From: Cellulomonas sp. IC4_254 | GTDB taxonomy: Bacteria > Actinomycetota > Actinomycetes > Actinomycetales > Cellulomonadaceae | Direction of reading: 5' to 3' | Assembly (NCBI RefSeq): GCF_011603975.1 | Contig: NZ_JAANNB010000014.1 | Span: 1-34,810, forward strand | DNA: 34,810 nucleotides | Shown: positions 1 to 34,810 of the stretch, piece after piece | How the letters are laid out: every line of letters starts with the position of its first letter | How positions within the stretch are numbered: the first letter of the stretch is position 1 | Notes under the pieces: model-generated | The model's input: only the letters and a program-made list of their open reading frames with translations | What the model was told of the DNA's origin: nothing | The model's database searches: none | Made by a program: the position numbers and the translations under genes

Positions 1-444
1 GGCCCCCTCCCCGTCGACCCCGGCGGGCACCGCGGCGCGGCGCCGCCCGGCGACCTCGTCGAGGACGACCTGCTCGGCGCGCTGCTCCTCGGCACGGACC
101 GCGGTCTCGTGCTTCTCCTGCAGCTTCTCGAGCGTGCGGGTCTGCGTGCGCGCGGCGGACCACGCGGCGTCGGCGGCGTCGACCTCGTCCTGCGCGACGA
201 GCACCTGGGCGCGCCGGTCGACCAGCAGCGCGGACAGCGCGAGCCGGCTGGCGACGACCGCCTGCACGCCCCGGGGGTCGGCCCCCGGGGGGAACACGGC
301 GGAGCCGAGCGCGGCCTCGGTCGCGGTGGCGCGGGCCACGGCGGCGTCCCGGCCGCGGGCGCTGGTCGCGCGCTGGGCGGCGGCCTGCTCCTCGGCGAGG
401 GCCCGCAGGCGCAGCAGCCCGGCCAGGCGGAAGGCGCGGCTCAC
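1..444 (-). CDS. fliJ: Flagellar export protein FliJ (3' end cut by window)
   Basis: 148 codons are visible without a stop, close to the usual FliJ length of about 145-150, so little is missing. The product should be the small coiled-coil stalk protein of the flagellar export ATPase complex, working with FliI and FliH in the cytoplasm. The visible protein begins MSRAFRLAGLLRLRALAEE and is rich in Ala, Arg, Glu and Gln in heptad-like patterns (residues about 10-130), as expected for an antiparallel coiled coil. The GTG start overlaps the fliI stop as GTGA, implying translational coupling. FliJ proteins diverge strongly, so the call leans on position after fliI as much as on sequence. Confidence 0.8.
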   Translation of the reverse strand, partial: MSRAFRLAGLLRLRALAEEQAAAQRATSARGRDAAVARATATEAALGSAVFPPGADPRGVQAVVASRLALSALLVDRRAQVLVAQDEVDAADAAWSAARTQTRTLEKLQEKHETAVRAEEQRAEQVVLDEVAGRRRAAVPAGVDGEGA

Positions 445-1868
445 GGCAGGTCCCCCATCGCGGCGACGAGCGCGGCGAGCCGCGCCCAGGAGTCGGCGGA
501 GGGGGCGCGCTCGTCCATGCCCTGGCGCAGGAAGGCGTCGATGTCGGCGCCGTGCGCGACGGCGGCGTCCACCAGCGGGTTCGACCCGGCGACGTAGGCG
601 CCGACGTCGAGGAGGTCCTGGGCCTGGCGGCGCGCGGCCATCACGCGGCGGAGCCGGGTGGCGACCGCCTTCTGCTCCGGGCCGATCACGCGGGACGCGA
701 CGCGGGAGATGGAGGCGAGGGCGTCGACGGACGGGAAGTGCCCCGCGACCGCGAGCGACCGCTCCAGCACGACGTGCCCGTCCAGGATCGAGCGGGCGGC
801 GTCCGCGATCGGCTCGTTGTGGTCGTCGCCGTCCACCAGCACGGTGTAGAGGCCGGTGACCGAGCCGGTCGCGCCGGTGCCCGCGCGCTCCAGCAGCTGG
901 GCGAGCAGCGCGAACGTGCTCGGCGGGTAGCCACGGGTGGCCGGCGGCTCGCCGACGGACAGGCCGATCTCGCGCTGCGCCATGGCGACGCGGGTGAGCG
1001 AGTCCATCATCAGCACGACGTCGTCGCCGCGGTCGCGGAACCACTCGGCGATCCGGGTGGCGACGAACGCCGACCGGAGCCGGACCAGCGGCGGCTCGTC
1101 CGAGGTGGCGACGACGACCACCGAGCGGGCCAGGCCCTCGGGGCCGAGGTCGTCCTCGAGGAACTCGCGCACCTCGCGGCCGCGCTCGCCGACCAGGGCG
1201 ATCACGGAGACCTGGGCGTCGGTGCCGCGGGCGATCATCGACAGCAGGGACGACTTGCCGACGCCGGAGCCCGCGAACAGGCCGAGGCGCTGGCCGCGGC
1301 CGGCGGTGACGAGGGTGTCGAGCACGCGCACGCCGAGGTCGAGCGGCTGGGCGACCCGGGCGCGGGCCAGCGGGTGCGGGGCGTGCCCGGTGACCTCGGC
1401 GTGGCCGACCCCGACCAGCGGACCCTTGCCGTCGATCGGCCGGCCGAGCCCGTCGAGCACCCGGCCGAGCAGGCCGGGACCGACCGGGGCGGTCAGCGCG
1501 GTGCCGCGCGGGCGCACCGGCATCCCGGCGCGCAGGCCGTGGGTGGGGCCGAGCGGCATCGCCTGCGCGGAGCCGCGGCCGGTCGCGACGACCTCGGCGG
1601 GCACCTCGGTGCCGTCGCCCGGGTCGATGGACACGAGCTCGCCGACGGCCGCACCGGTCCCGGCGACCTCGACGGTCAGGCCGACGACGCCGCGCACGGT
1701 GCCGACGCGCTCGGGCCGGGCGGCGCCGAGCGCGGCGCCCCACGCGGGAGTGCGCAGCAGCGCGGCGGCGGGCTCGGCGAGCGCCGGGGCGGCGGGCGCG
1801 ACGGCCTCGGCGCCGGCGGCCCCGGCGCGCGGGGTCGGCAGCACCGCGGCGGCGGTGGGCGTGCTCAT
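441..1868 (-). CDS. fliI: Flagellum-specific ATPase FliI
   Basis: 475 aa. FliI is the F1-beta-like ATPase that powers or unlocks export of flagellar subunits at the base of the basal body. Visible motifs are Walker A AGSGVGKSS at residues 199-207, the family signature GERGREV at 227-233, and Walker B VVLMMDSLTR at 284-293. The region around GRPIDGKGP (142-150) is also typical. The first 45 residues are an Ala/Pro-rich extension beyond the usual start of homology. The ATG overlaps the fliH stop as ATGA, and the stop overlaps fliJ, so fliH-fliI-fliJ are coupled. The Walker motifs with GERGREV and the flagellar neighbours rule out an F-type ATP synthase subunit. Confidence 0.97.
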   Translation of the reverse strand: MSTPTAAAVLPTPRAGAAGAEAVAPAAPALAEPAAALLRTPAWGAALGAARPERVGTVRGVVGLTVEVAGTGAAVGELVSIDPGDGTEVPAEVVATGRGSAQAMPLGPTHGLRAGMPVRPRGTALTAPVGPGLLGRVLDGLGRPIDGKGPLVGVGHAEVTGHAPHPLARARVAQPLDLGVRVLDTLVTAGRGQRLGLFAGSGVGKSSLLSMIARGTDAQVSVIALVGERGREVREFLEDDLGPEGLARSVVVVATSDEPPLVRLRSAFVATRIAEWFRDRGDDVVLMMDSLTRVAMAQREIGLSVGEPPATRGYPPSTFALLAQLLERAGTGATGSVTGLYTVLVDGDDHNEPIADAARSILDGHVVLERSLAVAGHFPSVDALASISRVASRVIGPEQKAVATRLRRVMAARRQAQDLLDVGAYVAGSNPLVDAAVAHGADIDAFLRQGMDERAPSADSWARLAALVAAMGDLP

Positions 1869-2533
1869 GCGGCGCCGGCCTCCCCCGCGGCGGCCAGCGC
1901 CGTGCGGGCGCGGTCGAGCGCCGCGCCGAGGCGCGCGTCGAGGTAGCCGTCGGGGAACTCGCCCACGGCGTCGCCGGGCGCGAGCGCCGGGTCGCCCGTG
2001 AGCTCCACGCCGGTCAGGTCGGGCAGGCCGGCCAGCACGTCGCCGCCGGCGGGGGCCCCGCCCGCGAGCGCGGCGCGCACGACCGCGAGGTCGCGCGGGT
2101 GCAGCCGGACGGTGTGCACCTCGCGCGCCGGGTCCAGCGCGCGGACCCGGGCCAGCGCCGCGGCCGCGGACGCGGGCGCGTCGGACAGCTCCGCCCCGAG
2201 CACGGCGGCGGCCAGGTCCAGCGCGGCGGCGTGCAGGACGTGCTCGGCGGACGCGAGCACCGGGGCGCTGCGGTCGGCCGCGGCCCGGGCGCTCCGGGCC
2301 AGCACGGCGAGGGCGTCGGCGTGCTCGGCGGCGCGCCGCGCGTCGGCCTCGGCGCGCTCGCGCTGCACCCGGGTCGCCTCGACCTGGGCGGCGCGGGCGG
2401 CCTCGCGGGCGCCCGCGGCGTAGCCGGCCGCGTACCCGGCGGCGTAGCCCTCGGCGCGCGACGGCTCCGCGGTCGCGAGACCGCCCGCCGACGACCCGAA
2501 CGCCTGGGTGAAGGTGCGGGGCTCAGGAGACAT
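1865..2533 (-). CDS. fliH: Flagellar assembly protein FliH
   Basis: 222 aa. FliH is the peripheral-stalk-like regulator that holds FliI at the export gate and C ring. The N-terminal part carries a run of glycine repeats at residues 29-41 (GYAAGYAAGYAAG), the GxxxG helix repeat characteristic of FliH, followed by an Ala/Arg/Glu-rich helix (about 42-90) and a compact C-terminal domain (about 100-215). The start chosen is the ATG at 2533, inside the last codons of fliG, giving an 11-base out-of-frame overlap with a GAGGAC-like ribosome site just upstream. It ends in an ATGA overlap with fliI. Sequence identity in this family is low, so the repeat and the gene order carry the call. Confidence 0.9.
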   Translation of the reverse strand: MSPEPRTFTQAFGSSAGGLATAEPSRAEGYAAGYAAGYAAGAREAARAAQVEATRVQRERAEADARRAAEHADALAVLARSARAAADRSAPVLASAEHVLHAAALDLAAAVLGAELSDAPASAAAALARVRALDPAREVHTVRLHPRDLAVVRAALAGGAPAGGDVLAGLPDLTGVELTGDPALAPGDAVGEFPDGYLDARLGAALDRARTALAAAGEAGAA

Positions 2534-3530
2534 ACTCGTCCTCGCCCTCGCGCCGGATCACGATCTGGCCGGACTCCTCGAGGCGGCGGATCGCCTGGAC
2601 GATGCCGGCGCGCGCCTCCTCGACCTGCGAGAGGCGGACCGGGCCGAGCAGCTCGATCTCCTCCTCGAGGTTCTCCCGGGCGCGCTCGGACAGGTTGCGC
2701 AGGATCTTGTCCCGGACCTCGGGCGACGCGCCCTTGAGGGCGACCGACAGCTCGTTGGTCTCGACCTGGCGCAGCACCAGCTGCATCGCGCGGTCCTCGA
2801 GCAGCACGATGTCGCCGAAGACGAACATCCGGCTGCGCACCTCGTCGGCCAGCGCCTCGTCGCGGCTCTGCAGCCCCTCGAGGATGAGCTTCTCGGTGGT
2901 CGGGTCGGCGCGGTTGATGATCTCGACCAGCGGCTGCACGCCGCCGACGGCCGACAGCTCGTTCGGGGTCAGCACCGTCGAGGCCTTGCGCTGCATCGAC
3001 TCGGCGATGACCTGGACGACGTCCGGGGACGCCCGCTCCATCAGCGCGATGCGGTGCGCGACCTCGGACTGCTGGTCGGACGGCAGGCCGGCGAGGATGG
3101 CCGACGCGTGCTCGGGCCGCAGGTGCGCGAGCACCAGGGCCACGGCCTGCGGGTGCTCGCCGTTCAGCAGCGACAGCACCTGGCGGGCGTCGGCGTGCTG
3201 CAGGAACTCGAACGGCTGGCCGGCCATCGAGGTCTGCAGGCGCTCGATCATGCCCGCGGCCTCGTCGCGGCCGAGCGCGCCCTCCAGCAGCTGGGTGGCG
3301 TAGCCGAGGCCGCCGTTGACGCTCGGCCCGATGGCCGACGCGGCGTAGAACTCCTCGACGACCTCGTCCGCGACCGTCGCGTCGACGCGCTCCAGCCGCA
3401 TGATCTCGGCGGTGAGCTCCTCGATCTCGGCGGTCTCCAGCTTGGCCATGACCTTGGCGGCGCGCTCCCGGCCGAGCTGCAGCAGCAGCATGGCGGCCTT
3501 CTGGGTGCCCGTGAGCGTGGCGGTGGACAT
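2523..3530 (-). CDS. fliG: Flagellar motor switch protein FliG
   Basis: 335 aa, the normal FliG length. FliG is the rotor ring that binds FliF above and FliM below and takes torque from the stator. The EHPQ motif of the middle domain is at residues 125-128, the MFVF hinge motif at 235-238, and the torque helix region (SPEVRDKILRNLSERAREN, about 269-287) contains the expected alternating charged residues. The N-terminal FliF-binding domain begins LTGTQKAAMLLLQL. The ATG shares one base with the fliF stop (TGATG), implying coupled translation and fixed FliF:FliG stoichiometry. A longer in-frame extension exists upstream but lies inside fliF. Confidence 0.97.
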   Translation of the reverse strand: MSTATLTGTQKAAMLLLQLGRERAAKVMAKLETAEIEELTAEIMRLERVDATVADEVVEEFYAASAIGPSVNGGLGYATQLLEGALGRDEAAGMIERLQTSMAGQPFEFLQHADARQVLSLLNGEHPQAVALVLAHLRPEHASAILAGLPSDQQSEVAHRIALMERASPDVVQVIAESMQRKASTVLTPNELSAVGGVQPLVEIINRADPTTEKLILEGLQSRDEALADEVRSRMFVFGDIVLLEDRAMQLVLRQVETNELSVALKGASPEVRDKILRNLSERARENLEEEIELLGPVRLSQVEEARAGIVQAIRRLEESGQIVIRREGEDEYVS

Positions 3531-5128
3531 CAGCGCCGCCCGGCGGGGGTCAGCCAGCCGCGCAGGAGGTCCGCGACCTCCTCGGGCTGCTCGTCGGCGA
3601 GCGCGGCGATCTCGGCGCGCTTGACGGCGAGGGACTCCTGCGCCGGGTCCAGCTCGGCCGGGCCGGGCAGGGCGGGCGGGATCTCGGGCAGCTCCTCGAG
3701 CTCGGCGGCCGGGTCGGGGCCGTCCATCAGGGGCAGCTCGCCGATGTCGAGCGCCTCGCGCTTGCTGCGCCGCGAGCGGCGGGCCAGCACGACCGCGACC
3801 ACGATCACCAGCAGCAGCAGGGCGCCGGCGATCACGGCCTGCCGGAGCAGGTCGGCGCGGCGGTCGGCCTCGGCCTGGGCGTCGGCGGCCGCGAGGGCCT
3901 CCGCCGCGGCGTCGGCGCCGGTGGTGTCGAAGGCCATGGCCTGCACGGCGATGGTGTCGCCGCGGGCCGTGTCGATGCCGGCGGCGGCGGTCAGCGTGGC
4001 GGTGAGCTGGTTCAGGTCGATGCCGGCCGCGGCGGTCTGGTCGACCAGCACGGCGAGCGACTGCTTCTCGACGGTGCCCGGCGCCACGGTGGTGACCTCG
4101 GTGACCTTGTTCACGGCGTTGCTGACGTCCTCGGTCGTGTTCGTGTACGAGCCGGTGCCGTCGCCCTCGCCCGTGGGGACCGCGATGTTGTCCGGGCCGA
4201 GCACGCCGGTGGCGGTGCCGGAGCCCGAGCCGGTGTACTCCTCCGTCGTCGTCGAGGACACGAGCGGCGGGGTGCCCTCGGTCGCCGAGAACTCCTCGGA
4301 GGTCCGCTGCGTCTGGTCCTGGTTCAGCGAGGCGGTGACGGTCACGGCGGACTTGCCCGCGCCGACCACCTGGTCCAGCAGCGCCTGCACGGCGCTGGTG
4401 ACCCGCTGCTCGTAGGCGGAGGTGGCCTCGTCGCCGGTGCCGCCGGTGATCCCGGTGCCGACCTCGGAGAGCACCTTGCCGGTGGAGTCGACCACGGCGA
4501 CGTCGGTGGCCTTCATGCCCTCGATGCCCGCGGACACCAGGTGCACGATCGCCTCGACCTGGTCGTTGCTCAGCTGGGTGCCGGTCTTGGTGCGCACGAA
4601 CACCGACGCCGTCGGGTCCTGCTGCTGGGAGACGAACACCGAGTCCTCCGGCAGCGCGAGCTTCACCGTGGCGGCCTCGACGCCGGACATGGCGCCGACC
4701 GTCTTGGCGAGCTCGCCCTCCAGGGCGCGGGTGTAGGTGGTCTGCTGCTGGAACTCGCTGGACGTCATCGACATCCCGTCGAGCAGCGAGTAGCCGTCGC
4801 CGTCCGCGTTGGCGGGCAGGCCGGCGGCCGCGAGCTTCAGCCGCATCGCGTAGAGCTGGTCCTGCGGCACCATCACCGTGCCGCCGCCGTCGGTGAGCTC
4901 GTAGGCGACGCCCTCGGCGGACAGCTGGTCGACCACGGCCGACGCGTCGGTCGCGGACAGGCCGGAGAACAGCGGGGCCAGCGTGGGCTTCGAGGCCCAC
5001 GAGTAGATCGCGAACCCGCCGAGCAGGATCGCGGCGACCGCGATGACCGCGAAGGTCTTCTGCGGCAGCGAGAACTGCTTGACCGCGCCGCTCATGCGGC
5101 CGAACAGGGACTTCACCTGGGCGGGCAT
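3530..5128 (-). CDS. fliF: Flagellar MS-ring protein FliF
   Basis: 532 aa. FliF forms the membrane-embedded MS ring on which the rest of the basal body assembles. A first membrane segment lies at about residues 25-44 (FAVIAVAAILLGGFAIYSW), then the periplasmic YscJ/FliF-type ring domains, then a second membrane segment at about 431-450 followed by a basic RRSRRSK cluster. The last 40 residues form an acidic helix ending in DLLRGWLTPAGRR, the FliG-binding tail. The ring domain contains the expected DGGGTVMVP and LALPEDSVFV segments. The gene starts one base inside the fliE stop (TGATG) and ends the same way into fliG. Confidence 0.97.
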   Translation of the reverse strand: MPAQVKSLFGRMSGAVKQFSLPQKTFAVIAVAAILLGGFAIYSWASKPTLAPLFSGLSATDASAVVDQLSAEGVAYELTDGGGTVMVPQDQLYAMRLKLAAAGLPANADGDGYSLLDGMSMTSSEFQQQTTYTRALEGELAKTVGAMSGVEAATVKLALPEDSVFVSQQQDPTASVFVRTKTGTQLSNDQVEAIVHLVSAGIEGMKATDVAVVDSTGKVLSEVGTGITGGTGDEATSAYEQRVTSAVQALLDQVVGAGKSAVTVTASLNQDQTQRTSEEFSATEGTPPLVSSTTTEEYTGSGSGTATGVLGPDNIAVPTGEGDGTGSYTNTTEDVSNAVNKVTEVTTVAPGTVEKQSLAVLVDQTAAAGIDLNQLTATLTAAAGIDTARGDTIAVQAMAFDTTGADAAAEALAAADAQAEADRRADLLRQAVIAGALLLLVIVVAVVLARRSRRSKREALDIGELPLMDGPDPAAELEELPEIPPALPGPAELDPAQESLAVKRAEIAALADEQPEEVADLLRGWLTPAGRR

Positions 5129-5481
5129 CAGGCCTGCATCCTCATGATCTCGGTGAACGCGTCGACGGCCTTGTTGCGCACGGCGGCGGTGAGCTCGAGG
5201 GCGAGCTTCGCCTCGGACGACGCGACCGTGTAGTCGTGCACGTCGTCGAGGTCGCCGGTGACGGCCTGGACCGCGAGCGCGTTGCTCGTGGACTGGAGCT
5301 GCTGGACGTGGTCGACGGCGCCGAGCGCCGCGGCGAACCCGCCGTCGGCGCCGGTGGTGCCGGTCGCGGCGCCGGCGGAGCCGGTCGCCCCGGTCCCCGC
5401 GAGGCCGGCGACGTCCGACAGCTCGGACAGGTAGGAGGTGCCGGACACGCCGGACACCCCGCTGACGGGCTGGATGCTCAC
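5128..5481 (-). CDS. fliE: Flagellar hook-basal body protein FliE
   Basis: 117 aa. FliE joins the MS ring to the proximal rod. The N-terminal third is a Gly/Ala/Thr-rich flexible segment (about 1-48); the conserved C-terminal helices include [21 protein letters not shown] (about 88-108), ending EIMRMQA as is typical of FliE. The GTG start at 5481 overlaps the flgC stop as GTGA; an upstream extension of the same frame would sit inside flgC and is not used. Order flgB-flgC-fliE-fliF is the classical one and supports the assignment. Confidence 0.95.
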
Positions 5482-5882
5482 GAGTTCCGTCCGATCTGCA
5501 GCGCCGCCTCGTAGGAGGTCTTCGCGCGGTCCACGACCGCCGCGTTCGCCTGGTAGCCGCGCTGCGCCATGATCAGCTGCGTCATCTGGGAGGCCATGTC
5601 GACCTCGGGGTACCGCACGTAGCCGTCCTCGTCCGCGAGCGGGTTGGTCGGCTCGTAGACCACACGGCCCTCGGCGGGGCCGAGCGCGATGCCGGAGACC
5701 TGCGCGCCGCCGCCGTTCGCGGTGGGGATCTCCGACGCCACGACGTACTTGGCCTGGTAGGCGGCCTCGGAGGTCGAGGTCGCGTTGTTCATGTTCGCGA
5801 GGTTGTCGCTGACCGCGTCGATCCACTTGCGGTACACGGTCATGCCGGTGCTGGCGACGCCGATCGCCCCGAACGTCGTCAT
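5478..5882 (-). CDS. flgC: Flagellar basal-body rod protein FlgC
   Basis: 134 aa, a proximal rod subunit exported into the periplasmic space or cell-wall zone. The N-terminal rod signature is present ([17 protein letters not shown], residues about 21-37) and so is the C-terminal family signature ([19 protein letters not shown], about 96-114). The ATG shares one base with the flgB stop (TGATG), and the 3' end overlaps fliE. The product is typical in length with no visible defect. Confidence 0.96.
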
Positions 5883-6229
5883 CAGGAAGTCCTCATCGCG
5901 GTGCGGACGCTGGAGAAGGTGCCGTCGACCGCCTGGGTCGCCAGCTGGTAGCGCAGCTGCGTGTCGACGTTGAGCAGCGTCTCCTCGTCGAGGTTGACGT
6001 TGTTGCCGTCGGTGCGCGTGGGCTCGAGGGAGCGGGCCGTGGTGGCCGAGGCGGCGCCGGTGCCGGCGGAGACCGCGCGGGCGAGGGCGTCCTCGAACTG
6101 GACCTTCTTGGCGTGGTAGCCGGGGGTCTGGATGTTCGCCACGTTCTCGGCGATGGCGCGCTGGCGCGCGGCCAGGCCGTCGAGCGCGCTGTTGATCGCG
6201 ACGTAGCTGACGGAGTCGAACATGCCCAT
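5882..6229 (-). CDS. flgB: Flagellar basal-body rod protein FlgB
   Basis: 115 aa, a proximal rod subunit and the first gene of the eight-gene basal-body and export operon. The rod signature [20 protein letters not shown] is at about residues 28-47. The start chosen is the ATG at 6229; a second ATG two codons later (MFDSVSY) is equally possible. A GGTGAGGG ribosome site lies about 9-16 bases upstream. A flagellar-type promoter at 6311-6337 should drive the whole flgB-to-fliJ transcript with a leader of about 75 bases. Confidence 0.95.
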
Positions 6230-6310
6230 GCAGGGTCACCCTCACCCGAGGTTGGTCCTGGTCGGCCTAGTCCGTGGCCTGCTGCGCGAGCGATCCGTGC
6301 TCACGCGTCC

Positions 6311-6337
6311 CATCGGCGGGGAACGGGTCGTGCTGAG
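6311..6337 (-). promoter_or_regulatory. Flagellar sigma promoter of the flgB operon
   Basis: On the minus strand the sequence reads CTCAGC, 14 bases, GCCGATG. This matches the motif seen before five other transcription units of the window (one mismatch in the -35 hexamer) and resembles the FliA/WhiG consensus TAAA-N15-GCCGATAA. It lies about 75 bases before the flgB ATG in a 245-base intergenic stretch. Confidence 0.75.
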
Positions 6338-6430
6338 GTGTGCGCCCGAGAAATGTCGCGGATCACTCGCGCGGCGGACGCGATTCGAACGGGTTGTCCG
6401 AATTTGCCGGAGAATGTCCGGCGGCCTTTG

Positions 6431-6468
6431 TGGGTGCTGGCACCCAGGCGGTCCCGGGCGCACCCGGG
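6431..6468 (-). terminator. Tandem hairpins after the fliD-fliS-FliT-like unit
   Basis: Two inverted repeats follow the last stop of the fliD operon: a 7-base-arm repeat at 6431-6446 (TGGGTGC-TG-GCACCCA) and a 6-base-arm repeat at 6453-6468 (CCCGGG-CGCA-CCCGGG). There is no T-run, as is usual in high-GC actinobacteria. Together with the separate flgB promoter they suggest an operon boundary here. The rest of 6230-6474 holds that promoter and a relatively AT-rich patch with two TGTCCG repeats. Confidence 0.4.
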
Positions 6469-6474
6469 GCCGGC

Positions 6475-6918
6475 TCAGCCCTCGACGTCGAGGTAGGCCG
6501 GGGCCGGGGCCGGGCGGGTGCGCAGGCCGTCGGTCGTGCGCAGCCGGCGGCGGTGCTCGGCGAGCTGGTCGCCCGTGCGGCGCGCGAGGTCGCGCTGGCG
6601 CTCGACGAGCGCGGCGGCGCGCGGGGCGAGCGAGGCGGGCAGCGGGCCGAGCCCGCGCGGGGTGCGCCAGGGCGCGGTCAGGGCGACATCGACGGGCTGC
6701 GGGTCACCGGCGCGCTGCGCGCCGGCGAGCAGCTCCTCCGCGCGCTCCGCGCCGAGCTCCATCTCGGCGAGGGCGGCCACCCAGGCGGCCTCCCGGCCGG
6801 GGCGGCCGGGGTCGGCCGCCTCGCGCTCGGCGCCGTGCTGCCCGGGGCGGGCGTCCGCGTCGAGCGCCGCCGAGGCGGTGCTGCGCTCGACCGGCGCGAC
6901 CGCCGTGTCAGCCGACAC
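6475..6918 (-). CDS. Small protein in the FliT position of the fliD-fliS operon
   Basis: 147 aa, GTG start, overlapping the fliS 3' end by 11 bases out of frame. I do not recognise a family signature. The protein is Ala/Arg/Glu-rich. Its N-terminal half ends in a helix-like stretch AAWVAALAEMELGAERAEE (about 44-62), and a second helix near the C terminus reads AAALVERQRDLARRTGDQL (about 100-118). In many bacteria the gene after fliS encodes FliT, a short helical chaperone for the filament cap FliD. Gene position, size and helical character fit that role, but there is no clear sequence match. Treat it as a candidate flagellar chaperone or regulator of unknown function. Confidence 0.7.
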   Translation of the reverse strand: MSADTAVAPVERSTASAALDADARPGQHGAEREAADPGRPGREAAWVAALAEMELGAERAEELLAGAQRAGDPQPVDVALTAPWRTPRGLGPLPASLAPRAAALVERQRDLARRTGDQLAEHRRRLRTTDGLRTRPAPAPAYLDVEG

Positions 6919-7351
6919 CGAGCACCCCGGAGCCGGTCCCGGCCTCGTCGAAGGCGGGCGCCCGGCGCTGGGTCGGCACGTCGTTGGCGACGGTCTGCGC
7001 GGCCTCGCGCCAGGCGTCGGCCAGCGGCGCGACCAGCCCGCGGCAGGAGGCGGCGCGGTCGGCGTCGCCCGCCACGCTCGCGCCGATCATCTCCGAGAGC
7101 AGGAACGTGTAGACCGACAGCAGGCGGTCCCCGCCGTCCCACTCGGCCACGTTCAGGTTCGCGATGAACTCCGCGACGATCTCCTGCGCGTGGGCCAGCT
7201 GCTGGGTCCCCGTGGCGCGGTCGCCCGCGCGCAGCGCGACCTCGGCCCGCTCCAGGTCGAGGAGCAGCCGGTCGTAGAGCATGGTGAGGAGCTTCGCCGG
7301 CCCCGCGGTCGCGACCGCGTCGGCGAGGAACCGGGTCCGGGCGTCGTACAC
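6908..7351 (-). CDS. fliS: Flagellar export chaperone FliS
   Basis: 147 aa. FliS binds the C-terminal helices of flagellin in the cytoplasm and prevents early polymerisation before export. The N-terminal half carries the family pattern PAKLLTMLYDRLLLDLERAE (about 18-37), followed by AQEIVAEFIANLNV (about 55-68) and the LLSVYTFLLSEMI helix (about 77-89). The last 25 residues form a non-conserved tail. The start is GTG at 7351 with GAAAGGA as ribosome site. It lies 25 bases after fliD and overlaps the following small gene, so fliD-fliS-(FliT-like) is one unit. Confidence 0.93.
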   Translation of the reverse strand: MYDARTRFLADAVATAGPAKLLTMLYDRLLLDLERAEVALRAGDRATGTQQLAHAQEIVAEFIANLNVAEWDGGDRLLSVYTFLLSEMIGASVAGDADRAASCRGLVAPLADAWREAAQTVANDVPTQRRAPAFDEAGTGSGVLGVG

Positions 7352-7376
7352 GGCGGTCCTTTCGGCAGGGCTCGGG

Positions 7377-8732
7377 TCAGTCGGAGGAGCCCGAGAGCTG
7401 CGAGAGCTGGGTGGTGAGGTAGTCGGACTGGGAGTTCAGGTTCGACAGCTGGACCTCCATCGCCGCGTACATCGTGGTCAGCGAGGCGCGGCGCGCCTCC
7501 AGCCGGATGTCCCAGTCGGCGATGCGGTCGGTCAGGTCCTTGACCTCGCTGTCGTAGCTCTGCACCTGCAGGGTCAGCGTGCCCTTGGCGGAGTCGGAGG
7601 CGACCTCGCCGATCTTCTGCAGCGAGCCGGCGACGCCCTGGACGGCCTTGCTCACCGCGTCGGGGTCGTTGGTCAGCGCGGTCTGGAACGCGGTCGCGTC
7701 GAACGCGAACGTGCCGTCCTTGCCCAGCGTGATGCCGATGCCCGCCAGCGAGGTGTTGTTCGCGGAGTTCGACCCGGCCGCGAGCAGCGACTGCTGCAGG
7801 GAGCGGATGGTGGCGTTCCCGGAGAACAGGCCGGCGGTGAGGATCGAGGTGCCCTCGTCGTTCGTGCTGGTCTTGCTCGTCGTGTAGGACGTGATGTCGC
7901 CCAGCACGGCGTTGAGGTTGTTCACCAGCCCCTGCGCCAGCGCCGCGAGCTTGGAGTCGTCCCGGGTCACGTCGACGGTGACGGGGTCGGTGGTCTTCGC
8001 GGTCACCGTGACGTTGACGCCGGTGACCAGGTTCTCGAAGACGTTCTTGGACGAGGTGACCTTCTGCTCGGCGCCGGTGCCGGGCCACAGCACGATCTCG
8101 GCGTCGGACGCCTCGCGGATCGCCTTGGACCCCAGCGTCGCGCCGTCGGCCGCGTTGTCCACGGCGAGGCTGAAGGTGTTCTCCTTGCCGGTCTCGGTGC
8201 CGGTGAGCTGCAGCCGGTACTCCGGCGCGGCGGCGGTGCCGACGTTGAGGGCGGACGCCTTGACGCCCGTGCCCTCGGCGTTGAAGGCGGCGACGATGTC
8301 GCCGATGTTGCTGCTCAGCGCCTTCACCGACACGGTCTCGCCGTCGGCGCCGGTCAGCGTGAAGGTCGGGGTGTCCGACGAGTAGCCCGTCGGCAGCGTG
8401 TAGAGCGTCGACTGCGAGGCCGCGACCGAGTCGACGCGGAACGAGACGCTCGACGGGCGCGCGTCGGAGGTGGTCGTCGCGGTGACGGACTCCGCGGAGG
8501 ACTTCGCCTTCACGGCCTCCCAGGACGACGCGGTCGCGGCGGACTTCGCCGCCGCCGTCAGGGAGGCGACCTTGGCGTTCAGCGCCTGCAGCGCGGAGGA
8601 CTGCGACGACAGCGTGCTCTTCTTCTTCGCGAGCAGCGTCTGCTGGTTGGCCTCCAGCGCGATGGTGGAGTCGATCAGGTCTGCCGTGGGGAAGTTGCTG
8701 ATCAGCCCGGTGCTGAAGGTGATGCCGGCCAT
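7377..8732 (-). CDS. fliD: Flagellar filament cap protein FliD
   Basis: 451 aa. FliD (HAP2) caps the growing filament and directs flagellin insertion outside the cell. The N-terminal signature is the short FSTGLISNFPTADLIDSTIA region (about 5-24), followed by a coiled coil (LLAKKKSTLSSQSSALQAL, about 33-51). The conserved C-terminal helices include DLTDRIADWDIRLEARRASL and end LSQLSGSSD. Start ATG 8732 has an AGGAGG ribosome site about 11 bases upstream; in-frame extension further upstream would run into the flagellin terminator and is rejected. I see no good copy of the flagellar promoter in the 66 bases between terminator and gene, so transcription may come from read-through. Confidence 0.94.
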   Translation of the reverse strand: MAGITFSTGLISNFPTADLIDSTIALEANQQTLLAKKKSTLSSQSSALQALNAKVASLTAAAKSAATASSWEAVKAKSSAESVTATTTSDARPSSVSFRVDSVAASQSTLYTLPTGYSSDTPTFTLTGADGETVSVKALSSNIGDIVAAFNAEGTGVKASALNVGTAAAPEYRLQLTGTETGKENTFSLAVDNAADGATLGSKAIREASDAEIVLWPGTGAEQKVTSSKNVFENLVTGVNVTVTAKTTDPVTVDVTRDDSKLAALAQGLVNNLNAVLGDITSYTTSKTSTNDEGTSILTAGLFSGNATIRSLQQSLLAAGSNSANNTSLAGIGITLGKDGTFAFDATAFQTALTNDPDAVSKAVQGVAGSLQKIGEVASDSAKGTLTLQVQSYDSEVKDLTDRIADWDIRLEARRASLTTMYAAMEVQLSNLNSQSDYLTTQLSQLSGSSD

Positions 8733-8797
8733 CGGGGGGTGTCCTCCTGGTGCGGGGTCCTGCGGGTGCCCCCGGGATCGGGGCCGAGATGCGAGAC

Positions 8798-8830
8798 GGG
8801 CGGTGGTGGACGGTGCGTCCACCACCGCCC
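8798..8830 (-). terminator. Flagellin transcript terminator
   Basis: A perfect inverted repeat with 15-base arms (8798-8812 and 8816-8830) and a 3-base loop lies 97 bases after the flagellin stop. No T-run follows. It is the strongest simple hairpin in the left half of the window and would uncouple abundant flagellin mRNA from fliD downstream. Since fliD has no clear promoter of its own, partial read-through is likely. Confidence 0.75.
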
Positions 8831-8926
8831 GCGTCGGTCGTGCTGGTCCTGCTCGACGTGCGTCCTCGGCGGGACGCCGGCCCCGGCCCGCGCACCGCGA
8901 GGTGCGGCGGGCCGGAGCCGGACGGC

Positions 8927-10102
8927 TCACTGGAGGAGCTGGAGCACGCTCTGCGGGATCGACTTGGCCTGCGCGAGCATCGCCGTGCCGGCCTGCGAGA
9001 GGATCTGCGCCCGGGTGAACGAGACCATCTCGGACGCCATGTCGGTGTCGCGGATCCGGCTCTCCGAGGAGGTCAGGTTCTCGACCGCCACGTTGAGGTT
9101 GTTGATGGTGTGGTCGAAGCGGTTCTGGACCGCACCGAGCTGCGAGCGCACCTTCGAGACGTCGGTGATCGCGGCGTCGATCTTGTCGATCGCCTCGGTG
9201 GCACCGGACTTCTGGCTGAAGACCGGGGACGCCGCGGCGACCTCGGACGCGGTCGCCGTGGCGGCCGGGGTGGCGCCCGTGAAGGACACGCCGGTGGTGC
9301 CGGCGGCCGCCACGGTCACGGAGGTGCCGAACACCTTCGCCGCCGCCGCGGTGATCGCCGCGAGGGCGCCGGCCGCGTCGGTGACACCGGCGTAGTCCAC
9401 CGAGGCCAGGTCGAAGGACTTGGAGCCGACGGTCACGGTGCCGTTGAGGGCCTTGAGGGCCTCCAGGTCCGTGGTGTCCGCGGTGACGGCGACCGAACCG
9501 GCGGTGCCGGCGACGGCGTTGGTCACGACGGCCGTGCTGGCGTCGCTGGCGACCTTGGTCACGTCGATGCCGTTGACGTCCAGGCCCGTGGCGGACAGGC
9601 CGCCGGTGCGCTTGAGGTCGACGGTGATCTTGTCCTGGTCGGACGTGTTGGCGCCGACCTGGAACGTGCCCGAGTAGTTGCCGTCCAGCAGCTTGGTGCC
9701 GTTGAACTGCGTGGTGTCGGAGATGCGGGTCAGCTCGGTCTTGAGCTGGTCCATCTCGTCCTGGATGTTGCCCTTGGCGGTCTCGGAGAGGCCGCCGTCG
9801 TTCGCCGCCTGCACGGACAGGGTCCGCATGCGCTGCAGGATCGAGTGCGTCTCGGTGAGCGCGCCCTCAGCGGTCTGGACGACGGAGATGCCGTCCTGGG
9901 CGTTGCGCACGGCCTGCTTGGTGCCGCCGATCTGGGCACGCAGGCCCTCGGAGATCGCCAGACCAGCAGCGTCGTCCGCCGCGCGGTTGATGCGCAGGCC
10001 GCTCGACAGCTTCTCGAGCGACTTGCTCAGGTCGTTCTGCGTGTTGGACAGGTTGCGGTACGAGTTCAGCGCCGCGATGTTCTGGTTGATCGAGAGAGCC
10101 AT
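8927..10102 (-). CDS. fliC: Flagellin
   Basis: 391 aa. The filament subunit, secreted through the flagellar channel. The conserved D0/D1 domains are at the N terminus (about 1-165: SINQNIAALNSYRNLSNTQ, then LSSGLRINRAADDAAGLAIS) and the C terminus (about 300-391: INNLNVAVENLTSSESRIRD, ending QSVLQLLQ). The central region (about 170-300) is Ala/Thr/Val-rich and variable, the surface-exposed part of the filament. ATG at 10102 follows a GGAGGAAG ribosome site. The gene stands as its own transcription unit between a flagellar-type promoter (10161-10187) and a strong hairpin (8798-8830). The Ser/Thr-rich middle and the adjacent glycosyltransferase make glycosylation plausible but unproven. Confidence 0.98.
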   Translation of the reverse strand: MALSINQNIAALNSYRNLSNTQNDLSKSLEKLSSGLRINRAADDAAGLAISEGLRAQIGGTKQAVRNAQDGISVVQTAEGALTETHSILQRMRTLSVQAANDGGLSETAKGNIQDEMDQLKTELTRISDTTQFNGTKLLDGNYSGTFQVGANTSDQDKITVDLKRTGGLSATGLDVNGIDVTKVASDASTAVVTNAVAGTAGSVAVTADTTDLEALKALNGTVTVGSKSFDLASVDYAGVTDAAGALAAITAAAAKVFGTSVTVAAAGTTGVSFTGATPAATATASEVAAASPVFSQKSGATEAIDKIDAAITDVSKVRSQLGAVQNRFDHTINNLNVAVENLTSSESRIRDTDMASEMVSFTRAQILSQAGTAMLAQAKSIPQSVLQLLQ

Positions 10103-10114
10103 GATGGTTCTTCC

Positions 10115-10146
10115 TCCGTGAGTGGGCTCAAGGGCGGCCCTTCCGT
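10115..10146 (-). promoter_or_regulatory. Flagellin leader with two possible CsrA-binding motifs
   Basis: The predicted flagellin leader (about 52 bases) contains ACGGA twice on the minus strand, at 10115-10119 overlapping the Shine-Dalgarno region and at 10142-10146 further upstream. A short inverted repeat lies between them at 10130-10142 (AAGGG-CGG-CCCTT). Two ANGGA cores, one over the ribosome site, is the arrangement by which CsrA represses flagellin translation in Bacillus, relieved by FliW. fliW is present in this window but csrA is not, so this is a prediction. Confidence 0.4.
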
Positions 10147-10160
10147 GGGCACACCCTGGT

Positions 10161-10187
10161 CATCGGACGCTCGTCGCGACCCCTGAG
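10161..10187 (-). promoter_or_regulatory. Flagellar sigma promoter of fliC
   Basis: The minus strand reads CTCAGG, 14 bases, TCCGATG, about 52 bases before the flagellin start after allowing for transcription start. It has the same spacing and -35 hexamer as the copies before the glycosyltransferase, flgN and the distant EAL-HDOD gene. A TGTCCG element lies 18 bases further upstream (10205-10210). Confidence 0.82.
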
Positions 10188-10218
10188 GAGTTTTTCCCGC
10201 GACTTGTCCGAGGTCGGT

Positions 10219-11772
10219 TCAGACCGCGGCGCCGACGAGGCCGGGCGCGACGATCTGCAGCTCGGCGAGGACCTCGGCCTCGTCGGCCGGGTCCACGTGC
10301 GCGAGGGCGTCCTCGAGCCCGGCCAGGCCGCGCTCGTCGCCGTACGCGCTGTGGGCCAGGGCGCCGGCGACGGCGCGCTGCCGGGGGTGGCCGTGCGCGT
10401 CCAGCGCGATCCGCACGAGCGGGCACGCCTCGCCCTGGCCGGCGGCGCGCAGGTGGGCGGACCAGTCGGCGGCCTCCTCCAGCGACATCGTGGGCGCGAG
10501 GTGGGCGGCGCCGGCCGCCACCGCCGGGTCGGCCGGGCGCGCGCCGCGCATCCAGCGCAGGAACGTCCGGGCCTCGGCCGTCGCGTCCATCGCGCACCAC
10601 GTGACGTACTGCCGCCACATCGGCTCGGGCATCTCGGCGAGCAGCCGCCGGCCCTCGTCCTCGGTCAGCAGCCGCACCAGTCCGCCGGCCGCGCCGGGCG
10701 CGACGCCGTGCCGGATCGCGTCCAGCGCCGCAAGCACCGCCCGCCGGCGGTCGCCCGTGACGGTGTGCGCCCAGAGCTCGGTGGTCACCAGGGCCGCCCG
10801 GTCGACCCGCTCGCCGTAGCCGTTGACCGTGGTCGTCGGGATGCGCTCGAGCGCGGCGAGGGCGCCCGCGGCGTCCCCGCGCTCGGCCAGCACCTGGGCG
10901 CGGGTCGCCAGCGCGAACGCCGGGTTGTCGTCGTGGGCCTCCCAGACGGCGAGCCAGCGGTCCGCCGCGGCGTCGTCGCCCAGCGCGACGCCGGCGAGGT
11001 AGACGGAGCGCGCGAGGAGCACGGCGTTGCGCGGGGAGGCGAACCCGGCGGCGCGCAGCGCGTCCGCCTCGGCGAGCGCGCCGGCGTGGTCCCCGGACAT
11101 CTGCAGCGACCGCGCGAGGTCGACCCGGTGCAGCTCGAGCGCGAGGGCGTCGCCGGCCTCCCGCGCCGCGGCGACCTGCGCGCGGGCGAGCTCGACGTTC
11201 CGGGTGCCCTTGCCCTTCTCCGCGACGACGTCGGGCCGGTAGCCGCTGTGCCGCAGCTCGATGCCCGCCGCCGGGCGCTGGACGTCGGCGGGGCGACCCG
11301 TCGCGAGCAGCACGGGCTGCTCGTGCAGCCGGCCCGCCCAGGTGTGCAGGTCCCGCCGGAACACGCGGGAGCCGGCCAGCACCGTGTCGGCGGGGCCGAG
11401 CCCGAGCGGCAGCGCCGGCCCGGCGGCCAGGTTCCGGATCAGCACCGTGTGCGCCACGCCGCCGTCGCGGCCGAGCGCCGCGCGGAACGCCTCGGGGTCG
11501 CCCGTCACCTCCTCGTCGGCGTCGACCGACAGCACCCAGTCACCGGTGGCGTGGGCCAGCGCGCGGTTCCGCGCGGCACCGAAGTCGTCGTCCCAGTGGC
11601 CCTCGACCACGACCGCGCCGTGCCGGCGGGCGATCGCGACCGTCGCGTCGGTGGAGCCGGTGTCGTAGACGACCACCTCGTCGGCCCAGGCGACGGACGC
11701 GAGGCAGCCGTCGAGCACGGCCTCCTCGTTCTTCACGATCAGGACGGCGGAGACGGTGGGGCGTGCGGGCAT
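10219..11772 (-). CDS. Family 2 glycosyltransferase with helical repeat C-terminus, candidate flagellin glycosyltransferase
   Basis: 517 aa. The N-terminal 220 residues are a GT-A fold glycosyltransferase 2 domain: VSAVLIVKNEEAVL (7-20), DTGSTD (37-42), and the metal/nucleotide-sugar motif SVDADEE (82-88). The remaining 300 residues are Ala/Leu-rich paired helices resembling tetratricopeptide repeats (for example ARSLQMSGDHAGALAEADAL). The architecture resembles SunS-type protein glycosyltransferases. The start is ATG 11772 with GGAGGAA upstream; longer frames would begin inside the flagellar-type promoter at 11804-11830. That promoter and the location between flagellin and fliA suggest it modifies flagellin or another flagellar protein. 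Sugar and acceptor cannot be read from sequence. Confidence 0.85.
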   Translation of the reverse strand: MPARPTVSAVLIVKNEEAVLDGCLASVAWADEVVVYDTGSTDATVAIARRHGAVVVEGHWDDDFGAARNRALAHATGDWVLSVDADEEVTGDPEAFRAALGRDGGVAHTVLIRNLAAGPALPLGLGPADTVLAGSRVFRRDLHTWAGRLHEQPVLLATGRPADVQRPAAGIELRHSGYRPDVVAEKGKGTRNVELARAQVAAAREAGDALALELHRVDLARSLQMSGDHAGALAEADALRAAGFASPRNAVLLARSVYLAGVALGDDAAADRWLAVWEAHDDNPAFALATRAQVLAERGDAAGALAALERIPTTTVNGYGERVDRAALVTTELWAHTVTGDRRRAVLAALDAIRHGVAPGAAGGLVRLLTEDEGRRLLAEMPEPMWRQYVTWCAMDATAEARTFLRWMRGARPADPAVAAGAAHLAPTMSLEEAADWSAHLRAAGQGEACPLVRIALDAHGHPRQRAVAGALAHSAYGDERGLAGLEDALAHVDPADEAEVLAELQIVAPGLVGAAV

Positions 11773-11803
11773 GACGTTCCTCCGGTCGGGTGACTGCCCT
11801 GCC

Positions 11804-11830
11804 GATCGGCGCGGGCCGGCGGCTCCTGAG
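11804..11830 (-). promoter_or_regulatory. Flagellar sigma promoter of the glycosyltransferase gene
   Basis: The minus strand reads CTCAGG, 14 bases, GCCGATC. It is an exact match to the local flagellar motif core and leaves a leader of about 25 bases before the ATG at 11772. The -10 is embedded in a small palindrome (GCCGATCGGC). Confidence 0.8.
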
Positions 11831-11907
11831 CCGTTTCCCCGCGGCACGCCCGGGGGCGCGGCCGGCGGCGGGCCCGGGGCTCCCGGCGCGCCGGGCCGGG
11901 ACGCGCG

Positions 11908-11942
11908 GAGGGCGCCGCCCGCGGTTCGCGGACGGCGCCCTC
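11908..11942 (-). terminator. Terminator hairpin after fliA
   Basis: 35 bases fold into a 16-pair stem, including one G-T pair and interrupted by one mismatch, with arms GAGGGCGCCG and CGGCGCCCTC at the base. It lies 48 bases after the fliA stop and before the glycosyltransferase promoter. No T-run. A further palindrome CCCGGCGCGCCGGG lies at 11882-11895. The stretch 11773-11989 therefore holds only this terminator and the next gene's promoter. Confidence 0.6.
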
Positions 11943-11989
11943 TCGACGCTGTGAACGTGCTGCTGCGTGCCGGCGGACCGGCGGCGGTC

Positions 11990-12865
11990 TCAGACCGCGG
12001 CGGTGGTGATGCGGTCCGAGCCCTCGAACGGCGTGGGGACCGAGCGGGCCTCCTCCGCGCGGTGGCCGGCGGCCGTCATCGCGGCGCGCGAGGCGACCGC
12101 GGCGAAGTACGTGCGGCGGCGGCGCTCGGCGACGCCGTCCGGACGCTCGGCGACCGGGACCATCTCGGGGTCGAGGCTGGCGTTCAGGCCGTCGCGCATG
12201 AGGGCCAGGCCCTCGGTGCGCAGCTGGCTGATCCGGGACTGGGTGACGCCCAGCTCGTCGGCCAGCTCGGCGACCGACCGGTCCTGCAGGAACAGGCCCT
12301 CGATGACGGTGCGCAGCCGGTCGGGCAGCGTGTCGACCGCGGCGCGCAGGTAGCGCAGCCGCTCGCCGATGAGGACGTTGTCCTCCGGGCCGGGCGCCTC
12401 GTCGCGGACCAGGTCGGCGACCGGGTGCACGGTGGCGTCCATCGACAGCACGCGGCGCTCCGCGTCCTGGCGGGCCTGGTCGACCGCGGCGAGGTCGGTG
12501 CCGAGGTGGCTCGCCAGCTCCTCGCGGGTGGGCGTGCGGCCCAGGGTCGCGGTGAGGCGGTCGCTCGCGGCGGACAGCTCGCGGGCGCGGTGCCGGGCGC
12601 CCCGGGACGCCCAGTCCATCGAGCGCAGCTCGTCGATCAGGGCGCCGCGGATGCGCAGCGCGGCGTAGCGGGCGAACGGGACGCCCGTCTCCGGGTCGTA
12701 CGCGCGGGCGGCGAGCACCAGCGCGAGGTGGCCGGCGGACACGAGGTCCTCGCGGCTGACGGTGGCGGGGACCCGGGAGAGGACCTCGCTCACGTGGTAC
12801 CCCACGATGGGCATGTGCGCGACGACGAGGTCGTCGGCGGCGGGGGTGGCTGCAGAGCTGTTCAC
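11990..12865 (-). CDS. fliA: Flagellar RNA polymerase sigma factor, FliA/WhiG family
   Basis: 291 aa. Directs RNA polymerase to late flagellar promoters. Region 2 is about residues 37-92, with the group 3 signature FARYAALRIRGALIDELRS (64-82) followed by DWASRGAR. Region 3 is about 95-160. Region 4 is about 178-225, with helix-turn-helix SVAELADELGVTQSRISQLR (197-216). About 65 extra C-terminal residues follow region 4. The start is GTG 12865; no strong ribosome site precedes it, and the predicted promoter puts transcription start within a few bases, suggesting a leaderless mRNA. Its place next to flagellin favours FliA over the sporulation sigma WhiG, which belongs to the same family. No anti-sigma flgM is seen nearby. 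Confidence 0.93.
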   Translation of the reverse strand: MNSSAATPAADDLVVAHMPIVGYHVSEVLSRVPATVSREDLVSAGHLALVLAARAYDPETGVPFARYAALRIRGALIDELRSMDWASRGARHRARELSAASDRLTATLGRTPTREELASHLGTDLAAVDQARQDAERRVLSMDATVHPVADLVRDEAPGPEDNVLIGERLRYLRAAVDTLPDRLRTVIEGLFLQDRSVAELADELGVTQSRISQLRTEGLALMRDGLNASLDPEMVPVAERPDGVAERRRRTYFAAVASRAAMTAAGHRAEEARSVPTPFEGSDRITTAAV

Positions 12866-12873
12866 GGTCCGGT

Positions 12874-12901
12874 TCTCGGCGGGGGTGAAACCCGCCTTGA
12901 G
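12874..12901 (-). promoter_or_regulatory. Possible autoregulatory flagellar promoter of fliA
   Basis: The minus strand reads CTCAAG, 15 bases, GCCGAGA: the local motif with one -35 change, a one-base-longer spacer and CCGAG for CCGAT. The -10 ends 8 bases before the GTG start, so transcription would begin at or just before the start codon. Weaker than the other copies. Confidence 0.5.
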
Positions 12902-13016
12902 CCTTTGTTCTGAAGTTCCTGAGGACCCGATCTATGCGACTTCCGAGGCCATTTCGGACGTACCGGAAAGACAAAACGGACATCCGCCGACATAGCTCCG
13001 GGCAGAGTTGAGGAGT

Positions 13017-13032
13017 TGTGACACACGTCACA
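13017..13032. promoter_or_regulatory. CRP/GlxR-type operator
   Basis: TGTGACACACGTCACA: both half-sites TGTGA and TCACA are perfect, with the canonical 6-base centre and 6-base inverted arms. This is the consensus bound by cAMP-dependent CRP in general and GlxR/Crp in actinobacteria. It lies between divergent fliA and flgN, centred about 123 bases from the fliA -35 and 110 from the flgN -35. That is too far for direct activation of those two promoters, so an unrecognised vegetative promoter in the AT-rich patch toward fliA is likely. Confidence 0.7.
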
Positions 13033-13134
13033 CCCGGGACATCGCTGTCCCGTCAGGGACGGGCACTGACCAGTCAGTTCAACGACGTGCCCGCGGACGC
13101 GGGCGACCGGGTGACCACGAGGTGTCCGGTTTCG

Positions 13135-13161
13135 CTCAGGACCCCCGCCCCCGTCCCGATA
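13135..13161 (+). promoter_or_regulatory. Flagellar sigma promoter of the flgN-flgK-flgL-fliW operon
   Basis: The plus strand reads CTCAGG, 14 bases, CCCGATA. Hexamer and spacing are identical to the minus-strand copies before fliC, the glycosyltransferase and the distant EAL-HDOD gene. Leader to the flgN ATG is about 75 bases. It excludes the longer in-frame start at 13018. Confidence 0.8.
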
Positions 13162-13242
13162 GGAGGGGCATCACGCCGCGGCCGGCACCCCGCGCCGGGC
13201 GTCCCGACCGCACCACCGCTGCTTCGAAGGGGGGCACGCCCG

Positions 13243-13728
13243 ATGGCCCTGAGCCAGCTGTCCGACGTCCTGTGGACCGAGCGCCGACTGCTCGAGCTGC
13301 TGCTGTTCAAGCTCGAGGAGGAGCAGCTCGTGCTCACGAGCGGGCGCACGCGGTGGCTGGCGCACGCCACGCGGGAGGTCGAGACCGTCCTGGAGCAGAT
13401 CCGGGACGCCGAGCTCGGCCGCTCCGCCGAGGCCGACGCGGTCGCCCTGGAGCTCGGCCTGGAGCCGGGCGCCACGCTGCGCACGCTCGCCGAGCACGCC
13501 CCCAGCCCGTGGGACGACCTGCTGCACGCGCACCGCGACGCCTTCGTGCAGCTCACCACCGAGATCGGCCTGCTCGCCGACGGCAACCGCGAGCTGCTCG
13601 CGATGTCGCACCGCGCGACGCAGGAGACGCTCATGTCCCTGCAGGAGTCGGTGCAGACCTACGACCCGCAGGGCCACACGACGGCCGAGGCCGACCGCAG
13701 CGCGCAGCTGCTCGACCGGTCCTTCTGA
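13243..13728 (+). CDS. flgN: Flagellar chaperone FlgN
   Basis: 161 aa. FlgN escorts the hook-filament junction proteins FlgK and FlgL to the export gate. The protein is a long all-helical chain: LSDVLWTERRLLELLLFKLE (about 6-25), then LTSGRTRWLAHATREVETV, and a C-terminal helix ending in the flexible TAEADRSAQLLDRSF. This pattern is the FlgN family's. ATG 13243 follows a GGGGGG ribosome site 8 bases upstream, and the promoter at 13135-13161 shows that longer frames are not used. flgK, its client, begins 47 bases downstream. Confidence 0.9.
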   Translation: MALSQLSDVLWTERRLLELLLFKLEEEQLVLTSGRTRWLAHATREVETVLEQIRDAELGRSAEADAVALELGLEPGATLRTLAEHAPSPWDDLLHAHRDAFVQLTTEIGLLADGNRELLAMSHRATQETLMSLQESVQTYDPQGHTTAEADRSAQLLDRSF

Positions 13729-13775
13729 CCGGCGACCACCCGACACGACCCGAAGCACCCGAGGAAGAGGACCCG

Positions 13776-15212
13776 TTGAGCACCTTCTCCGGACTGGGCA
13801 CCGCCCTCAGCTCCCTGATCGCGCAGCGCCAGGCGCTCGAGGTCTCGGGGCAGAACATCGCGAACGCGAACACCGTCGGGTACACCCGGCAGCGCGCCGC
13901 GATGGCCTCCCTGCCCGCCGCCACCGTGCCGTCGATGTTCTCCACCAGCAACGGCGTCGGCATCGGCACCGCGGTCACCGGCATCGACCGGCTCGGGGAC
14001 GCGTTCCTGGACGCCCGCGTCCGCAACGAGACCTCCGGCGCCTCCCGCCTCGCCGCGGTGGCGACCGAGTACAAGACGCTCGAGACCACGATCGGCGAGC
14101 CGTCCGCCACGGGCTTCTCCAAGGACCTGTCGAGCTTCTGGAGCTCCTGGTCCGACGTGGTCAACGACCCGACCTCCGACTCCGCGCGCTCCGTGCTGCT
14201 GCAGCGCGGCAAGGCCGTCGCCGACCGGCTGTCGACCATGCACCAGGACATCGGCACCCAGTGGCAGCAGGCGCTGACCACCACGTCGGCCCTGGTGACC
14301 CAGGTCAACACCACCGCGGCCAACGTCGCGGACCTCAACACCCGGATCCTCGCGATCACCAACGCGGGCGGCTCCGCCAACGAGCTGATGGACCAGCGCG
14401 ACCTGCTCGTCACCCAGCTGTCCGGCCTGGTCGGCGCCTCCGCCCGGACCCGCGACGACGGCACGGTCGACGTCATGGTGGCCGGCAACGCGCTCGTCTC
14501 CGGCAGCTCCGCGAACGAGCTGGCCCTGTCCTCGGACAGCCCCGCCTCGCTCGGCGACGCGATGGCGGCCGGCGCGCCGGCCGTGTCGATCGTGTGGGCC
14601 CGCAACGGCAACGCGTCGGGCATCGAGGGCGGCCGCGTCGCCGGCCTGCTCACCACGCTCGCCCCGCAGAGCAGCGGCGGGGTGCTCACCAGCGCCGCCG
14701 CCGCGGTCGACGAGGTGGCCACCAAGGTCGCCACCACGGTCAACGCGATCCACACCACCGGCTACACGGTCGCCGGCTACGGCACCGGGACCACCGGCGG
14801 CGACTTCTTCACGTTCGACCCCGCGAACCCGGCGCGCAGCCTGGCCGTCGCGATCACCGACCCCGACGGCATCGCCGTGGCCGGGGACGGCAAGGGCGCG
14901 CACGACTCCAGCGTCGGCCGGCAGATCGCCGCCCTCGCGGGCTCGACCTCCGGCGCGGACGCGGCCTGGTCCGCCTTCGTCGTGGACCTCGGCGTCCAGT
15001 CGGCCAGCGCCGCCTCGCGCGCCACCGTCGCCGAGGCCGCCCGGTCGACCGCCTCGGCCGCGCAGCTCGCGCAGACCTCCGTCGACACCGACGAGGAGAC
15101 CGTCAACATGCTCGCGTTCCAGCGGGCCTACGAGGGGGCGGCCCGCGTGCTCACGGCCGTGGACGAGATGCTCGACACGCTGATCAACCGGACGGGGGTG
15201 GTGGGTCGATGA
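13776..15212 (+). CDS. flgK: Flagellar hook-associated protein FlgK (HAP1)
   Basis: 478 aa. Junction protein between hook and filament. The N-terminal rod-type signature is present (ALEVSGQNIANANTVGYTRQ, about 20-39) and so is the C-terminal one (ETVNMLAFQRAYEGAARVL, followed by DEMLDTLINR). The central part (about 200-400) is the variable exposed domain. The start is TTG at 13776, preceded by GAGGAAGAGG; there is no ATG or GTG near the start of homology in this frame, so the rare codon is well supported. The stop overlaps flgL as ATGA. Confidence 0.95.
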   Translation: MSTFSGLGTALSSLIAQRQALEVSGQNIANANTVGYTRQRAAMASLPAATVPSMFSTSNGVGIGTAVTGIDRLGDAFLDARVRNETSGASRLAAVATEYKTLETTIGEPSATGFSKDLSSFWSSWSDVVNDPTSDSARSVLLQRGKAVADRLSTMHQDIGTQWQQALTTTSALVTQVNTTAANVADLNTRILAITNAGGSANELMDQRDLLVTQLSGLVGASARTRDDGTVDVMVAGNALVSGSSANELALSSDSPASLGDAMAAGAPAVSIVWARNGNASGIEGGRVAGLLTTLAPQSSGGVLTSAAAAVDEVATKVATTVNAIHTTGYTVAGYGTGTTGGDFFTFDPANPARSLAVAITDPDGIAVAGDGKGAHDSSVGRQIAALAGSTSGADAAWSAFVVDLGVQSASAASRATVAEAARSTASAAQLAQTSVDTDEETVNMLAFQRAYEGAARVLTAVDEMLDTLINRTGVVGR

Positions 15213-16114
15213 CCTCGATCGGCCGCGTCACGCACTTCACGGTGCGGAACTCGACGCTCAACAACGTGCAGGCCAACCTGCAGAAGATGGCGGACCTGCA
15301 GGCGCAGATGTCCTCCGGCAAGAAGATCAACGCCGCGTCCGACGACCCGTCCGGCACCGCGGACGTGCTCCGCCTGCAGGGCGAGCAGCGCCAGCTGGCG
15401 CAGTACGACCGCAACGCCGCCGACGGCGAGGCGTGGCTCACCACGATCAACGACGCGCTCTCCACGTCGCTGTCCACGCTCCGCAAGGCGCGGGACCTCA
15501 CGGTCCAGGGCGGCAACGGGGCGCTCGGCCTGAACTCGCGGGTCGCGCTCGCCCAGGAGATCGAGGGCCTGAAGGACAACCTGCTGGCCCAGGCGAACAC
15601 CACGTACCTCGGTCGCTCCGTGTTCGCGGGCACCACCGCGGGCGCGGCGTTCACCGACGGCTCCGACCCCGCCACGGCGTACGCGTTCTCCGGCGCGGAC
15701 GTCGACGGCACCGTGACCCGCACCGTCGCGAGCGGCACGGTCATCCGGGTCGACTCCTCCGGGTCGGCCGTGTTCGGCGAGGGCGCGGACTCCGTGTTCG
15801 CGCTGCTCGACTCCATCTCCGCCACGCTCCGTGCCGGCGGGGACCCGTCCGACCAGCTCGACGCCATCGACGGGCACCTCGACGCGATGACGACCGAGAT
15901 CGCCTCGGTCGGCGCCCGGCAGAACCAGGTCGACGCCGCCCAGGACCTCATCTCGCAGAGCAAGCTGACCGCCACCACGCGGCTCAGCGCGGTCCAGGAC
16001 ATCGACCTCGCCCAGATCATCCTGGACCTCGGTGCGCAGGAGGTCGCCTACAAGGGCGCCCTCGCCGCGGGCGCCAAGGTCCTCCAGCCGACCCTCCTGG
16101 ACTTCCTCCGATGA
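15209..16114 (+). CDS. flgL: Flagellar hook-associated protein FlgL (HAP3)
   Basis: 301 aa. Second junction protein, binding the first turn of flagellin. Flagellin-like N-terminal domain: MSSGKKINAASDDPSGTADV (about 34-53). The conserved segment VALAQEIEGLKDNLL is at about 112-126, and the C-terminal helices end AQIILDLGAQEVAYKGALAA. Length and ends are those of FlgL rather than flagellin (no variable D2/D3, different C terminus). It overlaps flgK by four bases and fliW by four bases (ATGA), so the operon is translationally coupled. Confidence 0.95.
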   Translation: MTSIGRVTHFTVRNSTLNNVQANLQKMADLQAQMSSGKKINAASDDPSGTADVLRLQGEQRQLAQYDRNAADGEAWLTTINDALSTSLSTLRKARDLTVQGGNGALGLNSRVALAQEIEGLKDNLLAQANTTYLGRSVFAGTTAGAAFTDGSDPATAYAFSGADVDGTVTRTVASGTVIRVDSSGSAVFGEGADSVFALLDSISATLRAGGDPSDQLDAIDGHLDAMTTEIASVGARQNQVDAAQDLISQSKLTATTRLSAVQDIDLAQIILDLGAQEVAYKGALAAGAKVLQPTLLDFLR

Positions 16115-16536
16115 CCGCTGAGCTCGCCGACGCCCCGCGTCGCACCCACCTGCCCGAGCACCTGCACCTGCGCGCGCCCATGCCGGGCCTCGCCGGGTAC
16201 GAGGACTTCACGCTCACCCCGCTCGACGACGCCGGCGTGCTGTACGCGCTGCGCGCCGAGCCCGCGGGCGCCCGCCCGGTCCGGCTGTTCGTCGTCGACC
16301 CCGACGCGTTCTTCCCGGACTACGACCCCGCGATCGCGGGCGACGTGCTCGCCTCGATCGGCGCCGACGCGGAGCACGCCGTGCGCCTCGTCGTCGTGCG
16401 CCCCGCCGACGGCGGCGAGCCGCCGACCGCGAACCTGCTCGCCCCGCTGGTCGTCGACCCGGCGAGCGGCGCGGCCGTGCAGACCGTGCTCACCGAGGAC
16501 TGGCCGCTGCGGGCCCCGCTCGCACCGGCCGCCTGA
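16111..16536 (+). CDS. fliW: Flagellar assembly factor FliW
   Basis: 141 aa. FliW binds flagellin and, when free, the translational repressor CsrA, so that flagellin synthesis follows secretion. Family features: MPGLAGYEDFTLTPLDD (about 24-40), then FVVDPDAFFPDYDP (about 65-78, the usual PxxFxPDY segment), then the VVVRPADGGEPPTANLLAPL region (about 97-116) matching the FliW T-A-N-L-x-A-P-[LI] motif. Coupled to flgL by ATGA. No csrA follows, although fliW and csrA are neighbours in many genomes. Confidence 0.92.
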   Translation: MTAELADAPRRTHLPEHLHLRAPMPGLAGYEDFTLTPLDDAGVLYALRAEPAGARPVRLFVVDPDAFFPDYDPAIAGDVLASIGADAEHAVRLVVVRPADGGEPPTANLLAPLVVDPASGAAVQTVLTEDWPLRAPLAPAA

Positions 16537-16582
16537 CCGCTCCCCTCCCCCACCCGCCGACCGACCCGACCTGGAGTCCGTG

Positions 16583-17833
16583 ATGACCTCGACCCTCGGC
16601 GCCGACGCCGGGTCCCCGCGCGCCGCGAGCGGCAGCCCGATCCCGATCGGCGGCGGCGAGACCACGGTGCTGCGGCAGCCCGTCGTGCACCACGACCGCT
16701 CCGTGTACGGCTACGCCGTGCGGGTCCTGGTCAGCGGGCCGACCGGCGCCTCCCTGCCCGACGAGAGCACCGAGACCGCCGTCGAGACCGCCTACCGGCG
16801 CCTCGACCTGGCGGGGCTCGCCGGCGACAAGCCGGTGCTGCTGCGGGCGACCGCCGGGCTGCTCGCCGGCACCGCGGCGGTCTGGTACGACGCCGACCGG
16901 CTGATGCTCGAGATCACCCCGTCGCTCGCCCGGCGCCCCGACGTCGACGAGCTGCTCGCCGCCGCCACCGCCCGCGGCAGCCGGCTCGCGCTCGCCGACT
17001 ACGACGGCTCCCTCGCCCAGGACCGGCTGCTGGAGCGGGTGTCGATCGTCAAGGTCGACCTGCAGCGCGGCGCCGACCACTGCGCCGAGCTCGTCGCCCG
17101 CGCGCACGCCGCCGGCGCGACCGTCGTCGCGGAGCACACCGACACCACGGAGCGGCTCGAGACCGCCCAGACCATCGGCGCCGACCTGCTCCAGGGCCCG
17201 ATGTTCCACCGCGACCCCCCGGTCACCCGCCGGTCGTTCTCCGCCGGCGAGCTGCAGTGCCTCGAGCTGCTGCGCGTGCTGTCCGAGGAGCAGGTCGACC
17301 AGCAGACCGTCGTGCGGACCGTCGCCTCCGACCCCGAGCTGTCCATGCGGGTGCTGCACCTGGTGAACTCGTCGGCGTTCGGGCTGCGGCGCGAGATCGA
17401 CTCCGTGCTGCAGGCCGTCGTCCTGGTCGGCCCGCGGCAGCTGCACGCGCTGGCCATCGCGTCGCTCATCGACGCCAAGCCCGCGTCGGTCGGCACCCTG
17501 TGGTCGATCCTGACCCGGGCCATGACCTGCCACGCGATCGCCGGGGACGACGCCGCGTACACGGTCGGCCTGCTGTCCGCCGTGGCCGCCCAGCAGGGCA
17601 TCGACCTCACCGAGCTCGTGTCCCGCACCGGCGTCTCCGACGCGCTCGGCGCGGCGCTGCTGCGCCGCGAGGGCCGGCTGGGCCAGGTGCTCGCGGCCGT
17701 GCTCGCGCACGAGGAGAACGACACCGCGGCCGTCGCCGCCACCGGCCTGGAGCCGTGGGACGTCGCGCACGCCTACCTCGCCGCGGTCCCCAGCGCCCTG
17801 GCGACCGCCACGGCGCTCGCGTTCGGCGAGTAG
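16583..17833 (+). CDS. EAL-HDOD domain protein with degenerate EAL domain
   Basis: 416 aa. An EAL-like domain (about 29-210) followed by an HDOD domain (about 224-400), the YuxH/CdgJ architecture. EAL landmarks are the RQPVV strand (31-35), LEITPS (109-114), KVDL (157-160), VVAEHTD (181-187) and LLQGPMF (202-208). The catalytic motif is lost: GYAVRVL (43-49) replaces YEALxR, and the NxxP position is also not conserved, so c-di-GMP hydrolysis is unlikely. HDOD is recognised by SDPELSMRVLHLVNSSAFG (249-267). ATG 16583 has GGAG 6 bases before it. It lies 46 bases after fliW, probably in the same transcript, so a signalling or scaffold role linked to motility is inferred. Confidence 0.88.
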   Translation: MTSTLGADAGSPRAASGSPIPIGGGETTVLRQPVVHHDRSVYGYAVRVLVSGPTGASLPDESTETAVETAYRRLDLAGLAGDKPVLLRATAGLLAGTAAVWYDADRLMLEITPSLARRPDVDELLAAATARGSRLALADYDGSLAQDRLLERVSIVKVDLQRGADHCAELVARAHAAGATVVAEHTDTTERLETAQTIGADLLQGPMFHRDPPVTRRSFSAGELQCLELLRVLSEEQVDQQTVVRTVASDPELSMRVLHLVNSSAFGLRREIDSVLQAVVLVGPRQLHALAIASLIDAKPASVGTLWSILTRAMTCHAIAGDDAAYTVGLLSAVAAQQGIDLTELVSRTGVSDALGAALLRREGRLGQVLAAVLAHEENDTAAVAATGLEPWDVAHAYLAAVPSALATATALAFGE

Positions 17834-17877
17834 GCCGGCGCGTCCCGGGCACGGCGCGAGCACATAGGGTGAGGGCC

Positions 17878-18120
17878 GTGCCGTCGTTCATCCACCTCGC
17901 CCTGCGCCCGGAGAGCCGCAAGCCCGCCCCGGAGCCGGTCCCGGTGAGCATGCGGCCCGTGTTCCTGGTGGGCATCGCCGCGTGGCTGGTGGCCCTCGTG
18001 GTCGCGGTCGTGCTGTGGCTGACCGACGCCGCCGGCCCGCACGGGGTGTGGGCGTGCGCCACGGGCGCCGCCCTGGGCGCGCTGGGCCTCGCCTGGACCC
18101 GCCGCCGCCCCGGCCGCTAG
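17878..18120 (+). CDS. DUF2530 family small membrane protein
   Basis: 80 aa, GTG start. A cytoplasmic N terminus (about 1-24) is followed by two membrane segments, VFLVGIAAWLVALVVAVVLW (about 28-47) and about 54-73, ending in basic TRRRPGR. This matches the actinobacterial DUF2530 family; function is unknown. TAGGGT at 17865-17870, eight bases before the start codon, looks like a vegetative -10, which would make the mRNA leaderless; GGTGAGGG in the same place could instead be a ribosome site. It has no apparent link to the flagellar genes and ends just before a bidirectional terminator. Confidence 0.75.
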   Translation: MPSFIHLALRPESRKPAPEPVPVSMRPVFLVGIAAWLVALVVAVVLWLTDAAGPHGVWACATGAALGALGLAWTRRRPGR

Positions 18121-18130
18121 CCGGAGATCT

Positions 18131-18194
18131 CGCCGAGCGGGCAGTCCCTGTCCCCTCGCGGCCGCCGGAGGGGACGTCTACTGCCCGCTCGGCG
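18131..18194. terminator. Large two-stage hairpin between converging genes
   Basis: A perfect 15-base-pair outer stem (18131-18145 with 18180-18194) encloses a second perfect 8-base-pair stem (18150-18157 with 18168-18175) with a 10-base GC loop. It separates the plus-strand DUF2530 gene from the minus-strand MFS gene and works symmetrically for both. The right arm includes one base of the MFS stop codon and its last codons. Confidence 0.8.
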
Positions 18195-19404
18195 CGGTCT
18201 CGGCCGCGCGGGCGGCGGCGGCGCGGGCGCGGGTGCCGGCGGTGGCGTGCTCGGACCAGCGCGGGACGAACGCGGCCAGGGCGCCGGCCGCCAGCACGCC
18301 CGCCGCGCCCATCGTGACGATGCCCGCGGCCAGGCTGCCCGCGGCCGCGACCGCCGAGACGACCAGCGGCCCGGCGGCGGCGCCGGAGTCCTGGAACACC
18401 CGCCACACCCCGAGGAACTGCGCGCGGGCGTCCGGCGGCGCGACGTCGGCGCCGAGGGTCATGAGGATGCCGGAGCCGATGCCGTTCCCCAGGCCCATGA
18501 CCATCGCCACGACGGACAGCCCGGCCAGCGTGGACGTCAGCGGCAGCACCGCGATCGCCGCGCCGAGCACCAGCATCGACGGCACGGCCACCCACAGCCG
18601 CCCGCGCCGGTCCATCACCTTCCCGGCCGGGTAGAACAGCAGCATGTCGACGGCGCCCGAGATGCCGAACACCAGGCTGGTGGTCGCCGGCGCGAAGCCG
18701 AGGTGCTCGGACCACAGCGGGAGCACGACCTGCCGGGTGGCCCGGACGGCGCCGACGAGCACCACCGCGAGCCCGAGCGTCGCGAGCAGCCGCCGGTGCC
18801 GGCGCACCAGCCCCGCCGTCGACACCCGGGGGCGGGCCCGGGCGGCCGGGTGCCGGTCGTCCACGTCGCGCGCGAACCCGACCACCGCCGCAGCGGCCAC
18901 CGTGGTGCCCACCGCGAGCCAGAACACCGAGCGCAGGTCCGCGACGTGCAGCACGGCCGCGCCGAGGAACGGCCCGAGGAACACGCCGATCCGCGACACC
19001 CCGCCGAGGGTGGACAGCGCCCGCGCCCGGTTCACGACCGGCACGACCTCGGTCAGGTAGGCCTGCCGGGCCAGGTGGAACACGGCCGACGCGGCGCCGG
19101 TCAGCAGCACCCCGACCGCCAGCACCGGCAGGGTGGGCGCGAGGGCGCCGATCGTGAGCGCGACGCACGCGACGAGCGCTGCGACCAGCATCGCCCGGCG
19201 GTCCCCGACCCGGGCGGCGAGCGCGCCCGCGGGCACGTCGCCGAGGATCTGCCCGACGCCGACCAGCGCCACCACGAGCGCGGCCTGGTCGAGCCGCGCG
19301 CCCATCCCCGCGGCGACCAGCGCGACGACCGGGGTGACGGCGCCGAGCCCCGTCTCGTAGAGCAGGGCGGGCAGGTAGGCCGAGGTCAGCAGGCTGCGGG
19401 TCAT
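18178..19404 (-). CDS. Major facilitator superfamily transporter
   Basis: 408 aa with about 12 hydrophobic segments. The MFS loop motif is seen as GALAARVGDRR (60-70) after the second segment and echoed in the second half as GKVMDRRGRLW, the usual internal duplication. The C-terminal 25 residues are a cytoplasmic Ala/Arg tail. The substrate cannot be told from sequence; drug or metabolite efflux is common for this type. ATG 19404 overlaps the upstream sacsin-like gene's stop (ATGA), making it the last gene of a coupled four-gene operon. A much longer open frame extending upstream is a read-through of other genes, not a start. Confidence 0.88.
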   Translation of the reverse strand: MTRSLLTSAYLPALLYETGLGAVTPVVALVAAGMGARLDQAALVVALVGVGQILGDVPAGALAARVGDRRAMLVAALVACVALTIGALAPTLPVLAVGVLLTGAASAVFHLARQAYLTEVVPVVNRARALSTLGGVSRIGVFLGPFLGAAVLHVADLRSVFWLAVGTTVAAAAVVGFARDVDDRHPAARARPRVSTAGLVRRHRRLLATLGLAVVLVGAVRATRQVVLPLWSEHLGFAPATTSLVFGISGAVDMLLFYPAGKVMDRRGRLWVAVPSMLVLGAAIAVLPLTSTLAGLSVVAMVMGLGNGIGSGILMTLGADVAPPDARAQFLGVWRVFQDSGAAAGPLVVSAVAAAGSLAAGIVTMGAAGVLAAGALAAFVPRWSEHATAGTRARAAAARAAETAPSGQ

Positions 19405-22400
19405 CGGCCGTCCATCATGCCCCCGTCGTCGGCGACCTGCTCCACGGCGAGCTCGGCCGCGCGCGCCGGCTCCACCAGGACGAGCTCCACCGCGTGCCGC
19501 AGCCGCCACACGCCGCACGCCTGCGCCAGCCCGCGCGCGAGCCCGGCGAGGTGGGTGGCGTGCACGATCGCGTCGGGGCCGGAGCCGTCCACCCACCAGT
19601 CGACCGGCACCCCGTCGACCCGCAACGACTCGTGCTCGATCCAGGTGTCCGGCACGTCGGGCAGCAGCGCGCGCACCGCGTCCGGGGTCGCGGACAGCAC
19701 CCCGGCGTCGTCGCCGTCCCGCTCGTCGACCACGCCGTCCGCGAGGTCGCCGGCCAGCGGGACGCCGAGCAGCTCGGCCAGGTCCTCGGGGTCCGCCGGC
19801 CCGGCCAGCGGCACCATCGCGGCGACGTCGGCCCGCTGCCACCACATCGGCGACGGGGCCACCGCCGCGTCCTCGGCGTGCACCAGGGCGACCCGGTCCG
19901 GCGCGACCAGCGCGGGCAGCACGTCGAGGTCCGGCAGCGCGTCGGCGTCGGCGCGCGCGTCGGCGCCGGCGTCCGACGCGGCCAGCCCGGCCCACGCCGA
20001 CCAGACCGCGGCGGCGAGGTCGAGGTCGACGCGACCGCCCACCGGGGCGGCGGCGCGCAGCAGCGGGTCCCACGCGCCCGGCGGCACCGCGCCGAGCGAC
20101 GCGACCCCGCCGAGCGCCGCCTGGGCGGCCGGGTCCAGCGCGGCGACCTCGGCCGGCGGCGGCGGCAGCAGCCGGGCGACGACGGGCTCCGCGCCGGCGA
20201 CCGCGAACGGCGCGGCCAGCGGCAGACCGGACCGGTGCCGCAGCCACCACGCGGTGTAGCCGGGCGCCGACCGGCCGCCGACCCGCACCTCGTCCAGCAG
20301 CGCGCGGCGCAGCGGTCCCGGCTCCGCGAGCCGGGCGAGCACGGCGGGCCAGGCGCCCGGGTCGGCGGCGTCCAGGTCGGCGACCACCAGCACCTCGGGC
20401 AGGGTCTCCCCCTCCCCGACCGCCGCCGCGACGGCGGCGACCCAGCCGTCCCAGCCGTCCAGCGCGTCGGTCACCAGGTCGGCGTCGTCCTCGGCGAACC
20501 CGAGGTCGTCGACCGAGGTCACGACGTCGGTGAGCAGCAGCGGCACCAGGTCGGCGCGCACCCCCGCGGCGGCGAGCGCGTCGGCGCCCCACCGCTCGAC
20601 GGCGTCCGCCGCGACCGGCGCCAGCACCCGCGGGTCGAGCAGCCGGGCGGCCGTGGACCCGGGCAGCACCAGGCCGTGCGCGGGCGTCGGCTCGTCGTCC
20701 GCCGCGCGCAGGGTCAGCAGCCCGAGGACGGCGCGCTCGGCCGGCACCGGCTCGCCGTCCGGGGCCACGGTCCCGTCCGCCACCGCCGCACGCACCAGGG
20801 CGAGCACCGCGTCGCTCACCTGCTCGGCGGCGTCGACGTCGTCCTCGTCGGCCTGGTCCAGCACGGCCTGCCGGACGCCCGGGTGCACGAGCAGCGCCGC
20901 CGGGTCCGCGGGCGACGCACCCAGCCGCTCCAGCACCTCGTGGGCCGCGGCAGGGTGGACCAGCCGCACGCCCCACCGGCCGAGGACGGCGAGCGCGGCG
21001 GCGACCGGTCCGGCCGGGTCGAGGGCACCGGCGACCGGCAGCAGCAGCCCTCGCGCGCCCCGCACCACCCGGCCGTCGGCCAGCGGCACCGGCAGCGCGG
21101 CCAGGGCCTCGCGCACGAGCGGGTCGCCGACGGCGGGCGCCAGGGCGGCGTACAGGGCACGCCACCGCGCGGGCGGCAGGCCGGACGCGGCGGGCAGCTC
21201 CTCGACGCACTCGGCCGCCTCGCGGACCTCGACCCCCAGGGCGCGCGCCGCGGCCAGGCCGCCCTCCGGCAGCACGACGAGACCGGCGAACCACGGCGCC
21301 AGGGCGCGGGTCAGCTCGGGGGCGTGCGGCCCGGCGAGCGCCACGGCGCGCTGCGGCTCGACCAGCGCGGCGGGGTCGGGGCCGGCGGGTGCGTCCTCGC
21401 CCCGCGCGGGCGGCAGCAGCGGCGTGCGGGACAGCGCCGCCACGAGCCGTGGGCGCAGCGCCGCGTCCAGGTCGCCCGCCGGCAACCCGCGCGGCACGAG
21501 GCGCAGCGCGTCCTCGCCGTCGGCGGCGCACGCGGCGGCCAGCCGGGCGTACCCCTCGGCGGCGACGTCGAGCAGCGCGTCGGTCGCGGGGCCCCGGGCG
21601 GCGTGCCGCCGGGTCGGGTCGAGCGGGACGGTCGCGACCAGCAGGGCCGGGAGGTCGAGGGTGTCGTCGGTGGGCGTCGGCGCGTGCAGCACCCGCTGCC
21701 AGGGCGCGCCGCCGGCCGGACCGCCGGGCGGGGCCCCGGTGAGCGCGGCGAACAGGTCGCCGTCGCCGCCCGGCTCCGCGAGGCCGGCGGATCCCGTCGA
21801 GGCCGGTACGCGTTCCTGACCCCCTCGCGCGGAGGTGCCGGCCTCGCGGGACGGCACGGCCCAGGTGACGCGCCAGCGACGGCGGGAGCGCTCCTCGACG
21901 GGCCGGTCGGCGAGCAGGCCGGGGTCGAGCTCGCCCTCCACGGTCAGCCGGCGCCACCGGCGGTCGACGTCGGCGACCCGGCGGCGGTGGCCGGTGACGT
22001 CGTCCTCGACCACGACCTCGGTCAGCCCGGGCAGGGCCAGCAGCAGCGCGTCGCCGACCTCGGCGAGCATCGCGCGCACCGCGTCCACCGCCGCGCCGTC
22101 GCGCAGCGCGAGCACCACGGCGGTGTCGTAGCCCCCGGGCGGGCGGCCGGCGTCCTCGCGGGGCAGCCGCAGCGCGGGCAGCGAGCCCTCGCGCCGGGCG
22201 ACCTCGTCGGCCAGCCGCGGCTCGTCGACGGCCGCCAGGGCCAGGTCGCGCCGGGTGTCGTCCAGCGAGAACCGCACGGCGCCCGACGTGGACAGCACCC
22301 GGACCTCGTCGGCGACCGCGCGCACCGCGGCGAAGCCGACGCCGAACCGCCCGACCAGCCCGGGCCCCGGCGCCGCGCCGCGGTCGTGGCCCGGCCAGTC

Positions 22401-22880
22401 CCGGGTCGCGGAGGCGCGCATCGCCGCCATCGAGTGCACGCCCGCGGCGTCCAGCGGGGCACCGGTGTTGGCGGCCACCAGCACGGCGCCCCCGGCCGGT
22501 CCCGGCACACGGGGGTCGGCGTCGGCGTCGGCGGCGCCGACGACGCCCCGGCCAGGCGCACCGCCCCCGTCCGCCCGGTCCGCACCGGCGTCGTCGCCAC
22601 GGCGGGGCGCGCCGTGGTCGTCGGCCCGCCCCGCCCCGGCGTCGTCCTGCGCGAGCGCGGCGGCCGTCGTCAGCCGCAGCAGCAGCCGCCCGGGTGTCCC
22701 CGCGCGCACGGCGGCGTCCGCGGCGTTCTGCGCGAGCTCGACCACCACGCGGTCGCGGTAGTACCCGCGGGCGTGGTCCTCCTCGGTGTTCGCGTCCTCG
22801 CGCAGGCGCGCCGGGTCGGCGCGCCACGTCCCCAGCACCCGCTCGCGCAGCGCGCGCGTGCCGAAGACGTCGGCGGTCAC
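19401..22880 (-). CDS. Large sacsin N-terminal ATPase-like (GHKL) protein
   Basis: 1159 aa. The N-terminal 230 residues resemble the Hsp90-like ATPase domain of sacsin: the N box VVELAQNAADA (46-56) with the magnesium-binding Asn, and GRFGVGF (177-183) for the ATP lid. The G1 box reads VAANTGAPLD (135-144), lacking the usual Asp-Asn-Gly. A low-complexity Asp/Gly/Ala/Arg insertion (about 78-128) lies between them. The remaining 900 residues are Ala/Leu/Val/Pro-rich without a recognisable domain. GTG 22880 overlaps the DUF3027 stop (GTGA). The role is unknown; chaperone-like or nucleic-acid-associated ATPase activity is only suggested by the fold. Confidence 0.82.
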   Translation of the reverse strand: MTADVFGTRALRERVLGTWRADPARLREDANTEEDHARGYYRDRVVVELAQNAADAAVRAGTPGRLLLRLTTAAALAQDDAGAGRADDHGAPRRGDDAGADRADGGGAPGRGVVGAADADADPRVPGPAGGAVLVAANTGAPLDAAGVHSMAAMRASATRDWPGHDRGAAPGPGLVGRFGVGFAAVRAVADEVRVLSTSGAVRFSLDDTRRDLALAAVDEPRLADEVARREGSLPALRLPREDAGRPPGGYDTAVVLALRDGAAVDAVRAMLAEVGDALLLALPGLTEVVVEDDVTGHRRRVADVDRRWRRLTVEGELDPGLLADRPVEERSRRRWRVTWAVPSREAGTSARGGQERVPASTGSAGLAEPGGDGDLFAALTGAPPGGPAGGAPWQRVLHAPTPTDDTLDLPALLVATVPLDPTRRHAARGPATDALLDVAAEGYARLAAACAADGEDALRLVPRGLPAGDLDAALRPRLVAALSRTPLLPPARGEDAPAGPDPAALVEPQRAVALAGPHAPELTRALAPWFAGLVVLPEGGLAAARALGVEVREAAECVEELPAASGLPPARWRALYAALAPAVGDPLVREALAALPVPLADGRVVRGARGLLLPVAGALDPAGPVAAALAVLGRWGVRLVHPAAAHEVLERLGASPADPAALLVHPGVRQAVLDQADEDDVDAAEQVSDAVLALVRAAVADGTVAPDGEPVPAERAVLGLLTLRAADDEPTPAHGLVLPGSTAARLLDPRVLAPVAADAVERWGADALAAAGVRADLVPLLLTDVVTSVDDLGFAEDDADLVTDALDGWDGWVAAVAAAVGEGETLPEVLVVADLDAADPGAWPAVLARLAEPGPLRRALLDEVRVGGRSAPGYTAWWLRHRSGLPLAAPFAVAGAEPVVARLLPPPPAEVAALDPAAQAALGGVASLGAVPPGAWDPLLRAAAPVGGRVDLDLAAAVWSAWAGLAASDAGADARADADALPDLDVLPALVAPDRVALVHAEDAAVAPSPMWWQRADVAAMVPLAGPADPEDLAELLGVPLAGDLADGVVDERDGDDAGVLSATPDAVRALLPDVPDTWIEHESLRVDGVPVDWWVDGSGPDAIVHATHLAGLARGLAQACGVWRLRHAVELVLVEPARAAELAVEQVADDGGMMDGR

Positions 22881-23977
22881 GACCGGGGCTCGTCCTCCGC
22901 GGGCGGCGCGGCCTCGGCCGGCTCGTCCTCGGCAGCGGCGTCCTCGGTCACGGCGCCCGCGCCCACGGCGTCCGCACCCACGGCGTCGGCGTCCGCAGCG
23001 TCAGCGCCCGCGGCCTCCGCGCTGTCGGCCGTCGCGGAACCGTCCTGGTCCGCGACCACCTCGACCTCGACGGTCACGGTCTCGACGGTCGCCTCGACGA
23101 CCACGGCCGGCTCGGCCGCGTCGCCCGCAGCGCCCGCGCCGGTGTCGGCGAGGTCCGCGGCACCCGGCCCGGCGTCGCCCGCGCCCACGTCCCCGGCGTC
23201 GCCCGCGCCCCCGGCACGCCCGGCCCCGACGACCTGCGCCGTCGGGAGCACGTCGAGCTCGCGCGCCACCGGCACGTCCGGCCACTCGGACGGCCGCGGC
23301 TCCACGTCGGTCTCCGAGTGCGCGCCGCAGCCGTGCTCGAGCGCGACGACCTTGCCGTCGTCCGGCGACCACGCGTTGACGCACACGCCGAACACGGTGC
23401 CGAGCGGGCCCTGGAGCGGCACGAGGAACCCGCAGGTCATGCACGGCTCGGCGGACGCCACCGCGCCCGCGGACGCGGGACCCTGCTTGGAGCGGTACCA
23501 GCGCTCGGCGGCCTCGGCGATGCCCACGGGCGACAGCACCCGGTTGCGGGCCAGCGCGAGCTCGCCGATCGCGACGTCGTCGATCTCCGGGTCGCCGGTC
23601 GGGGTGAAGCCGGGCTCGAGGCGCGGGTCGTCCGCGCGGAACGGCAGCACGTCGCCGGGGCCGAGGTCGCCGGGGCGCAGCCGCTCGTCCCACGGCACCC
23701 AGGCGGGCGCGAGGACGGCGTCGTCGCCGGGCAGCAGCACGGCCTCGCAGACCGTCGCCTTGCGGGCGCGCGGCACCCGGGACAGCGTCACGGTCCACAC
23801 CCAGCCGCGGTAGCCCTTGGCGGTGCAGGCGAACCGGTGCGAGACGAGCCGGTCGGCGTCGACGGTGTAGCCGAGGTGCTCGCCGACGTCCTGCGGGTGC
23901 TCGGCGAGCTCGAGCGCGGCCTCGCGGGCGAGGTCGACGGCGCCGCCGAGCACGGCGTCCTGGGTCGCGGTCGCCAT
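22877..23977 (-). CDS. DUF3027 domain protein
   Basis: 366 aa. Residues 1-240 match the actinobacterial DUF3027 family: ARRAL-type N-terminal helix, VSHRFACTAKGYRGWVWTVT (45-64), LSPVGIAEAAERWYRSKQGP (148-167), and a Cys set at 179, 182, 199 and 217 (CMTC, CVNAW, HGCGAH) that could bind zinc. Residues about 250-366 are a long Ala/Gly/Asp/Glu-rich tail, probably disordered. Function is unknown. ATG 23977 lies 2 bases after the cold-shock gene stop; the 3' end overlaps the sacsin-like gene. The steady neighbour in actinobacteria is a cold-shock gene, which suggests an RNA- or stress-linked role (inference). Confidence 0.88.
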   Translation of the reverse strand: MATATQDAVLGGAVDLAREAALELAEHPQDVGEHLGYTVDADRLVSHRFACTAKGYRGWVWTVTLSRVPRARKATVCEAVLLPGDDAVLAPAWVPWDERLRPGDLGPGDVLPFRADDPRLEPGFTPTGDPEIDDVAIGELALARNRVLSPVGIAEAAERWYRSKQGPASAGAVASAEPCMTCGFLVPLQGPLGTVFGVCVNAWSPDDGKVVALEHGCGAHSETDVEPRPSEWPDVPVARELDVLPTAQVVGAGRAGGAGDAGDVGAGDAGPGAADLADTGAGAAGDAAEPAVVVEATVETVTVEVEVVADQDGSATADSAEAAGADAADADAVGADAVGAGAVTEDAAAEDEPAEAAPPAEDEPRS

Positions 23978-23979
23978 GC

Positions 23980-24363
23980 TCAGGCCTCGAGGTCGTCGGC
24001 GACGGCGCGCAGCAGGGTGGCGACCTGCTCGGCGCGGGACTTCTCCGGGCGGCGGCCGCGGCGCAGGTCGTTGCCGACCCGGTCGAGCACCTTGATGAGG
24101 TCCTCGACGATGACGGCCATGTCGTCGGCGGGCTTGCGCTGGACCGCGGCCACGGACGGGACCGGGTCGAGCAGCTTGACCGCGAGCGCCTGCGGACCAC
24201 GGCGGCCGTCGGCCACGCCGAAGTCCACCCGGGTGCCGGGCTTGGGCGTGCCGATCCCCGCGGGCAGCGCGGACGCGTGCAGGAACACCTCGGTGCCGTC
24301 GTCGGCGGCGATGAAGCCGAAGCCGCGATCGGTGTCGAACCACTTGACCTTGCCGGTGGGCAC
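23980..24363 (-). CDS. Cold-shock domain protein with C-terminal extension
   Basis: 127 aa. The first 67 residues form the OB-fold cold-shock domain that binds single-stranded RNA/DNA: GKVKWFD (4-10), RNP1 RGFGFI (13-18), RNP2 VFLHAS (26-31). An added C-terminal region (about 70-127) is helical and charged (MAVIVEDLIKVLDRVGNDLR), unlike the 67-70 aa CspA type. The start is GTG 24363 with AGGGG 7 bases upstream; earlier in-frame starts would lie within the leader. First gene of the csp-DUF3027-sacsin-MFS unit. Confidence 0.92.
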   Translation of the reverse strand: MPTGKVKWFDTDRGFGFIAADDGTEVFLHASALPAGIGTPKPGTRVDFGVADGRRGPQALAVKLLDPVPSVAAVQRKPADDMAVIVEDLIKVLDRVGNDLRRGRRPEKSRAEQVATLLRAVADDLEA

Positions 24364-24415
24364 TGCGATCCCCTGTGCTCGTCGGAACTCGCGCGGCGTC
24401 GCGCCGCACGTCACC

Positions 24416-24421
24416 AGGCTA
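24416..24421 (-). promoter_or_regulatory. Probable -10 element of the cold-shock operon
   Basis: On the minus strand GGTAGCCTGG gives a TAGCCT hexamer (TAnnnT) about 53 bases before the GTG start. No convincing -35 is seen at the right distance, as is common in actinobacteria. The leader between can form a small GC hairpin around GGCGCGACGCCGCG (about 24391-24407). Confidence 0.35.
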
Positions 24422-24483
24422 CCGGTCGCACCGCCCGCGCAGCGCGCGACTCCGCCCCCGGCGAACCCCCACGGACCCCGCGG

Positions 24484-24497
24484 GCCCGCGCGCGGGC
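24484..24497 (-). terminator. Short palindrome after the EAL-HDOD gene
   Basis: GCCCGCGCGCGGGC is a perfect 14-base palindrome 4 bases after the stop of the EAL-HDOD gene, embedded in an all-GC stretch. It may terminate that transcript before the cold-shock promoter. Weak evidence because such palindromes are frequent at this base composition. Confidence 0.3.
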
Positions 24498-24501
24498 GAG
24501 C

Positions 24502-25779
24502 TCAGCCGAACGCGACGTCCGCGACCTCGCCCGGCACCGCCTGCAGCCGCGGGACCGGCTGGTAGACGGTCGCGAGCAGGGCCCGGGCCTCGCGGAGCGC
24601 GGTCAGGTACACGAGCGAGACGTGCAGCGCGGAGTACGGCGACCGGATCGACGGCACGGCCTCCTCCGCGATGGCGTCCAGGTACGCGTCGAGCACGTCG
24701 CAGGCGGCGACCACCCGGGCGCTCGGCTGCGACCGGTGCAGCTCGGGGTCGAGCTCGGACACCGGGACGTCGAGCAGCTCGGACACGATGCGGACCAGCG
24801 CCTCGGTGGACGCCTCCAGCGGGTCCTGCGGCGCGAGGATCTCGGCCGCGCGGGTGCGGGCGAGCGCCATGAGCGGGATCTCGTCGTCGTGGTGGCCAGC
24901 GGTGGCGAGCACCTCCAGCACGAGCATCGCGCGGAACCGCTCCCGCCCGAGCAGGACCAGCGCCTGGTGCAGGTTGCGCACGGTGCGACCGGCCCCGGAC
25001 ACCGAGTTCACCACCCGGAACACCTTGAGCGCGATCGCCGGGTCGGCGGCGGTGAGCCGGGCCAGCCGGCGGTAGGACACCTGCGGGTCGCCGAGCTGCA
25101 CGAGCAGCCGCCCGGAGACCATCGCGTGGTGCGCCAGCGCGGGCCGGGTGAGCACCGTCGGCCGGCGGAAGTGGTAGCCCTGGAACAGGTCGAAGCCCGC
25201 GTCCTGGGCGGCGAGGAAGTCGGTCTCGTCCTCGACGTGCTCCGCGACGAGCGCGGCGTGCGGGGCGACCGCGCGCAGCTCCTCGGCGAACTCGGCGAGC
25301 TGCTCGCCGACGTCGGACATGTCGACCTTGACGTAGTCGCACAGCGGCAGCAGGTCCCAGCGCTGGTCGCCGGGCACGAAGTCGTCGAGGGCGATGCCGA
25401 AGCCGAGCCGGCGGAGGCGCTCGACGCCGGCGACGACCTCCTCGTCGGCCGGGACGTTCTCCAGGACCTCCAGCACGACGCGGTGCGGGTCGAGGGCGAC
25501 CGGCAGCTCGTCGACGATGAACGACCGGGGGACGTTGACGAACAGGTCGCCGTTGCCCGCCAGGTCCTCGACGCCGAACTCCGTGAGCGTCGCGACGATG
25601 ACGGTCGCGGTGGCGCGGTTGTCGTCGACGCCGGGGCGGACGCCGGACTCGAGGGCGTCCGGGCTGGCCCGGAACAGCAGCTCGTGCCCGATGGGCCGGC
25701 TCAGCACGTCGTAGATGCCCTGGCGCGCCACGCACACCTCGCGCGTGGCCGGGGGGAGGTGCCCCGCCGTGATCGACAT
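24502..25779 (-). CDS. EAL-HDOD domain protein under a flagellar promoter
   Basis: 425 aa. EAL domain about 17-210, HDOD domain about 215-340, then a helical tail. EAL landmarks are better kept than in the paralogue at 16583-17833: GHELLFR (31-37, Glu33 retained, ELL for EAL), VNVP (81-84), LEVLE (103-107), LDDF (131-134), KVD (151-153), Glu180 in LVAEH, and FQGYHF (199-204). C-di-GMP binding or hydrolysis is therefore possible. HDOD is seen as TAADPAIALKVFRVVNS. The start is ATG 25779 with GGAAGGGA upstream; the longer frame to 25845 begins inside the -10 of the promoter at 25837-25863 and cannot be used. Standing alone, it appears to be a satellite member of the flagellar regulon. Confidence 0.9.
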   Translation of the reverse strand: MSITAGHLPPATREVCVARQGIYDVLSRPIGHELLFRASPDALESGVRPGVDDNRATATVIVATLTEFGVEDLAGNGDLFVNVPRSFIVDELPVALDPHRVVLEVLENVPADEEVVAGVERLRRLGFGIALDDFVPGDQRWDLLPLCDYVKVDMSDVGEQLAEFAEELRAVAPHAALVAEHVEDETDFLAAQDAGFDLFQGYHFRRPTVLTRPALAHHAMVSGRLLVQLGDPQVSYRRLARLTAADPAIALKVFRVVNSVSGAGRTVRNLHQALVLLGRERFRAMLVLEVLATAGHHDDEIPLMALARTRAAEILAPQDPLEASTEALVRIVSELLDVPVSELDPELHRSQPSARVVAACDVLDAYLDAIAEEAVPSIRSPYSALHVSLVYLTALREARALLATVYQPVPRLQAVPGEVADVAFG

Positions 25780-25836
25780 GCGTGTCCCTTCCGCTCGAGC
25801 GCGCGGCCGCCCGTCGGCGGGCGCGTCGACACCTGT

Positions 25837-25863
25837 CATCGGCACAGGTGAGGCGGACCTGAG
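25837..25863 (-). promoter_or_regulatory. Flagellar sigma promoter of the distal EAL-HDOD gene
   Basis: The minus strand reads CTCAGG, 14 bases, GCCGATG: the full local flagellar motif, about 8 kb beyond the flagellar cluster. Leader to ATG 25779 is about 50 bases. The -10 covers the alternative upstream start codons, which settles the gene's start. Confidence 0.8.
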
Positions 25864-25931
25864 CGCTCGGGCGGGTGGAGCCGCAGATCAGGGGCCGGTC
25901 CTCCCCCGTCCGGGCGGCGCGGAGCGCCGGG

Positions 25932-27149
25932 TCACCCCTCCGCGAGCCGGTCGAGCGCCAGCGCCGCGAGCACCGCCGGGCCGACCGCGAGCGCCCCGTC
26001 CTCGAACCGCGCCTGCGCGGAGTGGTTGTACGGCGCGGTCCGCGGGTCGGCGTCGGCGAGCGTGGCGCCGACGCCGAGGTACGTGCCGGGGACCTGCTGG
26101 AGCACGTAGGAGAAGTCCTCGGACCCGGCGAGCGGCTGCGGCGCGTCCACGTAGGCGCGCTCGCCGAACAGCCCGGCGGTGAGCCGCGCGAGCCGCTCGA
26201 CCTCCTCGGGCCGGTTCGACGTGACCGGGTAGCCCCGCTGGTAGTCGACGGTGACGGACAGCCCGTGCGCGGCGGCGACGCCCTCGCACACCCGCGCGAA
26301 CCGCTCGGGCACCAGGCCGTGCACCGCCTCGGAGAACGTCCGGACGGTCGCCTCGATGCGGGCGTCTGCGGGGATCACGTTGTCGGTGGTGCCGGCCTCG
26401 ATCCGCCCCACGGTGACCACGACCGGGTCGAACACGTCGAACTGCCGGGTGACCATCGCCTGCAGCGCGAGCACGATCTCGGCGGCCACGGGCACCGGGT
26501 CCAGCGCGAGGTGCGGCATGGAGCCGTGCCCGCCGCGCCCGTGCACCGTGACGTGCACGGTGTCCGCGGCGGCCAGCAGGGTGCCGGGGCGGCTGGTCAC
26601 GGCGCCGGTGGGCAGGATGGACGACAGCACGTGCAGGCCGTACGCGGCGACGACCCGCTCCCCCGCGGCGTCCAGCACCCCCTCCTCGATCATGAGGCGC
26701 GCGCCGTGGTCGCCCTCCTCGCCGGGCTGGAACATCAGGACGACCGAGCCGGCGATATCGTCGCGGCGCGCGGCGAGCAGCCGGGCGGCGGCGACCAGGC
26801 CCGCGACGTGCAGGTCGTGCCCGCACGCGTGCATGGCGCCGGGCACCTCGCTGGCGAACGGCTCGCCGGTCTCCTCGGTCACGGGCAGCGCGTCCATGTC
26901 GCCGCGCAGCAGCACCGACGGGCCGGGGCGCGCGCCGCGCAGCACGGCCACGACGGACGACAGCCCGGCGCCGGTGCGCACCTCCAGACCCAGCGGCTCC
27001 AGCGCCTCCAGGACCAGCGCCTGGGTGCGCGGCAGGTCGAGCCCGATCTCCGGGGTGCGGTGCAGGGCGTGGCGGAGCGCGGCCGTGTCGGGCAGCAGCG
27101 CCCGGGCGTCGGCGCGCAGGGCGTCCAGGGCGGAGCGGTCGAGCGGCAT
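25932..27149 (-). CDS. M20 family amidohydrolase
   Basis: 405 aa, a zinc/manganese hydrolase of the M20D type (hippurate, IAA-amino acid or N-acyl amino acid hydrolases). Motifs: RHALHRTPEIG (26-36), LLRGDMDALPV (80-90), the metal ligands CGHD at 109-112, QPGEE at 141-145 with the catalytic Glu, YGLHV further on, GRGGHGSMPH in the dimerisation domain, and YNHSA near the C terminus. All expected ligands are present, so it should be active; the substrate is unknown. It starts 23 bases after the MHS transporter, suggesting that the transporter imports the substrate or exports the product. A weak hairpin at 25915-25929 precedes the stop on the plus strand. Confidence 0.92.
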   Translation of the reverse strand: MPLDRSALDALRADARALLPDTAALRHALHRTPEIGLDLPRTQALVLEALEPLGLEVRTGAGLSSVVAVLRGARPGPSVLLRGDMDALPVTEETGEPFASEVPGAMHACGHDLHVAGLVAAARLLAARRDDIAGSVVLMFQPGEEGDHGARLMIEEGVLDAAGERVVAAYGLHVLSSILPTGAVTSRPGTLLAAADTVHVTVHGRGGHGSMPHLALDPVPVAAEIVLALQAMVTRQFDVFDPVVVTVGRIEAGTTDNVIPADARIEATVRTFSEAVHGLVPERFARVCEGVAAAHGLSVTVDYQRGYPVTSNRPEEVERLARLTAGLFGERAYVDAPQPLAGSEDFSYVLQQVPGTYLGVGATLADADPRTAPYNHSAQARFEDGALAVGPAVLAALALDRLAEG

Positions 27150-27172
27150 GTCGGACCTCCGTGGGGTGATGG

Positions 27173-28492
27173 TCAGCGTGCGGCGGGCGTCCCGGCGGGG
27201 CCGGGTGCCTCGGACGGCTCGGCGCGGGTCCCCGCGAGCGTCTCGACGGGGTAGAGCAGCCGCTCGCCGACGAGCCACGAGCCGACGGCGGACACCGTCA
27301 GCCCCGCCGCAGCCCACACCGGGACCAGGCGCAGCGCGTCGCGGGAGATCAGCCACTCGGCCACGAACAGGAACGTACCGCCGAACAGGGCGATGGCGGC
27401 GCCCGCCGGGACACCCAGCGCCACGGCCCGGATCGGCACCGGGAACAGCCGCGCGCCGGCGACCGGCGTGACCCCGAGCTGCAGGCCCACGCAGATGGTG
27501 AACAACGGTGCCGCGACCAGGTACGGCACCACCCCGGCCGCCAGCCCGAGCATCAGCGGCACCACCAGCACCGCGGCGGCGGTGAACCCCGTGCGGATCA
27601 GCACGAGCGGCCCGAACCGGTCGGCCAGGAACCCGGAGGCGATCATCGCGACCAGCAGGCAGATCAGCGCGACGGTGTGCTGCGAGGCCGCCTGGGTCTC
27701 GGTGTACCGGCCGGTGTGCCCGGCGAACTCCGGGAGGTACACCGACCCGAAGTAGACACCCATGGTCGACCCGATCGTCAGCATGAACGCGAGCGCCATC
27801 CGCCCGGCGTGCCGGCGCAGCAGCGGGCCCGGCGGCTCCGCCCCTGCGTCCCGCGCCCGCTCGAACACCTCCGACTCCGGGACCCCGCGCCGGATCCACA
27901 GCGCCAGCAGCCCGCACAGCGCGGCGATCACGAACGCGATCCGCCAGCCGCCGTCGCGCAGCCCGTCCGGGCCGAGGACCCCGAGCAGCACCGCGAGCAC
28001 GACGGTGCCGCCGAGCGTGCCTAGCGCGTCGCCGGAGTAGGCGAACGCCCCGTACCGGTGCCGGCGCTCGGGCGGGGCGACCTCGACGACGTAGGTGGCG
28101 GCCGTGGCGACCTCGCCGCCCATCGCGATGCCCTGCAGCATCCGGGCGAGCACGACGACCACCGCGGCCCACCAGCCGGCCACCGCGTAGGTCGGCGCCG
28201 CCGCGATGACCGCCGCCCCGAGCGCGATGAGCGACACCGACGCCAGCAGACCCGTCCGGCGGCCCTTCGTGTCGGTGATCCGGCCCATCACGTACGACCC
28301 GAGCGGCCGGACCACGAAGCCGACGGCGAACACGACGTAGGCCCCCAGCACCCGGGTCACCGGGTCGTCGCCGGGGAACACCTGCCCCGCGAAGTACGGC
28401 GCGAGCAGCGCGTACATCGTCCAGTCGAGCGACTCCACGAAGATCCCCGCGGTGCTCGCCACCACGACCCGTGCCCTGCGCACCCGTGCCAT
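27173..28492 (-). CDS. MHS-family MFS transporter
   Basis: 439 aa, about 12 membrane segments. The metabolite:H+ symporter branch (ProP/KgtP type) is shown by the N-terminal SLDWTMYALLAPYFAGQVFP (about 21-40), the PLGSYVMGRITDTKGRRTGL loop (about 63-82), LQGIAMGGEVATAATYVVE, and RRGVPESEVFE in the central loop. Start ATG 28492 has GGGAGG 5 bases upstream. It probably imports an organic acid, osmolyte or amino acid derivative by proton symport. Coupled with the M20 amidohydrolase downstream and divergent from the helicase-associated gene (72-base gap). Confidence 0.9.
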   Translation of the reverse strand: MARVRRARVVVASTAGIFVESLDWTMYALLAPYFAGQVFPGDDPVTRVLGAYVVFAVGFVVRPLGSYVMGRITDTKGRRTGLLASVSLIALGAAVIAAAPTYAVAGWWAAVVVVLARMLQGIAMGGEVATAATYVVEVAPPERRHRYGAFAYSGDALGTLGGTVVLAVLLGVLGPDGLRDGGWRIAFVIAALCGLLALWIRRGVPESEVFERARDAGAEPPGPLLRRHAGRMALAFMLTIGSTMGVYFGSVYLPEFAGHTGRYTETQAASQHTVALICLLVAMIASGFLADRFGPLVLIRTGFTAAAVLVVPLMLGLAAGVVPYLVAAPLFTICVGLQLGVTPVAGARLFPVPIRAVALGVPAGAAIALFGGTFLFVAEWLISRDALRLVPVWAAAGLTVSAVGSWLVGERLLYPVETLAGTRAEPSEAPGPAGTPAAR

Positions 28493-28551
28493 CGCTGCCT
28501 CCCGGCGGCTCGCCCCGGCGGACCCGGCCCCGTGCCGGCACCGCCGGAACG

Positions 28552-28557
28552 TATCGT
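28552..28557 (+). promoter_or_regulatory. Probable -10 element of the helicase pair operon
   Basis: TATCGT lies 7 bases before the ATG at 28565, the spacing of a leaderless vegetative transcript. A GTG at 28559 in the same frame is too close to the -10. No clear -35 is seen. Confidence 0.4.
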
Positions 28558-28564
28558 GGTGCGG

Positions 28565-31069
28565 ATGGCCACGTTCAGCGAGCACCTGCGCGGCAGGTCG
28601 GACGACGAGCTGGTGCGCCTGCTGCTGCGGCGCCCGGACCTGGCGCACCCGTCGCCCGCCACGCTCGCCTCCCTCGCCGCCCGCGCCACGAGCCGGCCGA
28701 GCCTCGAGCGCGCCCTCGCCGGGGTGGACGCCGCGGTGCTGCAGGCGGTCGAGGCGGTCGTCGCGCTGCTGGCCGGGTCGACCGACCCGGCGGACGGGGT
28801 GCGGGCCCGCGACGTGGTGGCCGCGGTCGGCGCCGGGCGCTCCGACGCACCCGGAGTCCGCGCCGCGCTGGCGACCGCGACCGACCTGGCCCTGGTGCAC
28901 CCCGCGGGCGGGCGCGCGACCGACCCGCTGCTGCGCCCCGCGCCGGGGGTCGCCGAGCTGCTCGGCCCGTCGACGGCCGGCCTGGCCGCCCCCGCGCCGC
29001 ACGACCCGGACCCCGCAGCCGTCCCCGGGCTGCTCGCCGTCGCCCCCGCCGCGGGCCGCGCCGTGCTGGACGCGCTGACGTGGGGGCCGCCCGTCGGCGT
29101 GCGCCCGGCGTCCGGGCCCGCCGCCGAGGCCGTCACGGAGCTCGTGCGCGCCGGGCTGCTGGTCCGGGCGGACGAGCGGCACGTCGTCCTCCCCCGGACC
29201 GTCGCCCTCGCGCTGCGCGACGGCCGCACGCACCGCGCGCCGGCGACCCCGCCCGCCCCGGAGGACCTGCCGCGCCGGGACGCGACGCTGGTCGAGGCCG
29301 AGCACGCCGCCGCGGCCGAGCGCGCCGTCCGGCTGGTCGCGGGGCTGCTGCGGCTGTGGGGCCAGAGCCCGCCGCCCGTGCTGCGGGCCGGCGGCCTCGG
29401 CGTGCGCGACCTGCGCCGCACCGCGGCCGCGCTGGAGATCACCGAGCCGGAGGCGGCGTTCGTGGTCGAGCTCGCCGGTGTGGGCGCCCTCGTCCGCGAC
29501 GACGGCGAGGAGTCGCCGCACCACGTCCCGACGACCGTCGCCGACGAGTGGCTCGCCCTCGACCTCGCCGACCGGTGGGCGCGGCTCGCGTCCTGGTGGG
29601 CGGCCACCGCGCGCTGGCCCGCGCTGGTGGGCACCCGCGACGAGCGCGGCTCGGTGCGCCCCGCCCTCGGGCCGGAGCTCGGCCGCCCGTGGGCGCCGCG
29701 GCTGCGGCACGCGGTGCTCGGGCAGCTCGCGGACGCCGGGCCGGGCGCCGCGCCGGACGCCGCCGCGGTCCGCGAGGGGCTGGCCTGGCGCACGCCCCGG
29801 TCGGTGCCGCCGCTCGACGCCGTCGCCGCGGTGCTGCGCGAGGCCGGCTGGCTGGGCGTGCTCGGCGCGGGTGCGCTGCCGGTCGCGGGCCGGGCGCTGC
29901 TGGACTCCGACGTGGACCCCCGGCCCGCGCTGGCGGCCGGGCTCGGCGCCGCGCTGCCCCCGGCCGTCGACGACCTGCTGCTCCAGGCCGACCTCACCGG
30001 CATCGTGCCCGGGCGCCCGAGCCAGGAGCTGGAGGCGCTGCTCGACAGGTCCGCCCGGGTCGAGTCCCGCGGCGGCGCCGTCACGGTCCGGTTCACGCCG
30101 GAGTCCGTGCGGGACGCGCTGGACGCCGGGTCCACCGCGGACGACCTGCTCGCGGACCTGGCGGCGCACGCCCGGGGCGGGGTCCCGCAGCCGCTGGAGT
30201 ACCTGGTCCGGGACGCCGCGCGCCGGCACGGGCGGCTGCGCACCGGCGCCGCGTCCTCCTACGTGCGGACCGAGGACCCGGCGCTGCTGGCCGGGCTCGC
30301 CGAGGACCCCCGGCACGCCGACCTCGGGCTGGTCCGGCTCGCGCCGACCGTGCTCGCCGCGCAGGCGCCGCTGCACGAGCTGCTCGCCGCGCTGCGGGCG
30401 CACGGGCTGGCGCCGGTGGCCGAGACGCCGGACGGGCAGGTGCTGCACGCCGCGCCCACCGTGCGGCGGGTGGCGGCGGCACGGCCGCGGTTCGCCCCGG
30501 ACGACGCGGGGCGCGGGGCGCAGCCGCCGGCCGAGCGCGCGGCGGCCCTGGTCGGCGTGCTGCGCCGGGCCGAGGAGGCGCGGGCCGCGGGCGGGTCGAG
30601 CGGCGGGGCCGGCGCGGTGGTGCGCGGCGCGGCGGCGGAGGTCGCCGGGTCGGCCGCGCGCGGGGCCGCCGCGGCCGACGGCTCCCCCACGCTGCGCGAC
30701 CGCGCCTCGGGCGTCGCCGCCGCCACCGCGGCCGCCCGCGCCGACCGGACGACCGGCGCCCGCGGCGGTCCGCGCCCGTCGGCGGGAACAGCCGACCCCG
30801 CGGAGGCGTTGGGACTGCTGCGCGAGGCGGCGGCCGGGCACACCGAGGTGTGGCTCGACGTGGTCGGCTCGCGCGGCGCCCTGGAGCGGCGGCGGGTGCT
30901 GCCGGTCCGGGTCGACGGCGGACGGGTGCGCGTGGTGGACACCGCCCGGGACGCCGAGATCGTGGTCGCGGCCCACCGCGTCGCCGCGGTCACCCCGGTC
31001 GACGCGGCGGGTACCGAGCCGGCCGACGACGACGCAGCAGCCGACCCCCGGAGGACGGACACCGCATGA
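28565..31069 (+). CDS. Helicase-associated domain protein, XPB operon partner
   Basis: 834 aa. No helicase motor motifs are present. The N-terminal 450 residues are helical repeats without a recognised domain. Residues about 471-565 (LLLQADLTGIVPG ... RHGRLRTG) match the helicase C-terminal-like domain (Helicase_C_3) annotated in this family and resemble the N-terminal domain of the XPB helicase next door. Residues about 650-740 are an Ala/Gly-rich linker, followed by a C-terminal WYL-like strand segment (HTEVWLDVVGSRGALERRRV, about 760-779). The stop overlaps the helicase start (ATGA). A leaderless start at ATG 28565 is likely. It probably acts with the helicase in DNA repair or transcription; this is inference. 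Confidence 0.82.
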   Translation: MATFSEHLRGRSDDELVRLLLRRPDLAHPSPATLASLAARATSRPSLERALAGVDAAVLQAVEAVVALLAGSTDPADGVRARDVVAAVGAGRSDAPGVRAALATATDLALVHPAGGRATDPLLRPAPGVAELLGPSTAGLAAPAPHDPDPAAVPGLLAVAPAAGRAVLDALTWGPPVGVRPASGPAAEAVTELVRAGLLVRADERHVVLPRTVALALRDGRTHRAPATPPAPEDLPRRDATLVEAEHAAAAERAVRLVAGLLRLWGQSPPPVLRAGGLGVRDLRRTAAALEITEPEAAFVVELAGVGALVRDDGEESPHHVPTTVADEWLALDLADRWARLASWWAATARWPALVGTRDERGSVRPALGPELGRPWAPRLRHAVLGQLADAGPGAAPDAAAVREGLAWRTPRSVPPLDAVAAVLREAGWLGVLGAGALPVAGRALLDSDVDPRPALAAGLGAALPPAVDDLLLQADLTGIVPGRPSQELEALLDRSARVESRGGAVTVRFTPESVRDALDAGSTADDLLADLAAHARGGVPQPLEYLVRDAARRHGRLRTGAASSYVRTEDPALLAGLAEDPRHADLGLVRLAPTVLAAQAPLHELLAALRAHGLAPVAETPDGQVLHAAPTVRRVAAARPRFAPDDAGRGAQPPAERAAALVGVLRRAEEARAAGGSSGGAGAVVRGAAAEVAGSAARGAAAADGSPTLRDRASGVAAATAAARADRTTGARGGPRPSAGTADPAEALGLLREAAAGHTEVWLDVVGSRGALERRRVLPVRVDGGRVRVVDTARDAEIVVAAHRVAAVTPVDAAGTEPADDDAAADPRRTDTA

Positions 31070-32760
31070 CCGACGGACCCCTGATCGTCCAGAGCGACAA
31101 GACCCTCCTGCTCGAGGTCGACCACGACCAGGCGGAGGCCTGCCGCCGCGCGATCGCCCCGTTCGCGGAGCTGGAGCGCGCGCCCGAGCACGTGCACACC
31201 TACCGGCTGACCCCGCTGGGCCTGTGGAACGCCCGGGCGGCCGGCCACGACGCCGAGCAGGTCGTCGACACGCTGCTGGAGTACTCGCGGTACCCGGTGC
31301 CGCACGCGCTGCTGGTCGACGTCGCCGAGACGATGTCCCGGTACGGGCGGCTGCAGCTCGTCGCGCACCCGGTGCACGGCCTGGTGCTGCACGCCCTCGA
31401 CGCCGCGGTGCTGGCCGAGGTGCTGCGCTCCAAGCGCACCGCCGGCCTGGTCGGCGAGCGGATCGACGACACCGACGTCGTGGTGCACGCCTCCGAGCGC
31501 GGCACTCTGAAGCAGGCGCTGCTCAAGCTCGGCTGGCCCGCCGAGGACCTCGCGGGCTACGTCGACGGCGAGGCGCACCCGATCGACCTGGACACCTCCG
31601 GCGAGTCGAACCTCGGCACCGACGGAGCCCCGCGCCCGTGGCAGCTGCGGCCGTACCAGGCCGAGGCCGCGGACGGGTTCTGGCACGGCGGCTCCGGCGT
31701 CGTCGTGCTGCCCTGCGGTGCCGGCAAGACCCTGGTCGGCGCGGCCGCGATGGCCCGGTCCAAGACCACGACGCTGATCCTCGTCACCAACACCGTGTCC
31801 GCGCGGCAGTGGCGGGACGAGCTGATCCGCCGCACCTCGCTCACGCCCGACGAGATCGGCGAGTACTCGGGCTCCCGCAAGGAGATCCGCCCGGTCACGA
31901 TCGCGACGTACCAGGTCCTCACGCTCAAGCGGAAGGGGATCTACCCGCACCTGGAGCTGCTCGACGCCCGCGACTGGGGCCTCATCGTCTACGACGAGGT
32001 GCACCTGCTGCCCGCGCCGATCTTCCGGATGACCGCGGACCTGCAGGCGCGCCGCCGCCTCGGCCTCACCGCCACCCTGGTGCGCGAGGACGGCCGCGAG
32101 GACGAGGTGTTCAGCCTCATCGGCCCCAAGCGGTACGACGCCCCGTGGAAGGACATCGAGGCGCAGGGCTACATCGCGCCCGCCGACTGCGTCGAGGTGC
32201 GGCTGACCCTGCCCGAGCGCGACCGGATGCTCTACGCGACCGCCGAGCCCGAGGACAAGTACCGCCTCGCGGCCAGCGCCCCCGGCAAGACCGAGGTCGT
32301 CAAGCGCCTGGTGGCGAAGCACCGCGGTGAGCCGCTGCTGGTCATCGGCCAGTACATCGACCAGCTCGAGGAGCTGGCCGCCGACATCGACGCGCCCGTC
32401 ATCACCGGCGGGACCAGCGTGACCGAGCGGCAGCGGCTGTTCGACGCGTTCCGTGCCGGGGAGATCTCGACGCTCGTGGTGTCCAAGGTCGCGAACTTCT
32501 CGATCGACCTGCCCGAGGCGTCCGTCGCCATCCAGGTGTCGGGGTCGTTCGGCTCCCGCCAGGAGGAGGCCCAGCGCCTCGGCCGGCTGCTGCGCCCCAA
32601 GGGCGACGGCCGCACCGCGCACTTCTACGCCGTGGTCGCGCGGGACACCGTCGACCAGGACTTCGCGGCGCACCGGCAGCGGTTCCTCGCGGAGCAGGGG
32701 TACGCGTACCGCATCGTCGACGCCGAGGACCTGGAGCAGGCGACGGAGGAGCCGGCCTGA
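31066..32760 (+). CDS. XPB/Rad25-type superfamily 2 DNA helicase
   Basis: 564 aa. Bacterial homologue of the TFIIH subunit XPB, a 3'-5' DNA helicase/translocase. An N-terminal domain (about 5-100) resembles the domain in the upstream protein. The motor carries LRPYQAEAADGFW (194-206), Walker A LPCGAGKT (215-222), motif Ia LVTNTVSARQWRDEL, the DEVH box (310-313), motif III LTATL (334-338), the XPB-typical RED triplet (340-342), and motif VI QEEAQRLGRLLRPKG. The gene is complete, with GGAGGA 13 bases before its ATG. Mycobacterial XPB is a working helicase; its role in bacteria is unsettled. A strong terminator follows. Confidence 0.95.
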   Translation: MTDGPLIVQSDKTLLLEVDHDQAEACRRAIAPFAELERAPEHVHTYRLTPLGLWNARAAGHDAEQVVDTLLEYSRYPVPHALLVDVAETMSRYGRLQLVAHPVHGLVLHALDAAVLAEVLRSKRTAGLVGERIDDTDVVVHASERGTLKQALLKLGWPAEDLAGYVDGEAHPIDLDTSGESNLGTDGAPRPWQLRPYQAEAADGFWHGGSGVVVLPCGAGKTLVGAAAMARSKTTTLILVTNTVSARQWRDELIRRTSLTPDEIGEYSGSRKEIRPVTIATYQVLTLKRKGIYPHLELLDARDWGLIVYDEVHLLPAPIFRMTADLQARRRLGLTATLVREDGREDEVFSLIGPKRYDAPWKDIEAQGYIAPADCVEVRLTLPERDRMLYATAEPEDKYRLAASAPGKTEVVKRLVAKHRGEPLLVIGQYIDQLEELAADIDAPVITGGTSVTERQRLFDAFRAGEISTLVVSKVANFSIDLPEASVAIQVSGSFGSRQEEAQRLGRLLRPKGDGRTAHFYAVVARDTVDQDFAAHRQRFLAEQGYAYRIVDAEDLEQATEEPA

Positions 32761-32793
32761 GCCGGTGACCCCCGCGGGTGATCCACCGCGCGC

Positions 32794-32827
32794 GACGGCC
32801 CGTCCGGGAACCCCCGGGCGGGCCGTC
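32794..32827 (+). terminator. Strong terminator after the XPB helicase
   Basis: A 15-pair stem (9 base pairs, one T-G pair, 5 base pairs) closes a 4-base AACC loop: arms 32794-32808 and 32813-32827. TCGTTG follows rather than a T-run. It separates the helicase operon from the TPM gene that starts 40 bases later. Confidence 0.8.
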
Positions 32828-32866
32828 TCGTTGCGAGGGGTGCACGCCCTGAGAAAGGATCGTCGG

Positions 32867-34810
32867 GTGCCGTCGTCGTCCCGTGGCTGGTCAGCCGCCG
32901 TCCCGCTCCTGTCCGCGCTGGTCGCCGCCCCGCTGCTGGCAGGGGCCGCCCCGGCGCTCGCCGCCGTGCCGGAGGCACCGCCGCTGCCCGCGGCCGACCC
33001 GCAGGCCCTGGACGGCGAGATCACCGACCAGGTCGGCGCGCTGTCGGGCGGGGACGAGGCGACCGTGCAGGCGGCGCTGGACCAGCTGTCGGACGAGACG
33101 CAGTACCAGCTGTACGTCGTGTACGTGGACGAGTTCAGCACCGAGCGGATCGCCTGGGTGGACCAGACCGCGGAGCTGACCGGCCTGGGCTCGAACGACC
33201 TCGTGCTCGCGGTCGCGACGGAGCAGCGGTCGTACGTGCTCGCGCCCCAGGAGGTCCCCGGCCTGTCCGGCAACGACCTCGACCGGATCGCGGCGGACGT
33301 CGAGGACCACCTGAGCGAGGACGACTGGGCGGGTGCCGCCGTCACGGCCGCCGACGAGGTGCGCGAGGCCGCGACCGGCGGCGGGTCCGGCTCGGGGCTG
33401 GGCTGGCTGTTCGTGGGCGGCCTGGTCGTCATCGCGGCGCTCACGGCCGTGGCGTGGGCGTCGTCCCGGCGCCGCGCCTCCCGGCAGAAGATCGCCGCGG
33501 GCACGCCCGGGCGGTTCCCGGGCGGCCCGCAGGTCCCCGGCGGCCCGGCCGGCGAGCTCGCCGCGCTGCCGACCGCCGAGCTCGACCGCCGGTCCGCGTC
33601 CGCGCTGGTCGGCATCGACGACGCGCTGCGCGCCTCGGAGCAGGAGCTCGGCTTCGCCCAGGCCCAGTTCGGGCCGGACGCGACCCGCGAGTTCGAGCAG
33701 GTGCTCACCCGGGCGAAGGCCGACGTGACGGAGGCGTTCCGGCTCCGGCAGACCCTGGACGACGACGTGCCGGACACCGAGCCGCAGGTCCGCGAGACCG
33801 CGACCCGGATCCTGCACATGGTCGGCGCCGCGTCGGCGGCGCTGGACGCCCAGAAGGAGTCCTTCGACCGGATGCGCGACGTCGAGTCCCGCGCCGGGGA
33901 GGCGCTGGACGCGCACGAGCGCACCGCCGCCGAGCTGCGCGCCCGGGTCGAGACGTCCCGCGCGACGCTCGGCACCCTCGCCGCCCGGTACCCCGCGGAG
34001 GCGCTGACGTCCGTGACCGGCAACCCGGACCAGGCGCTCGCGCTGCTGTCCGAGGTCGGCACCGCGGTCGAGCAGGGCCGGGCGGCGGTCGCGGCCGGGG
34101 ACCGCGCGGTCGCCGTCCGGTACGCCCGCGCCGCCGAGGAGGCGCTCGGCCAGGTCGGCCAGCTCCTGGACGCCGTCGACCGCGCGGGCACCGAGCTCGC
34201 CACGATCGGCTCGCGTCTCGACGCGGCGATCGCGTCGATCTCCTCCGACGTGGACGACGCGCAGCGCCTCGCCCCCCGGCACCCCGAGGTGTCCGCCCGG
34301 GCCGAGGCCGCGCGCGCCGCGATCACCACCGGGCAGGCCGCGCGCGCCGGGGACGGCGACCCGCTCGCCGCCCTGCGCACCCTCACCGAGGCGGAGGCGG
34401 CGATCGACCGCGCGCTGGCGCCGATGCGGGAGGCGCAGGACCGCGCGACCCGCGCCCGGCAGCTGCTCGACCAGACGCTCGGCCGGGTGGACTCCGCGCT
34501 GCGCGGCACCACCGACTACATCGAGACGCGGCGCGGGGCGGTCGGCCCCGAGGCGCGCACCCGGCTCGCGGAGGCCGGCCGGATGTTCCGGGCCGCGGTC
34601 GACCAGCGGGACACCGACCCCGAGGCCGCGCTCGGCCAGGCGCAGCAGGCCGAGCGCCTGGTGCGGGAGGCCCAGCAGCTCGCGCAGCGCGACGTCGACT
34701 GGTACGACCAGCAGCGGCGCGGCGGCCCGGGCAACCGCGGCAGCGGTGGCGGGCTGGGCGACATCGGCGGCATGGTGCTGGGCGGCATCCTCATCGACTC
34801 GATCCTGCGC
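32867..34810 (+). CDS. TPM domain membrane protein (3' end cut by window)
   Basis: 648 codons without a stop. The start is GTG 32867, preceded by AAAGGA. Signal-peptide-like N terminus: basic start, then LLSALVAAPLLAGAAPALAA (about 14-33). The extracellular TPM domain (about 45-165) shows YQLYVVYVDEFST and LVLAVATEQRSYVLAP. A membrane segment WLFVGGLVVIAALTAVAWA (about 180-198) is followed by a basic stop, then about 430 residues of Ala/Glu/Arg/Gln-rich coiled coil. The last visible residues are Gly-rich, GGGLGDIGGMVLGGILIDS, typical near the C terminus of this actinobacterial family, so little is missing. TTGCGA (32831-32836) and AAGGAT (32855-32860) could be a promoter. Function is unknown; cell-envelope location is inferred. 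Confidence 0.88.
   Translation, partial: MPSSSRGWSAAVPLLSALVAAPLLAGAAPALAAVPEAPPLPAADPQALDGEITDQVGALSGGDEATVQAALDQLSDETQYQLYVVYVDEFSTERIAWVDQTAELTGLGSNDLVLAVATEQRSYVLAPQEVPGLSGNDLDRIAADVEDHLSEDDWAGAAVTAADEVREAATGGGSGSGLGWLFVGGLVVIAALTAVAWASSRRRASRQKIAAGTPGRFPGGPQVPGGPAGELAALPTAELDRRSASALVGIDDALRASEQELGFAQAQFGPDATREFEQVLTRAKADVTEAFRLRQTLDDDVPDTEPQVRETATRILHMVGAASAALDAQKESFDRMRDVESRAGEALDAHERTAAELRARVETSRATLGTLAARYPAEALTSVTGNPDQALALLSEVGTAVEQGRAAVAAGDRAVAVRYARAAEEALGQVGQLLDAVDRAGTELATIGSRLDAAIASISSDVDDAQRLAPRHPEVSARAEAARAAITTGQAARAGDGDPLAALRTLTEAEAAIDRALAPMREAQDRATRARQLLDQTLGRVDSALRGTTDYIETRRGAVGPEARTRLAEAGRMFRAAVDQRDTDPEAALGQAQQAERLVREAQQLAQRDVDWYDQQRRGGPGNRGSGGGLGDIGGMVLGGILIDSILR

Follow-up and report, generated by a model that had tools for sequence, protein, structure and literature searches.

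A candidate p52-like partner of the bacterial XPB helicase with a WYL-like C-terminal end

Background

In Cellulomonas sp. IC4_254 the gene of an XPB DNA-repair helicase overlaps the gene of a larger protein, and a part of each looks alike. This raises the question of what the larger protein, referred to here as the partner, is, and whether the likeness marks it as a protein that works together with XPB. The window considered in the current analysis is a stretch of 34,810 nucleotides.

Bacterial XPB is thought to work without a complex like TFIIH, and homologues of the other TFIIH subunits are described as unfound in bacteria, in the portion of the source available (PMC3353954), which also reports that the purified bacterial enzyme is active only in large excess. 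A review of 2026, in the section consulted, still refers to the function of XPB in bacteria as elusive (PMC13024598). In TFIIH the N-terminal domain of XPB and residues 306-399 of p52 (GTF2H4) share a fold and pair as a pseudo-symmetric dimer, the clutch, that recruits XPB, as described in the available parts of two papers (PMC6422496, PMC9557730). Excerpts of further work state that p52/p8 also restrain the speed of XPB (PMC7708078) and that the XPB-p52 clutch is affected in human disease (PMC6422496).

Results and discussion

The two genes and their common domain

The partner gene (28565-31069, forward strand) is delineated from the sequence, the Pfam match and an AF2 model, and encodes 834 residues. 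It is followed on the same strand by the gene of a protein of 564 residues (31066-32760) that scores 862.9 bits with the NCBIfam equivalog NF045503, above the cut-off of 610, and is thus a bacterial XPB. The stop of the first gene and the start of the second share an ATGA at 31066-31069, as the earlier note had read. Among named relatives, those closest to the partner come from Cellulosimicrobium and Cellulomonas (L033-L036), with 79-92% identity over the best segment. Several relatives carry the public name 'helicase-associated domain-containing protein', which tells nothing of the likeness to p52 or of the WYL-like end described below.

Both proteins are full-length members of the Pfam family PF13625 (Helicase_C_3). 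All the 125 positions of the family are covered in the partner at residues 471-593 (29975-30343; E-value 7.1e-38, 129.9 bits) and in XPB at residues 6-134 (31081-31467; E-value 5.1e-39, 133.6 bits), the cut-off being 34.2 bits. In XPB this N-terminal domain is followed by the helicase core (31642-32730), made up of the Pfam domains ResIII (193-339) and ERCC3_RAD25_C (365-555). A direct BLASTP comparison of the two proteins is weaker, with 53 residues aligned at 34% identity (E-value 8e-4). The short motifs on which the likeness had initially been based are found where they were placed, at partner residues 471, 497, 508, 538 and 554 and at XPB residues 6, 33, 46, 76 and 92.

Pairwise profile comparison, a check proposed in the earlier note, aligns partner residues 471-618 with XPB residues 6-160 over 148 columns at a probability of 99.1% (E-value 1e-18). 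The profiles drew on 52 XPBs and on 55 partners, two of which are paralogues lacking an XPB close by. In five further pairings of parts the probability was 0.1-0.2%. Taken by halves, the clutch domain aligns at 98.6% and a second subdomain following it at 94.1%; the latter comprises partner residues 563-619 (30251-30421), is common to XPB residues 106-159 and recurs in a stand-alone open reading frame of Deinococcus. In a mixed alignment MAFFT also placed 50 partner-only rows onto the XPB half. The common homologous domain that had been noticed by eye is therefore borne out, and the homology is longer than first noted, since it extends to about residue 160 of XPB and does not end near residue 100.

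As judged from sequence comparison, the shared domain is more than a chance likeness. It is not new at this level, since it is already catalogued as PF13625 and the homology is implied by Pfam. The clutch domain is also the best-conserved stretch of the partner alignment, with a column identity of 0.59-0.71 at residues 481-570 and of 0.32-0.56 before residue 451. The genome from which the window comes, a draft of 407 contigs, has PF13625 at two places only, which are the partner and XPB.

Co-occurrence and gene order in Actinomycetota

Among 296 genomes of Actinomycetota, 92 have a match above the PF16203 cut-off. XPB was counted at 139 bits or more (49 genomes); below this line the scores drop to 70 bits. 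When the genes were read individually, 48 of these 49 genomes had PF13625 in XPB and also in a further gene; in the single exception (G083) XPB runs into the end of a contig. Two further genomes (G135 and G194) have one sub-cut-off PF13625 match each and no XPB at the 139-bit line.

A set of 167 genomes of the class, overlapping partly with the 296, gives a similar view. PF13625 is encoded in 149 of them, and 148 of the 149 have it at a minimum of two places. No PF16203 match was found in any of the 18 genomes that lack PF13625, nor in any of the 19 when the genome with a single PF13625 place is included. This last genome (G301) is a draft that encodes a partner without XPB, and the partner lies 3.8 kb from a contig end. 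Joint absence is seen inside one genus code (none in G358, two places in G398) and inside families, as in f9 (none in genus g13, two places in g221) and f89 (none in g239, two places in the other genera). Even genomes of 1.2-1.5 Mb (family f84, genera g212 and g241) retain two PF13625 places. The partner and XPB are near-strictly co-occurring and are repeatedly absent together.

Both genes are found in 134 of 162 stretches examined (the window, L033-L040 and L044-L196). They are on the same strand in 130 of the 134 loci, with the partner always first, and on opposite strands in 4. By boundaries based on alignment, the spacing in the same-strand loci is within 300 bases in 60 and wider in 70, and the genes touch or overlap in 17. 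Five stretches have no partner: L066 and L092, together with L093, L098 and L099, which have weak or extra PF13625 matches. XPB is missing from the stretch in 23 cases. In all the 16 searched genomes with a partner-only stretch XPB is encoded elsewhere in the genome, and the remaining seven stretches are extra copies (L094-L097), a stretch whose XPB lies in L066 (L065), one with XPB cut at the end (L040) and the locus of G301 (L130). The extra partner paralogues of G285 and G182 (L094 and L096) are without XPB within the 8 kb examined.

The opposite orientation in the four loci, and the wide separation of the genes in others (G366: 759 kb and 5.01 Mb), favour an alternative in which the two clutch domains each bind a common third target, DNA or protein, alone, so that the proteins would serve one pathway with their clutch domains unpaired. 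The TFIIH structures argue against it. There, in a solved system that contains a pair of domains of this kind, one binds the other and XPB is anchored, according to the available parts of PMC6422496 and PMC9557730. We consider the alternative unlikely, and the pairing of the two clutch domains is preferred in what follows.

Plasmids and other phyla

In a plasmid collection 11 records match the N-terminal domain of XPB. Five of these are plasmids of Deinococcus (three), Gloeocapsopsis and Paenibacillus, and so span Deinococcota, Cyanobacteriota and Bacillota. In all five a PF13625-matching gene adjoins XPB or is one small gene off, with scores of 34.9-41.3 bits in Deinococcus, 61.2 bits in Paenibacillus and 31.5 bits, under the 34.2 cut-off, in Gloeocapsopsis. 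XPB comes first in the four plasmids of Deinococcus and Paenibacillus and the partner comes first in Gloeocapsopsis. The small gene between XPB and the partner in Deinococcus is an open reading frame of 99-115 residues that matches the second subdomain of the partner (95.9%, E-value 6e-9).

Five of the six actinobacterial plasmid records with an XPB N-terminal match also match the partner; the sixth, a 22 kb plasmid of C. diphtheriae, has no partner match, and the 10 kb viewed carry no partner annotation. Conversely, 11 plasmid records have a partner-like match and, on the plasmids alone, six of these have no XPB match.

Predicted fold of the partner and its likeness to p52/Tfb2

The AF2 model of the partner has a pLDDT of 89.1 and a pTM of 0.83. 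In a Foldseek search of the model against 350,542 PDB chains the best 36 rows are all from TFIIH entries, taken as p52/Tfb2 or XPB/Ssl2 from chain letters, lengths and names. The top row is a p52 chain with an E-value of 1.1e-6 over 508 columns. WYL proteins make up most of rows 37-50, at E-values of 0.06 or more, alongside one unrelated chain and one further Ssl2 chain. In the structure prediction, likewise proposed in the earlier note as a check, model residues 468-619 match the N-terminal domain of XPB with a VIA-align Z-score of up to 14.9.

The likeness to p52 appears to extend beyond the clutch domain. VIA-align finds the p52 chain 7nvv_2 with a Z-score of 12.8 (216 residues aligned, model 240-557, rmsd 8.8) and 6nmi_D with a Z-score of 12.2 (308 residues aligned, model 51-555, rmsd 17.3). 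The middle region of the partner (residues 231-460; 29255-29944), assigned from the p52 structure rows 6tru_C and 5oqj_2, matches p52 residues 128-318 without the clutch domain (model 230-447, Z-score 8.4, 154 residues aligned, rmsd 4.2-5.1 Å); taken alone this match is close to the level of generic winged helices in VIA-align. The N-terminal region (residues 1-230; 28565-29254) is predicted to be mostly helical with elements like winged helices, as judged from the AF2 model and structure matches. It has a generic winged-helix match to MarR (model 52-198, Z-score 8.2), and the long p52 alignments of VIA-align begin at residue 51. The rmsd of the long p52 alignments in Foldseek and VIA-align is large, about 9-28 Å, which indicates that the parts are co-linear and differ in their relative placement.

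The partner profile was compared with all PDB sequences and at E-values up to 10 matched 17, mainly of XPB/Ssl2, Tfb2/p52 and WYL proteins. Human XPB is matched with an E-value of 1e-4, Chaetomium Tfb2 (6trs_A, the best of the Tfb2/p52 sequences) with 0.0018, yeast Tfb2 with 0.05 and human p52 with 0.8. Two further rows are an 'AAA family ATPase' (8bnv, E-value 0.32), reached through the WYL-like tail, and a designed bundle (2.1). A profile of the clutch domain only matches XPB with an E-value of 1.8e-7 and Tfb2 with 0.033; a decarboxylase subunit and a designed barrel (0.018-0.022) rank above Tfb2 here, so that single p52 rows are weak when taken alone. In the reverse comparison a profile built from p52 clutch domains of three eukaryotic rows gives 95.6% (E-value 1.2e-8) with the clutch of the bacterial partner, a match that rests on about 33 residues (33 columns), and 65.9% (48 columns) with bacterial XPB. 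The 6.3% that it gives with human XPB comes from one human sequence only, so this last comparison is an unequal one.

In the Pfam hmmscan, at E-values up to 1, PF13625 is the sole family listed for the partner and the Tfb2 family is not among the matches. Sequences of p8 (Tfb5) and of the p52 C-terminal end, which pairs with p8, gave no profile match to parts of the partner or of XPB. A p8-like subdomain near residue 135 of XPB, suggested by a likeness to human p8 seen by eye, was dropped, since the p8 profiles score 14.5, under the best of 100 shuffles (15.3).

The partner thus resembles TFIIH p52/Tfb2 in its clutch domain, a homologue of the N-terminal domain of XPB, and in being a constant companion of XPB; N-terminal and middle regions of winged-helix type in the same order may be a further likeness, to the extent that flexible alignments can tell. 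It differs in the second subdomain that it has in common with XPB, and at its end, where a WYL-like barrel stands instead of the p8-binding part. The description that fits best is that of a p52-like XPB partner with a terminal WYL-like barrel. It is not filed as a member of the p52 family, as Pfam gives no Tfb2 match and both p8 pairing and binding are at most putative. What is new is that the whole partner, beyond the clutch domain, appears to resemble p52 and is co-inherited with XPB across phyla. Among the open-licence papers listed, as judged by title and the opening of the abstract, none gives a p52-like description of the partner; priority may exist elsewhere.

Comparison with archaeal Bax1

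The earlier note had suggested a bacterial counterpart of XPB partners such as archaeal Bax1, which would make the partner the nuclease of a helicase-nuclease complex. The two systems share the general analogy of an XPB with a dedicated, conserved neighbour, and nothing else supports the suggestion. According to the part of the review consulted (PMC13024598), the nuclease Bax1 contacts the thumb motif and HD2 of XPB, and XPB of A. fulgidus is reported, in a passage of PMC3353954, to be without the N-terminal domain considered here. The Pfam scan of the partner at E-values up to 1 gave no nuclease family, and the PDB matches of the partner profile at E-values up to 10 include no Bax1 chain, although a distant nuclease fold could escape both searches; absence from the VIA-align list, Bax1 included, does not exclude a family. 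The Bax1 proposal is therefore abandoned as barely credible, and p52/Tfb2 fits better as the counterpart of the partner.

The WYL-like C-terminal barrel

The C-terminal small barrel of the partner (residues 744-814; 30794-31006) matches the WYL domain of PafBC with a VIA-align Z-score of 11.1 and an rmsd of 1.4 over 71 residues. Across the WYL proteins PafBC, DriD, CapW and BrxR the Z-scores are 8.7 to 11.1, and PafC is also reached by the sequence search with the partner profile (E-value 1.1e-6). The same barrel matches designed SH3-like small barrels (Z-score 10.6) and Hfq (about 8), so that the fold agrees with that of WYL barrels and is not specific by itself. The Pfam scan at E-values up to 1 gave no WYL family for the partner. 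Of 135 partners, 126 have the tail and 9 lack it, whereas all 135 have the clutch domain. At the place of the W-Y-L residues, as we read the PafC alignment, most of the 126 tails have G-G-x-L/V, and the name-giving residues are not retained. In Deinococcus a putative tail of this kind appears similar by eye and reaches 10% by profile; Paenibacillus reaches 0.2%. The partner hence differs from the WYL proteins named above in that its barrel closes an XPB partner and lacks the W-Y-L residues.

The likeness of this barrel to those of the regulators PafBC, BrxR, CapW and DriD, and its presence in most partners, invite the proposal that the main role of the partner is that of a WYL/winged-helix regulator of transcription, with a domain derived from the clutch, acting on repair genes including xpb. 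The paralogues of G285 and G182 with no XPB in the 8 kb examined and the partner-like genes on XPB-less plasmid records are in keeping with it. Against it stand the partners that lack the tail and keep the clutch domain, the joint absence of partner and XPB, and a search of Pfam and NCBIfam at E-values up to 1 that gave no regulator family. A regulator of this kind seems highly unlikely, and the reading of the protein as a p52-like partner of XPB is retained.

Contact with XPB and proposed mode of action

From the shared domain the earlier note had suggested a complex or a common DNA or protein target. The reading as a complex gains support from the clutch dimer of TFIIH, the near-strict co-occurrence and the joint absence. 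Neither a linked AF2 model nor co-variation confirmed a contact, and binding is putative. The linked model (465 residues: the clutch domain, second subdomain and WYL-like barrel with XPB up to about residue 172; 12 linked, 41 partner-only and 17 XPB-only rows) has a pLDDT of 88.1 and a pTM of 0.55, on a scale where, by a rough and uncomputed estimate, about 0.4 corresponds to no fixed arrangement and 0.7 to a fixed one. Mutual information over 135 partner/XPB pairs (88 effective) places 6 of the top 300 pairs between the clutch domain and the XPB N-terminal domain, against 7.5 expected. The middling pTM and the lack of a co-variation signal count towards binding of a common third target, considered above.

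The explanation that we favour, with a probability of about two in three, is that the partner is a constant partner of XPB with the build of p52/Tfb2, whose clutch domain pairs with that of XPB and which tunes XPB and ties it to nucleic acid. Homology of the domains, the p52-like predicted fold, the WYL-barrel-like end and the co-inheritance are shown by the data above. A heterodimer with XPB, its regulation by the partner and the nucleic-acid signal are inferred, and the mode of action is most likely p52-like. The partner would have N-terminal and middle regions of winged-helix type, followed in order by the clutch domain, the second subdomain and the WYL-like barrel. Given the homology to the XPB/p52 clutch of TFIIH, we infer that the clutch domain and the XPB N-terminal domain would most likely meet face to face, in the manner of p52 and XPB there. 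The partner would hold XPB in this manner and tune its ATPase/translocase, and the winged helices and the WYL-like barrel may link XPB to DNA or to a signal in the form of single-stranded nucleic acid. A nucleic-acid ligand for the WYL-like end would be in keeping with related structures whose titles name single-stranded DNA as bound.

Regulation and defence context

The window was searched with patterns that we take to represent SOS-type and PafBC-type DNA-damage boxes. No SOS-type palindrome occurs in it within two mismatches. With up to three mismatches allowed, the PafBC-type pattern occurs 18 times (6.0 expected), and one of these sites, 26380-26402, has two mismatches. The site that most closely precedes the partner (28269-28291, three mismatches) lies inside an opposite-strand frame read as a transporter, and nothing is inferred from it for this reason. 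In PADLOC, XPB reaches PbeA and other helicase models, and no defence family was given for the partner.

Descent of the clutch pair

In a tree of 54 clutch domains one branch (77/93, not starred) has the XPB N-terminal domains together on the same side. The p52 sequences are placed beside the Deinococcus and Paenibacillus partners (82/89, drawn open), where long branches meet, and an alternative tree with p52 among the XPBs is 1.4 log units better (AU p 0.55). The tree thus leaves the placement of p52, with the partners or with the XPBs, undecided.

A wider reading, held tentatively and at rather less than an even chance, is that the XPB-p52 clutch pair is older than eukaryotes. Several bacterial phyla would carry XPB with a p52-like partner, the two being absent together (Actinomycetota, Deinococcota and Bacillota, with Cyanobacteriota added by a sub-cut-off match). 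The WYL-like end would sense single-stranded nucleic acid derived from damage and gate XPB, and the third gene of Deinococcus would repeat the subdomain that follows the clutch domain.

Significance

If the partner is indeed p52-like, it would provide a testable cofactor for bacterial XPB and could account for the large excess in which the purified enzyme is needed. The pair could also serve as a compact model for the XPB-p52 clutch that is affected in human disease. Rv0862c is presumably the relative of the partner in M. tuberculosis. If the proposed descent holds, it suggests that this part of TFIIH would predate eukaryotes, and bacteria may carry a small relative of the TFIIH machine.

Sequences within the window

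The reading frame that follows the XPB gene, within 32761-34810, looks like one for a secreted protein of the TPM type, judging from its sequence. An annotated TPM domain gene is also situated near XPB in Actinomyces oris.

A scan of the whole window with the PafBC-type damage-box pattern has revealed 18 sites at three or fewer mismatches against 6.0 expected, and none of 100 shuffles equalled or exceeded this number. The excess is possibly an effect of coding composition only.

Related genes in other genomes and plasmids

Additional places with the PF13625 domain, away from XPB, have been identified in three actinomycetotal genomes, G182, G285 and G255 (stretches L094, L095, L096 and L097), the maximum being four PF13625 places per genome. 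Two of these additional places (L094 and L096) are long paralogues resembling the partner. Two genomes of family f19, G135 and G194 (stretches L093 and L099), have a single PF13625 match each, which lies under the cut-off, and a PF16203 helicase at 62 bits that is not a clear XPB. The genome G301 (L130) encodes the partner, situated 3.8 kb from the contig end, and no XPB match was obtained in this draft of 230 contigs.

A mobilizable 22 kb plasmid record of Corynebacterium diphtheriae (L203) carries an XPB-like coding sequence (4995-6575), and across the 10 kb examined no gene is annotated as a partner. The neighbours of this coding sequence are transposases and resistance genes.

In plasmid operons of Deinococcus, an ORF of 99-115 residues is situated between the XPB gene and the partner gene (7747-8046 in stretch L197, 7738-8067 in L198 and 7734-8081 in L200). 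This small ORF is a stand-alone relative of the second subdomain of the partner.
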